Positions 1 through 64,000 of a stretch of 64,000 nucleotides of DNA are shown here, piece by piece. A model generated the notes under the pieces. It had not been told where the DNA came from. It saw nothing but the letters and a program-made list of their open reading frames with translations, and made no database searches. This DNA comes from Candidatus Nomurabacteria bacterium (GTDB lineage: Bacteria; Patescibacteriota; Saccharimonadia; Saccharimonadales; Saccharimonadaceae): contig JAIROX010000001.1 in the NCBI GenBank assembly GCA_031257295.1, forward strand, positions 1-64,000, in the 5' to 3' direction. Position numbers and translations under genes: made by a program. How positions within the stretch are numbered: the stretch's first letter is position 1; each line of letters opens with the position of its first letter.

Positions 1-230
1 CAGTACTGAGTACCTAATGGTTCGTTGTCTAGGACTGTGGTAGAGTAAGCTGCTTCGCTAATAGAGTTAGTGCCTGGGTTGAGGCCGTTTGGTACACTGG
101 CAGTCTTAGGAGTGCTACAGGCATAGGCGCCAGCGTGGGTTGAGTAGTAGGTACAGGGTTCGCTGTTGTTTAGAGCGTCTGAGATGGCGTTGTTGTCATT
201 ACCTGGGCTACGTTGTAGAAGGCTACTCTC
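1..230 (-). pseudogene. 3' continuation of the surface-protein gene in the -1 frame
   Basis: After the in-frame stop at 170-172 the -1 frame stays open to the window edge (at least 56 codons past the stop position). It reads as the same kind of sequence: Asn/Ser/Thr/Gly-rich with paired Cys (SEPCTYYSTHAGAYACST). The two frames overlap between about 170 and 235, so the change of frame falls there. Either one base was gained or lost (mutation or assembly error) or the ribosome slips by -1; no convincing X-XXY-YYZ slippery heptamer is visible. The true protein is therefore longer than 563 residues and its end lies outside the window. Confidence 0.65.
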
Positions 231-1861
231 CATTCACCGGGTTTAGTCTTGGTTTCATAGGTGCCTAGTGTGGTACCGGAGTTATACTTGTCGGTCTTGA
301 CTGTACCGTTCTTAGCACCGATCACGCTACCGGCTTCGATGAGGCCGCTGTGGGTGGCAGTGATGCTGGTGGAGGTGGTGTAGTTGTAAGGAGTGTAAAT
401 ACAATGATTACCAGAATTGACGGCACCAAGCTGAGTAGTTCCATTATGCCCACCAGTTGAAGCAACCGCGTTACGACAATAGGTTTTACCGACATCGTCT
501 TTGCCGATTAAACCACCTGTACGATTTAGTTTTTCTAGGCTAGCGCTGTTACCTGTGTAAGCTACCGTGCTGCCGGCAGCCCAACCAGCGGCAAAAGATT
601 GAGTAGCACCATTACCATTAGCACCACTTGAATAGAAGTTAACGATAGTATTAGATGCACCAGCACCGTTTTGTTTGATTTGATGATCCCACTTGATAGT
701 GTGTCCCGGTGCGACATTTTGAGTAGTTTCATTCGTGCTGCTATATGCCCCATTGTAGTTGGTGCCAGAAGTCGATGAGCGGTCGATAGTCATCTTAGTT
801 TGGGGAGAGGTGGTCCAGGGCCTAATGGCGACCTTGGCGCAACGCCAGGAAGACCAGGTTGTTCCAGAAGCAGTAACGCTGTTACCGGCACCACTGCTAG
901 GTGATGCACCAGTCCTGCGACAATGTGTCGAACCTGCGGCAGCATCTAACGGTATCTTATATGCAGTTGAGGTATGCCAGGTACCAGTACCACCAACCCC
1001 AACATTTTGTGACCACTTCTTAGGTTCGCTATCCCAGCCATAAGATACAGCCGGCGGATTACCCGCACCCGTAGACCCAAAGCGATGCTGCCAGTATATA
1101 GTGTCGCCACCATACGCAGTTATATCAGAGTTGCTCCAGGCACCGCTACCATTTTTTATCTGGACGGTGGGGGTAATTAACCATGGTGGAGCTGCTCCAC
1201 GTTTAATTATGAGGGGCGCATAGGCCACGCCACACCCACCTTTATCTGGTGCGGAACGGCCGTTATACCAAGCTTCTGTTGTACCCGTGCCCCCGCCATT
1301 AGGATTAGAAAAACATCTGCCTATTTTAACAGTGTATTTTTTGGAACTACCTGCAGCAATTCCACTTGGAATAGTTAGCTTCGCAGAAATATAAGAGCCG
1401 GACGGTGTGTCTGAGTACTGATAGCTAGTTGAGCTCCCACGATTTAAGGAATGACTACTGTAGTTCGTTAGGTTTAGGCCCCCCACATCATTGACGGCGT
1501 GAGCGGTACCACCTGGGCTATCGCTACCACTACAGCTTAATATAGAACCATTGATATAAACCGAAATGCTCCCCGTCTGGTTCCAGTCAATGCTAATTGT
1601 GGCGTTATCATTATAATGACGTGCGGCACTAGTGCCATCAGTTAGCCAAATAATACCTATGGTTTTACTTGTAGGGCATTTAGGGTTAGAGCCCAGGTCT
1701 GCCATATCGACATTGTGTGATCCAGTCTGAGCCCACTTTTCATAATCATTTTTATAACCATTATGCGCAGCAAAAGCGCTACAACCAAAAGCCGCCGTTG
1801 TGACAAAAAAAGCAATCAGTCCTGCAGAGACCTTACCCAACATAAAACTGCTGCTCGACAT
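170..1861 (-). CDS. Secreted Gly/Ser/Thr-rich surface protein, frameshifted near its end
   Basis: Probable cell-surface or secreted protein of unknown function. Residues 1-32 look like a signal peptide (polar start, then a hydrophobic run around LIAFFVTTAAF). The remainder is low in charge and rich in Gly, Ser, Thr and Asn. Two diverged copies of a ~130-residue module can be seen, at about 225-350 and 355-500. Each opens with Pro-Trp, contains a strand such as GGDTIYW or PGHTIKW, and ends with cysteines (THCRR...WRCAK; TYCRN...NHCIY), suggesting disulfide-stapled beta domains. GGAG lies 6 nt before the ATG at 1861, which supports this start; a second ATG at residue 7 is less likely. The start overlaps the upstream gene by 29 nt, so the two are probably translated together. 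The frame closes at 170 while coding continues in the -1 frame. Confidence 0.75.
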   Translation of the reverse strand: MSSSSFMLGKVSAGLIAFFVTTAAFGCSAFAAHNGYKNDYEKWAQTGSHNVDMADLGSNPKCPTSKTIGIIWLTDGTSAARHYNDNATISIDWNQTGSISVYINGSILSCSGSDSPGGTAHAVNDVGGLNLTNYSSHSLNRGSSTSYQYSDTPSGSYISAKLTIPSGIAAGSSKKYTVKIGRCFSNPNGGGTGTTEAWYNGRSAPDKGGCGVAYAPLIIKRGAAPPWLITPTVQIKNGSGAWSNSDITAYGGDTIYWQHRFGSTGAGNPPAVSYGWDSEPKKWSQNVGVGGTGTWHTSTAYKIPLDAAAGSTHCRRTGASPSSGAGNSVTASGTTWSSWRCAKVAIRPWTTSPQTKMTIDRSSTSGTNYNGAYSSTNETTQNVAPGHTIKWDHQIKQNGAGASNTIVNFYSSGANGNGATQSFAAGWAAGSTVAYTGNSASLEKLNRTGGLIGKDDVGKTYCRNAVASTGGHNGTTQLGAVNSGNHCIYTPYNYTTSTSITATHSGLIEAGSVIGAKNGTVKTDKYNSGTTLGTYETKTKPGEWRVAFYNVAQVMTTTPSQTL

Positions 1862-2354
1862 AGCCTACTCCGTCTTTATTCTCACCATTCTCAACGTTAG
1901 GTATACCGTCTTTAACATCTTTCAGATAACCAGAAAGCGCCTCAAGCGTCGTTACATTATACAGATCCTCGCTGGCCGAATGATCATTCTTTTTTAGGTT
2001 TTTTAGCCTGCTTAGACTCTGTTCCATGCCAGAAACACTACCCTGTTCGTAACTATCCATAAAGACTATATACTGGCACGTAGCATCTTGGTCGACGCCG
2101 GACTTTTTAGATACATCACTGGCCAGCGCGCTGAGTGCCTGTTTAGATTCTTCATAGTTTATCACTTCAAAAGCCGCGTTATATTTAGCAACCACATCTT
2201 TGCCACAAACCGCGGCAGCTGGTTTTTCGCTAGGTTTACTAATATAGAATACGCAGAAAACAACGGCAACAACCACTATGCAAGCTGCTACCACCAAGAC
2301 GAGCTTAGACAACGGCTTTCGCTTTTGTGACGCTGGTTTTTCTGTATTTGGCAC
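1833..2354 (-). CDS. Membrane-anchored small protein
   Basis: Not recognised. The 173-residue protein has a basic N-terminus (KPASQKRKPLSK), one transmembrane helix at about residues 17-40, and then a ~130-residue extracytoplasmic part with two cysteines (AVCGKD, DATCQY) that could pair. The tail is predicted helical. It starts with GTG at 2354 behind a GGGAG-rich stretch. It overlaps the start of the secreted surface protein downstream by 29 nt; that coupling suggests a shared role at the cell surface, for example anchoring or export. This is inference from context only. Confidence 0.6.
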   Translation of the reverse strand: MPNTEKPASQKRKPLSKLVLVVAACIVVVAVVFCVFYISKPSEKPAAAVCGKDVVAKYNAAFEVINYEESKQALSALASDVSKKSGVDQDATCQYIVFMDSYEQGSVSGMEQSLSRLKNLKKNDHSASEDLYNVTTLEALSGYLKDVKDGIPNVENGENKDGVGYVEQQFYVG

Positions 2355-2404
2355 TTACCCCACTCCCATTAAACTATACATAACCAGTATATCACAGCGC
2401 ACTC

Positions 2405-2444
2405 AAAAACCAGCGCAGTAATAGTGTCACTTCACACTGGTTTT
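2405..2444 (-). terminator. Terminator after rpsO
   Basis: AAAACCAG at 2406-2413 pairs with CTGGTTTT at 2437-2444, with a smaller GTG/CAC hairpin inside. T-runs on both sides make it usable in both directions. It follows the rpsO stop by a few bases. Confidence 0.65.
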
Positions 2445-2446
2445 AG

Positions 2447-2713
2447 TTATTTACGCAGACCAAGTTTGCTGACAGTGTTTTTGTAACTTTCGAAGTTAGT
2501 TTTCTCAAGATACCTAAGTAGCCGTTTACGGCGACCAACCATCTGCACCAAGCCGCGGCGGGCCATAAAGTCGTGCTTATTGGCCTTTAGATGCTCAGTA
2601 ACCTCTTTAATACGATCGGTCAAAACCGAAACCTGAACTTCAGGAGAACCAACGTCATCCTTAGTACGCTGCAACTTCTTGATTGCCCTATCTTTATTGT
2701 CTTTAGTAATCAT
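2447..2713 (-). CDS. rpsO: 30S ribosomal protein S15
   Basis: Small-subunit ribosomal protein that binds the central domain of 16S rRNA early in 30S assembly. At 88 residues it has the usual length, and the S15 signature is clear: GSPEVQVSVLTDRI at about 22-36, HKHDF-type turn (NKHDFMARRGL) at 46-56, then VGRRKRLLRYL at 59-70. ATG at 2713 is preceded by GAGGTG only a few bases upstream. It is followed by a hairpin terminator and preceded by greA in the same direction. Confidence 0.97.
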   Translation of the reverse strand: MITKDNKDRAIKKLQRTKDDVGSPEVQVSVLTDRIKEVTEHLKANKHDFMARRGLVQMVGRRKRLLRYLEKTNFESYKNTVSKLGLRK

Positions 2714-2808
2714 TGCACCTCACTATATCAAAAATTTATTTATTTGGCAACAGCTAACACTGGCCAGCCAAGACCTTATCCTAATATTAGCATAAACGCC
2801 TTAAAAAG

Positions 2809-3264
2809 TCAAGCAATCTTGGCGATCTTATATTTCGTAGTAGCCTTAGGGGTCGTAATCTCAACAGTCTCACCCACTTTTTTGCCTAGTAGCTCTTTAC
2901 CAAGCGGTGACTGGGGGCTGATTTTACGCTCCAGCGGGTTTGCCTCAATCGGGTCAACCAGCATATATTCAACGGTTTTTCTGTCATTTTTCAGCGCAAC
3001 CGTGCTGCCAATGTCAACCTTGCCCTTCTTTGACGTTTTTAGAATATCAGCGTTCTTAAGAATACTTTCAATCTCAGTAATGCGCGTTTCGGAAATACCT
3101 TGTTCATTGCGTGCAGCATCATATTCAGCGTTTTCGCTGAGATCACCAAAATCACGCGCTTGAGATATTTTCTCAGCGATTTCACCACGAGTCGCCTTTA
3201 GGCGCTCTAATTCTTGCTCTAACTCCACCTTAGCGGCGGCTGTAATCTTGAACCTTTTGTTCAT
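2809..3264 (-). CDS. greA: Transcription elongation factor GreA
   Basis: Rescues backtracked RNA polymerase by stimulating cleavage of the nascent RNA in the secondary channel. The 151-residue protein has the N-terminal coiled coil, whose tip carries the acidic pair needed for Mg binding (FGDLSENAEYDAARNEQ, about 38-55). The C-terminal FKBP-like domain ends in SPLGKELLGKKVGETVEI, the GreA signature. AAGG lies 6 nt before the ATG. It sits between rpsO and truB on the same strand. Confidence 0.96.
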   Translation of the reverse strand: MNKRFKITAAAKVELEQELERLKATRGEIAEKISQARDFGDLSENAEYDAARNEQGISETRITEIESILKNADILKTSKKGKVDIGSTVALKNDRKTVEYMLVDPIEANPLERKISPQSPLGKELLGKKVGETVEITTPKATTKYKIAKIA

Positions 3265-3351
3265 CTTATACCTTGCAAAATAGTTTCACACTTCTTTAAG
3301 AGTTAAGTGAGTATACCAAATGACCCGGTAATTGTCAATGGCTATTTTGGG

Positions 3352-4095
3352 CTAGTCTTTAATACCCAGGTCTATCAGTTTTTGAGCGCCTTCTATGCTG
3401 AATTCTCCCACTCTCGTGCGCCTTAAAGCCGTGGTGTAAGCACCTGTACCCAGTGCCCTACCGATATCCTCGGCTAGGCTACGGATATAAGTGCCACTAC
3501 TAACATGCGTGGTAAACTTGACGACCGGATAAGTGTAGCCCGTAAGTTCGATGCTATATATATTAACGGTGCGCTTTGGAATTTCTGGCGTCTTGCCTGC
3601 TCTGGCAAGTTTATAAGCCCGTTGACCATCAACCTTGATGGCGCTAAACACTGGCGGGGTCTGCTCTATGTGGCCCACAAAAGAGCTTAGGGTCTGCTCA
3701 ACTTGCTTCTTAGTTGGCACCGTGCCAGACACAGCCGTGATCCCGCCTTCTGGATCACCCGTGGTGCTAGTTTGACCCAGCCTAATTTCGGCCTCGTAGG
3801 TCTTATCCAACTTCGAATACTTTTCGGCATTTTTGGTTTGCTTGCCAGTTAAGACCACCATTAGGCCAGTGGCGAACGGGTCTAGCGTGCCCGTGTGGCC
3901 AACTTTAAGACGCTTACGTTTTTGAGGGACAACCAATGGTTTTCCCTCAACGTGCGGGGCGCCGGCAAAGCCGGCCGCTCCTTTTCCTTCTTTACTTTGC
4001 AATTCTTCAGTTAATATACGTCTGATTCGCGCTACCACTCCAAAACTAGTCATGCTAGCTGGCTTATCAACTAAAATCACGCTACCAGGCTGCAT
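3352..4095 (-). CDS. truB: tRNA pseudouridine(55) synthase TruB
   Basis: Isomerises U55 in the T-loop of tRNAs. Motif I (DKPASMTSF, 10-18) and the catalytic loop GHTGTLDPFATG (66-77, Asp72 as the nucleophile) are intact. SGTYIRSLAEDIG near the C-terminus is also typical. Between motif I and the catalytic loop there is an extra, basic, low-complexity stretch (residues ~31-62) not seen in most TruB. The protein is 247 residues and lacks a long PUA tail. ATG at 4095 follows the stop of the upstream DHH-type gene by 3 nt, so the two form an operon. Confidence 0.95.
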   Translation of the reverse strand: MQPGSVILVDKPASMTSFGVVARIRRILTEELQSKEGKGAAGFAGAPHVEGKPLVVPQKRKRLKVGHTGTLDPFATGLMVVLTGKQTKNAEKYSKLDKTYEAEIRLGQTSTTGDPEGGITAVSGTVPTKKQVEQTLSSFVGHIEQTPPVFSAIKVDGQRAYKLARAGKTPEIPKRTVNIYSIELTGYTYPVVKFTTHVSSGTYIRSLAEDIGRALGTGAYTTALRRTRVGEFSIEGAQKLIDLGIKD

Positions 4096-4098
4096 ATC

Positions 4099-5916
4099 TT
4101 ATTGACCAGGTATGCGGAATTGGCCGATATCACTGCCTTGAGCAGCTGGTGGATAAACTTGGTCTGGCATAACTTGATTGTTATTCTCAAATACACTACC
4201 TTCTGGCACGCTACTGGGTGCAGGCACTGCGCTTGGGGCTGGTATGGGCTGAGGCTCAACCACCGGTGATGGCACTGGCACCGGTTCTGGAATTGGCTCA
4301 GCAACTGGCAGAGCTATTGGCATATCTGGTATACCCGGTGGCATTGGCAAAGTGCCAGTGTTAAAGTCTGGAGCTGGTGGTGGCGGAACTGGCGGAACGA
4401 ATGGACTACCGCTCATGTCTACCGGCTCAGGTTCAGGGGGCTCAGCTTGAGGGGTAGGCTCAACAGAGGCCGGCTGCTCGGCACCAGAAGTTTCGGCTAG
4501 TTGTTCTGGGGTTAAGGCTGACCCAAAGATATTCGCTCCTGGTTGGTCGGCTGCTGGAGCGCCAGGCTGAGACACCAAGTATCCATCCTGGCCCTGTGCG
4601 CTAGGCCCGGCCGTATCTTCAATAGACGGCACTGACGGCTCTTCAGTGTCTGGTGACATACCGGTACTACCGTCTGACGGCCCGCCCGAATCAGAAGGTA
4701 AAATATGATGTTCCCAGTTAGCCACAGCTCCATGTAGCTCTTCTTGCGGCACAGCCGGTGGTGGCCCAACCGTAGGCTCAGCCTGGGTAATCGTATCAGT
4801 TTCTTTTTGAAGGTCATCAAGCGCACTCGAGCCAGCCGGCGCTCCACCGCCAACAGCTGCTAGCCCTTCGGCCAAGCGTTGTTCGGCGAGCTTAGCGGCT
4901 TCAGCTTCACGCTCAGCCACAATATCTACGGTTGGTTGTAGCTCACCCGAGCCACCCTCTGCTGGAGCTGGGGCCTCAGCACTTACTGGCTCCTCACTGC
5001 CACCTTCGGTTTCCGACTCGCCACTGTGGTCAATTGACAGTTCATTACTTGGTTTTTTGGATTTCTTAGAGCTGCTCTTCGGCTTGGCTTCTTTACTACC
5101 GCCCTCATCTTTAAGGTCATCACTGAAGACATCCTTAAATTTATCTAAGTTAGAAATCACTAGTTGTTGATCAGCACCTTGTTTCATGAGCTTAGCAGCC
5201 GCGGCCATGGTCGAAGCACTAGTTTTTTCATTACTAAACCTATTTGTAGAGGCTACAATACCAGTTAGGAAGGCCGTAGCAATAGACTGATCCATCAGTG
5301 AATCTGTGCCGCCCTCAATCTTAAAGTCGGACACCATGTCAACAACCATTTCCGCCAAAGAACTAGCGCCTGGGTCACTCCAGGTGAGATCGCCCATACC
5401 GATGCGCTCATCAGTGGTAATATCCATCACCGTGGCGTCATGCAAGATCTTGCCATGGGCCTGCAACGCGTGGTCCAGGTCGTCATTAGTTTTCACATTC
5501 AGTGCGACAACCAAGTCAACATTGTAATCACCACGGCTAAATTCTAGATCTTTTTCTGAAATAGTGGTGCGATAAGGTGTAATAAAGACTTTCACAAAAT
5601 CGCCTTCAATCTTGTAGCGTAGGTGGTCGGCCTTGTCTTTGTTGAGCGCGATGATGAAGTCGCGCAAAGAATCTACATTGTCCTCGAAGGTTTTATCTGG
5701 GCTCAAAAATTCCAAAGCGTCGGGGATTTTACCGCTGGCTATGGCCGTGCCGTGTTTACCCATATCGTTAACAAGCAAAGTCAAGCCAAGCGCCGTGGCT
5801 AGCTCGTCTACTGACGGATCACTGTTCACAGTTATCAGGATATTATCAGAATCTTGTATCTTCTGAGCAATTTCTTGCTTTTTATCCATCGCCTTTTCTG
5901 GTGCTTTTTCAGCCAT
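4099..5916 (-). CDS. Degenerate DHH-phosphoesterase-like protein with long Pro/Glu-rich tail
   Basis: The N-terminal ~300 residues resemble the DHH phosphoesterase fold of NrnA/RecJ-like proteins (ILITVNSDPSVDELATALGL at the first motif, ATVMDITTDE where the DHH motif should be). The metal-binding Asp and His residues are mostly replaced, so nuclease activity is doubtful. Residues ~300-600 are a disordered Pro/Glu/Ala-rich tail. I start at 5916 (MAEKAPEK), where AGGG lies 5 nt upstream; an upstream in-frame start at 5997 lacks a ribosome site and would run into the rpsT promoter region. The gene is followed directly by truB. Confidence 0.65.
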   Translation of the reverse strand: MAEKAPEKAMDKKQEIAQKIQDSDNILITVNSDPSVDELATALGLTLLVNDMGKHGTAIASGKIPDALEFLSPDKTFEDNVDSLRDFIIALNKDKADHLRYKIEGDFVKVFITPYRTTISEKDLEFSRGDYNVDLVVALNVKTNDDLDHALQAHGKILHDATVMDITTDERIGMGDLTWSDPGASSLAEMVVDMVSDFKIEGGTDSLMDQSIATAFLTGIVASTNRFSNEKTSASTMAAAAKLMKQGADQQLVISNLDKFKDVFSDDLKDEGGSKEAKPKSSSKKSKKPSNELSIDHSGESETEGGSEEPVSAEAPAPAEGGSGELQPTVDIVAEREAEAAKLAEQRLAEGLAAVGGGAPAGSSALDDLQKETDTITQAEPTVGPPPAVPQEELHGAVANWEHHILPSDSGGPSDGSTGMSPDTEEPSVPSIEDTAGPSAQGQDGYLVSQPGAPAADQPGANIFGSALTPEQLAETSGAEQPASVEPTPQAEPPEPEPVDMSGSPFVPPVPPPPAPDFNTGTLPMPPGIPDMPIALPVAEPIPEPVPVPSPVVEPQPIPAPSAVPAPSSVPEGSVFENNNQVMPDQVYPPAAQGSDIGQFRIPGQ

Positions 5917-5999
5917 ATTTTCCCTATTTTTGATTTCAATTATACTTCTTATGGCTATCATACTAAAGCACTGTAAAAAAGTCAACGGTGTTACCACTC

Positions 6000-6028
6000 T
6001 TTACTTTTTAGTTTTTTTCATCTATAAT
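6000..6028 (+). promoter_or_regulatory. Probable rpsT promoter
   Basis: TATAAT at 6023-6028 with a weak -35 (TTTACT, 6000-6005) and a 17-nt spacer. It lies 40 nt upstream of rpsT, in the divergent gap with the DHH-like gene. Confidence 0.5.
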
Positions 6029-6068
6029 TCACTAAGTTTTTATTAACAACATTTTAAAGAGGAAGACT

Positions 6069-6485
6069 ATGCCCATCATCAAATCAGCCGTCAAACGGAT
6101 GAAGCAGACCACGAAGCGTCGTGAAAAAAACATCGAAATTAAAAAGAGTATCAAGCTAGCTACTAAAGCTTTTTTGGCAAAGCCAACTAGCGAGGCCCTC
6201 AGCAAAGCCCAGAGTGAGCTAGATAAAGCCGCCAAAAAGGGTTTGCTCAAGAAAAATACTGTAGCTCGTCGTAAATCGGCCTTGGCTAAGGTAGCTAAAG
6301 ATTCTGGAGTTAAGCTAGCTCCAGCTAAGAAAGCCGCTCCAAAAGCGACTGCCGCACCTAAGAAAACTACCACCGCGGCCAAAAAGCCAGCTGCCGCTAA
6401 AACTACTGCGCCTAAAGCTAAAGCGCCGGTCAAGAAAGCTCCGGCTAAAAAACCAGCCGCCAAGAAGCCAGCTACTAAAGCTTAG
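6069..6485 (+). CDS. rpsT: 30S ribosomal protein S20 with long Lys/Ala/Pro tail
   Basis: Primary 16S rRNA-binding protein. Residues 1-82 are a normal S20 (basic helices with MPIIKSAVKRMKQT at the start; KAQSELDKAAKKGLLKKNTVARRKSALAK in the conserved C-terminal helix, read as two adjoining pieces). From residue ~83 to 138 a repetitive tail of KKAPAKKPAAKK type is added, like the C-terminal tail of histone H1. A usual S20 stops near residue 87. GAGGA lies just upstream of the ATG. The 3' end overlaps the convergent holA gene by 11 nt. Confidence 0.93.
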   Translation: MPIIKSAVKRMKQTTKRREKNIEIKKSIKLATKAFLAKPTSEALSKAQSELDKAAKKGLLKKNTVARRKSALAKVAKDSGVKLAPAKKAAPKATAAPKKTTTAAKKPAAAKTTAPKAKAPVKKAPAKKPAAKKPATKA

Positions 6486-7380
6486 ATACCCTAACCAATA
6501 GGTTCTTAACTGCCAGCCATGCATCAACGCTGGCAGTTTTGATTTCCCTATCAGTTTGATTAAACATACCTAAAATCTTGCGCATCTTTGGCTTGCTCAC
6601 TTGGTCTGAAACTTTCTTCAGATTGCTCATTACAAAAGGATGCACGCCCAGTTCTGCTGCCACATCGGCCGGTGTTTTGCCACCGCTAAATACTAGCGCC
6701 GCTAGGTTTAAGGCCTGCGATATAAACAAGCCAAGTAGCTTTTGCGGCTCTTCCACTAGCTCAAGCTTGTCCAGGCTGCTAACCACGTGCTTGGTTTTGC
6801 CCTGCACCGCGGCCTCAAAAATGCCAAACACACCTTGTTCAATACTGGGTTCAACTATCTCATCAATTCGGCTAGTAGTTATCTCTTCGTCAAGCAATGA
6901 AAGCTTGTCTAAAGCCTGTGCCAACTGCCACTGGTTTAGGCCAACTACCTCTGTTAAATACTGTACAATTTTATTGTTCAATTCTAGACCTAGTAGCTTG
7001 GCTTCTTCTTTCAGCCATTGCTGAATTTTATAAGCATCGCGCTCTGAATAAGCTCCAAATTCTTGCAAGTCAGCGACCCTCTGCAAATTCTTATAAACCT
7101 TGGAGCGCTTATCGAGTTTAGTTTCAACCAAAATAATGTCATTGTCTGAACCGCTAGTTTCAGCCAGTTGCTCCCAAACTTCTGTGTTGTCCGACAAGTG
7201 TCTTACCACCACCAGCCGCTTGTCCGTGAACAAGGACGTACCTTGTAGTATGTTTAGCAGATCGTTCTTTGTTAGGCTATCGCCCGCTAGCCGCTCAACT
7301 TCTGCGTCGCAGTTTGCAGTTGTGCGCTCCAGCATGCGCTCTAGCTCGAAGCTACCATCGCCAAAAAATACTTTGATCAC
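6475..7380 (-). CDS. holA: DNA polymerase III subunit delta
   Basis: Clamp-loader subunit that opens the beta sliding clamp. The fold of HolA is recognisable from the order of segments: KVFFGDGSFELERML at the start, TSLFTDKRLVVVRHL, NDIILVETKLDKRSKVYK, and the C-terminal collar region (LNLAALVFSGGKTPADVAAELGV, DREIKTAS). I choose the GTG at 7378-7380, which overlaps the mutM stop (GTGA) and gives 301 residues starting VIKVFFGDGSFE, typical for the family; the frame is open further upstream but that part would lie inside mutM. The gene converges with rpsT and overlaps its last 11 nt. Confidence 0.9.
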   Translation of the reverse strand: MIKVFFGDGSFELERMLERTTANCDAEVERLAGDSLTKNDLLNILQGTSLFTDKRLVVVRHLSDNTEVWEQLAETSGSDNDIILVETKLDKRSKVYKNLQRVADLQEFGAYSERDAYKIQQWLKEEAKLLGLELNNKIVQYLTEVVGLNQWQLAQALDKLSLLDEEITTSRIDEIVEPSIEQGVFGIFEAAVQGKTKHVVSSLDKLELVEEPQKLLGLFISQALNLAALVFSGGKTPADVAAELGVHPFVMSNLKKVSDQVSKPKMRKILGMFNQTDREIKTASVDAWLAVKNLLVRVSKL

Positions 7381-8255
7381 GGCTTTAGCCTCTGACAATG
7401 TGGGCAGATGTGTGTGCCTCGCCCAGCTACGCGGATCTTTTCTATAGTTGTAGCACAACGTGGGCACGGTTGACCTTCGCGGCGGAAGACATTAGCAAAC
7501 TTATCGAGATAGTTACCCTTCGTACCGTCGGCTCGGATATAATTTTTCATCGTCGAGCCGCCAGACTTAATGGACTTCGTCATAACTTCTATAGCAGCGG
7601 CTAAAATACCCTTTAGTTTTGCATCAGATACGTCCCTTACGCGCGTAGCCGGATGCACTTTAGCCATCCAAAGGGACTCATCAGCATAAATATTACCAAT
7701 ACCAGCCACCACTGTTTGATCTAAAATCGCCGCTTTGATGGTTGTGCCATTACGGCGGCGAATGCGCTGTATAAATTCTTTTGGCAGCTCAGGATCGCCA
7801 GTTAACGGCTCCGGCCCAACTTTCTGCAAAAAGTCTAGGTTTTCAACCTCAGCAGTTGGCAACAATTTCACCCAGCCAAACTTACGTTGATCGTTAAAAA
7901 ACAGCTTGGAGCCATCAGCAAAGTCAAATTCTATGCGCGTTGAACGGTCTGGTAGGCTAGCCACAAATGAGTCTGTCGGATGGCCCGCCGCCCAGTCTTC
8001 GTCACCGCGAAATACTAGTTGCCCAGTCATTTTGAGGTGGCAAACTAACGAATAGTCGGTGCTTAGGTCCAATATCAACACCTTAGCCCGCCTACGCGCA
8101 GCGATCACTTCAGCACCCACTAAAAATGCTTTGGCGTCACCTTCGCTAGCTTGGAAAGACTTGGCATTAAGCACTTGTACATCAGTGACTTTTTTACCAA
8201 CTACTAATCGCGCAAGACCGCGCCGGACTGTTTCAACTTCTGGTAATTCTGGCAT
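7377..8255 (-). CDS. mutM: Formamidopyrimidine-DNA glycosylase (Fpg/MutM)
   Basis: Removes oxidised purines such as 8-oxoguanine and nicks the abasic site. The N-terminus MPELPEVET carries the Pro2 nucleophile and Glu3. The Lys of the LKMTGQL segment and the NIYADESLW helix are present, and the C-terminal zinc finger is complete (CPRC...CPHC). At 292 residues it has normal length. TACGAT at 8262-8267 ends 6 nt before the ATG, so the message is probably leaderless. holA follows with a GTGA overlap, giving a two-gene repair/replication operon. Confidence 0.96.
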   Translation of the reverse strand: MPELPEVETVRRGLARLVVGKKVTDVQVLNAKSFQASEGDAKAFLVGAEVIAARRRAKVLILDLSTDYSLVCHLKMTGQLVFRGDEDWAAGHPTDSFVASLPDRSTRIEFDFADGSKLFFNDQRKFGWVKLLPTAEVENLDFLQKVGPEPLTGDPELPKEFIQRIRRRNGTTIKAAILDQTVVAGIGNIYADESLWMAKVHPATRVRDVSDAKLKGILAAAIEVMTKSIKSGGSTMKNYIRADGTKGNYLDKFANVFRREGQPCPRCATTIEKIRVAGRGTHICPHCQRLKP

Positions 8256-8267
8256 ATAGCTATCGTA

Positions 8268-8876
8268 CTACAAATTTGTCTTACTCAGCAACTTATCAAA
8301 GTCAGGCACTTGGGCCGTGAACAGATTGAGCAGCTTACTGGCGTTAGCACCTAGGTTCCCTTTCGAGCCATTGCAGGTTGATGTCCAGAGTGAGCTTTTC
8401 AACTCGCCTTTTATATAAACATTGAATGTTATCAACTTGCCATTAGCGCAGATACCACGCACGTCACCGTCAACACCGTCAATACTTTTAGCCATACCGT
8501 TTTTATTCAGCGCATGAACCAACTGGGTAAAAGCTTCCGAATTATTATAAAGCTCAGTTTTTTTGTCTAGCTCGTTCTTATAGCCGTCATATAAGTTAAA
8601 CGTCCGCGCGCCCTGGCTAATAGTAATCTTGTAGCTTCGGAAATCCTCATCAGCTACAATAGGCCCGCGCACCACAACTTCTACTTTTTCGTTAGGTATA
8701 TCAGATAGGAGTAAGGGTTTATCCTCGCTCTTAGCCGGCTGGGTTGATTCACTACCACCGTCTGTACCGGTCATATTTTTACCAACTCCCAGGATAGCCG
8801 CCACTAATAGACCAATGATAGCTATCACTAGTACAATTAGGATAATCCTAGCGCGCACAACCTGTCTCCTTTGCAT
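8268..8876 (-). CDS. Single-pass membrane protein, unknown
   Basis: Not recognised. The 202-residue protein has a short basic N-terminus (MQRRQVVRAR), one transmembrane helix at ~11-31, a Ser/Gly/Thr linker, and an outer domain of ~140 residues with a cysteine pair (RGICANG, STCNGS). TAGTAT at 8883-8888 lies 6 nt before the ATG, so it also appears leaderless. It stands alone between polA and mutM, both on the same strand. Confidence 0.6.
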   Translation of the reverse strand: MQRRQVVRARIILIVLVIAIIGLLVAAILGVGKNMTGTDGGSESTQPAKSEDKPLLLSDIPNEKVEVVVRGPIVADEDFRSYKITISQGARTFNLYDGYKNELDKKTELYNNSEAFTQLVHALNKNGMAKSIDGVDGDVRGICANGKLITFNVYIKGELKSSLWTSTCNGSKGNLGANASKLLNLFTAQVPDFDKLLSKTNL

Positions 8877-8981
8877 ACTTAGATACTAGCACATTTACCT
8901 ATAAAAGTCAATAACCTTAACATGTATTGACCTCCTTAAGCCCAACCCTTTGCTACCATTGTATCACCACCAGTGGTTTTC

Positions 8982-11348
8982 TTAAAGCTCACCCCAGTTT
9001 TTACCAGTCGAAACGTCCACAGACAGGCTTACCTGGAGCTCCGGAGCAACGCCCTCCATGGTGTCTTTAAGTAGTTTTTCCACCCTGAGAGCGTCTTTTT
9101 CGGCACATTCTACTAGAATACTGTCATGAATCTGCAAAACTTGCTCGCCCAGACCCGCCAACTTACCATCTAGCCTAATCATAGCGCGTTTCATCAAGTC
9201 TGCCTCAGTGCCTTGAATTGGCATGTTTTGTGCCGCTCGGCGAGCCGCTTCGCGAACAACAAAATTAGGGCTAATTACATCGGGCGTGGGCCGACGCCGG
9301 CCAAAGTAAGTTTCAACATAATCGTCTGTTTTAGCTTGAAGCAGCGTTGCATCTATATAGTCGCTAATTGGCTTCCTAAGTTCAAAATACTCTTCTATAA
9401 ACTCTCTGGCGCTTGCAAAACTCATACCAGCCGCTTGGCTGAGGCCGCGGGGGCTCATACCATAGAGTACACCAAAATTAATCACCTTAGCCGCTCGGCG
9501 CTGGTCTTTAGTGACATCTTCAGGCGCTACGCCAAACACGTCCGCCGCCGTTTTGGTATGAATGTCTATACCACTGTTAAAATCGTCAATCAAGCGTTGG
9601 TCGCCAGCCAAAACTGCCGCCAGCCTTAGCTCAAACTGGCTATAATCTGCGCTGACAAACATCTTGCCCTCACCCGCCACAAAACCCTGGCGGATTTTTT
9701 TACCCAGCTCAGAACGAATTGGAATATTCTGCAAGTTAGGGTTAAGGCTGCTAAGCCGCCCGGTGCTAGTTACGTTCTGAGTAAAAGTTGTGTGGATATA
9801 TGAGTCTTCATCGGCCAGTTTGGGCAGCACATCGACATAAGTGTTTCGCAGCTTAGTTAGCTCACGAAATTGTTCGATTTTATCAATAACCAAGCTATAC
9901 GAGCGCAATTTCTCTAGCTCTTTTTGGCCAGTACCATAACCGCGCTGAGTCTTTTTTATACCTTTAGTCGGCAAGTCCATCTCATCAAACAACACTTCCG
10001 AAAGTTGCATAGGGCTGTTGATATTAAACTCGTGGCCAGCGATTTCGTAAATATCTTCTGATATTGATGCAATATCAGTCGTCAGGCTTTGGCTCATATC
10101 AGCAAAGAACCCTGGGTCAATCTTAATACCGCGCCGTTCCATCTTGTAAAGCACTGGGATAAGCGGAAAATCAAATTGTTCGGCAATGGTCTTAAGTTTC
10201 GGCTGCTGATCAAGTTCGGTCTTAACCTCTTCGTAAGCTTTCTTGATGTCACTCGCCTCCCAGTCTTGGCGCCCCAGCGGATCGATCAAAAATCTGGCCT
10301 GTTCAATGTCAAACACTTTGGCCGGCAACTTGGCCGGTTCATAGTTTTTAAGATGAAACAGCTTTTTGACGTCTCGAGCCACCAGTGTGCCATCAGCTAG
10401 CTCAAAACTCTCAGCTTCGTCAACTATCAATTCTGGCTGGTTAAACAGTGGCATTGCTGTCATGTTGGTAGCTTTAGGCCGCAAGACTTCTGGCATGCGC
10501 CGGATCAGTGAATTAAATTCAAGCTTTTTTAATTCCGCTACCAAAGCCTCGTGGTTTACATCCCTAACATCAGCATCGTCTAAGTTTAGTTTTACCGGCG
10601 CATCAAACCATATTTCAGCCAACTCTCGGCTCATGTAGGCCGAGTCCTTACCGTCATGCAACTTCCTAGCCAGGCTGGCTTTTTGTTCATCGGTGTGAGC
10701 AAACACACCGTCCAGGTCGCCATACTGTTGCAATAACTGCACGGCTGTTTTCTCACCCACGCCAGGCACACCTGGGATATTGTCACTCGAATCGCCCTTG
10801 AGCGACTTAAGGTCAAGAAATTGTTCGACTTTAATACCGTATTTTTTCTCAAACACCGCGCGATCAAACTCTTCAATACTACTCAGACCTTTTTTCAGCG
10901 CATACATTTTGGTATGTTCATCAATAATCTGCAGCATGTCCAGGTCGCTACTAACTAGGTAGGTTTCAAGCCCTTGTTTTTCGGCTTGGCGGGCTAAAGT
11001 GCCCATAATGTCGTCGGCTTCGTAATCATCGCATTCAAAAAACGGCCAACCTAGAGTCTCAAGCAAGCTCTGTAAAACTGGAATTTGCGCGTAAAAATCA
11101 TCTGGCGCTGGCTTGCGCCCAGCCTTGTACTCTGGGTAAATCTGCTTGCGGCGGCGAATGTTAGTTTTAGCCTTGTCCCAGGCCACCACTACATAGTCGG
11201 GCTGCAAGCGTCGTACAATCTCAAAAGCCAGGCTCGTAAAGCCATAAACTCCCCCGGTTGGCGTGCCATCCTTCGTGCTGAGCCCCGGCATGGCATAATA
11301 TCCTCTGTAAAACACACTCTTGCCATCAATCACCGCCAGCTTCTTCAT
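8982..11348 (-). CDS. polA: DNA polymerase I (5'-nuclease plus polymerase, no proofreading domain)
   Basis: Gap filling and primer removal. Residues 1-290 are the 5'-3' nuclease (AVIDGKSVFYRGYYA; DDYEADDIMG; SSDLDMLQI; GDSSDNIPGVPGVGEKTA). The polymerase domain fills residues ~385-788: motif A DYSQFELR at ~568, motif B RRAAKVINFGVLYG at ~617, motif C H741-D742-S743 (HDE in E. coli). Only ~100 residues separate the two, too few for a 3'-5' exonuclease domain, and its acidic motifs are absent; total length is 788 against 928 in E. coli. TACAAT at 11355-11360 sits 6 nt before the ATG (leaderless). Confidence 0.96.
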   Translation of the reverse strand: MKKLAVIDGKSVFYRGYYAMPGLSTKDGTPTGGVYGFTSLAFEIVRRLQPDYVVVAWDKAKTNIRRRKQIYPEYKAGRKPAPDDFYAQIPVLQSLLETLGWPFFECDDYEADDIMGTLARQAEKQGLETYLVSSDLDMLQIIDEHTKMYALKKGLSSIEEFDRAVFEKKYGIKVEQFLDLKSLKGDSSDNIPGVPGVGEKTAVQLLQQYGDLDGVFAHTDEQKASLARKLHDGKDSAYMSRELAEIWFDAPVKLNLDDADVRDVNHEALVAELKKLEFNSLIRRMPEVLRPKATNMTAMPLFNQPELIVDEAESFELADGTLVARDVKKLFHLKNYEPAKLPAKVFDIEQARFLIDPLGRQDWEASDIKKAYEEVKTELDQQPKLKTIAEQFDFPLIPVLYKMERRGIKIDPGFFADMSQSLTTDIASISEDIYEIAGHEFNINSPMQLSEVLFDEMDLPTKGIKKTQRGYGTGQKELEKLRSYSLVIDKIEQFRELTKLRNTYVDVLPKLADEDSYIHTTFTQNVTSTGRLSSLNPNLQNIPIRSELGKKIRQGFVAGEGKMFVSADYSQFELRLAAVLAGDQRLIDDFNSGIDIHTKTAADVFGVAPEDVTKDQRRAAKVINFGVLYGMSPRGLSQAAGMSFASAREFIEEYFELRKPISDYIDATLLQAKTDDYVETYFGRRRPTPDVISPNFVVREAARRAAQNMPIQGTEADLMKRAMIRLDGKLAGLGEQVLQIHDSILVECAEKDALRVEKLLKDTMEGVAPELQVSLSVDVSTGKNWGEL

Positions 11349-11507
11349 AGCCCTATTGTATCACGGCTCAATTTTGCCCACATCACCGGGAGCCAGCCGG
11401 TCCCGATTTAAAACCGATGGTGCTGAGGCTAACTCTACGACGGAGTAAGATTAAAGCTAACAAAAGAGAGGCCGTCGCTTTGTGTGGTTGGCAGGCGGCA
11501 AAAGTTG

Positions 11508-13106
11508 CTACCGCAGAAGACAGCGAACAGACAAACCGAAGTAGCGATAGTCGCTGTAGTCCGGGCCGACGAGCGACGAATCGAAGAACAAGCTGAACGC
11601 GGTGGCGAAATAGCCCGGGTTGGCCGAACTCGTCCACAAGTTGCCGTTGCTGCCCTGGCCGTTGAAACCACCGTCCCAGTTGCCAGAGAACACGCCCCTA
11701 AATGGGCTGGTGAAGTTCCAGTTAGCTGCATGAGTAGAATCGTAGTAGTTAGAGCTAGTTGTAGTGCCACTGTACATAGCGTTGTTCAGGCGGGCTAAGT
11801 CTGAGCCGGAGTTGCCACCATTCCAGGTGCCGTCAGAGTATGGTAAGCGCCAGCCGGCTGGGCAGATGGAGTTTTGGACGTTGCCGATGTCAGCGGGTGC
11901 TGTGGTGCGGGATTCACCAGCCGTAGCAGCTGGCCAGTTGTATAGGTATCCATAGTTGGTGGAGCCGAAACCACCGTCGCCTGCGACAGGGCCATAGACA
12001 CCTGGGTCGTCGTAGCTAGTGGAGCCACCAACTGCCAGGATAGGCAGAGTGAACTGCAGGGTACCAGAGTTGTTGGTGATGTTAGGGTTAGATGTGATGT
12101 TAAGGTCGGTGTCGTTACTAGTGAGGAGCATGGTACCACCGTTGTTGCCTAGCCTTAGGTTGTCTAGCATCCAGCAGTTGCCGTCGACCAGTTTGCCAAC
12201 GGTGTAGGTTCTGCTGTCGCGGGAGTCTTCGAGGTTGAGCAGGGCTGGGGTGTTAGAGCCAGTGTAGGTGTCCATACTAGAGCAATAGGCTTGGGTTAGG
12301 TCTTGGAGGGTGGTGGGGGTAGGGTTAGGTATAGGCTCACCCGTCACAGTGTAAGTCACAATAGTGCGGTAAGTGCCAGCGGCTTGAGTGCCGTCTACCT
12401 TAGCACCGTAGTAAACGTTGGTGGTGTCGCTATTAGACGCCGCACCGGTGTGGCGAATGATCAATGGGGCCGCAACTGGCGGGGCCATAAAGGTGGGCTC
12501 TGGCGATGCAGTAGTGCCGTTCAAGCCTTGGTCGGGCGTGTCGGTCACCTTGTTGTTGGTTATATCATGATAAGTGGCCTGAAAGCCGGTTAGGTTGGGG
12601 TCACCATTAGCACCGCTGGGCAGGCCTGGGATGGGCGTAGAGCCGTTAGTAGTGGTGGGAGTAGCCCAACCCCAAGTATTAGTCGCCAGTGTGGCAGGCG
12701 TGGTATTAGTGCTGGCTGCAATGGTGCGGCTGGCACTGGTGGTGGTAGGTGTCGTGATGTCAACGAGAGCGGCCGGAAAAGTGGTGTTACCACTGTTAGC
12801 CTGCATGGTCAAAGTGTAGCCAGGGTGATTAGTATAAACGTTAACAGCTGTGTGTTTGGTGGATAGTGCCGTGGAATTTAGTGGCGCAACTGGGATAGTA
12901 ACGGAGTTAGTGTCTAAAGTTAAGCCGATAACTGGATCAATGCCAACCGAAACTTCAGTGTCGGCGGTTTCCTGAACGGCCGCCTTAGTGGGGGCCAAGC
13001 CAGACAGCAAAGTAATGGCCAAAAAGCCACCGATGAAGGGGTAATAAATTAGAGTTGGTTGATGTTTGTTAATAACAGCGCCTTTGCTTATTTTATGTAC
13101 TCTCAC
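11508..13106 (-). CDS. Exported protein with C-terminal Fib_succ-type domain
   Basis: Large extracellular protein. After a signal peptide at about residues 20-43 (FIGGFLAITLLSGLAPTKA) comes a ~230-residue Thr/Asn/Pro-rich part (VGIDPVIGLTLDTNSVTIPV; YTNHPGYTLTM), then a ~260-residue domain with the marks of the Fibrobacter succinogenes major paralogous family (VGKLVDGNCWMLDNLRLG, SICPAGWRLPYSDGTW, NLWTSS, FGLSVRC at the very end). Such domains are found in secreted proteins of many CPR genomes; their function is unknown. Start GTG at 13106 is uncertain; TATAAT lies ~20 nt upstream. It is transcribed away from relA/spoT. Confidence 0.75.
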   Translation of the reverse strand: MRVHKISKGAVINKHQPTLIYYPFIGGFLAITLLSGLAPTKAAVQETADTEVSVGIDPVIGLTLDTNSVTIPVAPLNSTALSTKHTAVNVYTNHPGYTLTMQANSGNTTFPAALVDITTPTTTSASRTIAASTNTTPATLATNTWGWATPTTTNGSTPIPGLPSGANGDPNLTGFQATYHDITNNKVTDTPDQGLNGTTASPEPTFMAPPVAAPLIIRHTGAASNSDTTNVYYGAKVDGTQAAGTYRTIVTYTVTGEPIPNPTPTTLQDLTQAYCSSMDTYTGSNTPALLNLEDSRDSRTYTVGKLVDGNCWMLDNLRLGNNGGTMLLTSNDTDLNITSNPNITNNSGTLQFTLPILAVGGSTSYDDPGVYGPVAGDGGFGSTNYGYLYNWPAATAGESRTTAPADIGNVQNSICPAGWRLPYSDGTWNGGNSGSDLARLNNAMYSGTTTSSNYYDSTHAANWNFTSPFRGVFSGNWDGGFNGQGSNGNLWTSSANPGYFATAFSLFFDSSLVGPDYSDYRYFGLSVRCLLR

Positions 13107-13176
13107 TTAACACTCTACTTATGGTTATTATACCCCTGCCGCGCAAACCGTGCAAGGGTTTTGCTATACTAGAACA

Positions 13177-14664
13177 GTGAAGAAAGCTCGGTTATTAGAA
13201 CAGGCTAAAGAGTTTTACAGCTCCGATCAAGTGAATCAGCTTGAGCGAGCTATTGATATTGCCGCCAAAGCCCATGCTGGGCAAAAGCGCAAAAGTGGCG
13301 AGCCCTACCTAACTCACCCGTTGATGGTGGCGTCGTTCTTGGTTGACTGGGGTATGGATATTGATACTGTGATTGCCGGCGTGCTGCACGACACCGTGGA
13401 AGATTGCGACCTGACGCTCGAAGATATTGAAAAAGGGTTCGGACATGACACAGCATTTTTGGTGGACGGCGTAACCAAGCTCGGTAAAGTGCGTAGTGGT
13501 ATGCACGATATCAGTAGCTACCTGCCGAAAACTAAGGATAACTTAACTAAGTTCTTGATTGCCATCGGTCAAGATGTGCGCGTGGTGATTATCAAACTGG
13601 CCGATCGCCTGCACAATCTGCAAACTTTGCAGCATCTGTCGGCCGAAAAACAACAAAAAATCGCCCGCGAGTCGCTAGAGATTTTCGCCCCCCTAGCCGA
13701 CCGCTTAAACATGGGCCGGGTACGCGTGCGAATTGAAGAAATCAGCTTTTCGTATCTTGACCCACACCGCTACAGATACCTCAAAAAGCAACTAAAACAG
13801 CGACTGGGGCGGTTTAGCAAAAAACTCGACTCGGTGCGCGAGCAAGTTACCAAGGAGTTAACCAAGGCTGGTATTAAGCACTCCATGGTTGGTCGCATCA
13901 AAAGCGCCTATAGCTTGCATAAAAAGTTGGTTAAAACTGAACAGAATATCGACGCGATCTACGACATGATCGCGCTGAGAATTATTGTTGAGAATAAAGA
14001 TCTTTGCTACCAAGTGTTGGGGCTGATTCACGCCCTATATACACCCATACCCAAGCGTATTAAAGATTACATTGCAACACCCAAGCAAAATGGCTACCAG
14101 AGCTTGCACACCACAGTTATTACTAAGGAAGAGCATATTGTTGAGTTCCAAATTCGCACTGAAGATATGCATGACTATGCTGAGCGCGGCCTAGCGGCCA
14201 GCTTTCACTACAATGAGCAAAAGCTGAACGATGCTTACGCCAAGGGTAAGATTGCCACCATGCCCGCCAACTTGCAGTGGATATCCGACCTCCAAGCTGT
14301 AGCAGCTCGCGTCAAAGCCGGCGAAGAAGTTGACTTTGAAAAACTCAAGGTTAACCTGTTTTCTGACAGTGTGTTTGTTTACTCGCCCAAAGGTGACATT
14401 TTCGAGTTGCCCGTTGGGTCGTCGCCGCTTGATTTTGCCTATCGCATCCATAGCGACATTGGCAAAAAGGCCTACGCTTTTAAAATTAACGGAAAAATAG
14501 TCGGCTTTGGCTACAAGCTGCAAACTGGTGATATTGTTGAAGTTTTAACCCGGCGCAGTGTGCGGCCAAACCTCGACTGGCTCAAGCGTTTGAAAACTCC
14601 TCAGGCTAAACAAAAGGTCCGCAAGGAGCTTAAGAACGACCCGAAAACTAGCAAGAAACCCTAG
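13177..14664 (+). CDS. rel: RelA/SpoT-type (p)ppGpp synthetase/hydrolase, short form
   Basis: Makes and breaks the stringent-response alarmone. The HD hydrolase domain is intact (AHAGQKRKSGEPYLTHP, HDTVEDC, DRLHNLQTL), as is the synthetase domain (GRIKSAYSLHKKL, DMIALRIIV, RIKDYIATPKQNGYQSLHT, VEFQIRT). A TGS domain ends the protein (FVYSPKGDIFELPVGSSPLDFAYRIHS region). The C-terminal helical, zinc-finger and ACT domains of full-length RSH proteins are missing. Start: GTG at 13177, because TATACT at 13165-13170 lies exactly 6 nt upstream; an earlier in-frame GTG at 13150 would precede that promoter. The mRNA is thus probably leaderless. Product: 495 residues. Confidence 0.93.
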   Translation: MKKARLLEQAKEFYSSDQVNQLERAIDIAAKAHAGQKRKSGEPYLTHPLMVASFLVDWGMDIDTVIAGVLHDTVEDCDLTLEDIEKGFGHDTAFLVDGVTKLGKVRSGMHDISSYLPKTKDNLTKFLIAIGQDVRVVIIKLADRLHNLQTLQHLSAEKQQKIARESLEIFAPLADRLNMGRVRVRIEEISFSYLDPHRYRYLKKQLKQRLGRFSKKLDSVREQVTKELTKAGIKHSMVGRIKSAYSLHKKLVKTEQNIDAIYDMIALRIIVENKDLCYQVLGLIHALYTPIPKRIKDYIATPKQNGYQSLHTTVITKEEHIVEFQIRTEDMHDYAERGLAASFHYNEQKLNDAYAKGKIATMPANLQWISDLQAVAARVKAGEEVDFEKLKVNLFSDSVFVYSPKGDIFELPVGSSPLDFAYRIHSDIGKKAYAFKINGKIVGFGYKLQTGDIVEVLTRRSVRPNLDWLKRLKTPQAKQKVRKELKNDPKTSKKP

Positions 14665-14693
14665 CTTTGCTCGCCCCGTGCTACAATTAAGTT

Positions 14694-15269
14694 ATGAAGT
14701 TGGAAAAAAGCACCAAGATTATCGCTATTGTCGGCATGACCGGCAGTGGTAAAAGCACCGTAGTTGATTATATAAAGGAAAAGGGTGTGCCCGATGTTTA
14801 CTTTGGTGGCGTGATTTTAAACGCCATGAAAGAGGCCGGCATTGAAAATAGCCCCGAAAATGAAAAAAACTTTCGCGAGGATATCCGCAAAAAAGAAGGT
14901 AACGACTTTGTAGTTAAGCGAGTCATTGATGAGACAAACAAGCTTATTGAGAGCGGCCAACACCGAATTTTGCTTGATGGCCTATATACCTGGAGTGAGT
15001 ATAAGATTCTTAAACATCAGTATCCAGGTGAGGTAGCTGTGGTAGCAATCGTTGTGGCAAAGACGCTGCGGCACCATCGCTTAGCGCATCGACCAGTGCG
15101 GCCATTTAACGAACAAGAGGCCATGGAGCGCGACCGCTCAGAAATTGAAAACTTAGAAAAAGGCGGGCCAATTGCGGCAGCCGACTACTATATAGACAAC
15201 TCCGGATCAATCGAAGATCTGAAAAAGAATGTCGACAAAGCTTTGAGTGAACTCGGCTTTTTTGAATAA
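14694..15269 (+). CDS. P-loop nucleotide kinase (CoaE/UPF0200-like)
   Basis: A small kinase-type ATPase with Walker A GMTGSGKST at residues ~14-22 and an LID-like arginine-rich segment (LRHHRLAHRPVRPF) at ~123-136. The layout matches dephospho-CoA kinase and the UPF0200 family of dephospho-CoA-kinase-like proteins; the conserved DVPLL-type motif of CoaE is replaced by LLDGLYTW. The substrate is therefore open: dephospho-CoA or a nucleoside monophosphate. TACAAT at 14682-14687 lies 6 nt before the ATG, so it has its own leaderless promoter although it follows relA/spoT by 29 nt. Confidence 0.7.
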   Translation: MKLEKSTKIIAIVGMTGSGKSTVVDYIKEKGVPDVYFGGVILNAMKEAGIENSPENEKNFREDIRKKEGNDFVVKRVIDETNKLIESGQHRILLDGLYTWSEYKILKHQYPGEVAVVAIVVAKTLRHHRLAHRPVRPFNEQEAMERDRSEIENLEKGGPIAAADYYIDNSGSIEDLKKNVDKALSELGFFE

Positions 15270-15326
15270 AATATTTATACAGTGTTTAACAGATTAAAAA
15301 TGCTAGTTTTTGGTGTTTTTAGCAGC

Positions 15327-16229
15327 CTATTTTTCGGTAAGTTTAATAAGATTTATATGCTTCGCTGGCTTAGTAAAACTTAGCTTTTTCACGCCTTCAA
15401 GTTTGCGGTATTCGCCGTCTGCCTGAAAGTCTAATTTGGCCGGATTTTTGAATTCTAGTTCACTACCTTTAACTTTGCTGAGTGGCATTTTACCGAAAAT
15501 ACTACGCGTAGCAAACGGTATATTGCGTAGCAGGCTACGGGTGTCTAACATGGCCGTACCGAACCTATCGCCGCCACTAAACCCAGGGCCAACTTTAAAC
15601 TTGGCCATTCTTGAACCGTTGATAGCAAAAAAGTCCGTGCACTCATCGCCCAGGTTAGAGCTTGGTAACTGGTAGGTTTTCTTGTGTTTCCTGTAATACG
15701 GCACGAGTGCCATAAAGCTTAGCAGCTGATTAGCCCAGCCATTTCTGAGGCGTCGACGCTCCGGGCCTTTTTCAAATTCATTAACTGACCCGGCCACCAA
15801 ACCGATATCAGCATACATTGTGCTGTAGCGGAAATGCTCCCCGTTTACAAATATATCAAGTGGCCAAAACTTAACCGTTCGCCGAGTAGCAAGTAACTGC
15901 TCTACTTTCGCACCACGGCCACTAAAAGCTGTCGATAAGTCGTTAAAGTTACCGTAAGCCAGCGCGCCAAACGTGATGCTAGTGAAGCCAGTAGCCATGA
16001 TAGCGTTGATAGCGATAGCAACCGTGCCATCCCCGCCGGCCGCAATAACCGTGTCGCCTTCTCGTAAAAGTCGGCTGATGCGCTGAACATTGTCTTCGAA
16101 AAACGTATGCACAATCTTGTACTCAATCAAGTTTTCGGTCAGCTGCTTAAGCGGCATCAAAACTTGCCGCTCAACTTTGCGATAGTTCGAACTGCGCGGA
16201 TTGCTAACTAATACTACTCTAGCCTGCAT
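15327..16229 (-). CDS. Diacylglycerol kinase family lipid kinase
   Basis: ATP-dependent lipid kinase of the DagK/YegS family. The nucleotide-binding signature AAGGDGTVAIAINAI lies at about residues 63-77, after a VLVSNPRSS strand. The C-terminal beta-sandwich ends with LDFQADGEY, the typical acidic DGE motif. At 300 residues it has family length. It starts 2 nt past the rpoD stop, in the dnaG-rpoD transcription unit. It may phosphorylate diacylglycerol for phospholipid recycling or for lipid taken from the host cell; the substrate cannot be read from sequence. Confidence 0.85.
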   Translation of the reverse strand: MQARVVLVSNPRSSNYRKVERQVLMPLKQLTENLIEYKIVHTFFEDNVQRISRLLREGDTVIAAGGDGTVAIAINAIMATGFTSITFGALAYGNFNDLSTAFSGRGAKVEQLLATRRTVKFWPLDIFVNGEHFRYSTMYADIGLVAGSVNEFEKGPERRRLRNGWANQLLSFMALVPYYRKHKKTYQLPSSNLGDECTDFFAINGSRMAKFKVGPGFSGGDRFGTAMLDTRSLLRNIPFATRSIFGKMPLSKVKGSELEFKNPAKLDFQADGEYRKLEGVKKLSFTKPAKHINLIKLTEK

Positions 16230-16230
16230 A

Positions 16231-17223
16231 TTATTTTAGGTAGTCATGTAACTTTTTAGTATCGCGGTGCTTACGTAGCTTGCTCAGAGCCTTAGCCTCA
16301 ATCTGGCGAATGCGTTCGCGCGTAACCGCAAATTCCTGGCCGACTTCTTCTAGAGTATGGCTCTTGCCACCACCTAGGCCAAAACGCATCTTGATGATCT
16401 TTTGCTCACGCTCGCTAAGGGTCGCTAGAATCGATGTAATTTGCTCCTTGAGCAACTGATTTGAAGCTGATTCCTCTGGCGTTATACGTTCTTCGTCTTC
16501 CACAAAATCGCCCAGCACTGAGTCATCGTCGTCACCATCGCGCCCAACACCAGCATCTAACGACGTGATTTCTTGCTTAATCTTCATAACGTATTCGACT
16601 TTTTCGGGTTCCATTTCAAGCTCACGGCTTAGTTCTTCAAGCGTCGGTTCGCGGTTCAACTCTTGAGTTAGACGGCGCTGCGTCCTAAGAAGTTTGTTGA
16701 TAGTTTCCACCATGTGCACAGGTATACGAATAGTACGGGCCTGGTCGGCAATAGCTCGCGTAATCGCCTGGCGGATCCACCATGTTGCGTAAGTGCTAAA
16801 TTTAAAGCCTTTGTCTGGGTCAAACTTTTCAACCGCCCGAAGTAAGCCGGTGTTGCCTTCTTGAATTAAGTCTAGAAAATCTAGCCCACGCCCCGAATAA
16901 CGCTTGGCAATACTCACCACCAGGCGCATATTAGCTTCGACCATTTTATCTTTGGCCTTTTTGTCGCCTTTAACGACCCTCTGCGCCAACGACTGTTCTT
17001 CTTCCAGAGTCAGTAGTGGGATTTTACCAATTTCTCGCAGGTATAGGCGCACTGAATCATCGGTTGTATCATCCAAGGTACTAGGGTCAATTTCAATTTC
17101 CTCTTCAGCCTCCTCTTCAATATCGTCTGGCACCGGTTCTTCAATGTCTTCACTGCTAGTTACATCAATCATTTCTTCTTGATCTAACTCTTGGTCTTGT
17201 GGTGTGTCCGTGTCTTCGCTCAC
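16231..17223 (-). CDS. rpoD: Primary sigma factor RpoD
   Basis: Housekeeping sigma-70. Regions: an acidic, disordered N-terminus (1-50), region 1.2 ([22 protein letters not shown] split over ~52-74), region 2 with [12 protein letters not shown] and [13 protein letters not shown] for -10 recognition and melting, region 3, and region 4 with [14 protein letters not shown] for the -35 box. At 330 residues it is short because region 1.1 and the non-conserved insert are missing. Start GTG at 17223 overlaps the dnaG stop (GTGA) and has AGGAGA upstream. The dnaG-rpoD order is the classical macromolecular-synthesis arrangement. Confidence 0.96.
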
Positions 17224-18950
17224 TTACCAATCTCCTTATTAATTTCGTTGATTTGCTTTAATAACTTCGCCACTTCGTCAGCATCCTGCTGAGTTTCAGC
17301 GTCCTTAAGCGCTGTTAATAAAAGTTCTTTGTTGGTTTTTAGTCTATTTGTCGTGAACTGGCCTAGTAGGAGTTCTAATTCGCGTTTTAAGTCTTTGCCC
17401 GACCAATCCGCGTAACGTCCTTCTGACCGTAACTTTAATATGTCTAGGTAATTATCTTGGTTTTCACCACCGTTGTCAAGTTCAGCAGAGTTGTTCTTTA
17501 ACAGACCAGCTAGTTTACGGCGCTGCTCACCATCAAAATCGTCCACTTCTACACTTCCCAGGGCACTACGCAGTTTTTTATTTGTTAGAACTATAGCTAA
17601 GATGCTATCTTGATAGCCGTTTTCGTCTGGCAAGGCTTTAGCACTATCGCCGATTTTTTTAAGCCTAGTAACTGGTTCGTTTTTAGCACCTTCCGACTTA
17701 CGCTTCAGAGCGTCGATTGATGAATCTAACTTGGCCGAAACATACTTATAGTAATGATCTTTAACTACTGGATCAGTTAGGCCATTTACCAATTTAACCG
17801 CCACGTCGCTATACTCACGCTTACCAACGGCTGTTTTTAGGTCAAGTTTAGATTCATATTGATCAAGTAACCAGTCAATAGCTGGCTGGTGTTGGTCAAT
17901 AGCTTGCCGCCAAAGCTTAGGGTCTTTCTGGATCAACTCGTCCGGATCCTTAGCGTCGTCGCCTAGCGATATAATGGACAGGTCCACACCTGCAGTTTGA
18001 GCTAGTCCAATAGCACGCTCAGCCGCCGCTAACCCAGCAGCATCCATATCAAAAGCCAGGCGAATACTACTGCTAAACCGAGCAATAGCCTTTAAGTGAT
18101 TCTCTGTCATCGCTGTGCCAGCCGTGGCCACCACTTGCTTGACACCGGCCTGGTGCGAGCTAACAGCGTCTAGGTTACCTTCTACGATAACTGCGTAGCC
18201 TGCGCTGCGGATGGCTTCTTTGGCTTGGCTTAGCCCGAACACATGCCGACCTTTATCGTATATCAAAGTTTGGCGAGTATTTAGGTACTTTGGGCCGGCG
18301 TCACTGCCACCGCCTATCACACGTGCCGTAAACCCGATAGTTTCGCCCACGCTGTTCATCAGCGGTATCATCATGCGAGCCTTAAATAGGTCACCACCAT
18401 AGCGATTAGTTAGCCCGGTTTCATCTAGCTCTTTCTTGTCAAAACCTTTCTTGGCAAGAAAATCAGCCAGAGCGTTTTTCGAATCTGGCGCATAACCGAT
18501 TTTAAATTCCTCGACTGTTTTACGATTTAAACCACGTTTATAAAAAACATACTCAACAGCGTGTTGGTTTTTAAGAAGGCTATGTTGAAAGTAATTCTCA
18601 GCTAACTTGTTAGCTTGCATCAGACGGCGCTTTTTCTCAGTTATACCTTTTTGGCCGGGGTTGTCATACATACTCAGGTCAACGCCAGCCTTGCGTGCTA
18701 GGTGCTCCAACGCTTCGCGGAAAGTCATACCCTCAACTTCCATGATAAAGCTGAAGATATCGCCACCTTTGCTAGATGAAAAATCATGCCAAATCTGCTT
18801 TTCTGGGCTAACCATAAAGCTAGGAGTCTTTTCACTCGTGAACGGGCTAAGCGCTTTCAAATTGCGCCCAGCACGCTTCAGCTCGACATACTCACCTATC
18901 ACATCTTCGACGCTAAGACGCGCGCGAATCTCCTCTTTAGCATCCTGCAT
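17220..18950 (-). CDS. dnaG: DNA primase DnaG lacking zinc ligands
   Basis: Makes RNA primers for replication. The TOPRIM core is complete: [16 protein letters not shown] (~248-263) and [17 protein letters not shown] (~296-312). The N-terminal domain aligns with the CHC2 zinc ribbon but all four ligands are gone: the CPFH of E. coli reads SPFT, and HCFGCG reads HDFSSS, while the neighbouring EKTPSF and GGDIFSFIM are kept. The fold is probably held without zinc. TATAAT at 18957-18962 lies 6 nt before the ATG (leaderless). rpoD and a lipid kinase follow. Length 576 residues; the C-terminal helicase-binding part is recognisable only as helices. Confidence 0.95.
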
Positions 18951-19040
18951 AGTACAATTATACTCGCTGACGCTCTTGAGGAGAACCCCCTGCCGCTTCT
19001 CCTCTTTCTATCAACATAAGCAGTATGCTACAATTGATCC

Positions 19041-19694
19041 ATGGATAACCAACCCTTTGGGGCGCCTGCGCCTCAGCCAGCACCAGCATCTGCGCCACAG
19101 AGTTTCGACGGCGGTGACTATCTTAACCAGATTTCAGTCAAACCGAGTGGCAAAACCAGCCTGTTAAACAATAAGATGATCCTGATACTAGGCGGCATAC
19201 TTGTGTTGGCAGTGATCTTATTGTTTGTATCCTTACTTAACCGAGGCGGACAGTCACCAAAACAGTCAACCGAAACGCTATATCTACGCATGACAAACCT
19301 GCAAGCCACTGCTACCAAATACCAAAAATACCTAAAAAGTAGTAAGTTACGCGCTATCAACACGTCATTTTTGACCCAGATGACTAACACTCAGCGCGAC
19401 CTTACCACGCAGATGACGGCGCTCGATATAAAACCCGACAAGATCAGTAAAGAAACCAAGCAAAAAGAGACCGACTATATCGCAAAGATAAATACTTCGC
19501 TCGAGAACGCTCGGCTCAACGTTGCGCTCGATCGAAACTATGCTCGGGAAATGGCCTATCAAATCGGCATACTACTAGCAACTATGCAAAAGATCGAGAA
19601 ATCAGCCAAGCCTGAGTTTAAAACATTCTTGAGCGGTGCTCAGGAAAATCTTAAAGTTTACTCTGACCAGTTTAGCAAGTTTAGTGATGGCTAG
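19041..19694 (+). CDS. Membrane-anchored protein with Pro/Ala-rich N-terminus
   Basis: Not recognised. 217 residues: a cytoplasmic Pro/Ala/Gln-rich head (1-22), one transmembrane helix at ~46-66 (ILILGGILVLAVILLFVSLL), and an outer ~145-residue helical domain without cysteines. TACAAT at 19029-19034 lies 6 nt before the ATG, another leaderless start. It converges with the MmcQ-type gene, with a single base between the two stop codons. Confidence 0.6.
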   Translation: MDNQPFGAPAPQPAPASAPQSFDGGDYLNQISVKPSGKTSLLNNKMILILGGILVLAVILLFVSLLNRGGQSPKQSTETLYLRMTNLQATATKYQKYLKSSKLRAINTSFLTQMTNTQRDLTTQMTALDIKPDKISKETKQKETDYIAKINTSLENARLNVALDRNYAREMAYQIGILLATMQKIEKSAKPEFKTFLSGAQENLKVYSDQFSKFSDG

Positions 19695-19695
19695 A

Positions 19696-20019
19696 TCAGC
19701 TCGCACCAACAATTTCGTAGCTTAGTCGCAACAAGTCACAGACCTCTTCATCGGTTAGCTGACCAGCGCAAATGATCTCATTCCAGGTTGCAGCTTCCAT
19801 AGTTTTGCTAGGTAAAACGGTCTCGTACTTTTCGCGTAGGTGCTTAGCCAGTCGCACATCACACTTAGCATCGATTCTTAGCGGATCACTGCCCTCTTGG
19901 ATGACCGCGAAGATCTTACCATTTTGGTTCTTAAACAGGTTTAATCCTGGCTCACTAGTGGTGTCGGCCTTACCACCAGATAGCTCCAAGATAAATCGTT
20001 CAACCTCAGCCTGCTTCAT
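19696..20019 (-). CDS. MmcQ/YjbR family protein
   Basis: Small single-domain DNA-binding-like protein of unknown role. The 107 residues match the MmcQ/YjbR pattern: KIFAVIQEGSDPLRIDAKCD, LREKYETVLPSKTME, WNEIICAGQLTDEEVCDLLRLSYEIV at the end (given in pieces). The ATG at 20019 overlaps the orn stop (ATGA), so it is translationally coupled to the oligoribonuclease. Confidence 0.8.
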   Translation of the reverse strand: MKQAEVERFILELSGGKADTTSEPGLNLFKNQNGKIFAVIQEGSDPLRIDAKCDVRLAKHLREKYETVLPSKTMEAATWNEIICAGQLTDEEVCDLLRLSYEIVGAS

Positions 20020-20555
20020 TTAACGTCCAGGTATTTTAGATAATTTTTTAGTTCACTAATGCTGCCACGAATGTCATCGGCCGCCCGGTGTGCGTCCGGC
20101 TTAGTAAACTTTTTATCAAACTTTTGCTCAAAAACTAATTTCCAGGCACTGACGTCTAACATTCTGTGATGCAACTTCTTATCTAATCTTGGCCACTGCA
20201 ACTCTATAAACTTACGGTCGTTCCATACCGAATTACCAGCTAGGTAAACCGGCTTAGTTTTGTCAAAATATTTGTCAATAAATTTTATTAACTCTCGCTC
20301 AACTTGTGTACTCGGCTGGCCACTTTGAAGGTTTTGCTCTAACAAGGCCTGGCGTACCGCGCTAAACTTATCCCAAAACTCGCCGACCATACGTTGCTCG
20401 GCGAGTACGGGATCAACACTCACCACCGCCTCATAAGTAGCGACCTCACTAAAGTCCCAGCCAGTTGCAATAGCTGCAACTTCTAGAATTTTATCTTCGA
20501 CTGGGTCAAGCCCGGTCATTTCTAGGTCAATCCATAATAAGCTAGCTTTGCTCAT
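20016..20555 (-). CDS. orn: Oligoribonuclease
   Basis: 3'-5' exonuclease that degrades 2-5-nt RNA fragments, the last step of mRNA decay. DEDDh residues are in place: WIDLEMTGLDP (Asp8, Glu10), NSVWNDRKFI (Asp), and HRAADDIRGSI (His, Asp). At 179 residues it has normal length. AGGAGGGGT precedes the ATG closely. It lies in a unit with argS upstream (8-nt gap) and MmcQ downstream (4-nt overlap). Confidence 0.95.
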   Translation of the reverse strand: MSKASLLWIDLEMTGLDPVEDKILEVAAIATGWDFSEVATYEAVVSVDPVLAEQRMVGEFWDKFSAVRQALLEQNLQSGQPSTQVERELIKFIDKYFDKTKPVYLAGNSVWNDRKFIELQWPRLDKKLHHRMLDVSAWKLVFEQKFDKKFTKPDAHRAADDIRGSISELKNYLKYLDVK

Positions 20556-20562
20556 ACCCCTC

Positions 20563-22245
20563 CTACATTTTACCCGGCACTTTTACACCTAAAATATCTA
20601 GCGCGTGCGTCATGACTTGCGCGGATTTCTTAAGAACCATCAACCTGGCTGAGCGCGTAGCGTCGTCGGCTGAATTGACCGGATTTTTTTCGTAATACTG
20701 GTTCAAAGTTTTTGCCAAATTGTGAGCAAAAAAGGCAATTCGGTGCGGCTCAAGCAAATTTGCTGAATGTCGCACAATATCGGGATATTCTAGCAGCGCC
20801 TTGATCATCGGTTTCTCTGCCGCAAAGTCGTAGTCTGAAAAATCTACCATCTCGAAACCCCGGTTCGACTCTAGAATTTTATTGATGCGCACAGTCGCGT
20901 ACTGCACATACGGCCCCGAAAACCCAGTTAACGCAAAAATAGTTTTCCAGTCAAACAATATGTTGGTGCGCCGATCGCTCGTGAAATCGTTAAACTTGAT
21001 GGCCCCCAGAGCAATCTTCTTAATATCTTCTTCACTAACGTCTCGACCCTTAACAGTTTCGCGGGCCTTAGCTTCAGCCTGATCAAGTAATTCTTCCATC
21101 AACACCACACCCTTGCGCGAGCTCATTTTTTCTCGTACGCCATCTTCGCTAATCTGATCGATAATGCCAAACCACAAGTGGACCATTTCGATGTCGCCCA
21201 GGCCAATCTTTTTAGCCATGGCGAATAGCTGCTCAAAATAGAATTTTTGCTCGGCGCCCACAGCGTGGATGATGCGATCTGGCTTAAATTCTTTTTCACG
21301 ATACAACATGGTAGCCAGGTCTGTTGTAGCATATAGCGCCGCACCATTCGACTTCAACACCAAGAGTGGTACATCGATGCCTTGCTCATCTAATCGACAG
21401 ATAACCGAACCATCTGAGTTCTTTTCGAAAACGCCGGCCTTCAAGAGCCGCTCAACTTCAGCTTTGCCTTGCTTCGCAAAAAACTTTTCACCTAGCTCAT
21501 AGTCGGTCTCAATCTCCAGCCGGTCCATAACATCATGAATGTGCTTCAACGAAACTTCGTTAAACAAGTCGCTATAGCGCGTAGCTTCAGCGTCGCCATC
21601 TTCTAACCTCAACAACCAATCTTGCACTTGGTTAGCCAAAGTGCGCTCGCCTTTAGCCTCTTCTTCTTTAAGGGCTTTTTTAGTTTTTATATAGACATCA
21701 CCCAGTTCATAAACGCCTCGCTCGGCTAGGGCTGCCTCACTGCTAAACTTCAAAAAGCCAACTACCCAGATTCCAAATGGTGCGCCATAATCACCTAGGT
21801 GATTATCGGTTATCACTTTCCAACCGGTTACTTCCATTAATCTTTTAACAGCCCAACCCTGATTACCAGGTCTTAGGTGCCCTACGCTGTATGGTTTGGC
21901 CACATTTTGACTTGGATACTCTACAAGCACTGTTTTGCCAGCACCATCATCATTTCCACCGTAACTTTCACTCCACTGCTCATCTAGAACCTGGTTGAGC
22001 CAAACACCGCTAAGCTTGATGTTTAGGAACCCAGGCCCAGCAACCTCAGCATCGTAGCTCAGCTTACTAGTAATCGCTTCGGCAATCTCTCGAGGGTTTT
22101 TACCAACCCGTTTGGCCAGCTGCATCGCAACGTTAGTTGAAAGGTCACCATGCGCCGCATCACTTGGCACAGTCAATTTAATCTCGGTTTTTTCGCCGAA
22201 CAATTCATGCACGGCATCTTGTATATCAATAGCTACCTCATCCAT
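20563..22245 (-). CDS. argS: Arginyl-tRNA synthetase
   Basis: Charges tRNA-Arg. Class I motifs: the HIGH region reads AKPYSVGHLRPG (~116-127), the SxGH form seen in one ArgRS subgroup; KMSKS reads EKMSSRKG. The N-terminal additional domain is present but short and the C-terminal DALR anticodon-binding domain ends the protein. 560 residues is normal. TATAAT at 22254-22259 lies 8 nt before the ATG, so at most a 1-2-nt leader is expected. Leads the argS-orn-mmcQ unit. Confidence 0.96.
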   Translation of the reverse strand: MDEVAIDIQDAVHELFGEKTEIKLTVPSDAAHGDLSTNVAMQLAKRVGKNPREIAEAITSKLSYDAEVAGPGFLNIKLSGVWLNQVLDEQWSESYGGNDDGAGKTVLVEYPSQNVAKPYSVGHLRPGNQGWAVKRLMEVTGWKVITDNHLGDYGAPFGIWVVGFLKFSSEAALAERGVYELGDVYIKTKKALKEEEAKGERTLANQVQDWLLRLEDGDAEATRYSDLFNEVSLKHIHDVMDRLEIETDYELGEKFFAKQGKAEVERLLKAGVFEKNSDGSVICRLDEQGIDVPLLVLKSNGAALYATTDLATMLYREKEFKPDRIIHAVGAEQKFYFEQLFAMAKKIGLGDIEMVHLWFGIIDQISEDGVREKMSSRKGVVLMEELLDQAEAKARETVKGRDVSEEDIKKIALGAIKFNDFTSDRRTNILFDWKTIFALTGFSGPYVQYATVRINKILESNRGFEMVDFSDYDFAAEKPMIKALLEYPDIVRHSANLLEPHRIAFFAHNLAKTLNQYYEKNPVNSADDATRSARLMVLKKSAQVMTHALDILGVKVPGKM

Positions 22246-22272
22246 ATACCACTATTATATACGTTTACTCTC

Positions 22273-22953
22273 TTACACGCCACTCTTCACATCAAAGGTT
22301 AGCTCTTCAAAAAAGTGCCCGTCCGAATTAAGCACCAAGTAAATCAGCTCACGAGCGCCTGGGACCATTTCGATACTAGTTAAATCATCTAAGCTTACCC
22401 ACCGGGCAAAACTGCTTAACCGCACGCTGTCTTTAAGCAATTCCTTATAAAACACATGCGTAAAAACGTTAGACACCATATAGCCGTCAACTGATGTTTT
22501 AACATAGCAATCACCCACGTGTATCAGCTGATCCGTAAGCACATTGGTACGCTCGTGTAGCTCCCGTTGTGCGGAATCGGAGATTGACCGATCATCAACA
22601 TGAGTTTTGCCAAGTGGTAACCCCCAAGCATCCAGAAACGGTTGCTTACCACGACTGCTCAAAACTACTTCATCATACTCATTTTTGACTAATATACCCG
22701 TAGTAATTTTTGATTGTAGAACTGGCCTCATAGACCGCATACTTAAGCGATCAACATATTGCAAGCCTTTTGGAGTTAGGTGATAGTCTCGACCATATTT
22801 GGCGATAAAACCCTGCCTGAGTAGTTTGCTTAAGTGGTAAGAATACAGGTTGCTATCTGTTCGTGGTGGTCGCATTTCACTAAAACGGGCCGTCGGCTTA
22901 TAAGCCAGCGCACGGACGATATGTTTTTCAATATGATGTGTTATCTCATCCAT
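22273..22953 (-). CDS. Winged-helix plus Nudix-domain protein
   Basis: Two-domain protein. Residues 1-75 read as a winged helix (SNLYSYHLSKLLRQGFIAKYGRDYHLTPKG), residues 85-215 as a Nudix fold (GILVKNEYDEVVLSSRG; GLPLGKTHVDDRSISDSAQRELHERTN, read as two pieces). The Nudix box is degenerate: REL-HE is kept but the EExG part is not, so it may sense a nucleotide rather than hydrolyse it, as in NrtR-type regulators. Targets unknown. It is transcribed towards argS but has its own upstream gap of 168 nt. Confidence 0.65.
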   Translation of the reverse strand: MDEITHHIEKHIVRALAYKPTARFSEMRPPRTDSNLYSYHLSKLLRQGFIAKYGRDYHLTPKGLQYVDRLSMRSMRPVLQSKITTGILVKNEYDEVVLSSRGKQPFLDAWGLPLGKTHVDDRSISDSAQRELHERTNVLTDQLIHVGDCYVKTSVDGYMVSNVFTHVFYKELLKDSVRLSSFARWVSLDDLTSIEMVPGARELIYLVLNSDGHFFEELTFDVKSGV

Positions 22954-23043
22954 CTACTGCTAAGTTTACCACACCGTCTTGCTCAATGGAATACTTTTTG
23001 CATGATAATTACCCTAGTAGTATCAATATTGTTTGACTCAAAC

Positions 23044-23086
23044 TATACTTTCTATACGCCGCCGTAAAGCTGGTTTACTATAGAAA
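23044..23086 (+). promoter_or_regulatory. -10 box and leader hairpin
   Basis: TATACT at 23044-23049 is followed by a hairpin: TTTCTATA (23049-23056) with TATAGAAA (23079-23086), and GTAAA/TTTAC inside it. It sits in the leader of the 125-residue protein gene. Confidence 0.4.
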
Positions 23087-23121
23087 CATAAGCAACAAGT
23101 TAAATGAAAAAGGAGAACTAA

Positions 23122-23499
23122 ATGAAGCCAAACCTATACATCAGCACCGGCAGTCTAATAGTAAACCTAATGATAGCCGACGGACAGGGTCGCATAGAAA
23201 CTGATCGCTTATTTGAGCTGGGTCGATTTATGCAAAAACGCCTGCGCGAAAAAGGCGCCTGGAAAACATTTGGTTGCGTGTTCTTAGATATGCGCACCCA
23301 AACAGTCAATGCCGCCATGCGCTACTTGGGTGACCATTTCACCCAAACTAACGGAGCCATCCATGAAAAACGATCCGTACCAAAAGATCTAGTAAAGGTA
23401 TACGAACTCGAGCCAGTCGTCGCAGAGGTGTTCGACGAATTCCTAGAGGCTACACCCGTGCAACATCACTTTACTAGCCTGAAACCATCCCTAATTTAA
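23122..23499 (+). CDS. Small protein of unknown function
   Basis: Not recognised. 125 residues, no signal peptide or membrane segment; mixed alpha/beta with a basic region (RFMQKRLREKGAW at ~31-43). AAGGAG lies 8 nt before the ATG. It has a ~65-nt leader with a two-part hairpin, and converges with pyrG (18 nt between stops). The good ribosome site and the clean frame make it a likely real gene. Confidence 0.55.
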   Translation: MKPNLYISTGSLIVNLMIADGQGRIETDRLFELGRFMQKRLREKGAWKTFGCVFLDMRTQTVNAAMRYLGDHFTQTNGAIHEKRSVPKDLVKVYELEPVVAEVFDEFLEATPVQHHFTSLKPSLI

Positions 23500-23517
23500 A
23501 CCCACTTATTAGTCAAC

Positions 23518-25125
23518 TTATTTAAGGCTCTTGATGAACTCAACAAACAATGGGTGCGGCTGCATTGGGCGCGAACGAAACTCGGGGTGAGCTTGAGTGG
23601 CCACAAAGAATCTATTACCAGGTGCTTCAACAAATTCAACTAGTTTACCATCGGGTGATGTGCCGCTTACCACCACTCCGCCCTTTTCAATCTCGGGCAG
23701 AAACTTTTGATTGACTTCAAAGCGGTGGCGGTGGCGCTCCACTACATTGGCCGTACCATAGATTGCGACTGTGCGGCTGTCAGGCTTTAGTATTGCTGGG
23801 TAGTCCCCCAGCCGCATTGTGCCGCCAGTTGACTCCTTGCCCTTTTGCCCAGCCATGATATACACCACATTCTCGGGCGTCTCGGAGTCGAGCTCCTCGG
23901 TGTTGGCGCGTACCAAACCGCCAAGCCGGGCGGCCGCCACTACTGCCATCTGCAGGCCAAGACATAAGCCAAGATAGGGCTTGTCGTGTTGCAGGGCATA
24001 ACTTGCTGCTGCGATCTTACCATCTAACCCACGCGTGCCAAAACCGCCAGGCACCAACAGGCCGTCTACATCTGCAAAGTCTTCATCTGCGGCACGTTCA
24101 GCATCAATCCAGCGGATGTTTAAGCCCACGCCACTCTTCCAGGCAGCTGCTTTCAGAGCTTCAGTTACAGATATGTACGTATCAGTGTTATCAACATATT
24201 TAGCCACCAGCCCCACCGTGACACTGCGCTCAGGCTGCTTGGCAATTTGTGCCACGAGTTTTTCCCACGTGGTCATGTTTGGATTACCGTGATTTACGTA
24301 ACGATCGAGTGGCCCTAGGGCACCGCCCTTTACCATATTAAGCGGCACCTCGTAAACTGACCGCGCATTAGGTAGTAAAACTACCGCGTCTTCGTCTATA
24401 CCCGAAAAAGTAGCCAGTTTACGACTAATTACATCGGCGCCCGTTACTTTTGGCGCATCTACTCGAGCCGCTACCATATCTGGGATAATGCCAAATTCAC
24501 GCAAGTCGCGCAGAGCATTTTGGGCCGGCTTAGTTTTATACTCCCCGCTAGTTGAAAGATATGGCACAAATACCGCATGCACATAAAAACAGTTTTCGCG
24601 ACCGACACGGACCGGGAATTCGCGGATGGCTTCGACAAAATGCGAGCCCTCAAGGTCGCCCACTGTGCCGCCGATTTCTACGATATGGATGTCACTACCA
24701 AAGTTAGCTGCGTTGTCCAGGAAAGTCTGTTGCACCAAGCCCGTTACGTGCGGCACCAGCTGCACCGTGTTACCGCCAAACTTGCCAGCACGCTCATCGT
24801 CTATCAAGCTTTTATACAGTTTGCCGCTGGTCCAGATGGAATCACCAGTCATTTCCTCGTCTAAGAAACGTTCGTAGTGCCCTAGGTCCAGGTCCGTCTC
24901 CGCTCCATCGCGGGTTACAAAACATTCGCCGTGTTCGCGCGGGTTAAGCAGCCCGGCATCGACGTTAAAATACGGATCGCATTTCTGCATGCTAACTTTA
25001 AAGCCTTTGGCTTTTAAAATAGCGCCGATTGACGCCGCCGTTATACCCTTGCCAACACCGCTAATCACACCGCCGGTCACGAAAATATATTTAACACCAT
25101 TAGTAATATTGTTTGTTTTTGACAT
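23518..25125 (-). CDS. pyrG: CTP synthase
   Basis: Converts UTP to CTP with glutamine as nitrogen donor. N-terminal synthetase domain: FVTGGVISGVGKGITAASIG (P-loop), KCDPYFNVDAGLLNPREHGE; C-terminal class I glutamine amidotransferase: LLVPGGFGTRG, LGLCLGLQ with the catalytic Cys, and the HPEF His/Glu near the end. Start: ATG at 25125 (MSKTNNI) with GGAGGTGAAA just upstream; a TTG four codons earlier overlaps that ribosome site. 535 residues, normal. One of few nucleotide-synthesis genes in the window. Confidence 0.97.
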   Translation of the reverse strand: MSKTNNITNGVKYIFVTGGVISGVGKGITAASIGAILKAKGFKVSMQKCDPYFNVDAGLLNPREHGECFVTRDGAETDLDLGHYERFLDEEMTGDSIWTSGKLYKSLIDDERAGKFGGNTVQLVPHVTGLVQQTFLDNAANFGSDIHIVEIGGTVGDLEGSHFVEAIREFPVRVGRENCFYVHAVFVPYLSTSGEYKTKPAQNALRDLREFGIIPDMVAARVDAPKVTGADVISRKLATFSGIDEDAVVLLPNARSVYEVPLNMVKGGALGPLDRYVNHGNPNMTTWEKLVAQIAKQPERSVTVGLVAKYVDNTDTYISVTEALKAAAWKSGVGLNIRWIDAERAADEDFADVDGLLVPGGFGTRGLDGKIAAASYALQHDKPYLGLCLGLQMAVVAAARLGGLVRANTEELDSETPENVVYIMAGQKGKESTGGTMRLGDYPAILKPDSRTVAIYGTANVVERHRHRFEVNQKFLPEIEKGGVVVSGTSPDGKLVEFVEAPGNRFFVATQAHPEFRSRPMQPHPLFVEFIKSLK

Positions 25126-25255
25126 TTTCACCTCCAAAATATGCCTGTTTTCTCTATTGTAACACTAGACCTAGTGTCCGCCAAGTGTGAAAAATACTAC
25201 ATATAGTGTTTACGTTAAAAACAACCGACCAGGCGTAAACCTGGCCAATTTCTCT

Positions 25256-25350
25256 TGGCGGAGAGAGAGGGATTCGAACCCTCGATAACCTTACGGCCAT
25301 ACACGCGTTCCAGGCGTAATTTCCAAGCGTGCGCCCTAACCCAGTCTCCG
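25256..25350 (-). tRNA. tRNA-Ser(GGA) 3' half in a chimeric, probably dead gene
   Basis: From the anticodon loop onward this is a true tRNA-Ser 3' half: loop CTGGAAC (anticodon GGA), long variable arm, T-arm GAGGG-TTCGAAT-CCCTC, acceptor strand TCTCTCC, G, CCA. The 5' part (25318-25350) comes from the integrated element. It gives back a 5-bp anticodon stem (TACGC/GCGTG) but no proper D-arm, an oversized spacer, and an acceptor strand GGAGACT that pairs at only five of seven positions. The real 5' half lies 13.1 kb away at 38431-38469. I regard the gene as disrupted by integration. Confidence 0.55.
25307..25317. repeat. attL core of the 13-kb element
   Basis: GTTCCAGGCGT, repeated exactly at 38431-38441 in the same orientation. 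The first seven bases are the anticodon loop of tRNA-Ser(GGA). In the uninterrupted host gene they would be flanked by the two arms of the anticodon stem (CACGC/GCGTG), an inverted repeat of the kind tyrosine recombinases bind. Confidence 0.8.
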
Positions 25351-25387
25351 CTTGTCAATATTATAGCAATAACAGATACGAAAATCA

Positions 25388-25419
25388 AAAATAGCAGCTG
25401 GTCGGACTGCTATTTTTTT
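25388..25419 (-). terminator. Terminator at the left end of the element
   Basis: AAAATAGCAG (25388-25397) pairs with CTGCTATTTT (25407-25416) and T/A runs flank both sides, so it can stop transcription of the integrase gene leftward and anything entering from the left. Confidence 0.65.
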
Positions 25420-25421
25420 GA

Positions 25422-25462
25422 GTTTGACACCACATTTTGACACCATAAGTGCCAAAATGTGG
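25422..25462. repeat. Integrase arm-type repeats and inverted repeat, left end
   Basis: GTTTGACACCA (25422-25432) and TTTTGACACCA (25435-25445) are tandem copies 13 nt apart. The same decamer recurs as a pair at 38263-38285 near the other end. The second copy lies in an inverted repeat CCACATTTTG (25430-25439)/CAAAATGTGG (25453-25462). Position and pairing fit the arm-type binding sites of a lambda-class integrase. Confidence 0.6.
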
Positions 25463-25463
25463 A

Positions 25464-26558
25464 CTAAAACGCCATGCTTTCGGCGTATTTTTCTAGTGCT
25501 TCCTTTTTACTTTCGATTGTTGAATGTTGGTAATTGTTCATGGTTGTATAGGGTGAAGCGTGTCCAAGAATCATTTGGGCGTCTTTGATTGACACACCGG
25601 CCTCTTTTAGCGATGTAGCGGCAAAATGACGCAAACTATGCAAGGTAACGGTCGGTAAGCCAGTTTTCTTGATAATTTGCTCAAACTCCCATTGCAAACT
25701 ATTGGGTTTGACCAATTCACCATTAACCACAGATATTGCTCCGGTTTGATTTATGGGACGTAACTCATTTAGCAACTTCTCAATATGTGGCAAGATTGGC
25801 AAATCCCGTTTACTGTTTTTGGTCTTTGGCTCGCACACTTCTAACGCATTTCCGACATAGGTATATTGTTTGCGTATCCGAATTTTATCGTTCGCACAAT
25901 CAACATCGTCCCACCCAAGCGCTAGCGCTTCACCTCGCCTAACACCATAGGTTAACAACATTTCAAATATGAAGCGGTACTTGCTTTCTCTTATAGCGTC
26001 CTTAAATACCAGTGCCTGCTCTTTATTCCAAACTTTCTTTTCGGGCATTTCATACTTTGGTAAATAAACGTTGCGAGCAACATTCTTGCTCACAAGGTCT
26101 TTGCCCAGTGCGTACTTTAATGCAGCCGATAATGTGTTGCGGATTATCTGTGCTACGCGAGGTGTTATACCCTTTGACAGTTGAGAATCTAGCATACACT
26201 GAACATCTGTTGATGTAAGCGACGACAGATTCTTTTTGCCCAGATACGGAACGATATGTTTGCGAATTGTCCCCAAATACTTATACCTTGTGCCTTCGTT
26301 CACTGTGGGGGCGATTTTTATCCAACTGAGTAGGTAATCTTCAACTTTGAGCCCATTGTGTAATACTGGGGTTCCAGAAGCAGCAGCGTACATCTCTTTA
26401 CGCATCAGACTTCTTGCTTCCTCGGCGGTTGCGCCATATACGGATTGGCGTTTTCGAGTTCCGTCAAGCAAGGTAATCATATAGCGACCTTGCCATCTAC
26501 CGTCTTTGCGCAGGCTAACTGAACCGTCGTTTCTGCGCACTCGTTTACTAGAAGCCAT
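25464..26558 (-). CDS. int: Tyrosine recombinase/integrase
   Basis: Site-specific recombinase that inserts the element. Residues 1-60 form an arm-binding-type N-terminus (GSVSLRKDGRWQGRYM), ~65-150 the SAM-like core-binding domain, ~165-364 the catalytic domain: Arg in TYGVRRGEAL (~210), HSLRH at 307-311, GH at ~332-333, and the nucleophile Tyr in MNNYQHS at ~343. Start ATG at 26558, with AAGGAGG 5 nt upstream; an in-frame start 16 codons earlier ignores that site. The start overlaps the end of the excisionase gene by 11 nt. It lies next to attL, as usual for integrases of tRNA-targeting elements. Confidence 0.93.
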   Translation of the reverse strand: MASSKRVRRNDGSVSLRKDGRWQGRYMITLLDGTRKRQSVYGATAEEARSLMRKEMYAAASGTPVLHNGLKVEDYLLSWIKIAPTVNEGTRYKYLGTIRKHIVPYLGKKNLSSLTSTDVQCMLDSQLSKGITPRVAQIIRNTLSAALKYALGKDLVSKNVARNVYLPKYEMPEKKVWNKEQALVFKDAIRESKYRFIFEMLLTYGVRRGEALALGWDDVDCANDKIRIRKQYTYVGNALEVCEPKTKNSKRDLPILPHIEKLLNELRPINQTGAISVVNGELVKPNSLQWEFEQIIKKTGLPTVTLHSLRHFAATSLKEAGVSIKDAQMILGHASPYTTMNNYQHSTIESKKEALEKYAESMAF

Positions 26559-26859
26559 TTTGACCTCCTTCGTAGTTATTGAGAGAGTCGATGAAATTCG
26601 CCACATCGTGAGGGCGAAACAATGTTCGCCCGAATAGCTTGACGGCTACCATTTGCTTGCTGTTCATCAATTTATACAGCGTTGAACGCCCAATGTGTAG
26701 GGTTTCGCAAACTTGCTCCATATCTAGTAACTGAATACTCATATCACTATTGTGTCGCACATTTTGCGTTTTGTCCGCCCCTACTGCTGACTTTTCCACG
26801 CCCTCGGTTGTTGTGGGCTTTTTACCACATAGGTCCATAGTAAAACTACTGTCGCTCAT
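26548..26859 (-). CDS. xis: Excisionase-like helix-turn-helix protein
   Basis: 103 residues. The first ~40 are polar and probably disordered; residues ~43-95 match the MerR-like 'helix_turn_helix_17'/excisionase domain (LLDMEQVCETLHIGRSTLYKLMNS, then VKLFGRTLFRPHDVANFI, in two pieces). Such proteins bend DNA at att sites and steer the integrase to excision. ATG at 26859 overlaps the rep stop (ATGA) and the 3' end overlaps int by 11 nt, so rep, xis and int are translationally coupled. Confidence 0.8.
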   Translation of the reverse strand: MSDSSFTMDLCGKKPTTTEGVEKSAVGADKTQNVRHNSDMSIQLLDMEQVCETLHIGRSTLYKLMNSKQMVAVKLFGRTLFRPHDVANFIDSLNNYEGGQNGF

Positions 26860-27974
26860 TTCCGAACCTTCCAAATGTTAATTGGCTTCATCTCGTTAAT
26901 GGCCTCGCGAACGAAATCCAAGTCTTTCATCTGGCTTTCAGACGGTGCAGAGTCTAGGCCTTTGACAGCTCCCCATGCAAATCGTGAGAATCGGTCACAA
27001 ACTACATCTTTTATCCAATTCAGCCCTGCGACAGTAGCAAGCATTACGAACCCCAACCGCGCAAATGACTTCATCGGCGTCATCCTATCTTCTTTCAGAA
27101 TATCCAGGTAGACCGCTTTCAAGTCTTTTTTCTTTGGTAATGTCTTAGGGATTGTATCCACAAGCCCATCCCAATGTGACAGCAGCACCTTCCTGGCAAT
27201 GTCCGACGAAAACAAATCCGAATAGGTAGTTTGTGTTGGGTCTTCGCCAATCTTTTTCAGCGTAGATTTAATGATTTTCTTACCATTTAACCTCACCTCA
27301 AATCTTGGTACGGAAATTGGTTTCAGTTCTTCTAGTTTATCCATTACGGTTTGTGAAAACATCCCCGACGTTTCCATTGACCGTTTCGGACTTACTTTCA
27401 TTGAGCGCAGGTCGGCGATTTTATCGTACAGCACAACGTCCAATGAATTGGAGTGAATGTGAAACGCTCGACTGTTATTCTTCACGTAACTGGTATGCTG
27501 CCAGTCGTAGCGACCATGAACATTTACTTTACTTAAACTATTGGCAAGCGATTGTGTCACAGACAGCGTATCGAAAAATATGATATTCTTGCTAAAATCT
27601 ATTTTTCGCACGTCGGCATTTAGTATTTGCTCTGGGTCTAAGTCAAACCCCATTTCTTTGAGTCGGTCAAGCAGAACCTGCGCCACTTTGAGCATTTTAT
27701 TGTCGCCAAGTTCTGAGAAGTTCTCTCCAAAATATAGTTTCGGCAACGATGCCTCTATCAGCAACTCGAACACAACACCAATATCTGCAACTGGTCGCTG
27801 TACATATGTTAATCTTGGATAATATTTGTCATTACCCAATGAATTATTGTTTGTATATGCCCGAAAATAACCAAAGTATTCAGGGCTGATGGAATCTAAT
27901 CTTGGCGTAAAACCCAGATTAGCATCTCTTAATGGTTTGTTTAGCCTTACGGCTAGTTTTATTGTATCTATCAC
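26856..27974 (-). CDS. Replication initiator resembling filamentous-phage gene II protein
   Basis: 372 residues. The order of conserved segments follows the Phage_CRI/gpII rolling-circle initiators: MIDTIKLAVRL at the start, PKLYFGENFSELGDN, NADVRKIDFSKNI, RYDWQHTSYVKNNSRAFHIH with DVVLYDKIADL, and VPRFEVRLNGKKIIKS. This is pattern matching, not an alignment. If right, it nicks a double-strand origin and starts rolling-circle replication of the excised circle. GTG start at 27974 with AGGAGG 6 nt upstream; that site can be hidden in a hairpin (27981-28000). It heads the rep-xis-int unit. Confidence 0.6.
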   Translation of the reverse strand: MIDTIKLAVRLNKPLRDANLGFTPRLDSISPEYFGYFRAYTNNNSLGNDKYYPRLTYVQRPVADIGVVFELLIEASLPKLYFGENFSELGDNKMLKVAQVLLDRLKEMGFDLDPEQILNADVRKIDFSKNIIFFDTLSVTQSLANSLSKVNVHGRYDWQHTSYVKNNSRAFHIHSNSLDVVLYDKIADLRSMKVSPKRSMETSGMFSQTVMDKLEELKPISVPRFEVRLNGKKIIKSTLKKIGEDPTQTTYSDLFSSDIARKVLLSHWDGLVDTIPKTLPKKKDLKAVYLDILKEDRMTPMKSFARLGFVMLATVAGLNWIKDVVCDRFSRFAWGAVKGLDSAPSESQMKDLDFVREAINEMKPINIWKVRK

Positions 27975-27980
27975 GACTTT

Positions 27981-28014
27981 CCTCCTTTTGGATTAGGAGG
28001 CATTGCGCAATGCC
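27981..28014 (-). promoter_or_regulatory. Ribosome-site-masking hairpin and 16-nt palindrome before rep
   Basis: On the minus strand CCTCCT (27995-28000) can pair with the rep Shine-Dalgarno AGGAGG (27981-27986). The strand feeding into it is part of the perfect palindrome GGCATTGCGCAATGCC (27999-28014). Two alternative folds are possible, one exposing and one hiding the ribosome site. The palindrome could instead be part of an origin. Confidence 0.5.
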
Positions 28015-28111
28015 GAGTTTAATATTTGCTCGAGCATACCCCAAGCCTAACAAACAAAATAACCCCTGTACAAAAGTACCTACGTATATCTATATATACC
28101 CATAAATACCG

Positions 28112-29011
28112 TTATTTAGCGGATGAAATAGTTTTTATTTCTTTGTCAATTTCAGTTTTATCGACCTTGTAGATTTTTAGGTCGTTTTCAGTAACGGGAT
28201 TTTTAATCGCAAGACCCTTTTTCGACACATTAAACATTACCTCTTTTAATTTCTTGGGAATTTTTAGATTTTTTATGACCGATGCTGGGTCTTTAGCTAT
28301 CCCATCCTTAAATGTAATTTTGCCGGATGAGCTATTAAGGACGGCTGATATAATTTTGTTAGCATTACTACCATAATTTAATCTCTGTATTTCAATCTCA
28401 TTCAAAAATAGTGTTCTGCCATTTCCACTAACCGCTAGCGTATAAACGGCTTCGCTGCTATCGGTCGGTTTCGCGTCAGCCACTTTACCGTCAGGGTTAG
28501 TTTTTGCCAATTTATAACCATCAACAACAAATTTCTTATACAACCATTCAACATCCGGCCACAACTCTTTAATCCCATTCCAGATAGTGAAATAATTTTC
28601 ATACGGTTTATCTACTCCTGCTTTTTCGGCAATCTTTTCTTCTTCCGCAAACCTTGCCAATTCATCTTCGGTAAAATCTGGTCTCTGCATAACATCATTC
28701 ATGTCGGCATATTCGCCAAGTTCTACGTCGAGTGAAAATATAGCCTTCCTTGACTCCATATCTTCTCTATATCTAGCAAAATCTCTATCTAAGACGGTGG
28801 CCGATTCCAATAATGACTTAATACTGGACAATAGTTTCTTAGACTCTTTCTCATGGGTTTCCTGATCATACTTTGCGTTTTCTGCACCCCAATCTTTTGC
28901 TAATACCAATATCGCATTGACTGGCGATTTCACTTCGCGCAACAATAACGAGCGTTTGTGTCCGACGTCTTTTAATGCTTCTACCAAATCGCTAGTGGAG
29001 TTAATCTTCAT
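28112..29011 (-). CDS. Unknown element-borne protein
   Basis: Not recognised. 299 residues, no signal or membrane segment. The first ~110 residues are helical and charged (SKKLLSSIKSLLESATVLDRDFARYRED), the middle is acidic (DFTEDELARFAEEEKIAEKAG), and the last ~100 are Lys-rich with a KITFKDGIAKDP strand. TATAAT lies ~10 nt before the ATG. It is divergent from the mod-res operon. An anti-restriction or immunity role is possible from position only. Confidence 0.5.
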   Translation of the reverse strand: MKINSTSDLVEALKDVGHKRSLLLREVKSPVNAILVLAKDWGAENAKYDQETHEKESKKLLSSIKSLLESATVLDRDFARYREDMESRKAIFSLDVELGEYADMNDVMQRPDFTEDELARFAEEEKIAEKAGVDKPYENYFTIWNGIKELWPDVEWLYKKFVVDGYKLAKTNPDGKVADAKPTDSSEAVYTLAVSGNGRTLFLNEIEIQRLNYGSNANKIISAVLNSSSGKITFKDGIAKDPASVIKNLKIPKKLKEVMFNVSKKGLAIKNPVTENDLKIYKVDKTEIDKEIKTISSAK

Positions 29012-29059
29012 GACTTTATAGATTATACAATTTTTACGGTATTTTTGCTAAATAACACC

Positions 29060-29262
29060 TTACGATTTTGCGAATTCTGTGCTACAATTGGAATGCTAAA
29101 ACATCTTAAAAACCTAGGCACGATTTTGTGTCTTCACGGAAAAATTGCGGCCATGTGCTCAATCAAAGTCCGTGAAGACCTAGGTTGGATGTTTTAGCGA
29201 ACAGCACGTGGTCGCTATTTTGTTTCGGTAAATAGCGAGCACCAAAATGAAAGGAGTTCGCT
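29060..29262 (+). promoter_or_regulatory. Promoter and structured leader of the type III R-M operon
   Basis: TTACGA (29060-29065), 17 nt, TACAAT (29083-29088) predict a start near 29095. The leader then folds into one long broken hairpin: AAAACATC/GATGTTTT (29098-29105, 29188-29195), ACCTAGG/CCTAGGT (29112-29118, 29179-29185), GTCTTCACGGA/TCCGTGAAGAC (29130-29140, 29169-29179). A second hairpin CGCTATTT/AAATAGCG follows at about 29212-29236, just before AAAGGAG and the mod ATG. This could delay or regulate expression of mod and res. Confidence 0.6.
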
Positions 29263-31479
29263 ATGACGAGATTAACCGACCACGAAATTCGCGACATCAG
29301 CGAATATCTACAAAACGGCAAACCGCTGCCCGACAAATATCGTTTTCTGCTGTTCGAGGATAAGCGCGAGGTGGAGTTGGTTTGGAACGGCAAGACCGCC
29401 GAGGTGACCAATGTGATTTTACCTTTCCAAACGATTGAGACGGTGGACGAACCGCGCGACGAGACCAAAATCAAGATGCAGGCATCGCTATTTGATACCG
29501 GCGGTCGACAAATTAGTGGCTGGACGAACAAGTTAATTTGGGGCGACAACAAACTGATTTTGTCGAGCCTGAAAAATGGGTCGATGCGCGAGGAAATTGA
29601 GAAGCAAGGTGGCATTAAGTTGATATACATTGACCCGCCGTTTGATGTGGGCGCAGATTTTTCGATGAACGTGGAAATCGGCGACACGACGCTGACCAAG
29701 CAAGCCAGCGTTATCGAGGAAATTGCCTATCGCGACACCTGGGGCAAGGGCGCAGACAGTTTCATCGCGATGATTTACGAGCGGCTGAGTTTGATGAAGG
29801 ATTTGTTGGCGGAGGATGGGAGTATTTATGTGCATTGTGATTGGCGAACTACTGGTTATATGAAGTCTGTTCTTGACGAACTATTTGGCGACGGTAACTT
29901 TCGTAATGAAATTATATGGCAAGGTGCCGTTGGTGATACATCAGAGAAAAATAAAAAGTTTATAAAGTCGCACGACACTATCTGGTTGTTTACTAAAAAC
30001 GATAGTTACACCTGGAACGAAGTTTATCAGCAGTTTAGCGACGCAAGTGAAAAGCAATATAAAAATAAAGACGAAAAAGGTTTCTATCGCATTGCCCCGA
30101 TAGATAACCCTGGCGGTAGTGGCTACCAATATTCATTAGGCTACGGTGAAAAAATGCCAGCGAATGGCTATCGTATGCCAAAAGAGACTGCGTTAAAATG
30201 GCTGGAAGAAGGTATTTTAGATGTTAGACAAGGTCGTGTGCCTGGTAGAAAATTATACAAAAATCAAAACGGCGTTCGTTGTCGGGATGTATGGGCTGAC
30301 CTACCATCATTACAGGGCAGTGAAAATCAAGGCTATGCTACTCAGAAACCAGAGGCACTGCTCGAACGCATCATCAAAGCCAGCAGCAACGAAGGCGACT
30401 TAGTAGCCGACTTCTTTATGGGCAGTGGCACAACTATCGCGGTGGCGGAAAAATTGGGACGCAAATGGATTGGCTCTGACCTGGGCAAGTTCTCAATCAA
30501 CACGGCGCGCAAACGAATGATTGCTGTTCAACGTGAACTAAAAAAGGCTGGACAGGATTATCGGGCGTTCGAGATTCTGAACCTGGGCAAATATGAACGC
30601 CAATATTACATTGGTCAACACATCGACGAACGAGTGGAAAACGCCGCTGATTTAGAACGCCAACGCGAAATGGCGTTCGCCGATTTAATCACGCAGGCGT
30701 ATCAAGCTGAAAAAATGGACGGCTTCACCACCTTTGTCGCCAAGAAAAATGCTCGCGCCGTGGCGATTGGACCGGTTAATCTGCCGGTTAGCCGTGATTT
30801 TGTAAATACCGTTTTGACGGAAGCACGAGAAAAACAAATCACCAAGGTTGATATCTTGGCGTTTGATTTTGAGCTTGGTATGGGCGACAACGCTCGCGAC
30901 GAGGCGAAGGAAATGGGCATTGATTTGGCGCTGAAATATATTCCGCGTGACGTGTTTGACAAACGCGCTATCGAGAAAAAACAGGTGAAGTTTTATGACG
31001 TGTCGTATATCGAGGTCAAGCCGATTGTACGCGGGCGCGGAAATGTGAAAACAGTGGCAATTGAACTGACTGATTTTGCGTGTTTTTATAATCAGGACGT
31101 CAATACTAACCTGAGACCTGGTCAGAGTAAGGCGATAATTCGTTCCGGTCAAGTGGTCAAAATCAGCAAGGACAAGGACACTGAAATCGAGAGTGAGGAG
31201 ATTTTGACGAGGCATTGGAGCGATTGGATTGACTATTGGAGCGTCGATTTTGATTACGAAAGCCGGCCGGAAACTGTGCGAGAGGGCGATGACGATGTAG
31301 CAACTGGCAATTTCGTTTTTGAGAACGATTGGCAAAGTTTCCGAACCAAGAAAAACCGTCAGATTGAATTGACCAGCGTGGAACGCGAAATTGCTGGTGG
31401 ACGACGTTACAAAATTGCTATCAAGGTAGTTGATATTTTCGGCAACGACACGATGAAAATAATCGAGGTGGGGGTGTAA
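29263..31479 (+). CDS. mod: Type III restriction-modification methyltransferase (Mod)
   Basis: Adenine-N6 (or cytosine-N4) methyltransferase and specificity subunit. Beta-class motif order: DPPF in YIDPPFDVGADF (~124) comes before the SAM-binding FMGSGTT (VADFFMGSGTTIAVAEKLG, ~382-400). The ~200 residues between them, including the specificity region, differ strongly between such enzymes. After the methylase core there is an additional ~250-residue C-terminal part seen in a subgroup of type III Mods. 738 residues. AAAGGAG lies 7 nt before the ATG. res follows one base after the stop, so both are one operon. Confidence 0.93.
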   Translation: MTRLTDHEIRDISEYLQNGKPLPDKYRFLLFEDKREVELVWNGKTAEVTNVILPFQTIETVDEPRDETKIKMQASLFDTGGRQISGWTNKLIWGDNKLILSSLKNGSMREEIEKQGGIKLIYIDPPFDVGADFSMNVEIGDTTLTKQASVIEEIAYRDTWGKGADSFIAMIYERLSLMKDLLAEDGSIYVHCDWRTTGYMKSVLDELFGDGNFRNEIIWQGAVGDTSEKNKKFIKSHDTIWLFTKNDSYTWNEVYQQFSDASEKQYKNKDEKGFYRIAPIDNPGGSGYQYSLGYGEKMPANGYRMPKETALKWLEEGILDVRQGRVPGRKLYKNQNGVRCRDVWADLPSLQGSENQGYATQKPEALLERIIKASSNEGDLVADFFMGSGTTIAVAEKLGRKWIGSDLGKFSINTARKRMIAVQRELKKAGQDYRAFEILNLGKYERQYYIGQHIDERVENAADLERQREMAFADLITQAYQAEKMDGFTTFVAKKNARAVAIGPVNLPVSRDFVNTVLTEAREKQITKVDILAFDFELGMGDNARDEAKEMGIDLALKYIPRDVFDKRAIEKKQVKFYDVSYIEVKPIVRGRGNVKTVAIELTDFACFYNQDVNTNLRPGQSKAIIRSGQVVKISKDKDTEIESEEILTRHWSDWIDYWSVDFDYESRPETVREGDDDVATGNFVFENDWQSFRTKKNRQIELTSVEREIAGGRRYKIAIKVVDIFGNDTMKIIEVGV

Positions 31480-31480
31480 T

Positions 31481-34198
31481 ATGGCACTGAGTAAGGATTT
31501 TCCAACTTCGCCGCACGCGATACTCGACCCCAGTGTGCGTTGGGTGCCAGGCGAAGAAACCAGTCCACGCGACCGATTTAATTTACTGCCGCCATTAGTG
31601 TCGGTGTTGCGCGAGAAAGTCAAAACGTGGCGCGATAATGATTACGCTGGCGCGTCGGACACGTCGCGGGCATTGTTGAAATTCTGGTTTGAAACCGAGC
31701 ATATTGTTGAACGTGGCGATAACACATTCGAATTTCGCTATTATTTTGCCCAACGCGAGGCTGTTGAAACGATAATCTACTTACACGACATTGCGAGGGC
31801 AATGACACCGTACGACTTAATGGCATTTGATGGTTCGGGCGAATTAACCCGCAATATGTTCCCCGAAGATTGGCGGCGTTATGTGGTGAAAATGGCGACT
31901 GGCGCGGGCAAAACCAAAGTGCTGGCTTTGGCGTTGGTTTGGGCATTCTTTCATAAAACTTACGAGGAAGATTCCGATTTAGCGCGTAACTTCTTGGTGA
32001 TTGCACCGAACATCATCGTGCTTGACCGTATTCGCAAAGATTTTGAGGGGTTGAAGATGTTTTTTGAAGATCCGATGTTGCCCGACAATGGTTTTATGGA
32101 ACGTGATTGGCGAGCGGATTTTCAACTGACGCTACATATCCAAGACGACGTGAAACTGACGCACAAAACTGGCAACATTTTCCTGACGAATATTCACCGT
32201 GTTTACGACCGCATCGACAAAACGCCGAGTGCCAGTGATGAAAATACGATGGGCTTTTTCCTGGGCGAGCGACCAGTGGCGTCCACCAACGACAGTAAAG
32301 TTGACTTGGGCGATATTGTGCGCGACATCAACGAACTAATTGTGCTAAACGACGAGGCGCACCATATTCACGATGAACGTATGAGTTGGTTCAAGTCAAT
32401 TGAAGACATCCATAATCGGCTGAAAATGAAGGGTGATAAATTGGCGCTCCAAATTGACGTGTCTGCTACGCCAAAAAAAGATAATGGCGCGGTGTTTCCG
32501 CAGGTTGTTAGTGATTATCCGTTGGTTGAGGCGATTGCGCAAAATATCGTCAAACATCCAGTCCTGCCCGACGAGGCATCGCGAGCAATGCTCCACGAGA
32601 CTCAAAGTGCCAAGTTTACCGAGAAATATGCCGACTATATTAACCTTGGCGTAACCGAGTGGAAGAAAGCCTATAACGAACTGATTAAAGACAACAAGAA
32701 AGCCGTGCTGTTCGTGATGACAGACGACACCAAAAACGGTGACGATGTTGCGCAATACTTGGAAGCCACCTATCCTGAATTGCGCGATGCGGTGCTAACC
32801 ATTCATACCAATAAAAGCGGTGAGATTTCAGAAACGACCAGCGGCAAGAGTAAGGAAGAATTGGAACTGCTACGCAAACAGGCTAACGAAATTGACAGTC
32901 TCGCTAGTCCCTACAAAGCTGTTGTGTCGGTGTTGATGCTGAAAGAAGGTTGGGACGTTCAAAACGTAACGACAATTGTCGGGTTGCGGGCTTACTCGTC
33001 CAAAGCCAAGATTTTACCCGAGCAGACCTTGGGGCGTGGTTTGCGCCGAATGTTTCGTGGTCAAGATAGCGTTGCCGAAGAAGTCAGCATTATCGGCACG
33101 GATGCCTTTATTGAGTTTGTTCAATCTATTAAAAGCGAGGGTGTGGAACTCGAATATAGCAAAATGGGGCGCGGGACTGGCGCGAAAACACCGCCAGTTA
33201 TCGTGATTGATGAGGACGATAAGACCAAAGATTTGGATAAATTGGATATTGAGATTCCGATTTTATCACCGCGTGTGATGCGCGAGTATAAAAACTTTTC
33301 TGATATTAACATCAATGATTTGGAGAAGTACGGGTTTAAGCCATTGGCGGTTAAACAATTTTCCAACGAGGAGCAAGCGCAAATCACTTTCCGTCGCATT
33401 GCCGATGACGAGGTTTCGCACATTACCGAACTACCCAAGGCAATTATCACGGACGGCACGAGCGCAGTCGGCTATTTTTCGCAAACCATTATGCATGATT
33501 TACGCTTGGTCAGTGGTTATGATGTGTTATATGGCAAAATCAAAGATTTTATCAGCGGCAAATTGTTCGGTCAAACTGTCGGTTTTGACGATAAAAACAT
33601 TTTGCGTAACCTTCAAGAAGTTGAGGCGCGTCGAATGATTGTTGAGGCGTTCAAGAAAGCGATTAACGATTTGACGGTGGTTGATAAGGGCGAAACAATG
33701 ATTGCCAAGAAAATTCAGGTGCGTAACACGCGGCCGTTCGTAGTGACGCCACAAGAAGTTTTGGTGCCGAAGAAGAGCGTGTTTAACAAGATTATTGGCG
33801 ATAGCCATTTAGAATTGGAATTTGCGGCGTTCCTTGAAAAATGTGATGATGTAGTGTCTTACGTCAAAAACTATTTCGCGGTTGGTTTTTCGATTGATTA
33901 TCAAAATAGCGATGGAGAAATTTCCAAATATTACCCAGATTTTATTGTCAAAACAGTTTCGGGTGATATTTGGATTGTCGAGACTAAGGGCTTACAAGAT
34001 TTGGACGTTGCGCCAAAACGTCGGCGGCTACAGCAGTGGATTACGGACATCAATCAATTGCAGGACAGAACAAAATTCCATGAGTTGTTTGTGGATGAAA
34101 AAGAATTTAACGATTATAAAGCAAAAAGTTTTAGTGAACTAGTAGGAGCCTTTACGAAAGACGACGAGAACAAGAATGAACAGCAACCTGGCAAATGA
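31481..34198 (+). CDS. res: Type III restriction enzyme, helicase-nuclease subunit (Res)
   Basis: ATP-driven translocating endonuclease that works with Mod. Superfamily 2 helicase motifs: Walker A MATGAGKTKV (~137-146), motif II as LNDEAHH (DEAH-like, ~288), SATPKK (motif III), the C-terminal helicase domain with LKEGWDVQNV and QTLGRGLRRM (motifs V-VI). The nuclease is a PD-(D/E)xK site at ~818-838: YPDF then WIVETKG. 905 residues, full length and apparently active. It follows mod with a 1-nt gap. Confidence 0.93.
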   Translation: MALSKDFPTSPHAILDPSVRWVPGEETSPRDRFNLLPPLVSVLREKVKTWRDNDYAGASDTSRALLKFWFETEHIVERGDNTFEFRYYFAQREAVETIIYLHDIARAMTPYDLMAFDGSGELTRNMFPEDWRRYVVKMATGAGKTKVLALALVWAFFHKTYEEDSDLARNFLVIAPNIIVLDRIRKDFEGLKMFFEDPMLPDNGFMERDWRADFQLTLHIQDDVKLTHKTGNIFLTNIHRVYDRIDKTPSASDENTMGFFLGERPVASTNDSKVDLGDIVRDINELIVLNDEAHHIHDERMSWFKSIEDIHNRLKMKGDKLALQIDVSATPKKDNGAVFPQVVSDYPLVEAIAQNIVKHPVLPDEASRAMLHETQSAKFTEKYADYINLGVTEWKKAYNELIKDNKKAVLFVMTDDTKNGDDVAQYLEATYPELRDAVLTIHTNKSGEISETTSGKSKEELELLRKQANEIDSLASPYKAVVSVLMLKEGWDVQNVTTIVGLRAYSSKAKILPEQTLGRGLRRMFRGQDSVAEEVSIIGTDAFIEFVQSIKSEGVELEYSKMGRGTGAKTPPVIVIDEDDKTKDLDKLDIEIPILSPRVMREYKNFSDININDLEKYGFKPLAVKQFSNEEQAQITFRRIADDEVSHITELPKAIITDGTSAVGYFSQTIMHDLRLVSGYDVLYGKIKDFISGKLFGQTVGFDDKNILRNLQEVEARRMIVEAFKKAINDLTVVDKGETMIAKKIQVRNTRPFVVTPQEVLVPKKSVFNKIIGDSHLELEFAAFLEKCDDVVSYVKNYFAVGFSIDYQNSDGEISKYYPDFIVKTVSGDIWIVETKGLQDLDVAPKRRRLQQWITDINQLQDRTKFHELFVDEKEFNDYKAKSFSELVGAFTKDDENKNEQQPGK

Positions 34199-34236
34199 GC
34201 ACAACTCAGCCAAGTGCGATATAATCGAGGCTAACA

Positions 34237-34875
34237 ATGAGCAGTAACCCATTATTCCCAGACAGCAAAAACAAGAGCCCTTTCGTCGGTTACGAGGGCG
34301 CAGTCTTAATGGACGACATTGGCCACATGGAAGCCGAACACAAGGTGCGAAAACAACAGCAAACAGTGTATTACGCCGTAAGTAGCCCAACCAACACGGA
34401 GCCATTGACTGCTCACGATTGGTGGGTGGCTTTGAAGTGGATGTTTATCCTGCTTGGTCTAGGTATTTGCGGTATGTTCGACGCTATGCCATTTTACTTT
34501 ACGATTGTCGCCATTATCGTTATCGAGTCTATTGTTCGGTCTGTTATCAAGAAACGAAACGCCAGACAACTAACAGCTAAGGCTATCAAGAAGCCTAAAG
34601 AGCAACCGAAGAAGCCAAAAACGAAGGCTACATCAAAACCGGCTGCCGTTGCGAAACCAACTATCATCAAGGAACAAGTTTATACAGAAGCAAAACCTTC
34701 CTCTTACATCGCAATCGCAACAATTGCTGTTTTCGGCGTTTGTCTGCTTATACTACCCGAGGGCACTGGCTATGTCTTAGGTGCTGCTATTGCTTTGTCG
34801 CCAATTGGGCTTATTGTTTGGCTTGTTGTGCGAGCGGCTCAGAAATCTCACACAAAATCCACCAAAAAGCCCTAA
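34237..34875 (+). CDS. Membrane protein with Lys/Pro-rich middle
   Basis: Not recognised. 212 residues: a hydrophilic first 60 residues, two close transmembrane helices at ~66-105, a Lys/Pro-rich linker (KKPKEQPKKPKTKATSKP), and two more helices at ~150-200. TATAAT (34220-34225) lies 11 nt before the ATG, so the leader is very short. It follows res. Membrane proteins next to restriction genes can be accessory defence effectors, but nothing in this sequence proves that. Confidence 0.55.
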   Translation: MSSNPLFPDSKNKSPFVGYEGAVLMDDIGHMEAEHKVRKQQQTVYYAVSSPTNTEPLTAHDWWVALKWMFILLGLGICGMFDAMPFYFTIVAIIVIESIVRSVIKKRNARQLTAKAIKKPKEQPKKPKTKATSKPAAVAKPTIIKEQVYTEAKPSSYIAIATIAVFGVCLLILPEGTGYVLGAAIALSPIGLIVWLVVRAAQKSHTKSTKKP

Positions 34876-34974
34876 TCCTTTTATAGTATTGAATTTCACC
34901 GCCCTAAGGTACACACACCTAATAGCGCCTCGCCGGTCATTATTTCATACTGTTTTATAATTCTTCACAGCAAC

Positions 34975-35406
34975 TCACAGCAGACTATATGAATCTTTAT
35001 GCTCTGTGGCCTCACTGGGCATGTTCTGAGGCGTTTTACCGCCCTCGGGCGCGTCCCAGTCCTTATCTTCAACTACTACAATTCTTATCTCATTATCAGT
35101 GTAGAAGTCTGTCGGGTCTTTGTTCTCGGCGTCTGCCAGTTCTTTTAGCAAGGTATTGGCGGCTTTGGCGTCACCATTCATCGCCAAGTTTAACAACGCA
35201 AAATACAAGGCTTCCAGATAACTTTTATTGCCAATCTGTTCACAAATCCGTTTCGCGCTACTGCCGAGCAACATGTTCGGGTCAATGTCACCAGTTAAAA
35301 TCCGCTGAATTACGGTTTTACGATTAACAGACCCTTTCTTACGCCCTCTTTGACGTCGTGAGTCGTAACCTTTGCTGAATGGTTTTAGGTTGTTGGTTCT
35401 ATTCAT
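34975..35406 (-). CDS. DUF5681-like protein
   Basis: 143 residues. The N-terminus (PFSKGYDSRRQRGRKKGSVNR, in overlapping pieces) resembles the DUF5681 basic motif found in phage- and element-borne proteins, sometimes next to terminase genes. The middle is helical (YLEALYFALLNLAMNGDAKAA), the end acidic and disordered. DNA binding through the basic N-terminus is plausible. No strong ribosome site is visible before the ATG. It faces the membrane-protein gene. Confidence 0.55.
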   Translation of the reverse strand: MNRTNNLKPFSKGYDSRRQRGRKKGSVNRKTVIQRILTGDIDPNMLLGSSAKRICEQIGNKSYLEALYFALLNLAMNGDAKAANTLLKELADAENKDPTDFYTDNEIRIVVVEDKDWDAPEGGKTPQNMPSEATEHKDSYSLL

Positions 35407-35474
35407 GGTTATTACTATTCTACTTAAATAATTTATACAGGCTTTACAGATAGGAAAATTGAAAAAATGACCTG

Positions 35475-35575
35475 TGTTATACTTTTAGCAGCCCCAAGCA
35501 ACCACTGGGGGTGGCGAATTAAAACATCGTCAACCCAAGTGAACAGAACGAGGACTCTCTCCGAGTCCTTTTTCT
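35475..35575 (+). ncRNA. Candidate small RNA in the integrated element
   Basis: An extended -10 (TGTTATACT, 35475-35483) predicts a start near 35490. The transcript has a C4/G4 hairpin (GCCCCAAGCAACCACTGGGG at 35490-35509) and would end at an intrinsic terminator GGACTC-TCTCC-GAGTCC followed by T5 (about 35552-35573). The ~85-nt unit lies between two minus-strand genes and overlaps, antisense, the last codons of the C5 methyltransferase gene. Confidence 0.45.
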
Positions 35576-36462
35576 AATTGTAAATATAGGAATATCTTCT
35601 CAAACACTGCTTGAATCATAGTTGTGCAGACAGCATTACCACACATCTTGTATCTTTGGCTATCGCTTATTGGTTTACCATTATTACCATACTGTGTCCA
35701 GTTGTCAGGAAAACACTGTAACTTCTCGCATTCTAAGGGGGTGAGGCGGCGAATTCGCTTATCGCACAGCACCGCAGGTTCATTGTACCCACCGACTCCA
35801 CGGTATGACGCCGTAATAGTATTTACAGTATTCTTTCGCACGGCTTTGTCTCTGGTTCTTGAATACGACACTATTACATCAGATTCAAGAACGGTGCGAG
35901 TTTCTTGTGTCCAATCGGTAGAAAATATTTGTCCAATGGGTTGCTCTCTAAGACTTCCGACAATGATAACACGTTCTCTTGTTTGAGGAGTGGCGAAATT
36001 GACGCTGTTAAGCACAGACCATTCGCAATCATACCCCAATTCTGCAAACATGGATACAATGGACGCGAAGGCTTGTCCGTCCGATTGAGACAATAAACCT
36101 TTAACGTTTTCAAACACGAATAATCTAGGCCGTTTTGCTTTAAGTATTCTAGCCAATTCAAGGAATAGTTTTCCTCTTGGGTCGGCAAATCCAGCACGTT
36201 TGCCGATACTACTGAATGTTTGGCAAGGGAAACCACCGACGAGGATGGTAAAATCTGGAATGTTATCGGTGCTAATTTTTGTGATGTCGCCATAATTTTT
36301 GCTTTCTGGGTAGTGGCGCATATAGACAGACTCAGCAAATTTATCTATTTCGCTATGTCCTATTATCTCCACCTCTGTATTTGTAGTTTTGCTAGCATTG
36401 ATGATGCCATGTTCAAAACCGCCAATACCGCTGAAACAACTAAAAACTTGCACACTTCCCAT
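35530..36462 (-). CDS. dcm: DNA (cytosine-5) methyltransferase
   Basis: Transfers a methyl group to C5 of cytosine. Motif I FSCFSGIGGFEHG (8-20), motif IV GGFPCQTFS with catalytic Cys80, motif VI FENVKGLLS, motif VIII QTRERVIIVG, motifs IX-X RRLTPLECEKLQCFPD and MCGNAVCT. 310 residues, complete. No cognate endonuclease gene is adjacent, so it may be an orphan that protects the element from host restriction. The last ~10 codons overlap a plus-strand terminator. The ATG at 36462 has no clear ribosome site. Confidence 0.92.
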   Translation of the reverse strand: MGSVQVFSCFSGIGGFEHGIINASKTTNTEVEIIGHSEIDKFAESVYMRHYPESKNYGDITKISTDNIPDFTILVGGFPCQTFSSIGKRAGFADPRGKLFLELARILKAKRPRLFVFENVKGLLSQSDGQAFASIVSMFAELGYDCEWSVLNSVNFATPQTRERVIIVGSLREQPIGQIFSTDWTQETRTVLESDVIVSYSRTRDKAVRKNTVNTITASYRGVGGYNEPAVLCDKRIRRLTPLECEKLQCFPDNWTQYGNNGKPISDSQRYKMCGNAVCTTMIQAVFEKIFLYLQLEKGLGESPRSVHLG

Positions 36463-36574
36463 TATCTTTGTTTTAACTCTTTACTACTCCTATTGTAGCA
36501 AGGGCGGCGGATTGAATGTTCGGGTTGCTCTACTCCTTACGAAAACAGCCATAATATGGTAAGATATAGGGCAC

Positions 36575-36664
36575 GGAAGCGTGTCCGAGTGGTTTAAGGG
36601 GCTCGATTGGAAATCGAGTAGGGTCGCAAGGCTCTCGGAGGTTCGAATCCTCTCGCTTCCGCCA
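36575..36664 (+). tRNA. tRNA-Ser(GGA), intact copy inside the element
   Basis: Complete tRNA-Ser: acceptor GGAAGCG/CGCTTCC, D-arm with GTCCGAGTGG, anticodon stem-loop CTCGA-TTGGAAA-TCGAG (anticodon GGA), long variable arm, T-arm GGAGG-TTCGAAT-CCTCT, discriminator G and encoded CCA. Its acceptor stem differs from the split host tRNA-Ser(GGA) (GGAGAGG), so it is not a simple copy. It reads the same codons as the gene that the element disrupts. Confidence 0.95.
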
Positions 36665-36682
36665 ATTCTAGTCTTTAACGGT

Positions 36683-38125
36683 TCAGCAGGCCAGGGAGAA
36701 GAAATCCCACGGCACAATCAATGACTGTTCGTCATCTGACAGTGCTAGGTTTGATTGACAAATAGTCAACCCATACTTACACTGAACTCGTTTCATCGTA
36801 TTAGATACTTGAACAGGTGACTTTTTACCCTTACCGACCTCAATCGCTATGGAATCAACGCCTCTCTTTAAGATGAAGTCTGCACCATTTTCTGCGCTAT
36901 CATAATACACTTCACCCTGATTAGTATTGTTGAAATTTCTGTAATAATGCAGGCCAGCTATGTCTTCTAGCAGCCTACCTTCTCGGGTCGACATAGTGGC
37001 AGATGAGCCGGCAAGGTGGAAAAACGCCGCCCTAATGACAGAACTAGAAAATAGGTATTTAGACGGTTTTTTCGCCGAATTGATTTGAGACCCATGTGGC
37101 ATAACGCGTATAAGCAGTTCTGATTTTGTTAGTGTCTCTAAAATATTGGCTACGGTGAGCGGACTTTTAACGCCCAATACATCGGCTAGTTTGTTGTTAC
37201 TTATCGCATCGCTTTCAGCCAGAATATAGAGAAGCCGCATAATTACAGGAATCGTATCCGAACTAAAACGACCAAGCTCCGGTATATCCTTGGTGATAAC
37301 TTTATCGACCGAGGCAAGAACCGACTCATACACATCGCCTATGGTCTTTTCGGATAACGCAAAAGGTAAACTGCCAGCAGCTATGTAATACGTCCAGTGC
37401 CGTCTATCTACTTTTGACCAATATCTATCAACGTCATTTTTGAGAACCGACAAGCGTTCGTAGCATTCCTTGGCTGACTGGCTAGAATAAAGAGCTGTCA
37501 ACAACTTAGATTTCAGATTAGACTCTGGATAGACGTCATATTTTATCATCTCAAATTCGCAAAAATTCATAGGATATAATCGCTCGATTGCCGCTCTGCG
37601 CCCAGATATATCCGCATCATCTTGTAGGTGTACCGCAGAAGAACCACTACAAATTATGAACACTTTGTTTGACCGTTCATTAAGTGCTTTAAGTACTGGC
37701 GCCCAATTAGAATCACTTTGTACTTCGTCAATTAGCAAAACGGTTGGCTTCGTCAGAACCTCGTAGCTTTCACCAATTAGCCTCTCATATTCTGACAATA
37801 AGTTCATAAGATTGGCTCCGATGGTGTCAACGGCTTCATTGAGCGAGAAGTATAACAAGTTTATCGAGTCACCGTATTCGTCATTGAGATAATAATATGT
37901 CTGGGCCAGTATCGTGGTCTTGCCCGTGCCACGTAAACCAGGGATTATGACCCACCTCTTTCCGACTCGTCCCCCGAGAAAATCGTCTACGTATTGTTTT
38001 GTTTTTATGAATATATTTCTCTTTGGATACGCCTTGCCTTTACCGTTGGTAACGTATTTTTTTAACCTATCTCTGCCAAGTGCAGTTTGGCGTTGTAGGT
38101 ATGTTAATAGCTCATTTTCTTCCAT
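36683..38125 (-). CDS. AAA ATPase with DUF4143-type C-terminus
   Basis: P-loop ATPase of the AAA_14/DUF4143 group: Walker A GLRGTGKTTIL (~77-87), Walker B TVLLIDEVQSD (~139-149), then a C-terminal winged-helix and a nuclease-like segment (GVDSIAIEVGKGKKSPVQVSNT) with an E-x-GKGK pattern. Such proteins are common in CPR genomes and on mobile DNA; the function is not established. Start ATG at 38125 (MEENELL): TATACT at 38133-38138 lies 7 nt upstream, so the message is leaderless and the in-frame start 12 codons earlier is unlikely. The promoter lies in an 18-nt inverted repeat. Confidence 0.75.
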   Translation of the reverse strand: MEENELLTYLQRQTALGRDRLKKYVTNGKGKAYPKRNIFIKTKQYVDDFLGGRVGKRWVIIPGLRGTGKTTILAQTYYYLNDEYGDSINLLYFSLNEAVDTIGANLMNLLSEYERLIGESYEVLTKPTVLLIDEVQSDSNWAPVLKALNERSNKVFIICSGSSAVHLQDDADISGRRAAIERLYPMNFCEFEMIKYDVYPESNLKSKLLTALYSSQSAKECYERLSVLKNDVDRYWSKVDRRHWTYYIAAGSLPFALSEKTIGDVYESVLASVDKVITKDIPELGRFSSDTIPVIMRLLYILAESDAISNNKLADVLGVKSPLTVANILETLTKSELLIRVMPHGSQINSAKKPSKYLFSSSVIRAAFFHLAGSSATMSTREGRLLEDIAGLHYYRNFNNTNQGEVYYDSAENGADFILKRGVDSIAIEVGKGKKSPVQVSNTMKRVQCKYGLTICQSNLALSDDEQSLIVPWDFFSLAC

Positions 38126-38130
38126 AGCTT

Positions 38131-38186
38131 CTAGTATATCGCAATATATTAGAGATGTCAATCTTTATTATATTGCGATATGCTAG
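38131..38186. promoter_or_regulatory. Operator-like inverted repeat over the ATPase promoter
   Basis: CTAGTATATCGCAATATA (38131-38148) and TATATTGCGATATGCTAG (38169-38186) are inverted copies with one mismatch, 20 nt apart. The left copy contains the -10 box of the ATPase gene, so a dimeric repressor bound here would shut the promoter. Confidence 0.55.
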
Positions 38187-38262
38187 AAGAGATATCCACA
38201 GCTTCTTAGGATATGAGATTCTTATTTGCTTATGTTTTCCACAACCAACAAGTCGCCCTCTG

Positions 38263-38285
38263 TTTTGACGCCAATTTTGACACCA
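38263..38285. repeat. Integrase arm-type repeats, right end
   Basis: TTTTGACGCCA (38263-38273) and TTTTGACACCA (38275-38285), tandem, 12 nt apart, same orientation as the pair at 25422-25445. They lie ~150 bp inside the right core. Confidence 0.6.
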
Positions 38286-38430
38286 CAGCACAGACGCTCG
38301 TTTGTATTTTTCTGTGTCCAAATAAAAAAATGAGCAAAACATTCAGTCATAAGTACAGCTTCTTAAAAATCACACTTTTTTATTCGTTAGGAATCCAAAA
38401 TAAAAACGACCGATAAATTCAGCCGTGTAT

Positions 38431-38469
38431 GTTCCAGGCGTGCTCCTTCAACCACTCGGACACCTCTCC
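38431..38469 (-). pseudogene. tRNA-Ser(GGA) 5' half and attR core
   Basis: Reads GGAGAGG (acceptor), TG, TCCGAGTGGTTGAAGGA (D-arm), G, CACGC (anticodon stem), CTGGAAC (loop) and then leaves the tRNA. Joined to 25306-25256 it gives a normal tRNA-Ser(GGA): CACGC pairs with GCGTG and GGAGAGG with TCTCTCC. The core GTTCCAGGCGT occupies 38431-38441. No functional RNA is expected from this half alone. Confidence 0.85.
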
Positions 38470-38539
38470 ACTAAATTCTATTGTAACTCATTTTTGCTCT
38501 TGTATTCCACACCCTTGCGGAAATATAATAACTACAGAT

Positions 38540-39322
38540 ATGAGTGATAAGGTGCAACCAATCATTGAGCTAAAGCAGCTCTCTAAGCGTTACGGCGTGG
38601 GAGATGCTGAGTATCTTGCTCTGAAAGACCTTGACCTCACCATTTTACCGGGTGAATTTGTTATGGTTATGGGGCCAAGTGGTTGTGGCAAAACTACTTT
38701 GTTAAACGTGATCGGCCTGCTTGATCGCTCGACCAGCGGTCAATACTTGTTGGACGGTCGCTCAGTTGAACGTGTGTCCAGGCACAAGCAAGCTAGGCTA
38801 CGCAGCCAAAAAATCGGTTTTATCTTCCAAAGCTTCAACCTTATACCACGGCTGACAGTTATCGAGAATGTTGCATTACCATTAGTTTACAGGGGCTACA
38901 GCAAAGTTAGGCGGCTCAAAGTGGCCAGCAATGTGCTCAAACGGTTCCATCTGAACGAGCGCGAGTACTACATGCCTTGGCAAATGAGTGGCGGGCAAAA
39001 CCAACGCGTAGCCATCGCTCGGGCACTAGTCAATAACCCGTCGATCATTTTGGCTGACGAGCCAACCGGCAACCTAGACAGCCGCTCCAGCCATATCGTA
39101 ATGGAAGAGCTTAAAGAAATTCATGAACAGGGCAACACCATCGTCATGGTGACCCACAACGCTTCGCTGACAACTTACGCTACGCGAGTTATCAATATGC
39201 TCGATGGCCAAATAGACACCGACATCAAAACTACCGCCGACGAAGACTTGCCGGTTGCCGAAGAAGAGCCAAAGAAGAAGCGCCGTGGCCGGCCTAAGAA
39301 AAGCGCGGAGAAAAGGTCATGA
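38540..39322 (+). CDS. ABC transporter ATP-binding protein (MacB/LolD-like)
   Basis: ATPase of a MacB-type mechanotransmission exporter. Walker A GPSGCGKTT, Q-loop FQSFNLIP, signature MSGGQNQR, Walker B ILADEPTGNLD and H-loop VTHN are all present. The C-terminus adds a basic tail (KKKRRGRPKK). I start at the ATG at 38540 (MSDKVQ), with TATAAT 10 nt upstream; the frame is open to 38429 but that part lies over the tRNA-Ser half and the promoter. The permease gene overlaps by 4 nt. Confidence 0.93.
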   Translation: MSDKVQPIIELKQLSKRYGVGDAEYLALKDLDLTILPGEFVMVMGPSGCGKTTLLNVIGLLDRSTSGQYLLDGRSVERVSRHKQARLRSQKIGFIFQSFNLIPRLTVIENVALPLVYRGYSKVRRLKVASNVLKRFHLNEREYYMPWQMSGGQNQRVAIARALVNNPSIILADEPTGNLDSRSSHIVMEELKEIHEQGNTIVMVTHNASLTTYATRVINMLDGQIDTDIKTTADEDLPVAEEEPKKKRRGRPKKSAEKRS

Positions 39323-40548
39323 GAATGCTATTCTTCAACCACGTCAGTAACGCCATGGACTCATTTAGATCTAACCGCTCACGCTCAATCTTAACTGCTC
39401 TCGGCATCGCTATCGGCATGGGCTGTATTGTGCTGATCCTTAGCATGAGCGGCGGGCTAAAAAAGCTTATCGAGTCTCAAGTTACTGGCGCAGATGGCAA
39501 TATCATAGTGGTTCGCCCCGAGTCTAACCGCGGCGCTAATGACAAAAACTTCCTGTCAGTGATCAACACTAGCCAAACCTACGCCCGCAGTAGCTTAACT
39601 ATAGATGATCTCAAAACCATTAGTAAGATCAAGAACATCTCGGCAGCAGCCCCGCTAGCAGTTTCAGAAAACGACCTTAAGGGCGATCACGATCTAACTG
39701 CCGGGAAGGTCGTAGCCACCAACGAACACTTGCCCAACACCGCCAGGCTTACACTAGCAAACGGTCAGTTTTTGGGTGAAAACCTCAGCAGGAACTCTAT
39801 CGTGCTAGGCTACACCTTGGCCCAACGATTATTTGATTCATCTGAAGTGGTAGGTGAAACTGTTAAGATCAAAGGTGTATCATTCTTGGTGGTTGGGGTG
39901 TTACAAGAGTTGGACAATCCGATAAACTATAACGATATTGATTTCGATGAGGTGGCGTTCATCAACTACGAAAAAGCGGCCGATCTAAACAGCGGCCTGC
40001 AGGTTCAACAGATTAACGTTAAGCTTGCTAACCAATCAGCCATACCAGCTGCATCTAGCGCTATAGAGAAGAACTTACTCAAGAGCCATAAGGGCGAGCA
40101 AGATTTTGTGGTACTGAGTGGCAAAAACATATCTAGCTCTACCAGCCGGCTGTTTGACGCTATCGCTTCAATTCTCAGCCTAGTAGCCGGGGTGTCACTT
40201 ATCGTAGGTGGCATCGGGGTTATGAATATTATGCTGGTCAGTGTGTCAGAGCGTACGCGCGAAATCGGTATTGAAAAAGCTGTTGGTGCTAACAATGGCA
40301 ATATTATGGTTCAGTTCTTATTTGAGTCGCTGCTGCTCAGCTTGGTTGGCGGCGTGCTAGGGCTGTTGTTTGGCTACGCCTTCGCTTTTGGCGCTGGCAG
40401 TATGATGCCGTTTAATCCTGAATTCTCCTGGGAAGTTGTTGGTATAACATTGGTGGTTTCTGTGGCAATCGGCTGCATCTTTGGCCTGTTACCGGCCGCT
40501 CGGGCCGCTCGCAAAGACCCAATTGATTCGCTGCGATTTTATCGTTAA
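39319..40548 (+). CDS. ABC transporter permease (FtsX/MacB family)
   Basis: Four-helix MacB-type permease, 409 residues. A first transmembrane helix at ~22-42 (ILTALGIAIGMGCIVLIL) is followed by a ~220-residue extracytoplasmic domain, then three helices in the C-terminal FtsX domain (IGGIGVMNIMLVSVSERTREIGIEKAVGA, given across two segments; LLSLVGGVLGLLFGYAFAF). With the ATPase it likely drives export or release of a peptide or lipoprotein; no periplasmic adaptor gene is nearby, as expected in a monoderm cell. Confidence 0.92.
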   Translation: MRMLFFNHVSNAMDSFRSNRSRSILTALGIAIGMGCIVLILSMSGGLKKLIESQVTGADGNIIVVRPESNRGANDKNFLSVINTSQTYARSSLTIDDLKTISKIKNISAAAPLAVSENDLKGDHDLTAGKVVATNEHLPNTARLTLANGQFLGENLSRNSIVLGYTLAQRLFDSSEVVGETVKIKGVSFLVVGVLQELDNPINYNDIDFDEVAFINYEKAADLNSGLQVQQINVKLANQSAIPAASSAIEKNLLKSHKGEQDFVVLSGKNISSSTSRLFDAIASILSLVAGVSLIVGGIGVMNIMLVSVSERTREIGIEKAVGANNGNIMVQFLFESLLLSLVGGVLGLLFGYAFAFGAGSMMPFNPEFSWEVVGITLVVSVAIGCIFGLLPAARAARKDPIDSLRFYR

Positions 40549-40554
40549 ACCTAT

Positions 40555-40584
40555 TTGCATTCTCTAAAGCGCTTATGGTACAAT
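40555..40584 (+). promoter_or_regulatory. Promoter
   Basis: TTGCAT (40555-40560), 18 nt, TACAAT (40579-40584); start expected near 40591, giving a ~36-nt leader with GAGGTG before the ATG at 40627. Confidence 0.55.
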
Positions 40585-40626
40585 AATTTCAAAGAATTAG
40601 ATTTTTAACTATTTTAGAGGTGGGCA

Positions 40627-41028
40627 ATGGTAGATGTAACTCCAACTAATAATCAAATCAGTAGCGATGACCAAGAGTTGGCCAAGGTTTTGGCCGGTGT
40701 TGGCCCAGATGAACCAGCACCAGTAGCAGAGGCGCCGGTCGACGAGGCACCAGCAGAAGAAGCTCCCGTAGTAGAGGCGCCAACAAGCGATCTAGACAGC
40801 GTTCGCACTAAAGCTCTGCAAGATATTAAGCCACTACTAGACAAACTAGACCTGCCGCCCGACGAAAAGTTCGACATCTACATTGAAGTTTTGCGCGCTA
40901 GTAACGACACTACTTTACTGCCACCAGCTTACGAAATTACTCCTGGTATCGAGAATGAAACCACTCGTGCCAACGACCTCTTGACGGTCATCCGCGAAAT
41001 TGACTCAGCTAACCCACCAGCAGCTTAA
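40627..41028 (+). CDS. Small acidic protein
   Basis: Not recognised. 133 residues; residues 20-60 are a Pro/Ala/Glu repeat (APVAEAPVDEAPAEEAPVVE), followed by a helical domain of ~70 residues (SVRTKALQDIKPLLDKLDLPPDEKF). No membrane segment or cysteines. It has its own promoter and a clear GAGGTG ribosome site and is followed by a terminator, so it is a monocistronic gene, possibly well expressed. Confidence 0.6.
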   Translation: MVDVTPTNNQISSDDQELAKVLAGVGPDEPAPVAEAPVDEAPAEEAPVVEAPTSDLDSVRTKALQDIKPLLDKLDLPPDEKFDIYIEVLRASNDTTLLPPAYEITPGIENETTRANDLLTVIREIDSANPPAA

Positions 41029-41054
41029 TCTCCTAGCCACCACTCCTTCTAAAA

Positions 41055-41081
41055 ACCGCCAATAGCTGGCGGCTTTTAGAT
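41055..41081 (+). terminator. Terminator after the acidic-protein gene
   Basis: CCGCCA-ATAGC-TGGCGG hairpin followed by CTTTTAGA on the plus strand. Confidence 0.6.
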
Positions 41082-41095
41082 TTGATGTGTACATA

Positions 41096-41123
41096 AAAAG
41101 GCGGGCCTCTCGACCCGCCATGA
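41096..41123 (-). terminator. Terminator after groL
   Basis: On the minus strand GGCGGG-TCGAGAGG-CCCGCC followed by TTTTTA; it lies ~35 nt past the groL stop. Confidence 0.75.
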
Positions 41124-41156
41124 ATTAGCGTCGGCGATTACCACACCCCATAGGAT

Positions 41157-42797
41157 TTAGTACATGCCGCCCATGCCGCCGCCAGCTGGAGCTGGGGCTT
41201 CAGGCTCAGGTAGGTCAACTACCACGGCGCCCATAGTGATAGCCGTAGCAGCAATACTCACCGCATTCTGCACGGCTTCTTTGGTCACCTTAACTGGGTC
41301 AACCACGCCGGCTTTTTTAACATCAACAATGCCCTTATCTGGCGCGTTAACGTCCACGCCAAACCCATCGCGACCGCCTTCAACCTCGGCCAAGAGCGCC
41401 GCGCTGTTCAACCCAGCGTTTTCGGTGATGTGCAGGAACGGTGCCTTCAAAGCTTGCTTCAAAATCTTGCGCCCAGCGCTGACCGAGTCCGTGCCGTCGG
41501 CCTTAATACCGGCCGACAGATTCACCAACGTTACACCACCGCCAGGCACAATACCCTCGGCCAAAGCGGCTTTAGTAGCTGCTACAGCGTCGTCCACGCG
41601 GAACTTCTTCTCATCAATTTCCGTCTCGGTGGCGCCACCAACTTTAATCACAGCCACGCGGCCCAAAATCGCCGCCGCACGCTTTTCAAACTGTTCTTTT
41701 TCGTATTCACTAGTAGCATTGACTGCCTGCGTACCAATTAAGGCAATCCGCTCTTTGACATCTTTAGCCGCACCGGCGCCCTCGATAATCGTGGTCTCGT
41801 CTTTACTGGCGATCACTTTGCGGGCCGTGCCCAGCACGTCTAGATCGGCGTTTTCAAAAGTCATGCTTTTGTCGCCGCTAATCACGGTCGCACCGGTCAA
41901 AGTGGCGATGTCTTCTAGGATCTCTTTGCGGCGGTCGCCAAAGCTCGGCGCTTTGATAGCCAAAGTGTTAAATACACCCTTCAGGCGGTTTAGCACCAAC
42001 ACACTTAGCGCCTCACCCTCCACATCGTCGGCAATTAGCACCAAGTCTTTCTTACCAGCGGCGGCTAGTTTTTCTAAGAATGGCAGAACCTCACTAACGC
42101 TGCTGATCTTTTTGTCGGTAATCAAAATCGATGGTTTTTCGTAGACGGCTTCTTGGCGAGCTGTGTCGGTTACAAAAAATGGGCTGCTCCAACCTTTGTC
42201 GAAGCTAAAGCCTTCAACGACTTCGCTCTCCATGGTTAGCCCCTGGCCGGCCTCAACAGTCACCACGCCATCTTTACCAATCTTGCTGATTACGTCGGCA
42301 ATCAGTTTGCCAATTTCTTCGTCACCAGCACTGATAGTAGCCACTTCCGCCACACGTTCGGGCTTGCCGTCAATATTTTCGGCTAACTTATCCAACTTTT
42401 TGATGATATCGCTACCAGCCGCCTCGATGCCTTTACGCAGCTCTTGAGGGTTATGTCCAGCCGCAATCAACTTGTTGGCTTCGGCCAAGATCTGGTAAGT
42501 TAGCACCGTAACAGTGGTGGTGCCATCACCGGCCGCTTTGTTTAGCTTGCTAGCAGCTTTCTTGATCAATTCTGCGCCCACTTTATATCCCAAGGTGGCT
42601 TCGTCTTTGCCATCAAGATCAATACTTTCGGCCACCGTTACACCGTCGTGAGTAATGGTTGGCCCACCATAGGCCTTTTCGATCACCACGTTACGGCCTT
42701 TTGGCCCAAATGTCACTTTCACGGCGTCGTACAGCGCCTTTGCTCCGCCCAGTACGCGCTCGCGCGCTTCGTCATCATAAAATACTTTTTTTGCCAT
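41157..42797 (-). CDS. groL: Chaperonin GroEL
   Basis: Large chaperonin subunit that folds proteins in an ATP-driven ring with GroES. 546 residues with TFGPKGRNVVIEKAYGGP, THDGVTVA, AGDGTTTVTVL (ATP site), the apical domain, and the usual GGM tail (GGGMGGMY). The N-terminal methionine is followed by AKKVFYDDEARERVL. It lies 11 nt after groS with a GGAGGGG ribosome site and is under the same CIRCE-controlled promoter. Confidence 0.98.
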   Translation of the reverse strand: MAKKVFYDDEARERVLGGAKALYDAVKVTFGPKGRNVVIEKAYGGPTITHDGVTVAESIDLDGKDEATLGYKVGAELIKKAASKLNKAAGDGTTTVTVLTYQILAEANKLIAAGHNPQELRKGIEAAGSDIIKKLDKLAENIDGKPERVAEVATISAGDEEIGKLIADVISKIGKDGVVTVEAGQGLTMESEVVEGFSFDKGWSSPFFVTDTARQEAVYEKPSILITDKKISSVSEVLPFLEKLAAAGKKDLVLIADDVEGEALSVLVLNRLKGVFNTLAIKAPSFGDRRKEILEDIATLTGATVISGDKSMTFENADLDVLGTARKVIASKDETTIIEGAGAAKDVKERIALIGTQAVNATSEYEKEQFEKRAAAILGRVAVIKVGGATETEIDEKKFRVDDAVAATKAALAEGIVPGGGVTLVNLSAGIKADGTDSVSAGRKILKQALKAPFLHITENAGLNSAALLAEVEGGRDGFGVDVNAPDKGIVDVKKAGVVDPVKVTKEAVQNAVSIAATAITMGAVVVDLPEPEAPAPAGGGMGGMY

Positions 42798-42808
42798 GGA
42801 ACCCCTCC

Positions 42809-43060
42809 TTAAACTGTGGCTAGCACGCCTTCTTCTTTAATAATCAAGTACTCCACACCATCGATTGTCACGCTCGTACCAGTGTAATCATATAAAACTT
42901 TGTCGCCTTTTTTGACAGCTTTTACATCTGGCCCAACCGCTACAACCTCAGCATAGCTTGGTTTTTCGCCAGAATCACCTAGGTACAACCCCGATGCAGT
43001 AGTTTCTTGTTTTTCAATTTTCTTGGCGACCACCCGGTCAGCCAACGGCTTGATACTCAT
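42809..43060 (-). CDS. groS: Co-chaperonin GroES
   Basis: Caps the GroEL ring. 83 residues, somewhat shorter than the usual 95: PLADRVVAKKIEKQETTASGLYL (mobile loop region, in pieces), EVVAVGPDVKAVKKGDKVLYD, and the terminal LIIKEEGVLATV. GGAGGG lies before the ATG at 43060. First gene of the heat-shock operon. Confidence 0.97.
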   Translation of the reverse strand: MSIKPLADRVVAKKIEKQETTASGLYLGDSGEKPSYAEVVAVGPDVKAVKKGDKVLYDYTGTSVTIDGVEYLIIKEEGVLATV

Positions 43061-43093
43061 CTATTAACCCTCCATTTGCTCTTTAATATACTA

Positions 43094-43122
43094 ATTTTAG
43101 CGCAAAAAGTTGGCACTCGCAA
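43094..43122 (-). promoter_or_regulatory. groS-groL promoter
   Basis: Minus strand: TTGCGA (43122-43117), 17-nt spacer, TAAAAT (43099-43094). The -35 box overlaps the left half of the CIRCE element. Confidence 0.75.
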
Positions 43123-43136
43123 CCCCCAAGTGCCAG
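43110..43136. promoter_or_regulatory. CIRCE operator (HrcA site)
   Basis: TTGGCACTC-N9-AAGTGCCAG (43110-43118, 43128-43136), a close match to the CIRCE consensus TTAGCACTC-N9-GAGTGCTAA. It overlaps the -35 of the groS-groL promoter, so HrcA would repress it until heat shock. hrcA is not in the window. Confidence 0.85.
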
Positions 43137-43152
43137 AAACTGCTCTGCCTAC

Positions 43153-43427
43153 TTGACTTTTTAACTAATCTGTGATAGGATAAACAAGTGGGGTATATTT
43201 GTACCCCTTTTTTTAACAAATGGCGTAAAAAGTACTTTTGAGGAGTATACTCCTTTAATTTTGCTTGCAAAATTAAAGGGCACATGGCCATTTGCGCACT
43301 TTAATAATGTTAGTTTCACTAAGGTTAATGTGAGCTGTTTGGGAATAGGCCTTCTGTTGCCAGCCAGCTCGCATTAATACGAGCGTAGATCACGTAAGTT
43401 ACTGCTCCAGAACCAAGGAGGTGAAAA
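43153..43427 (+). ncRNA. Promoter and structured leader (family A) of the Nudix-like gene
   Basis: TTGACT (43153-43158), 17 nt, TAGGAT (43176-43181) start a transcript near 43188. Within its first 25 nt lies a terminator-like hairpin GGGGTA/TACCCC with T7 (43190-43214). Then AAATGGC/GCCATTT (43218-43224, 43287-43293) encloses the palindrome GGAGTATACTCC (43242-43253), which overlaps a 12-bp hairpin CCTTTAATTTTG/CAAAATTAAAGG (43252-43263, 43268-43279). A 13-bp stem TTAATGTGAGCTG/CAGCTCGCATTAA (43325-43337, 43365-43377) follows, and then AAGGAGG. The overlap forces a choice between two folds, as in a switch. Confidence 0.6.
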
Positions 43428-44225
43428 ATGGAACAGTTTAGATTTAATGGCTTGACACAAGTCAGCCATATCCTATTTGACCAACTGCCTAGCGAGAAAA
43501 AAGAATTCTTGCTCAGGCATGGGGAGAAAGTCTCAGGATTCAACCAGGATGGTTGCGCTCCGGTTTTCTACGTCCAGGCTGATATGCGTTTCGCGTTCAT
43601 ATCAGACTACGCGATGGCCGACACAAAAAGCTTTGAAGCCAGCGGTAAAGGACCAGCGCTTGGATTATACCGTGGCGGTGGTAGCTTAGTTGTAAAAACC
43701 AACGAAGGCTACCTAGCGTTTTACGACGATCGCTACAAGTGGCTACGACAGCTGGGTGGCATAGCCCTCTTTAAAGAGGGTGGCGACCTCCGACAAACAG
43801 CTATTCGAGAGGGGTATGAGGAAGAACTCCTACCGATAGGCTTAATCGGCGGCAAAGAAACTCTGCTCATTCCACATGGGGTAAGCAACGAATGCGTGAG
43901 GCATAAGATAAACTTTTTTAAAAAAGTTTATGGCGTCACGCTAGAGACCAAACAAATCAGTGCGGAGTTTGAAGACGTTAAGTATACGCTCAACGACAGA
44001 AATTCTTGCATTGAAGCGGTAGTTAAGCTGGACCTGTCTGGCGAGGGGATGATTTATGCCCTAGCCGTCGAAGATAAATGGTTCAGGGGCGGAGAATTTA
44101 TGCCAACCGCCATCGTCGTCGACGATCATGGCAATAAAATCGGCAGCTACACTCCAAGACAAGGGTACGTGCCAGACGACGTGACAAAATTATGCCCTAC
44201 GCTAGGCAACTATTTCGGGCGGTGA
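43428..44225 (+). CDS. Nudix-like protein
   Basis: 265 residues. A Nudix-type box is seen at about 115-140 (GGIALFKEGGDLRQTAIREGYEEE): GG, REGYEEE and the spacing are close to GX5EX7REUXEEXGU, with two extra residues between Glu and Arg. The flanks do not match a known subfamily. It may hydrolyse or bind a nucleotide derivative. AAGGAGG lies 6 nt before the ATG. The long structured leader suggests post-transcriptional control, and a strong terminator follows, so it is monocistronic. Confidence 0.6.
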   Translation: MEQFRFNGLTQVSHILFDQLPSEKKEFLLRHGEKVSGFNQDGCAPVFYVQADMRFAFISDYAMADTKSFEASGKGPALGLYRGGGSLVVKTNEGYLAFYDDRYKWLRQLGGIALFKEGGDLRQTAIREGYEEELLPIGLIGGKETLLIPHGVSNECVRHKINFFKKVYGVTLETKQISAEFEDVKYTLNDRNSCIEAVVKLDLSGEGMIYALAVEDKWFRGGEFMPTAIVVDDHGNKIGSYTPRQGYVPDDVTKLCPTLGNYFGR

Positions 44226-44242
44226 AACAACTAAATAACAGG

Positions 44243-44272
44243 GGAGGAGAGAAATCTCCTCCTTTACTTTTT
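44243..44272 (+). terminator. Terminator after the Nudix-like gene
   Basis: GGAGGAGA-GAAA-TCTCCTCC (44243-44250, 44255-44262) followed by TTTACTTTTT; perfect 8-bp stem with a GNRA-type loop. Confidence 0.85.
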
Positions 44273-45550
44273 GCCTAAAATCTCCCGCACCACGTCGCCA
44301 TCATTCCACGGGATACGCTTACCATCGGTGATGCGATAGACCTCGTGGCCCATGCCAGTTATCAAAATCATATCGTCTTTTTTAGCCTGCTCAAGGGCTT
44401 TCTTAATGGCCTCGTGGCGATCGGGTACTTCCTCGGTCTTACCCATGCCGCCAGCTTGCTCAATGCCCTCAAGCACCGCCGTACGTATCTGGTCAGCCGG
44501 CTCGGTGTAATTTTCTTCATCGGTCACAAATATCACATCGGCCTCGCGGGCGGCAATCTCACCCATAGTTGGGCGCTTGCCCTTATCGCGATCACCGGTG
44601 GCGCCAAATACTAACACCACGCGTCCTTTGGTCACTTCCTTAGCAGACTTGAGCAATCGTTCAATCGCATCTGGTGTGTGGGCGTAGTCAACAATCACTT
44701 CATATGGCTCGTCCGTCACTGCGCGCTCAAAGCGCCCGGGCAAAGTTTCTAGGTTAGCTATACCTTCTGCAATCACCTCACCATCAATGCCCAGCAAACT
44801 AGCTGCCGCTGCCGCTGCCGCCATGTTGTAGGCGTTAAACTCCCCGGTTAGGCTAGTCGCCACATCGAGCTTTTTACCGTCCATCTTTAGCTTAGCCTCG
44901 GTGCCTTTTTTGTACAGCTTAAAGCTATCAATCCGCACACCTGCTGCCTTGTCCTGCCCATAAGTAATCTTGAGTTCTTCGGCGTCAAACTGGTTGAAGT
45001 ACTCAAACCACTTATCATCACGGTTCAGCACGATAAACCATGGTTCACCGCTAAACAGCATCCCTTTGGCCGCCGCATAATTTTCCATAGTTTTAAAATA
45101 ATCCAGGTGATCTTGAGTAAGATTAGTCATGACCGCCATGATCGGCTTTAGGCCGCCTAGTTTGTGCTGCTGCAGGGCGTGGCTGGTGACCTCAAGTACC
45201 ACGTAGTCCACCTTGGCGCGCTTGGCTTGCCGCAAAAAGTTCATCACCTGCGCCGTGGTTGGCACAGTGGCGTTAAGGTCGTTGAGCTTGCGCTTGCCCG
45301 CCACTTCAATTTCGGCTGTTGAGAACATAGCCGTTCTATATCCAGCTTCTTTTAAGATCTCATTTAGATAATTGGTGGTAGTGGTCTTACCGTTGGTGCC
45401 GGTTAAGGCTAAGATTTTGAGGCCTTTACCCGGGTTGCCATAGTAAGTGCGCACCAGGCGCACACGGCCCTTGCGATATAGCTCCTCCAGGCCCTTGGTT
45501 GTTCCACCTGGCAGCACCTTGCGCGCTGCTTTAACCAACATCTGTTTCAT
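44264..45550 (-). CDS. Mur ligase family protein (MurE-like)
   Basis: ATP-dependent amino-acid ligase of the MurE type. TGTNGKTTTTNYL (P-loop, ~50), TSHALQQHKLGG, NLTQDHLDYF, LTGEFNAYNMAAA, LPGRFERAV and VDYAHTPDAIE are MurE-like. The N-terminal UDP-binding domain is cut short (428 residues against ~490). At the place of the substrate motif (DNPR for diaminopimelate, DDPN for lysine) it reads DEENYTEP, so the amino acid added cannot be named. TAGAAT at 45557-45562 lies 6 nt before the ATG (leaderless). Role: peptidoglycan stem peptide synthesis. Confidence 0.85.
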   Translation of the reverse strand: MKQMLVKAARKVLPGGTTKGLEELYRKGRVRLVRTYYGNPGKGLKILALTGTNGKTTTTNYLNEILKEAGYRTAMFSTAEIEVAGKRKLNDLNATVPTTAQVMNFLRQAKRAKVDYVVLEVTSHALQQHKLGGLKPIMAVMTNLTQDHLDYFKTMENYAAAKGMLFSGEPWFIVLNRDDKWFEYFNQFDAEELKITYGQDKAAGVRIDSFKLYKKGTEAKLKMDGKKLDVATSLTGEFNAYNMAAAAAAASLLGIDGEVIAEGIANLETLPGRFERAVTDEPYEVIVDYAHTPDAIERLLKSAKEVTKGRVVLVFGATGDRDKGKRPTMGEIAAREADVIFVTDEENYTEPADQIRTAVLEGIEQAGGMGKTEEVPDRHEAIKKALEQAKKDDMILITGMGHEVYRITDGKRIPWNDGDVVREILGKK

Positions 45551-45571
45551 AAGTCCATTCTAGCACAAATT

Positions 45572-45595
45572 AAAACGGCCGCTCGTCAGCGACCG
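45572..45595 (-). terminator. Terminator after the 198-residue protein gene
   Basis: Minus strand: CGGTCGCT-GACG-AGCGGCCG followed by TTTTA. It separates the unknown gene at 45609 from the MurE-like gene. Confidence 0.7.
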
Positions 45596-45608
45596 CTTTA
45601 CCAACACT

Positions 45609-46205
45609 CTAAGAACGCACGTAGATCCTAACGTCTGGGTCATCATCGACGCTCGCATAGACAGAAAAGTCATCTTCTCTAACGTCTGAGCAGAACTCCG
45701 CGAATTCTTCCATGCGACGGCGTTTTAGCTCATTCAAAGCCTGATTAAATTCTAGAAACTTAATCTTGGCTTTCCTTATACACCAGCCGTCATCGCAGTA
45801 ATAGCGACTTTTGAGCGTCACTATAGCGATCTCTACGACCTCTGCATCTTGGTATGCAAGAGTTTTATAGTTTTCCGCTTCTGGTGCCTGCCCAAGACAG
45901 CCGGATAAGTACAATGCGTCTTCAATTGAATCGCCACGTTCCTTTTGATAAGGACGTACTATAAAGTATTCCGTTTTATCACCGTTCCGGAATTTAATCC
46001 AGATCCTCTCGGACTCCTTTATGTTCCCCTCGACAACAGAACGCCGAGGGCCATATGAAAGCGCTTCGTACGAAGCCTTCTCGACCTTAGCATCTACCAG
46101 CATGTCACCAGTAATACCAAGCGATTCCAGATCTGAAACATCTAGTCTCTTAGCGACGAGTTCTTTCGCGTTACCGCTGAGTGCGGCTTTCCACTTACTA
46201 TTCAT
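45609..46205 (-). CDS. Unknown protein with a structured leader
   Basis: Not recognised. 198 residues, charged, alpha/beta, no membrane segment; four cysteines including a close pair (YYCDDGWCIRKAKI). It starts at the ATG at 46205 (MNSKWKAALSG) behind AGGAGAAAGGA; an in-frame start 18 codons earlier lacks a site. The gene has its own promoter ~260 nt upstream and a leader that shares architecture with that of the Nudix-like gene at 43428, which suggests common regulation of the two. Confidence 0.6.
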   Translation of the reverse strand: MNSKWKAALSGNAKELVAKRLDVSDLESLGITGDMLVDAKVEKASYEALSYGPRRSVVEGNIKESERIWIKFRNGDKTEYFIVRPYQKERGDSIEDALYLSGCLGQAPEAENYKTLAYQDAEVVEIAIVTLKSRYYCDDGWCIRKAKIKFLEFNQALNELKRRRMEEFAEFCSDVREDDFSVYASVDDDPDVRIYVRS

Positions 46206-46503
46206 TCCTTTCTCCTCTCCATGCTTTAAGCACAGTTGCAGGGGACGACCTTTCGCCATTACCCCAAGGACATAACTTAAGTCTCATCGCGTCCGATGAG
46301 AGAAGTCTGGTCGCATAAGTGCTCAGGCTCCTCCCATCAGATTGAGTGTTCGGTTTTTAAAGTACAGGCTGCCACTAGATCCGCGGGCATATTTGTTATA
46401 AAAAACAAATATGCGGTATACCGCATAGGTCGTGGCAACACTCAACAGGTCGAGCTGCCTCCAGCTCTGGTACCATGCTACCACACTTGCTTCATTTTGT
46501 CAA
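46206..46503 (-). ncRNA. Promoter and structured leader (family A) of the 198-residue protein gene
   Basis: Minus strand: TTGACA (46503-46498), 17 nt, TAGCAT (46480-46475), start near 46468. Stems in order: GAGCTG/CAGCTC (46467-46452); TTGAGTGTT/AACACTCAA (46445-46437 with 46350-46342) and TGCCAC/GTGGCA (46437-46432 with 46375-46370), enclosing palindrome ATGCGGTATACCGCAT (46426-46411) that overlaps a 10-bp hairpin CATATTTGTT/AACAAATATG (46413-46404 with 46397-46388); then TCTCATCG/CGATGAGA (46301-46282). The GTATAC-centred palindrome overlapping an A/T hairpin repeats the design at 43242-43279. Confidence 0.6.
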
Positions 46504-46523
46504 GATGTGCTAGAGTGGGAGGA

Positions 46524-47561
46524 GTGAAAGTTTTAGGTATTGAGACCAGTTGTGACGAGACCGCGGCGGCCGTGGTCGAGAACGGCACGCGCTTGATTAG
46601 CAATGTCGTTAACTCGCAAATTGATATTCATGCTCGCTACGGTGGTGTAGTACCAGAGGTGGCCGCCCGTTCGCACATCGAGGTGGTCAATGCCGTAATT
46701 GATGAAGCCGTGGTTCAAGCTGGTGGCTGGAGCGCCATCGACGCCATCGCCGTGACCTATGCGCCTGGGCTGATTGGCTCACTGCTAGTCGGCACGCTGG
46801 CCGCTCGCACGCTAGCTATTACTAAAAACAAGCCACTTTACCCCGTGCACCATATCGAGTCACATATTTATGCCAACTGGTTATCTGACGAAGAAGATGC
46901 GCCCAGGTCATTCCCGATATTAGCTCTAGTGGTCAGCGGTGGCCACACTCAGTTAATTCTGCTACACGACCACGGCGATTTTGAGACCATCGGCACCACG
47001 CGCGACGACGCCGTAGGTGAAGTGTTCGACAAAGTCGCCAAAATTATCGGCCTGCCCTACCCTGGCGGCCCAAGTATCAGCCAAGCAGCCCTAAAAGGTG
47101 ACCAGAACAGGTATAAACTACCTAAAGCCAAGCTCGACACGCCTTACGATTTTAGCTTCTCAGGCCTCAAAACGGCCGTTCTCAGGGCCGTGCAAGCCGA
47201 AGTGGGCAAAAGATTCACTTTTCCCTCTGCAGGGCTACCAGAGCTATTAAACGGCGCTCAGCGGGCAGACTTTGCCGCTAGTTTCGAAAAAACCGCGGTT
47301 GACACGTTAGTTGACAAGCTTCTCAAGGCTCAGGAGGCCTACCAGCCTAAAACTGTCGTTGTTGCGGGGGGAGTTAGTGCCAACCGGTACTTGCGCCAGC
47401 AGGTCAAAGAGCGCCTACCCATTCTGGCGCACTTCCCTGCCCCAGAGTTTTGCACCGACAACGGCGCCATGGTGGCCAGCGCCGGCTATTTTCATGCCCA
47501 GCGCCTAGAGCCAACCAACCCTTACGACCTAGAAGTCACTCCATCGCTGAAAATACGGTAA
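46524..47561 (+). CDS. tsaD: tRNA N6-adenosine threonylcarbamoyltransferase TsaD
   Basis: Transfers the threonylcarbamoyl group to A37 of ANN-decoding tRNAs. VLGIETSCDETAAAVV at the start, PEVAARSHIE with metal-binding His, VHHIESHIYANW with His pair, VVSGGHTQL, DDAVGEVFDKVAK, PGGPSISQ, FSFSGLKTAV, and GGVSANRYLR (all family motifs). 345 residues from the GTG at 46524, which has GGGAGG directly before it and TAGAGT 7 nt upstream; the frame is open 76 codons further but that part overlaps the divergent leader region. A strong terminator follows. Confidence 0.96.
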   Translation: MKVLGIETSCDETAAAVVENGTRLISNVVNSQIDIHARYGGVVPEVAARSHIEVVNAVIDEAVVQAGGWSAIDAIAVTYAPGLIGSLLVGTLAARTLAITKNKPLYPVHHIESHIYANWLSDEEDAPRSFPILALVVSGGHTQLILLHDHGDFETIGTTRDDAVGEVFDKVAKIIGLPYPGGPSISQAALKGDQNRYKLPKAKLDTPYDFSFSGLKTAVLRAVQAEVGKRFTFPSAGLPELLNGAQRADFAASFEKTAVDTLVDKLLKAQEAYQPKTVVVAGGVSANRYLRQQVKERLPILAHFPAPEFCTDNGAMVASAGYFHAQRLEPTNPYDLEVTPSLKIR

Positions 47562-47567
47562 GAAAAA

Positions 47568-47598
47568 CGCCTGCTCGTTAAAGCAGGCGGATTTTTTT
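47568..47598. terminator. Bidirectional terminator between tsaD and the membrane protein gene
   Basis: CGCCTGCT (47568-47575) pairs with AGCAGGCG (47582-47589); T7 follows on the plus strand and T5 on the minus strand. The stop of the minus-strand gene is in the loop. Confidence 0.8.
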
Positions 47599-48147
47599 GG
47601 ATCGCCAGATAGGCTGCCAGTCTATCACCTGACAAGTGACAGGTCGAACGGTGCCACGCGGGCGATCCAGAGCGCACATAGCTATCCAAGCTCCCAGCCC
47701 AGCGGCGACTCCGAGCTTCATCAGAGTCGGGCCGTACATCAAGGTCGGGATACCTTGACAACCCATTACCCAGCCGTATCCGACATAGGCAAGGATATCA
47801 TGGTATCGCTTGGCCGGCGACCGGTGCGCGTCTTGGTCGCCTTCCCTCTTATAATCCTTTCTTTCGCGCTTCCACTGATTGTCAAGAACAACCAGCGTGG
47901 CCACGAAGGTGAGCGCTGCCCACCACCAACTGTGCCCCCATCCGCCGATCTGGCCGTAGCCAGTTGTGGCAGAAGCGAAGCAAAGCGCCAAGAAAAAATC
48001 ACCAGGGATGAATGACAGGCTGGCTGATCGAAAGCTTAGTAATGTGCTTTCAAAAACTAGCCTGACAACTATAACGGAGGCTGGCGTGATACAGACGCCG
48101 ACCAGATACTTTTGCCAAAATGGCAAAGCATAGAAAGCGTCTATCAT
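47578..48147 (-). CDS. Multi-pass membrane protein, unknown
   Basis: Not recognised. 189 residues from the ATG at 48147 (MIDAFYALPFW), chosen because AGGAGG lies 7 nt upstream. Four to five hydrophobic segments: ~14-32, ~44-62 (GDFFLALCFASATTGYG), ~70-86 (WWWAALTFVATLVVL), ~125-160. A basic cytoplasmic loop (KRERKDYKREGDQDAHRSPAKR, in pieces) separates the halves. Its promoter is TTGACA-17-TATTAT at 48236-48208, divergent from and overlapping that of the FemX-like gene. Confidence 0.6.
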   Translation of the reverse strand: MIDAFYALPFWQKYLVGVCITPASVIVVRLVFESTLLSFRSASLSFIPGDFFLALCFASATTGYGQIGGWGHSWWWAALTFVATLVVLDNQWKRERKDYKREGDQDAHRSPAKRYHDILAYVGYGWVMGCQGIPTLMYGPTLMKLGVAAGLGAWIAMCALDRPRGTVRPVTCQVIDWQPIWRSKKIRLL

Positions 48148-48207
48148 GATGTTACCTCCTGTACTTTCAGAAAAGGTGCCCAGGAAGAGCACCTCGCGAA
48201 CCATACA

Positions 48208-48249
48208 ATAATACTACAGATTGCCCAAAATGTCAAGTAGTTGTACACT
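48208..48249. promoter_or_regulatory. Overlapping divergent promoters
   Basis: Minus: TTGACA (48236-48231), 17 nt, TATTAT (48213-48208). Plus: TTGCCC (48221-48226), 17 nt, TACACT (48244-48249), 7 nt before the ATG at 48257. The two polymerase sites cover each other, so the genes probably compete. Confidence 0.65.
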
Positions 48250-48256
48250 GGGGGAG

Positions 48257-49423
48257 ATGGATAAGCATTTTTTGCAATCAGAGAAGTGGCGTAAGTTTCA
48301 AGAAAGCCTGGGTAAACCGGTCTTTGAAGATTCCGGTGATGGCTGGAGCTTTTTGGCCACGCTTGAAAGCACTCCTCTTGGGAAGTATCTTTACCTGCCT
48401 TACGGACCAACTATTCGCGACGAGAAGGCCTTTGCTGGCGCGCTAAAGGCCCTGCAAGGGCTGGCTAAGGCTAAAGATGCTGTCTTTATCAGGATTGAGC
48501 CAACTAGTGGCATAGAGGCTGCCACGCTAGCTAAAGCTGGCTTTAAAAAAATCGACAGCCTTAACCCCGAACACACCTGGGTGCTCGACCTGTCGCCCTC
48601 TGAAGCCGACATCTTGGCCGGCATGAAGCAAAATAACCGCAACTTGTTTAACAACTACCGCAAAAAAGGCCTGGCGGTGCACCACACTACCGACCCCGAG
48701 AAGGCCTTCTATCTGACTTCCCTGCTATCCGGCGTGGCAGCTCACAATGGCATCAACGTCCACCCCTTAGAATATTTTAAGAAACAGATGAGTCAAGCTG
48801 GCGCAGTGCTTTACTATGTTACGTTGGCACTACCTCCCACCCCTCCCCCTTCCTCACCGGCTAGCACTGAGCGGTCTGCTCAGAGTGACATCTCCATGTC
48901 AGCTAAAGCTGACGGAGACTCTGTCACTCTGGCATCCCCATCAGTACTTAGCTCGAAGGATAGTTCGTCAGGGAGAGAGTGGGAGAGCACGCCTAATCCT
49001 AGTGAGAATAAAGAGGAGTTGGGAAGAGAGAATAAGAACGGTGCTAGTGAGGGCGACATCAAGAGTGGACAAGTTATCGCCGCCGCGCTCATTTATGACT
49101 CACCTACTACTCGTTATTACGCCCACGCCGCTGCCGATTATGAACACCGTAAACTCAGTGCTGGCACGGTGTTAGTTGCCCAACTGATAGTCGACGCCAA
49201 GAAAAAAGGTTTAAAAACCTTCGACTTTTACGGCATTACCGTGTCTAGTGACCCGCACCACCCCTGGTACGGTCTAACTAAGTTCAAGCAGTCATTTGGC
49301 GGTGCTCCCCTCACCTATCTTGGCGACTGGGACTTGCCCATTAAAAAAGCTCGTTACCGAGCTTTCACGCATCTGCGTGCCGCTAATCGCCGGCTACGTA
49401 AGATCACTACTAAAAGAAAATGA
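48257..49423 (+). CDS. FemA/FemX-type peptidyltransferase with an in-frame insertion
   Basis: Adds amino acids from aminoacyl-tRNA to lipid II or peptidoglycan bridges (FemABX family). FLQSEKWRKFQESLG at the start, GKYLYLPYGPTI, NRNLFNNYRKKGL, and in the second GNAT half YYAHAAADYEHRKLSAGTVL and FDFYGI...HPWYGLTKFKQSFGG are typical. Between the strands LYYVTL and GQVIAAALIYD there is a ~80-residue Ser/Pro/Glu-rich insert (about 195-275) with no counterpart in the family; its DNA is a palindromic element. ATG at 48257 behind GGGGGAG and 7 nt after TACACT. 388 residues. Confidence 0.85.
   Translation: MDKHFLQSEKWRKFQESLGKPVFEDSGDGWSFLATLESTPLGKYLYLPYGPTIRDEKAFAGALKALQGLAKAKDAVFIRIEPTSGIEAATLAKAGFKKIDSLNPEHTWVLDLSPSEADILAGMKQNNRNLFNNYRKKGLAVHHTTDPEKAFYLTSLLSGVAAHNGINVHPLEYFKKQMSQAGAVLYYVTLALPPTPPPSSPASTERSAQSDISMSAKADGDSVTLASPSVLSSKDSSSGREWESTPNPSENKEELGRENKNGASEGDIKSGQVIAAALIYDSPTTRYYAHAAADYEHRKLSAGTVLVAQLIVDAKKKGLKTFDFYGITVSSDPHHPWYGLTKFKQSFGGAPLTYLGDWDLPIKKARYRAFTHLRAANRRLRKITTKRK
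48834..48985. repeat. Palindromic element inserted in the FemX-like gene
   Basis: Outer arms CTCCCAC (48834-48840) and GTGGGAG (48979-48985); inner arms of ~24 nt at 48881-48904 and 48907-48931 that match as inverted copies except for a 2-3-nt length difference, closing on GTCAGCT/AGCTGAC around two A residues. The whole is a ~150-bp hairpin element whose length keeps the reading frame. It encodes the low-complexity insert in the host protein. Confidence 0.65.
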
Positions 49424-49474
49424 GTTGCCCGAGAGAGTGTAGGGCAACTCTGTGAAATAAAGACGTCTTTATTT
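49422..49474. terminator. Two hairpins between femX-like gene and ireB
   Basis: GAGTTGCCC/GGGCAACTC (49422-49430, 49442-49450), then a perfect 20-nt palindrome at 49455-49474 (AAATAAAGAC and its complement) that ends in T-rich sequence on both strands and serves both converging genes. Confidence 0.7.
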
Positions 49475-49714
49475 GCCAAGATAGGACTTAAGTAGCTCGC
49501 TAACAATATCATCACGGTCATAGTGACGTATCATGTTTCGCGCACCATCCGCCCCTGTAATGTAAGCTGGTTCGCCCGATAATATATAACCTACAATCTG
49601 GTCTAATGCGTTATACCCGCCCTTCTCAAGGGCATCATACACGCAGTCAAGCATGTTACGAATAGCCTGATTAACAATTACTGGCCTGTCGTAACACATA
49701 GTCTTTTTATCCAT
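49469..49714 (-). CDS. ireB: IreB family protein (UPF0297)
   Basis: Small regulatory phosphoprotein. The 81 residues match IreB closely: VYDALEKGGYNALDQIVGYI, LSGEPAYITGADGARNMIR, and RDDIVSELLKSYLGK (family: [28 protein letters not shown]...ARxLIR). In Enterococcus, IreB is the substrate of the kinase IreK/phosphatase IreP that set cephalosporin tolerance; here the partner genes are not in view. AGGAGGTG lies 6 nt before the ATG, and a promoter TTGCAA-17-TAGACT lies at 49784-49756. Confidence 0.9.
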   Translation of the reverse strand: MDKKTMCYDRPVIVNQAIRNMLDCVYDALEKGGYNALDQIVGYILSGEPAYITGADGARNMIRHYDRDDIVSELLKSYLGK

Positions 49715-49795
49715 ATTGCACCTCCTGTACTAACTCTCTCCCAAAGTTCCGCCCTAGTCTAATGAAACTTTGTATATTTTGCAAGCATAATCGTC

Positions 49796-49965
49796 TTGAC
49801 TTGCTTTTTTAAGTATGATATACTGAAGCTACAAAAACAAAAACGGTGTAAACAAAACTTAGTTATATCTGTTACAAGTTTCATTTCACGTGAAGACGTA
49901 TTGAGTTAATGCCTTTTTTCACGTGGATCTTTGTTTTTATAAAATACCTACACCGTTTTGCCAAG
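49796..49965 (+). ncRNA. Candidate stand-alone structured RNA before valS
   Basis: A near-consensus promoter TTGACT (49796-49801), 17 nt, TATACT (49819-49824) starts near 49831. The RNA folds as one long irregular rod: AAAACGGTGTA/TACACCGTTTT (49840-49850, 49949-49959), AAACAAA/TTTGTTT (49850-49856, 49930-49936), CACGTGAA/TTCACGTG (49887-49894, 49918-49925), with open internal regions. The outer stem ends in TTTT and may itself terminate. No reading frame fits. valS has its own promoter at 50035, so this is not simply its leader. The rod with a central bulge recalls 6S RNA, but that is a guess. Confidence 0.55.
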
Positions 49966-50047
49966 TTTTACTAAACAAGAGCTTGCCCATACAGCCAGCT
50001 CAGCCTAAAGATGACTAAAAGGGTCCTTTTGTAGTACAATACTGAAG

Positions 50048-52603
50048 ATGAAATTTGCTAAAACTTACGAACCAAACGAGTACGAGCCCTTAGCCTACGC
50101 CTTATGGGAAGGCGAGGAAAGCTTTAAGCCTAGCGGCAATGGCGCGCCATACGCTATAACTATGCCACCGCCTAACGCCAATGGCAACCTACACATCGGG
50201 CACGGTCTATTTGTGGCCCTACAAGATGTTTTGACGCGCTACTACCGGCTACGAGGCCGCGATACAGCCTGGATTCCAGGGGCCGACCATGCCGGCTTTG
50301 AAACATGGGTGGTTTACGAAAGGGAACTCGAGAAAGCTGGCACCAGCCGCTTTGACTTCACTCGCGATGAACTCTATGCCCAGGTGTGGGATTTTGTGCA
50401 CGAACAGCGTGGCAATATGGAACTGCAGCTGCGTGCCCTGGGGGCTAGTTGCTCCTGGAGCGACCTAGTGTTCACGCTTGACGAGAAGGTGATTAGTACG
50501 GTGCATAAAACCTTCAAGCGAATGTGGGATGACGGCCTGATTTACCGTGGTAAACGCCTAACTAACTTTTGCACCAAACACCAAACTGCCTTTGCAGATA
50601 TCGAAGTAGGCTACAAGCAAGAAAAAACACCTCTGTATTACATCAAATATGGGCCATTTGTGCTGGCCACCACCCGCCCCGAGACGAAATTTGGCGATAC
50701 TGGGGTGGCCGTTAACCCTAAAGACGAACGCTACGCCAAGTATGTCGGCCAAGAGATCACAGTTGAAGGCGTAAACGGACCGTTCAGAGTGAAAGTCGTA
50801 GCCGACGACATGGTGGATATGGAGTTCGGCACCGGTGTAGTTAAAATCACGCCAGCGCACGATTTTAACGACTGGGAAGTATCTCAGCGGCACGGCCTGT
50901 CAGCCAAGCAGGTGATAGACCAAACTGGTCATATGACAGAAGCAGCCGGCCGGTTTAAAGGCATGGCTGTGCTCGAAGCTAGGGAAGCCATTGTACAGGC
51001 CATGCAGGAAAAAGGCCTGATCGAGAAGATTGACAAAGATTACGTTAACAACGTGCCACATTGCTATAAGTGCGGTACGGTGATTGAACCGATACTGATG
51101 GATCAGTGGTTCGTCAAGACTCAGCCACTGGCCAAGCGGGCTATTGAAGCGCTAAAGAACGGGGAAGTGAAGTTTACACCAGAAAGCAAGCGCGATGTGC
51201 TGATTCGCTACTACGAGAACCTGAAAGACTGGAACATCTCGAGGCAGATACCGTGGGGTATCCCGATCCCGATGTTTAAGAGCGAAGCAGGTGAGTGGGT
51301 GTTTAGTGACAAAGTTGACCAAGAGAGTATCGTTGTAAAAGATACAACATATACCAGAGACAACGACACGTTAGACACTTGGTTCTCATCTGGGCAGTGG
51401 CCGTTTATTGTTACTGATGTGCTTGGGGGACGAACCGACGGCTTAGCCCGTTTTTACCCCAACGCCGTTATGGAGACAGGAGTAGACCTGCTATTCCCGT
51501 GGGTTAGCCGCATGATAATGCTGGGGCTGTACGCCACCGGTGAGGTGCCCTTTAAAGAAGTTTACATGCATGGCTTGGTGCTCGATGAAAAAGGCCAAAA
51601 AATGAGCAAGAGTAAAGGCAACGTAATTAACCCGATGGAAGTGATCGCCGAATTTGGTTCGGACGCCTTCCGCCTAGGCATCATGGCTAGCCGCAGCGCC
51701 GGACAGAACCAAGCCTTCAGCCCGTCAAAGGTGATTGCCGGGCGTAACCTGTGCAATAAGCTGTGGAATATTGCTCGCTTTGTGCAGGACGCGCTAGGTG
51801 ACGATTTTAAGCCCACAGAGAGCAAAGTTGATGATATTCCTGCCTCACTAGCCGAAAACTGGCTGGTGGGCCGCCTAGAGGCCTCTAAGCGCAAGATTGA
51901 TGCAGATATTAAGAACTATCGTTTTGCCGAAGCCGCCGAAGAAGTTTACCGCGTGATCTGGAACGACGTAGCCGACTGGTATATTGAAGCCAGCAAGCTA
52001 GGTAAGTCACCCGACCTGATGGCCCTAAGTTTAGAATTCTGCCTTAAACTAGTTCACCCCTTTGCGCCGTTTGTATCTGAAACCATCTGGCAGAACTTAA
52101 GCTGGACCAGTAGTGTACTGTGCAACGAAACTTGGCACAAACTACCCGTGCATGACCCCAAGAAAGCCGCACAGTTTGAGGAGTTGCAGCAACTAGTTAG
52201 CGAGATCCGCTTGACACTTGCTGAACTACCGGGCAAAAAACACCACAAACTGCTCTATAAGGAAGATAAACTGATAGAAGAGAACCGTGAGTTGGTCAAG
52301 TTTTTGGCGCGCCTGAGCGATGTTGAACAGGTGAGCGAGCTGCGAGGTTTGCAGCTGGCCGCCAACGGCCACGAGGCCTGGCTAGACGTTGACGACAAGG
52401 TGTTGAAAGAATACCTAGCCGATCTAGAGAAGCGGCGAATCGCCCTAGAAGGTGAGATCAATGGTCTAAAAGCCCGCCTCAGCAACGATAGCTACATCAA
52501 AAAAGCTCCTCAGGAGCTAGTGGAAGAAACCAGGCAAAACTTAGCTGAAAAAGAGGCGATCATACACAAGGTCAAGGCGCAGATTACCGCCATCAAGCGT
52601 TAG
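50048..52603 (+). CDS. valS: Valyl-tRNA synthetase
   Basis: Charges tRNA-Val. HIGH as PPPNANGNLHIGHGL (~41-55), the editing domain (TTRPETKFGDTGVAVNP), the zinc-ribbon-like CYKCGTVIEP, and KMSKS in GQKMSKSKGNVINP (~517-530). The C-terminal anticodon domain is followed by a coiled-coil arm (LEKRRIALEGEINGLKARL), as is usual. 851 residues. TACAAT at 50035-50040 lies 7 nt before the ATG (leaderless). It converges on rlmH with 4 nt between the stops. Confidence 0.97.
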   Translation: MKFAKTYEPNEYEPLAYALWEGEESFKPSGNGAPYAITMPPPNANGNLHIGHGLFVALQDVLTRYYRLRGRDTAWIPGADHAGFETWVVYERELEKAGTSRFDFTRDELYAQVWDFVHEQRGNMELQLRALGASCSWSDLVFTLDEKVISTVHKTFKRMWDDGLIYRGKRLTNFCTKHQTAFADIEVGYKQEKTPLYYIKYGPFVLATTRPETKFGDTGVAVNPKDERYAKYVGQEITVEGVNGPFRVKVVADDMVDMEFGTGVVKITPAHDFNDWEVSQRHGLSAKQVIDQTGHMTEAAGRFKGMAVLEAREAIVQAMQEKGLIEKIDKDYVNNVPHCYKCGTVIEPILMDQWFVKTQPLAKRAIEALKNGEVKFTPESKRDVLIRYYENLKDWNISRQIPWGIPIPMFKSEAGEWVFSDKVDQESIVVKDTTYTRDNDTLDTWFSSGQWPFIVTDVLGGRTDGLARFYPNAVMETGVDLLFPWVSRMIMLGLYATGEVPFKEVYMHGLVLDEKGQKMSKSKGNVINPMEVIAEFGSDAFRLGIMASRSAGQNQAFSPSKVIAGRNLCNKLWNIARFVQDALGDDFKPTESKVDDIPASLAENWLVGRLEASKRKIDADIKNYRFAEAAEEVYRVIWNDVADWYIEASKLGKSPDLMALSLEFCLKLVHPFAPFVSETIWQNLSWTSSVLCNETWHKLPVHDPKKAAQFEELQQLVSEIRLTLAELPGKKHHKLLYKEDKLIEENRELVKFLARLSDVEQVSELRGLQLAANGHEAWLDVDDKVLKEYLADLEKRRIALEGEINGLKARLSNDSYIKKAPQELVEETRQNLAEKEAIIHKVKAQITAIKR

Positions 52604-52607
52604 GCGC

Positions 52608-53045
52608 CTACTTATGATGATAAGGGTGGCCCTGGGCGATAGTTTGGGCTCTGTATATCTGTTCGGTGAGTATTAAACGCACTAGCTGGTGCGGAAAAAC
52701 CATCTTACCAAGCGCCACCACCTTGTCGGCTCGCTGGCGTAGCTCGTCGCTAACACCGTAAGCCCCACCAATCACGAGCACTGGGCTATGCTCCGTCGTA
52801 AGTAGCTCAGAAAACTCAGGCGAGGTGAGCTGCACGCCACGCTCATCAAGCAGAACTATATAGTCAGAGGAGTTGATGGCTTTAAAAATGCCCTCAGACT
52901 CGGTTTTTCGGGCCTCTGGACCGTTTTTGGCCGAATTTGGAACTAGAACCCATCTTATAGCAAAGACCCCTTGCAGACGCTTCTCGTAGTCCCTGATGGC
53001 TTCAGCGTATTCGTACTTTTTGCCTACTGAGATGACCGTTATCAT
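52608..53045 (-). CDS. rlmH: 23S rRNA (pseudouridine1915-N3)-methyltransferase RlmH
   Basis: SPOUT methyltransferase acting on helix 69 of 23S rRNA in the assembled 70S ribosome. ITVISVGK at the start, DYIVLLDERGVQLTSPEFS, LVIGGAYGVSDELRQRAD (SAM knot), and the C-terminal LTEQIYRAQTIAQGHPYHH are hallmark segments. 145 residues, ~10 fewer than in E. coli. The ATG overlaps the stop of the upstream HIT gene by 4 nt. Confidence 0.95.
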   Translation of the reverse strand: MITVISVGKKYEYAEAIRDYEKRLQGVFAIRWVLVPNSAKNGPEARKTESEGIFKAINSSDYIVLLDERGVQLTSPEFSELLTTEHSPVLVIGGAYGVSDELRQRADKVVALGKMVFPHQLVRLILTEQIYRAQTIAQGHPYHHK

Positions 53046-53425
53046 GCCAAGCGCAGCCGCTCAGCCATGGCCGCCAGCTCGGCGTCATCGGCCCTGATTG
53101 GCTCACGGCTCTTATCATAATTCGGGCCAAACGGTATCAGGTGCACGTGAGTATGCGGCACGTCTGTGCCGATGATCTTTACTAGCGTACGCTCGCCCAA
53201 AACCTGCTCCATATGCGCTGCCAGCTTTTTGACCACCTCAAATAAAGCCCGGTAGTCCTCGTCAGACAGCTCATAAAACTTGTCAACTTGCGACCTCGGC
53301 ACCACCAGTGTATGCCCGGGTGTTTCCGGCATGATATCCAGGAAGGCGACCACTTTATCGTCCTCATAAATCTTATGTGCCGGCACTTCGCCCTTTATAA
53401 TCTTCGTAAAAATTGAATCTTCCAT
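53042..53425 (-). CDS. HIT family hydrolase
   Basis: Histidine-triad nucleotide-binding protein that hydrolyses phosphoramidates or dinucleotide phosphates. SIFTKIIKGEVPAHKIYED at the start, MPETPGHTLVVPR, and the catalytic triad segment PHTHVHLIPF (~95-104). 127 residues. TAGAAT at 53432-53437 lies 6 nt before the ATG, so the mRNA is leaderless; rlmH is coupled downstream by a 4-nt overlap. Confidence 0.94.
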   Translation of the reverse strand: MEDSIFTKIIKGEVPAHKIYEDDKVVAFLDIMPETPGHTLVVPRSQVDKFYELSDEDYRALFEVVKKLAAHMEQVLGERTLVKIIGTDVPHTHVHLIPFGPNYDKSREPIRADDAELAAMAERLRLA

Positions 53426-53441
53426 AAGCCTATTCTACCAC

Positions 53442-54491
53442 TTAGGCGGCGACTTCGTATTCTTGGCCATGTTCACCGGTCAAGTCAAGTTGCGTCACCA
53501 GCTCGGGGCCGTTAGCATCTACCTCTTCAGATAACCTATCAAGCACCGCGTGCGCCTCTTTGTCGTCCTTGGCAGTAGCCAGCTCTTGTTTAGCGTTTTC
53601 TAACAGCTTAGTCCTGGCCACTGCTTGCGCGCTAGCCAGCGCCATGATATCGGCCACGCTGCGAATCATACCGGTTGCTTCCATGAATTTTTCAGTTGTG
53701 CCGTCCACGGTAGCGCGAATTTTCTCGATACTGTTGTAGTCGTTACCCTCCAAAAAAGCGCTTTGTACTTTCTCGAGTGTCTCCTTACTAACTAGCCCTT
53801 GGTCGTCGGTGGCGCCTTCCATCTCTGTAGCGATCTTGCCACGTAGTTCTTCAACTTTGCCAGCCAAGGCCATCTTTTCGGTACCAGTTACAGAGTGCAT
53901 AGCCTCAAGGTCGCTCAGCTCATAACCAAGTTGCTGCGTAACCTGTTCGACAGCATGGTCTAGCTTTAGCTTATACTCAGCACCAGAGACTTCTGCATTT
54001 TGCGGGATATTAGGGTCCACCTCAGCTATGGTGTTACGTAGCCCAGCCTCTCGCTGAGTGAAAGCAGTTTCAGCTCCAGATGTTCGCTCGGCGCTGTCTT
54101 CTGGCTGCTCGGCCGCCTCCTGGAGTTGCGGAGTAATATCTTGCGTAGTGGTGCGGATCTTGTCAACTTTGCCCGGGTCTTTTGTGTTATCGGCTTCTTG
54201 CTCGTCGCCAAAACCATAGACGTCAGCCTGGTCGAGATAGCTAATATCCAAGCCAGACTTCTCAACATAGACCTTCTCTGGCGTATCATCAGTGCCTTCA
54301 ATCTCGATATAAGAATGGCCTTCTTCATCCTCGAACACTTCAACCGGTATCTTTTGGTCGCCATCTAGGCGGTACCACTGTTCACCGTCGCTATAAACAG
54401 TTAGCTGTGGCTGTTTTTCGCCGCGTTCAATAGCCTCCGGAGTATCCTGGAGCATCTCTGGGTTATTGGTGTCATCCGGGCTATTGTGCAT
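53442..54491 (-). CDS. Acidic, helix-rich protein, unknown
   Basis: Not recognised. 349 residues, no membrane segment. The first ~170 are acidic with a short beta-rich domain (TVYSDGEQWYRLDGDQKIPVEVFED at ~31-55) and a disordered linker; residues ~175-340 are predicted long helices, possibly coiled coil. AAGG lies ~9 nt before the ATG, with a TAAAAT box ~20 nt further up, so this one has a normal leader. It is divergent from tRNA-Ser(CGA). Confidence 0.55.
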   Translation of the reverse strand: MHNSPDDTNNPEMLQDTPEAIERGEKQPQLTVYSDGEQWYRLDGDQKIPVEVFEDEEGHSYIEIEGTDDTPEKVYVEKSGLDISYLDQADVYGFGDEQEADNTKDPGKVDKIRTTTQDITPQLQEAAEQPEDSAERTSGAETAFTQREAGLRNTIAEVDPNIPQNAEVSGAEYKLKLDHAVEQVTQQLGYELSDLEAMHSVTGTEKMALAGKVEELRGKIATEMEGATDDQGLVSKETLEKVQSAFLEGNDYNSIEKIRATVDGTTEKFMEATGMIRSVADIMALASAQAVARTKLLENAKQELATAKDDKEAHAVLDRLSEEVDANGPELVTQLDLTGEHGQEYEVAA

Positions 54492-54593
54492 ATTGGTTTA
54501 CCTTGGTTTTTATTTTAGCATCTAACTCTCTATCAGAGTATCACAGATGGGCTAAAAAGTCAATAGCCGGTGGTGTGTTAAAATGGTGGGCAA

Positions 54594-54681
54594 GGAGAGA
54601 TGCAGGAGTGGTTGAACTGGCCGGTCTCGAAAACCGGTATGGGGTAACTCATCGAGGGTTCGAATCCCTCTCTCTCCGCCA
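54594..54681 (+). tRNA. tRNA-Ser(CGA)
   Basis: Acceptor GGAGAGA/TCTCTCC, D-arm with GGAGTGGTTGAA, anticodon stem-loop CCGGT-CTCGAAA-ACCGG (anticodon CGA), long variable arm, T-arm GAGGG-TTCGAAT-CCCTC, discriminator G and encoded CCA. The accessory region 54.7-61.5 kb starts immediately after it. Confidence 0.95.
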
Positions 54682-54697
54682 GGAGAAAGAAACTAAG

Positions 54698-54727
54698 AAA
54701 AAAGACCAGCTAAAACTGATCTTTTTT
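54698..54727 (+). terminator. Terminator after tRNA-Ser(CGA)
   Basis: AAAAAAGACCAG (54698-54709) with CTGATCTTTTTT (54716-54727), one mismatch, ending in T6. Confidence 0.7.
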
Positions 54728-54812
54728 CTTTGGTAAGATTTCACGAAAAAATCCGAACCTACTTTCAGTATAGCACGAAAAATTAAGCCCACAAAGTCGC
54801 AAGGCGCGCCGC

Positions 54813-55027
54813 GCTCGCTATGCGAGCAAAAAACTAAAAATACAAAAGTCTTTGTATTTTTAGTTTTTCCGTTTGGGTCGCCCCCGACCCGACCCAAACG
54901 GTGCGGCGTGCCTGAACGCCCTCTCGGGCGTTGCCTGCGGCGGTTTCGGGCAGAAAAAAATGAAAAACAAATGTGGGCGAATGCCCACATACTTTGTGTG
55001 GAACGACTTTGTCGTTGTGCTTCGCAC
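54813..55027. repeat. Left hairpin array
   Basis: Seven perfect hairpins in 215 bp, without a gene: GCTCGC/GCGAGC (54813-54827); an 18-bp stem with 4-nt loop (54829-54846/54851-54868); 12-bp CCGTTTGGGTCG and complement (54869-54880/54890-54901); AACGCCC/GGGCGTT (54915-54932); ATGTGGGC/GCCCACAT (54971-54990); AACGAC/GTCGTT (55002-55016); GTGC/GCAC (55017-55027). Loops are 3-4 nt in most. A similar array lies at 56538-56662. Confidence 0.75.
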
Positions 55028-55105
55028 GGAGTTGTTACTAACTCATCTGTTATATTTTCACGCAACAGATAGAAAACAGTTAAGTTTTTTGTTACATGCT
55101 TAATT

Positions 55106-55530
55106 CTATTCTGAAAAATCAAGTATTCTTTTTGCTCTTTTAAGCACTAAATCGTAAGTCAAAATATTTATATTATGGTATAAAGAGTTTAATGACCTAA
55201 ACTGTTCTTTTTGCGTATCGTCCCAGTCATTAGACCTTCCATAAATTAGTGTTATTCTCGGCTTTAAGATATCGCAGCCTAATTCTTTAACCTTATCTTT
55301 ATCATTTTGCTTCTTCTCGGCAACTTGTAGGTATTTAGCACATTGCATTGTCGCCTTGGTTAAATCGGCAGCAGGGCTGTTGTCTGCATTCCAAAATGAA
55401 GCATTTGGCAACTTCAACTCAATAATATCAAGAAAACCGTCTAAACTTTTGACTGGCAAATCTGTCTTATTATGCTCATCAAGACTACGATAACCCAAAA
55501 CCTCAACAATATCAGACCCCAAAATCCGTG
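55106..55530 (-). pseudogene. sduA: C-terminal remnant of a Shedu-type (DUF4263) defence protein
   Basis: About 140 residues matching the end of the SduA nuclease domain: IIELKLPNASF (Glu/Lys of the PD-ExK-like core), ADLTKATMQCAKYLQ, KPRITLIYGRSNDWDD, and LRFxLN-type SLNSLYHNINILTYDLVLKRAKRIL at the end (given in short pieces elsewhere). The N-terminal part is missing: homology stops near 55515-55530, exactly where the truncated serine recombinase on the other strand begins. Shedu proteins are single-gene anti-phage nucleases; this copy is dead or at best a fragment. Confidence 0.65.
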
Positions 55531-56735
55531 CTGGACATTGTCCGCGCATTGCCCCACTTGGCTACACGAACGATATTCGCAGTAAAACCATTGTGGTGAA
55601 CAAAAAGACCGCGCCGCTGGTGCGTGCAGCGTTTGAACGATACGCGCGTGGAGACCAGCGACTTGACGATATCGCCGAGTTCTTGTTTCAAAACGGTATC
55701 AAAACGCACGGCATTCGCAACCGAACGACTGGCAAGAAAAGTGCTGGCGGTAAAAAGTGGACTGCCGACCGTGTCAAAAATATGTTTAATGATATTTTTT
55801 ATTATGGCGATTTCAAATACGCGGGCGAGATTTATGCTGGCAAGCAACCCGCCATAATAGACAAACTACTTTTTGATAAAGTCCAGCGGACTTTGGCAGA
55901 TCGTGGACGAGTTCACAAGCCAAAATCTGAACCATTGCCGTTCAACCGACTGGTGCGGTGCGGAAATTGCGGCTGTTTTGTTACTGGGTCGCACAAGGTG
56001 CGTCAACAGAAAAACGGCAACGTTCATCATTGGGTTTATTACCGTTGTTCGCATAACAAAAAGTCTGTGCCGTGTCGTGAGCCAGAGTTAAGAGATTATG
56101 ACCTTGCCGAGCAGTTAGTAACTGTTTTACGGTCGTTTACAATGCCGTGTAAATGGGGTGATTTCTTTCTTTCGCGCTTGGCGGACAACGAGTTAGTAAC
56201 AAAAAACGATACTGATTTGCTGGTCGCTAGGCATAGTGGTGAACTGGATGAGGTCAACGCCAAGATTAAACGACTTTTTGACGCTTATTTGGACGGCGAC
56301 ATTGACCAAGACAGTTACCGAGAGCGGCGCGCCGATTTGTTGTCTAACAAAAAGTCGTTGGAAGCCAAAATTGAACGGGTTTTGGTTGGTGCTGATTTTT
56401 GGGTCGAACCTATGCGAAATTGGGTCAAAAACGCCGTTTCACTCTGTGAAATCGGCTTTGACAGCCAGCACGCCGACATCGCGAGCGCATTTCGCAAAAT
56501 TGACGGGTCGAACCTGTTTTTGCAGAATAAAAAAATCGCCGCCGCAGGCGGCTCAAAATCCCATTTCCCCTTTCCGAACACGGCTGCCGCCTCTGGCGCA
56601 GCCGAAAAAAATAGTTGGCAGGCACTTTGTGCCGCCAACGCAAATACCGCCCTTTCGGGTGGCAAAATCCCAAAAGATCCTGATTTGGTACACCACCACT
56701 CCAGAAGTTTACACACAACTCAAGCAAGAAGGTAG
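55530..56735 (+). pseudogene. Large serine recombinase without its catalytic domain
   Basis: The reading frame begins in the middle of a serine recombinase: RIAPLGYTND and RAAFERYARGDQRLDDIAEF belong to the recombinase domain, and the zinc ribbon CGNCGCF...YYRCSHNKKSVPC is intact, followed by a coiled coil (~EVNAKIKRLF). The N-terminal resolvase domain with the active Ser is absent. After about 56530 the frame runs through a hairpin array, giving an Ala/Gly-rich tail that is not part of the family. A GTG at 55593 could start a partial protein. It is a decayed integrase of a former element at tRNA-Ser(CGA). Confidence 0.75.
56538..56662. repeat. Right hairpin array
   Basis: Four hairpins in 125 bp: GCCGCC-GCA-GGCGGC (56538-56552); CGGCTG...CAGCCG with CGCC-TCT-GGCG inside (56581-56604); GTTGGC/GCCAAC around GGCAC-TTT-GTGCC (56614-56639); CCGCCC/GGGTGG (56647-56662). 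They lie in the 3' end of the recombinase remnant. Same style as the array at 54813-55027. Confidence 0.7.
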
Positions 56736-56802
56736 ACGATGGCGAGAGATATTAGACCCAATGTATAGGGAGTACAAGCTACAGATACAGAGGCGTGATT
56801 AG
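56674..56802 (+). pseudogene. Possible 3' fragment of another gene
   Basis: In a different frame from the recombinase remnant, ~42 codons read WYTTTPEVYTQLKQEGRRWR and on to a TAG at ~56800. The residue mix looks like a real protein C-terminus. No family recognised; listed as a possible decayed gene end. Confidence 0.3.
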
Positions 56803-57069
56803 TATAATCCCAGCCTGAATGTACACCTAGTAATAGAACTATGAGTAAGTATCTAAGTTTGTTAGATGTTTGTTTGTGTTTCTATCGTTCAAGAGCATAC
56901 GTGGGGTGGCGTAGGGACAGCCAAGCCTAGCGGTGCAAGTCCTGTTTATGGGGTACTACTTTATACCGTAAGCATAACATAAGCAAAAAACGAAAAGTCC
57001 ATACTTTTACATCTGTAAATCGGCGAAAACTAGCAGTTTTTGGTTATGTCTATTTATACCTATATACGA
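56803..57069. other. Intergenic stretch without recognisable gene
   Basis: 267 bp between the recombinase remnant and the CHAP-like gene. No open frame with a ribosome site, no tRNA and no strong hairpin seen; a G-rich patch lies around 56900-56960. Confidence 0.4.
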
Positions 57070-57846
57070 CTATTCACCAAAGTAAATATAGTTGCTAAAT
57101 ACAGATGAATTAACACTGTATTGTTTGCCATAAGCTAGATTATTGTTGAAGTTGTAATAGCTTATATCTACTGTTCCATCATCATTAACTGCTTCAATCC
57201 ATACAGACCAACCAGCACCACCAGTTGTTTGTATACCTACTGAATGTAGCTTAGGTGTAGTGCCTCTCGAGATATTTGCGTTGTCAGCTGCTTGTAGCCA
57301 ATTCTTAGGGTCTCCCCAGTTGAAAGGTGCTATGCCGAACTTCTCTTGAACTTTCCACGCTGTATAACTCGAGCTGTAGCATTTGTTATAGCTCCATGGG
57401 TCAATTTGTGTACTTGTTTGTTGCGGATTGCTTGAGCAGTTTGCCTTAAACGGATAGGAATCTGTGTAGGTAGGCTGTACAGGAGTTTGAGGCTGTGTCT
57501 CTTGTTGGCTGTTGCTAGGGGAGTTCTGAGGTGTGCTCTGTGCGTTATTCTGGGCTGTAGTCTCGCCTACCTGTGGTGTAGCCGTAGCAGTGTCAGTATC
57601 TGTGGTCTGTTCATCTTCTTTATTAGTAGGAGTTTGGCTATCGGAATCGCTTGCAACATCACTATTTTCGTTAGTCGTGCTATTAGTTGAAACTTTGTCA
57701 GTGTTTGGAGTTGCCACCATTGCTGCAACTGTCGCAGTACCTGCAACTATGCCAATAGCAGAGGCAACGATTACTAGCTGTATGACAAGGCTGCTCTCCT
57801 TGAAGAATGTAGTAAAACGACCTAGATGATGAGTAATTTTCTTCAT
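57070..57846 (-). CDS. Membrane-anchored protein with degenerate CHAP-like domain
   Basis: 258 residues: one transmembrane helix at ~22-44, a Thr/Asn/Gln-rich linker (~48-125), and a C-terminal ~110-residue domain laid out like a CHAP amidase/endopeptidase (DPWSYNKCYSSSYTAW with the Cys; FNWGDPKNWLQAA; DGTVDISYYNFN). Where CHAP enzymes have the catalytic His (GHVAxV), this has GWSVWIEAV. It may bind rather than cut peptidoglycan. It follows the 57852 gene by 5 nt in one operon. Confidence 0.65.
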   Translation of the reverse strand: MKKITHHLGRFTTFFKESSLVIQLVIVASAIGIVAGTATVAAMVATPNTDKVSTNSTTNENSDVASDSDSQTPTNKEDEQTTDTDTATATPQVGETTAQNNAQSTPQNSPSNSQQETQPQTPVQPTYTDSYPFKANCSSNPQQTSTQIDPWSYNKCYSSSYTAWKVQEKFGIAPFNWGDPKNWLQAADNANISRGTTPKLHSVGIQTTGGAGWSVWIEAVNDDGTVDISYYNFNNNLAYGKQYSVNSSVFSNYIYFGE

Positions 57847-57851
57847 ATCAT

Positions 57852-58646
57852 TTACCTAGTGATACGCACTAAGCGGGTCTCTCCATTATAAGTAATCTTA
57901 ACGTCAACGCTATTCTCTGAGTTACGAATATCAGTATAGATGTAGCCTGTGCGTTCAAGTCCTTTATTTATGTCATCACCCAAATCACTCGCTTTGTATG
58001 ATTCGTACGGATTATAGCGACTCTCTGACGTGTACATAGCCCCAGGAGCTAGAGAAGCCAGTTCAGGAGCTTTATACTGTGCACCGTTCGGGAAAAACTG
58101 GTTAGCGTTAAACGATTCGACTTTTTCTCCAAGTTTTCGTCCGCTATCTGGGATTAGTTCAATTTTAAGTTTTGACGTATCAACATTATTCAAGGCTGTG
58201 ATTTTATAATCTACCACTAATTGACTATTAGCCTTCGTGTACTCGTTTATGATGTCTCGTGAGTTATTACGCCGAATACAGATATTAAAATCTGAAGGAC
58301 CTGTCTGCGTCCAAGGAGCATCTGGGTCATTGTCCCAAGCTCTCCACCAAGTGTTTTCTTTTGACTGCTTGTCGCAATCTTCGTGCTTATCTAGCTCTCC
58401 ATATTTTGCAACAGTGTCTTTGTCTATGGGTAAATCCACAGGCTTAAACTCTGCCTTTGTTATATCCACTTTGAAATCCGACAAACCGACAGTTTCACCT
58501 ACGGAGTAAACTTTGTTTGCTTGATAGTCTTGGTAATATTTGTAGCCAAAGTATCCGCCAACTCCCAAGAGCACAATAGCGACTCCTAGCAGTATCCATT
58601 TCAATAATGATTTTTTCGAGCTGTCTTTGTTTGCCTTTTTCATCAT
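57852..58646 (-). CDS. Membrane-anchored protein, unknown
   Basis: 264 residues from the ATG at 58646 (MMKKANKD), with GGAG 5 nt upstream; the frame continues 16 codons up, but that part encodes a terminator hairpin. One transmembrane helix at ~17-38 (WILLGVAIVLLGVGGYFG), then an outer beta-rich domain with a Cys pair (HEDCDKQ, FNICIRRN). The layout recalls DUF4352-type lipoprotein domains (VGLSDFKVDITKAEF, QLVVDYKITALNN). First gene of a two-gene operon with the CHAP-like protein. Confidence 0.6.
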   Translation of the reverse strand: MMKKANKDSSKKSLLKWILLGVAIVLLGVGGYFGYKYYQDYQANKVYSVGETVGLSDFKVDITKAEFKPVDLPIDKDTVAKYGELDKHEDCDKQSKENTWWRAWDNDPDAPWTQTGPSDFNICIRRNNSRDIINEYTKANSQLVVDYKITALNNVDTSKLKIELIPDSGRKLGEKVESFNANQFFPNGAQYKAPELASLAPGAMYTSESRYNPYESYKASDLGDDINKGLERTGYIYTDIRNSENSVDVKITYNGETRLVRITR

Positions 58647-58680
58647 AGGGTCTCCGCTGGTTAGTAGTATCAGGCAAACT

Positions 58681-58828
58681 AAAAAGCCCGCCACGAGCGA
58701 TAGCCGAAGCTACCTACTACCGTTTCCAGTAGCAACCACAAGAAGAGTACTCATGACGAGCTGTTTCTTCTTGTGGATTTAAGACCATGCCAAACAAATA
58801 TCTGGTTTAGGTCTCTGGCATAATTATA
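58681..58828 (-). ncRNA. Structured leader with attenuator before the 57852 gene
   Basis: TATAAT (58828-58823, minus strand) starts a transcript near 58816. Its 5' end folds TGGCAT/ATGCCA pairs (58821-58816 with 58792-58787) that compete with GGTCT/AGACC (58814-58810 with 58786-58782). A 10-bp stem CCACAAGAAG/CTTCTTGTGG follows (58776-58767 with 58745-58736), then a CTACT/AGTAG hairpin, and last GCTCG-TGG-CGGGC with T5 (58698-58681), an intrinsic terminator 35 nt before the ATG. Confidence 0.5.
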
Positions 58829-59196
58829 CAACAAATACCCCAGAAAACATGCCGTTTTGCAATTTCTCACCCCTGAGCGAAAACGCAAAACTCTCGTCCT
58901 AAATGAAAAGTTGATGTTATACCCGTCCTGCATATAAAGGCGTGTGTTTTTACCGTTTTTTAGGCGATTATCTACTATTCAGAGCACCCATCAATCGCTT
59001 GAAAATCATAAGTTGATGGTATACCCATTTTGAGAATAAAAACGCAAAAAATCGTTTGGTCTCAGGGGCGTTTCGGGCAATGTAGGGGTATTCTGGCTGA
59101 CTATACCTGCTAGCACAAATTGGTTGACAAAGCTATACTATTGTTGTCTATAATACAACACATTTTCCTCAGGGGTCGTAGGTGTTAATAGGGGTA
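58829..59196. other. Intergenic region with a repeated 17-mer
   Basis: No gene seen. AAGTTGATGTTATACCC (58908-58924) and AAGTTGATGGTATACCC (59010-59026) are near-identical direct repeats 102 nt apart, each close to an AAAACGCAAAA-type patch. A -35/-10 pair TTGACA (59124-59129) and TATAAT (59149-59154) has a 19-nt spacer and is doubtful. Confidence 0.45.
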
Positions 59197-59328
59197 TTGA
59201 CTTTTTGCTCCGAGTTTGATATAATACCCTCATAGTAAACGAAGCAACTTCGTAGACCACTCGGTCAAGTCTATACTCACAATTAGCCCATCAGGTAACA
59301 CGCCTAGAATCGGGCATTTTTTATTTTC
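59197..59328 (+). ncRNA. Candidate small RNA with consensus promoter and terminator
   Basis: TTGACT (59197-59202), exactly 17 nt, TATAAT (59220-59225): start near 59232. The ~95-nt RNA has hairpins CGAAG-CAA-CTTCG, AGACC...GGTCAAGTCT, and a terminal GCCC/GGGC stem (59286-59289, 59312-59315) followed by T6. No reading frame. It precedes the small genes and recombinase of the accessory region. Confidence 0.55.
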
Positions 59329-59439
59329 AGCGAGTTTGAGTTCTCGTTTGTGGTGTTTGCTATACCAAAATAACTAATATCAACCTAAAGCACACCTCAA
59401 TATGCAGGTGTCGATTTGGTGCAGTCTCAAGGGGGGACG

Positions 59440-59628
59440 ATGAGCATCAAGAAACTTAAAAAAGAGCAGTTCACACTGCTACGCATTCTCCAGTTTGTCT
59501 ATGAAAGATTCACGGAGTTCGAAACGCATGTCGCACTAACTAGCAATGACATACAGCGTGGACGTAAAGCACTGAAAGAGCTAGAAGATGTCGCTCTAAA
59601 AAGCATAGGTAAACGTCGTGGAAACTAG
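59440..59628 (+). CDS. Small basic protein of the accessory region
   Basis: Not recognised. 62 residues from the ATG at 59440 (MSIKKLKKEQ), with AAGGGGGG 4-6 nt upstream. Basic and helical (KEQFTLLRILQFVYERF), ending KSIGKRRGN. Probably a DNA- or RNA-binding accessory factor of the element. The next small frame starts inside its last codons. Confidence 0.5.
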   Translation: MSIKKLKKEQFTLLRILQFVYERFTEFETHVALTSNDIQRGRKALKELEDVALKSIGKRRGN

Positions 59629-59758
59629 CATAGTACGTCAATATTTAGGCAAAGACATGCAGAACTTGAAGAAGTCTAAGCCTAGTAGTCAAGCACTGGA
59701 GCAAGCTAGGTTTTTTCTCTCACTTTTTAAGGCAAATAAGTTGCTACAACAGGGGTAG
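59618..59758 (+). CDS. Very small overlapping reading frame
   Basis: 46 codons from a GTG at 59618 that overlaps the previous stop by 11 nt: begins VETSIVRQYLGKDM, has KKSKPSSQALEQARFFLSLF, ends at TAG 59756-59758. The overlap and the helical, basic character suggest a coupled small protein, but nothing else supports it. Confidence 0.35.
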   Translation: METSIVRQYLGKDMQNLKKSKPSSQALEQARFFLSLFKANKLLQQG

Positions 59759-59870
59759 AGAGGTATAATAATAAGTGGCTATAACAATCAAGAACACTAA
59801 TTTGAGCATACAGATGGCGGACTCTGTTTTTCCTGTTCTTGGGAATATAGCCACAGAGTTCGCCTTTTGT
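59741..59870 (+). promoter_or_regulatory. Promoter and attenuator-like leader of the serine recombinase
   Basis: TTGCTA (59741-59746), 17 nt, TATAAT (59764-59769); start near 59776. Fold 1: GTGGCTATA with TATAGCCAC (59775-59783, 59846-59854) and CAAGAACA with TGTTCTTG (59789-59796, 59834-59841), together a 17-bp stem. Fold 2: GGCGGACTCTGT with ACAGAGTTCGCC (59816-59827, 59853-59864; one G-U) followed by TTTTG, an intrinsic terminator. The two folds share bases 59853-59854 and cannot nest, so they exclude each other unless a pseudoknot forms. The recombinase ATG is 36 nt past the terminator. Confidence 0.6.
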
Positions 59871-59900
59871 ATAGCAAGGGTTAGTAAAGGAGTATAAGTA

Positions 59901-61499
59901 ATGAATAAAAACGATAAAGTAAAGGCTATAGCACTCTGTCGAGTGTCTACGGTCAAGCAAGGTGTTGAGGGGTCAAGCCTTGAAGCACAAGAAACACGAG
60001 TGTATGACGCAGCAGCGTATTTTAACGCTGAGATAGTTAAGTTATGGAGCATTAAGCAGTCTAGTCGCAAGGGTAAAAACTACCAGCGCAAAGACCTTGT
60101 GGAGATGTTAGCCTTTGCCAAAGCTGATAAGCAGGTGCAGTACATTATCGTGGACGAACCAGACCGCTTTATGCGTGATATTGAGATGTATTACCACTGG
60201 AAAGTAGAGTTTAGGGAAAAGGCTGGAGCAAAACTGGTATACGCCAAGAAGCCTCATCTTGCTAACGATACGAGTTTAGTCGGTACGATGGAAGAAATGA
60301 TTGATGTGTTCCGTGGTGAAGCAGCCAATTTAGAACGTATCACTAAAACTACTAGCAACATGCAGGCTAGAGTTGCAGCTGGCTATTATCCTAGCAATCC
60401 TAAAACTGGTTATATGCGTTCAGAAACACCAGGGCTACATGTACCTAAAGAACCAGAGTGGTCAATGCTGCGGTCTGGCTTTTTGCAGGTGCTTGAAGGT
60501 GTACCGATTAAAGATGTAGTAGCTAGTATTAACGCTGCTGGCTATAAGCAAAAGACAGGCAAGTTTTTAGATACACATCGTTTTAAGATTATGCTCAATG
60601 ACCCCTTCTATGCTGGTATTGTTCAGATGTCTAGCTGGACGGTGAATCCTAACGGCTTACACAAAGCTATGATTACACCAGAGCAACACGAGCAACTAAA
60701 GAACATTGTTAAAGGTGTAGTGTACACGCCTCATAAGCAATACAATCCAGAGTTTCCCTTGTCTAAGATAATGACATGCAAAGAGTGTTTAGAAGAAGGT
60801 GCTAAGAACCCTAAGATTGTGGGTTATGTGAATAATAATGGCAGAGGCAACTACTACCAGCGATACAGGTGCAGAGCTTGCAAGAAGAACTACATACTAC
60901 GTGATGACTTACATGACGAGTTGGGCGATATACTGGCAGGCTTACGGCTTGCAGAAGCTAAGGTTAAAGATTTTCTAGCAGGTCTACGACATGTTTGGGA
61001 GCAAGAGCAAGCTACATCATTCAACACAACTGAAGGGCTAAAAACTCGCCTATCCTCGTTAGAGCACGACAAGAAAGAAGTTGTACTCAAACAAGTTCGG
61101 GGAACTCTAGCAGATGATAGAGCTGATATTGCCATAGAAGCATTAGACGAAGATATTGCTACTGTAAAGCAGCAGATTGAATCTATAACAACTGTTGAAC
61201 AGGATTTTGTAGAGTTCGTAGAGTTTGCCCTGAATACCGTAGAGGGTTTTAGGGAGAAGTTTTGGCAGCTAGACCAAGAACATCAGGTATGGTGTAAACA
61301 ATTACTGTTTCCTGATGGATTTTCTGTTTCACGAACCAAAAAAGTTTACACACCAACGATTAGTGATTTCTACCTCTGTATAAATACAGAAAAGAGCCAC
61401 GAAAATGACTCTTTTACTGCTGATTCTTCAATATGGTACGCGCGACAGGATTTGAACCTACGACCTCCGGCTCCGCAAGCCGACGCTCTATCCAGCTGA
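59901..61499 (+). CDS. Large serine recombinase (integrase)
   Basis: Site-specific recombinase of the phiC31/TP901 type. Resolvase domain 1-150: ALCRVSTVKQ with catalytic Ser16, IVDEPDRFMRDIEMY; recombinase domain ~165-260 (GYMRSETPGLHVPKEPEW); zinc ribbon CKECLEEG...YRCRACKKNY at ~293-335; coiled coil ~365-425. AAGGAG lies 8 nt before the ATG. The last ~22 codons (from about 61434) are the antisense of tRNA-Arg, so the frame crosses the element/host junction. In the free circle the C-terminus would differ. 532 residues. Confidence 0.92.
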   Translation: MNKNDKVKAIALCRVSTVKQGVEGSSLEAQETRVYDAAAYFNAEIVKLWSIKQSSRKGKNYQRKDLVEMLAFAKADKQVQYIIVDEPDRFMRDIEMYYHWKVEFREKAGAKLVYAKKPHLANDTSLVGTMEEMIDVFRGEAANLERITKTTSNMQARVAAGYYPSNPKTGYMRSETPGLHVPKEPEWSMLRSGFLQVLEGVPIKDVVASINAAGYKQKTGKFLDTHRFKIMLNDPFYAGIVQMSSWTVNPNGLHKAMITPEQHEQLKNIVKGVVYTPHKQYNPEFPLSKIMTCKECLEEGAKNPKIVGYVNNNGRGNYYQRYRCRACKKNYILRDDLHDELGDILAGLRLAEAKVKDFLAGLRHVWEQEQATSFNTTEGLKTRLSSLEHDKKEVVLKQVRGTLADDRADIAIEALDEDIATVKQQIESITTVEQDFVEFVEFALNTVEGFREKFWQLDQEHQVWCKQLLFPDGFSVSRTKKVYTPTISDFYLCINTEKSHENDSFTADSSIWYARQDLNLRPPAPQADALSS

Positions 61500-61510
61500 G
61501 CTACGCGCGC
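61434..61510 (-). tRNA. tRNA-Arg(GCG)
   Basis: Acceptor GCGCGCG/CGCGCGT (first pair G-U), D-arm GCTC-AGCTGGATA-GAGC, anticodon stem-loop TCGGC-TTGCGGA-GCCGG (anticodon GCG), T-arm ending with TTCAAAT, discriminator A and encoded CCA. The recombinase gene ends inside it on the other strand. Confidence 0.9.
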
Positions 61511-61536
61511 GTAGATGAAATTGTAGCATTTATTTA

Positions 61537-62148
61537 TCAGATACGCAATTTACGAATCAAGCGATCAATAGCGTCAAGCTTAACTTCTTGCATAGGCAGG
61601 TATGCGCCAAACATATCTACTATGGCCTCGCCCTGGTTCTCCGGGAAGTAAACTGTGGTGACGGGTGAGAAGTGCTTTTTAGGAATAAGGACGATTGAAA
61701 AATACTCATCCTCCTTAAGCACACCAAAAGCTTTAAACTGGTTAAAATCGTACAGGGTTTCGCCAATATGCAATCCCTTGCTGTTCAGGGAATAGTGAAT
61801 TTCACGAGGTGGACGCTTGATATAAACAATCAAGGCCGCTACTGACACCACTATCAAGATCACAAAAGTGACTGACTTAGCCAGAAAGATGGCTAAAGCC
61901 AGCAAGGCTGCAACTACTAGAATAAAAACCACAAACCACAAGCCGCCTTTTTGGTGCACGATATGCTCTCTAGCGTCCCAGTTGACAGTTTCACCAACGG
62001 GGGCTTCGGGCTCGTCAGGTTCTGTCAAAGCCTCTTCTGCAGGCTCGGCCACCGGTTCCGGAGCTTCTTCCAATGGTTCTGGCGCGAGATTAGTGTCTGG
62101 CGCATCATCATGCTGCCAGTAGTTTGCGCCATTTTTATCTGGTTCCAT
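61537..62148 (-). CDS. Membrane protein with acidic N-terminus and PH-like C-terminus
   Basis: 203 residues from the ATG at 62148 (MEPDKNGANYW): TATACT at 62155-62160 lies 6 nt upstream (leaderless), so the start six codons earlier, which lies in the promoter, is rejected. Acidic Pro/Glu-rich head (1-60), two transmembrane helices at ~70-110 (LWFVVFILVVAALLALAIFL; VTFVILIVVSVAALIVYI), and a ~85-residue beta-rich domain (EIHYSLNSKGLHIGETLYDF) like bacterial PH domains. Function unknown. Confidence 0.65.
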   Translation of the reverse strand: MEPDKNGANYWQHDDAPDTNLAPEPLEEAPEPVAEPAEEALTEPDEPEAPVGETVNWDAREHIVHQKGGLWFVVFILVVAALLALAIFLAKSVTFVILIVVSVAALIVYIKRPPREIHYSLNSKGLHIGETLYDFNQFKAFGVLKEDEYFSIVLIPKKHFSPVTTVYFPENQGEAIVDMFGAYLPMQEVKLDAIDRLIRKLRI

Positions 62149-62178
62149 AGTTCCAGTATATAACATAAGCGTTAAAAA

Positions 62179-62201
62179 GTAACCCCCGGCTTAGCCGAGG
62201 G
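62179..62201 (-). terminator. Terminator after the acyltransferase gene
   Basis: Minus strand: CCCTCGGC (62201-62194), TAA, GCCGGGGG (62190-62183), then TTACTTTTT. Confidence 0.7.
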
Positions 62202-62214
62202 ATTGCTTTTAACT

Positions 62215-63135
62215 TTACGAATACCAGTAGTCTACTGGTATCAAGTTCTCCATACTACGGAGGACTTGTGTGTCCGGGCGGGCGCCTAACTCAAGCATGG
62301 GCACCGGCTTGCCGATAGCCATGCCGTAGGGAATGAAAAGATTCAACTTATCAAAACCCCACCAGCACCAGTTCGGCAAAGTAACACCAACTGGGATGAT
62401 GTCGGTGTTAGCGCCTAGCTTGGCACGCTTAGCTGCCACGGTCAGCACCCCGACAGTAGGCGACACCTTACGGCCATCAGCACTTCTGCCAGTTTCGCGC
62501 TGGGCTTGGTCCACCCACAAGTGACGTTGGCGACCTGCCGACTGAGCCACTATGCTCATGCCGCCAGACTCTGTCAGCTCTAGGAGTCGTTCGACATAGC
62601 GTTTATCTAGAGCTACTTTGAGCTTTTCTAGATCAGCGCTGGCTTCGAGTCGTTGCATAGTCTTCGGCGTTAGCATCGGCACTAGTATAATGTCGATCCG
62701 CCTGAGCTTGCTAACAAACCCGCTCATCTCCTCAAACCAGGGGAGATTCACCGGCACTAAGACCGGCTTGTTTGGGAAAGTTAGGATCGCCCAGACTAAC
62801 GCTACTAACGGATCCGTCAGCGATGGGTGGTTGATAACGATGACTTTACCGCGGTCATCGGCCACACCATCGCAGTAACCCTTAGCGCGAAAGGGGAATA
62901 TCCGCTTCCACTGTCGCGCCACCTTGACGCGACGCCCCGCCCAGAGCTCCGGGTTTTCGGCCGCCGCTTTCAAGAAACTCGCCGGAAACAGTGTCTTCGA
63001 GAACAGCCAACGTGATATGCGCCCTGTTGCCGCCATGTCACGCTTTAATTCTAGGCCACCTGGCAGCTCTGCCAGAATAGTTTTTTCGCCTGTCGAAACT
63101 GTCTCGACAAGCCTATCTGTAATTTCAAAATTCAT
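62215..63135 (-). CDS. PlsC-like acyltransferase
   Basis: Probable glycerophosphate-type acyltransferase. VINHPSLTDPLVAL (~100-113) gives the NHx4D catalytic motif, and DIILVPML / GMSIVAQSAG match later blocks; PVGVTLPNW follows. Best read as 1-acylglycerol-3-phosphate acyltransferase-like, acting on lipid precursors at the membrane; the acyl donor is unknown. Start ATG at 63135 (MNFEITD) behind AAGGAGGTG with 5-8-nt spacing; the open frame upstream has no such site. 306 residues. Confidence 0.7.
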   Translation of the reverse strand: MNFEITDRLVETVSTGEKTILAELPGGLELKRDMAATGRISRWLFSKTLFPASFLKAAAENPELWAGRRVKVARQWKRIFPFRAKGYCDGVADDRGKVIVINHPSLTDPLVALVWAILTFPNKPVLVPVNLPWFEEMSGFVSKLRRIDIILVPMLTPKTMQRLEASADLEKLKVALDKRYVERLLELTESGGMSIVAQSAGRQRHLWVDQAQRETGRSADGRKVSPTVGVLTVAAKRAKLGANTDIIPVGVTLPNWCWWGFDKLNLFIPYGMAIGKPVPMLELGARPDTQVLRSMENLIPVDYWYS

Positions 63136-63227
63136 GAATACACCTCCTTGTCGAGACAATGATTTTAAATTACTCCCACGTATAGCCACATACTAAAACA
63201 ATCCGGGCGATATGTCCAGATTGTTTA

Positions 63228-63320
63228 TGGCGGAGGAGGGGAGATTCGAACTCCCGCACCAGGTCTCCCCGATCTAACGATTTAGCAAACCGTCCCCTTC
63301 AGCCACTTGGGTACTCCTCC
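63228..63320 (-). tRNA. tRNA-Ser(GCT)
   Basis: Acceptor GGAGGAG/CTCCTCC, D-arm with CCAAGTGGCTGAAGG, anticodon stem-loop ACGGT-TTGCTAA-ATCGT (anticodon GCT), long variable arm, T-arm GGGAG-TTCGAAT-CTCCC, G and encoded CCA. TATAAT lies just upstream (about 63337-63342 on the minus strand). Confidence 0.95.
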
Positions 63321-63412
63321 AGACGGTCTAACTACCAGATTATATCATAGAAGTGTAGACCAACCACATATTTTGTGCTATATTTTAGTTAGAATTTCAA
63401 GGAACCATCTAT

Positions 63413-63832
63413 ATGAAAACATCGATCAAGACAACCCTTATCAAATACGCGGTGGCCGTAAGCGCAGGTGCTACGCTTGCCAGTGGCAAAGTATTAGCAG
63501 CCGCTAGTGGTGTAACAGGTGGTATTTCGGGCGGCGCCAACGCTGCACGTGGTGATGGCCAGCCTAGCGACCTATTTGGTAACACCGGTATATTTACGCA
63601 AATTACTAATACTATCCTGTTCATTGTCGGCGCGCTGAGTGTTATCATGCTAATCTACGGCGGCTTACGCTACATCATCTCTGGTGGTGACAGCAAAAAG
63701 GTGACTGATGCTAAAAACACCATCATGTACGCCATCATCGGCCTGATCATCGCCGTACTGTCTTATGCAATCATCAACTTCGTGATTCGCGCTTTTGCCG
63801 ACCAAGGCAGTGGCGGCAGCCTAGAAGTTTAA
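63413..63832 (+). CDS. VirB2/TrbC-like pilin protein
   Basis: 139 residues: signal-like N-terminus (~8-30), a Gly/Ala-rich middle, and two strong transmembrane helices at ~62-82 (ILFIVGALSVIMLIYGGLRYI) and ~98-120 (IMYAIIGLIIAVLSYAIINF) separated by a short basic loop (SGGDSKKVTDAKN). This is the VirB2/TrbC pattern of type IV secretion pilins, common as single genes in CPR genomes. AAGGA lies ~9 nt before the ATG, a TATATT box ~30 nt upstream. A perfect hairpin terminator follows. Confidence 0.75.
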   Translation: MKTSIKTTLIKYAVAVSAGATLASGKVLAAASGVTGGISGGANAARGDGQPSDLFGNTGIFTQITNTILFIVGALSVIMLIYGGLRYIISGGDSKKVTDAKNTIMYAIIGLIIAVLSYAIINFVIRAFADQGSGGSLEV

Positions 63833-63852
63833 TCGTTTTTTGGGCAAAATCT

Positions 63853-63875
63853 AAACCCCCTCACAGAGGGGGTTT
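63853..63875. terminator. Bidirectional terminator
   Basis: AAACCCCCTC-ACA-GAGGGGGTTT, perfect 10-bp stem between the pilin gene and the convergent GAPDH gene. Confidence 0.85.
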
Positions 63876-63895
63876 AGTAATGTGCTGAGGTTAGG

Positions 63896-64000
63896 TTAGG
63901 CAGGGAGCGGGCAGTTTAGAGCTGCCAGCGCCAGGTGATACGCATACGCGTATTCATTGTCGTAACCGGCCACAATCTGGACGGTGCCGCCAATGACTAC
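63896..64000 (-). CDS. gap: Glyceraldehyde-3-phosphate dehydrogenase, 3' end
   Basis: The last 34 codons of a gene that continues beyond the window: VVIGGTVQIVAGYDNEYAYA and on to a TAA at 63896-63898. It matches the C-terminal GAPDH segment (V-VVxWYDNExGYSxR), with the usual Trp replaced by Gly. Too short for more than a family call; it would be the only glycolytic gene in the window. Confidence 0.7.
   Translation of the reverse strand, partial: VVIGGTVQIVAGYDNEYAYAYHLALAALNCPLPA

What the first reader, a model, noticed from the sequence alone, without database searches (positions are those of the whole stretch)
59741..59900. Attenuator-like switch controlling a serine recombinase
The first transcribed bases (GTGGCTATA from 59775) can pair with TATAGCCAC at 59846-59854, extended by an 8-bp inner stem; the competing terminator stem (59816-59827/59853-59864, T4) overlaps it and lies directly before the recombinase ribosome site. 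This is the logic of a riboswitch or protein-bound attenuator, unusual for an integrase gene. The RNA could sense a signal for element excision.
Basis: partly seen in the sequence, partly recalled or inferred. Interest (0 to 1): 0.65.

Follow-up and report, generated by a model that had tools for sequence, protein, structure and literature searches.

The report
Conserved RNA switch before a recombinase
Just before a mobile element's integration enzyme, a group of tiny-genome bacteria keeps a folding RNA whose letters change freely from species to species while its two alternative folds are preserved, so it probably acts as an on/off brake on that enzyme.

Summary
The window is from a Saccharibacteria genome. 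The gene is a large serine recombinase whose 3' end abuts tRNA-Arg. The leader starts at a sigma-70-type promoter whose predicted start coincides with stem P1. It holds P1 and P2 around the 5' arm of a long hairpin, P3, whose 3' arm directly abuts P1. The same interleaved layout, with largely different sequence, precedes 30 of 48 related recombinases (0 of 300 shuffles as good) and four more distant ones elsewhere in the phylum. Both the P1/P2 and the P3 stems show compensatory changes. P1/P2 is the best fold of the nascent RNA; P3 wins once fully transcribed. P3 is followed by a U-rich stretch in the window's clade; in many relatives without one, P3 extends over the ribosome site. I conclude that it is a previously undescribed (no Rfam or literature match) RNA switch restraining recombinase expression: P1/P2 on, P3 off, by termination or ribosome-site masking. 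Not shown: any ligand, the trigger, the on/off assignment, or a link to excision. A pseudoknot containing P1 and P3 together is not excluded.

The parts
59440..59628 (+). small ORF1 (62 aa), upstream of the recombinase, function unknown
   Evidence: open frame; a similar ORF in the relative L032/L004; no Pfam match
59618..59758 (+). small ORF2 (46 aa, GTG start; relatives have ATG at the same place), ends ...FFLSLFKANKLLQQG; homologues precede the recombinase in relatives
   Evidence: no Pfam match
59741..59769 (+). sigma-70-type promoter TTGCTA-17-TATAAT, inside the 3' end of ORF2
   Evidence: 10 of 12; a -10-like box before P1 is conserved in relatives
59775..59783 (+). P1 5' strand, at the predicted transcription start
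   Evidence: pairing conserved with compensatory changes
59788..59796 (+). P2 5' strand
   Evidence: compensatory changes
59796..59814 (+). 5' side of the outer extension of P3 (in many relatives this flank pairs with the ribosome site)
59816..59827 (+). P3 core, 5' strand
59834..59842 (+). P2 3' strand, in the loop of P3
59846..59854 (+). P1 3' strand, in the loop of P3 and abutting the P3 3' strand
   Evidence: gap to P3 clustered at 0 in relatives
59853..59864 (+). P3 core, 3' strand
59865..59872 (+). U-rich stretch TTTTGTAT after P3 (possible terminator tail)
   Evidence: kept in the window's clade, not in all relatives
59887..59892 (+). ribosome site AAGGAG
59901..61499 (+). large serine recombinase; the last codons run into the tRNA gene on the other strand
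   Evidence: PF00239 and PF07508 above cut-off; RVS serine and other resolvase residues invariant among relatives
61434..61510 (-). tRNA-Arg (GCG), probable integration target
   Evidence: most relatives also abut a tRNA 3' end

Best explanation
The leader is a cis-acting RNA switch with two alternative folds. Transcription starts at P1. As the RNA emerges, P1 and P2 pair first and hold the 5' arm of P3 in a closed loop. When the 3' arm of P3 has been made, the longer P3 hairpin can take over. With P1/P2 formed the recombinase is expressed; with P3 formed it is not. In the window's clade P3 would act mainly as a terminator (12-bp G+C-rich stem, then TTTTGTAT); in many other relatives P3 extends downward and pairs with the ribosome site. 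P3 is the more stable fold in most leaders, so expression would be low and brief unless something delays P3 or holds P1/P2. The trigger is unknown; because sequence is not conserved, it is more likely specific to each element (its own proteins, or coupling to the small upstream gene) or purely kinetic than a common small molecule. Shown by sequence analysis: the stems, their conservation by compensatory change, the conserved promoter position, and the predicted folding order. Inferred: mutual exclusion in the cell, the on/off assignment, termination, and any trigger.
For: Layout found before 30 of 48 close relatives and 4 distant ones with 0 of 300 shuffles as good. Two-sided changes in P1, P2 and P3 alike, 12 of 30 pairs, 0 of 500 shuffles; stems of different leaders are not interchangeable. 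-10-like box (5-6 of 6) just before P1 in 26 of 34 against 11% at random positions. Nascent RNA cut after P1 folds as P1/P2 in 32 of 34, full leader as P3 in 27 of 34; in the window the best fold flips between 92 and 96 nt. Leaders with a U-rich tail mask the ribosome site less than those without (0.37 against 0.61, p = 0.03), as expected if P3 is off by one of two routes. The P1-P3 gap is 0 (median) and the leader is about 120 nt in all.
Against: The U-rich tail is short, partly paired in the extended hairpin, and not conserved outside the window's clade. Masking and U-tail are only weakly anticorrelated (rank p = 0.11). In the distant leaders L072, L085, L090 and in L028, L059, L098 P1/P2 is predicted to be the more stable fold. 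P1 and P3 barely overlap, so exclusion is by geometry and could fail. No expression data exist here.
Confidence: 0.6

Rival explanations
1. The leader is one pseudoknot rather than a switch. P1 stacks end to end on P3 (gap 0), with P2 open or partly formed, and the compact fold controls ribosome loading or transcript stability.
For: The strand order is that of a pseudoknot; P1 and P3 abut with a median gap of 0 nt, as coaxial stacking would favour; all stems are conserved. A pseudoknot in the 5' region of the tisB mRNA is needed for ribosome standby (PMC7708055).
Against: With P1, P2 and P3 all formed, the loop from P3 to P2 (median 7 nt, down to 4) would have to cross about 16 bp, which is tight; several leaders share 1-3 bases between P1 and P3. 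My folding calculations cannot score pseudoknots.
Confidence: 0.2
2. Ribosome-coupled attenuation: translation of the small upstream ORF on longer transcripts keeps P1/P2 open, so P3 forms and the recombinase is silent; only transcripts from the internal promoter are expressed.
For: In one group of relatives the upstream ORF runs through the P1 and P2 5' strands and stops 10-18 nt after P2, shortly before P3. An upstream ORF is present in nearly all leaders.
Against: In the window and about half of the others the stop codon lies 5-22 nt before P1, so a ribosome would barely reach P1. Longer transcripts still form P1/P2 when untranslated.
Confidence: 0.1
3. The inverted repeats are DNA binding sites, such as recombinase subsites controlling its own promoter (as in the res sites of resolvases) or part of an attachment site.
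For: Inverted repeats lie upstream of a serine recombinase, next to its promoter.
Against: The repeats are interleaved, not adjacent palindromes; their sequence differs between leaders while pairing is kept; the probable attachment site is at the other end of the gene, at the tRNA.
Confidence: 0.05
4. The leader is a guide or bridge RNA that helps the recombinase choose its target.
For: It is a structured RNA in the 5' untranslated region of a recombinase gene, with variable stems.
Against: Leader and target are uncoupled. L032 and L035 share nearly the same P1/P2 sequence but abut tRNA-Arg and tRNA-Glu; L041 and L003 abut the same tRNA-Arg(TCG) with unrelated leaders. The variable bases sit in self-pairing stems.
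Confidence: 0.02

Closest known systems
Intrinsic transcription attenuators with antiterminator, including riboswitch expression platforms (own knowledge)
   Same: An early leader segment decides whether a hairpin before the gene forms; in the window's clade the hairpin is followed by a U-rich stretch.
   Different: The early stem encloses the 5' arm of the late hairpin and shares almost no bases with it; the sequence is free; the U-tract is not universal; no ligand core or leader peptide is conserved.
Ribosome-site-masking RNA switches and metastable leaders (hok, MS2 maturation gene; own knowledge)
   Same: A first-formed fold gives way to a more stable one that can hide the ribosome site.
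   Different: Here it precedes recombinase genes of Patescibacteria and the same layout is joined to either a U-rich tail or masking.
tisB mRNA 5' pseudoknot / standby site (PMC7708055)
   Same: A pseudoknot-like strand order in a 5' leader before a tightly restrained gene.
   Different: Unrelated gene; there the active form is a processed RNA; the layout and the promoter position differ.
Fold-back inhibition of transposase mRNA in IS10/IS50 (own knowledge)
   Same: RNA folding limits expression of a mobile element's recombination enzyme.
   Different: Those hairpins silence only transcripts from outside; here the native transcript carries every stem and longer transcripts fold alike.
Antisense-driven attenuation of plasmid rep genes (pT181, pIP501; own knowledge)
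   Same: Alternative leader folds decide whether a terminator forms.
   Different: Those are driven by an antisense RNA; no conserved antisense promoter was found here.

Membership tests
Intrinsic-terminator attenuator | Two alternative leader folds, both conserved | tested here: met
   Two-sided changes in P1, P2 and P3; predicted fold order
Intrinsic-terminator attenuator | Anti-terminator and terminator share bases | tested here: not met
   Median gap between P1 and P3 is 0, range -3 to +6; two shared bases in the window
Intrinsic-terminator attenuator | G+C-rich stem followed at once by a U-tract | tested here: inconclusive
   Present in the window's clade (TTTTGTAT) but partly paired; weak or absent in many relatives
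Intrinsic-terminator attenuator | Terminated short transcript | not testable with these tools
   Needs transcript ends
Ribosome-site-masking switch | Ribosome site paired in one fold and freer in the other | tested here: inconclusive
   Clear in many relatives (L028, L095, L100), not in the window, where the site stays free next to P3
Ligand riboswitch | Conserved sequence core / known family | tested here: not met
   No Rfam match; sequence not conserved
Antisense-RNA-controlled attenuator | Conserved antisense promoter | tested here: not met
   Antisense score 8.3 against 7.9 in controls
Leader-peptide attenuator | Conserved short ORF read through the leader | tested here: not met
   Window ATG at 59814 has no counterpart in L003; the upstream ORF covers P1/P2 only in one group
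Resolvase res site (DNA) | Adjacent palindromic subsites with conserved sequence | tested here: not met
   Stems interleaved, sequence not conserved
Guide RNA (bridge-RNA-like) | Leader sequence tracks the target site | tested here: not met
   Leader and tRNA target uncoupled
Large serine recombinase (the gene) | Resolvase N-terminal domain plus Recombinase domain | tested here: met
   PF00239 and PF07508 above cut-off

The most novel reading that the evidence does not exclude
A purely structural RNA element, free of sequence constraint, that has travelled and diversified with serine-recombinase elements of Patescibacteria and works as a kinetic timer: each nascent transcript is permissive only until the P3 arm is complete, so recombinase is made in brief bursts without any ligand, and one switch drives either termination or ribosome-site masking depending on the element.
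Probability: 0.25. Interest if true: 0.75.

Novelty: new variant of a known kind. Interest (0 to 1): 0.6.

Why it matters
Little seems to be known about gene control in mobile elements of Patescibacteria: full-text searches found no paper pairing Saccharibacteria or Patescibacteria with serine recombinases. A leader present upstream of most members of a recombinase clade, kept by base pairing alone, would be a new RNA family and a case of layout conserved without sequence, which sequence-based searches miss. It can be tested in a laboratory host with reporter fusions and compensatory mutants.

Tried and rejected
Ligand riboswitch: no conserved core, no Rfam match. Guide RNA: leader and tRNA target uncoupled. 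Antisense RNA: no conserved antisense promoter. LOOT RNA as a trans partner: predicted pairing with the leader no better than shuffled or mismatched pairs. Discrimination of longer from native transcripts by RNA pairing alone: P1/P2 forms in both. Leader peptide: an ATG at 59814 opens a 27-codon frame through P3 in the window, but L003 has no ATG at that place (by eye). Relatives in phages, plasmids or viral contigs: none found. The far end of the element was not found: only one copy of the tRNA 3' end in the window. My first look at L006, L007 and L010 used the wrong strand, corrected. A Rfam-motif survey paper was not held. A table of distances from upstream ORF to recombinase in leaderless relatives misses overlapping frames and is not used.

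Full report
WHAT WAS CHECKED. The leader 59775-59890 folds at -40.7 kcal/mol, z = -5.3, better than all 200 shuffles. The three-stem layout scores 71, reached by 0 of 300 dinucleotide shuffles; scanning the 64-kb window for the same layout after a -10-like box gives this site and nothing else above 51, and a resampled window gives 53.5 at most. Two corrections: P1 and P3 overlap by only two bases, and the P3 loop of 25 nt keeps it off the simple terminator list.

SURROUNDINGS. The window lies in a 748-kb genome whose close recombinase relatives are Saccharibacteria. The gene at 59901-61499 has Resolvase and Recombinase domains and its frame runs into tRNA-Arg(GCG) at 61434-61510 on the other strand. 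In most leader-bearing relatives for which flanking DNA is held, the recombinase likewise points into the 3' end of a tRNA (Arg, Glu, Val, Gly, Lys, Gln, Ile, Leu); tmRNA genes lie near L085, L098 and L100. The attachment site is therefore probably at the gene's 3' end, not in the leader. The other end of the window's element was not located. Upstream lie two small ORFs. The nearer one (59618-59758) has homologues before other recombinases, and the promoter lies in its 3' end.

CONSERVATION. Recombinase relatives were collected from 295 family, 393 class and 380 phylum genomes and from genome contigs; missing flanks were fetched. Of 89 upstream regions, 34 carry the interleaved layout P1-P2-P3(5')-P2'-P1'-P3(3') with no shuffle of 300 as good: 30 of 48 close relatives and four distant recombinases (L072, L073, L085, L090). 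By eye three more (L014, L042, L065) have it with a shorter P1. In four of the 34 (L045, L057, L073, L090) the automatic search chose a slightly wrong P1; these were set by eye. As a rough false-positive gauge, 12 of 820 random windows of the same loci score 55 or more. On a recombinase tree the leader marks 33 of 47 members of one clade and 3 of 38 of the other (L085 was too short for the tree); several gains or losses are needed. Geometry is tight: P1 7 bp, P2 9 bp, P3 13 bp (medians), P1-P3 gap 0 nt, P1 to start codon 120 nt. A -10-like box with 5-6 of 6 matches precedes P1 in 26 of 34, against 11% at random positions, so the RNA most likely begins at P1.

COVARIATION. In the window clade (8 sequences) 95.8% of cells are paired, and 12 of 30 pairs have changes on both sides; no shuffle of 500 reaches this and slid controls give 1-2. 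P1, P2 and P3 each contribute (3, 3 and 6 pairs). Across 30 leaders nearly every P2 and P3 stem is different; a 5' strand pairs with another leader's 3' strand at only 45-54% of positions. Selection therefore acts on pairing, for both folds. Caution: related leaders are not independent.

FOLDING ORDER. In the window the best fold is P1/P2 when 80-92 nt have been made and P3 from 96 nt on. In 32 of 34 leaders RNA cut after P1 folds as P1/P2, and in 27 of 34 the full leader folds as P3. This is partly by construction, since leaders were selected for these stems.

HOW P3 MIGHT ACT. In the window clade P3 is followed by TTTTGTAT or similar, and the window's ribosome site stays free (0.92 unpaired). 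In many others P3 extends through the ribosome site (L028, L066, L095, L100: 0.03 or less unpaired), often with few U residues after P3. Leaders with a U-rich tail mask the site less (0.37 against 0.61, p = 0.03), though the rank correlation alone is weak (p = 0.11). The simplest reading is one switch with two outputs, P3 being off in both. This is inference.

TRIGGER. Unknown. No antisense promoter is conserved. LOOT RNA does not pair specifically with the leader. Longer transcripts form P1/P2 as well as native ones. In one group translation of the upstream ORF would cover P1 and P2; in the window its stop codon begins 19 nt before P1. The loss of sequence identity speaks against a common ligand.

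KNOWN OR NOT. No Rfam family matches the leader. Full-text searches found nothing on such leaders; subscription journals and some motif surveys are not held. It works like an attenuator or ribosome-site-masking switch, but differs in that the early stem encloses rather than consumes the late hairpin's arm, and in that the sequence is free. I file it as a new variant of a known kind.

Noticed in passing
window 58699-58813 (-); L033 and L036 2226-2341 (-), L056 825-946 (-), L066 648-763 (-), L058 3414-3532 (+), L092 707-822 (-): LOOT RNA (RF03000, function unknown to me) lies about 0.5-1.1 kb upstream of the recombinase, on the opposite strand, in at least seven of these elements. It looks like a regular component of Saccharibacteria tRNA-integrated elements. 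Pairing with the leader was tested and is not above chance.
   Followed up: partly
window 59618-59758 and homologues: A conserved small ORF (about 45-65 aa, FLYxLYK-like C-terminal part) precedes most of these recombinases, with no Pfam match. It could be a partner or directionality factor.
   Followed up: partly
window 61400-61499; L003, L005, L015: The recombinase reading frame runs on into the antisense strand of the tRNA gene, so its C-terminal tail is written by the integration site and differs with the target.
   Followed up: no
window 55109-55549 (-) and 55593-56735 (+): A Shedu SduA C-terminal domain protein (anti-phage defence family) lies next to a second serine recombinase that lacks its N-terminal catalytic domain.
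   Followed up: no
window 57073-58694 (-): Two neighbouring genes, one with a weak CHAP (cell-wall amidase) match below the curated cut-off, between the two recombinases; possible element cargo.
   Followed up: no
L003 and L034 leaders: Leaders nearly identical while the recombinases are only about 78% alike to the window's in one case and 96% in the other: the upstream region seems to be exchanged independently of the recombinase gene.
   Followed up: partly
L011, L026, L055, L060 upstream of the recombinase: Some leaderless relatives have a resolvase-like frame directly upstream (for example CRASGTEGATKHHLNLQERL in L011, read by eye), suggesting tandem recombinase proteins.
   Followed up: no
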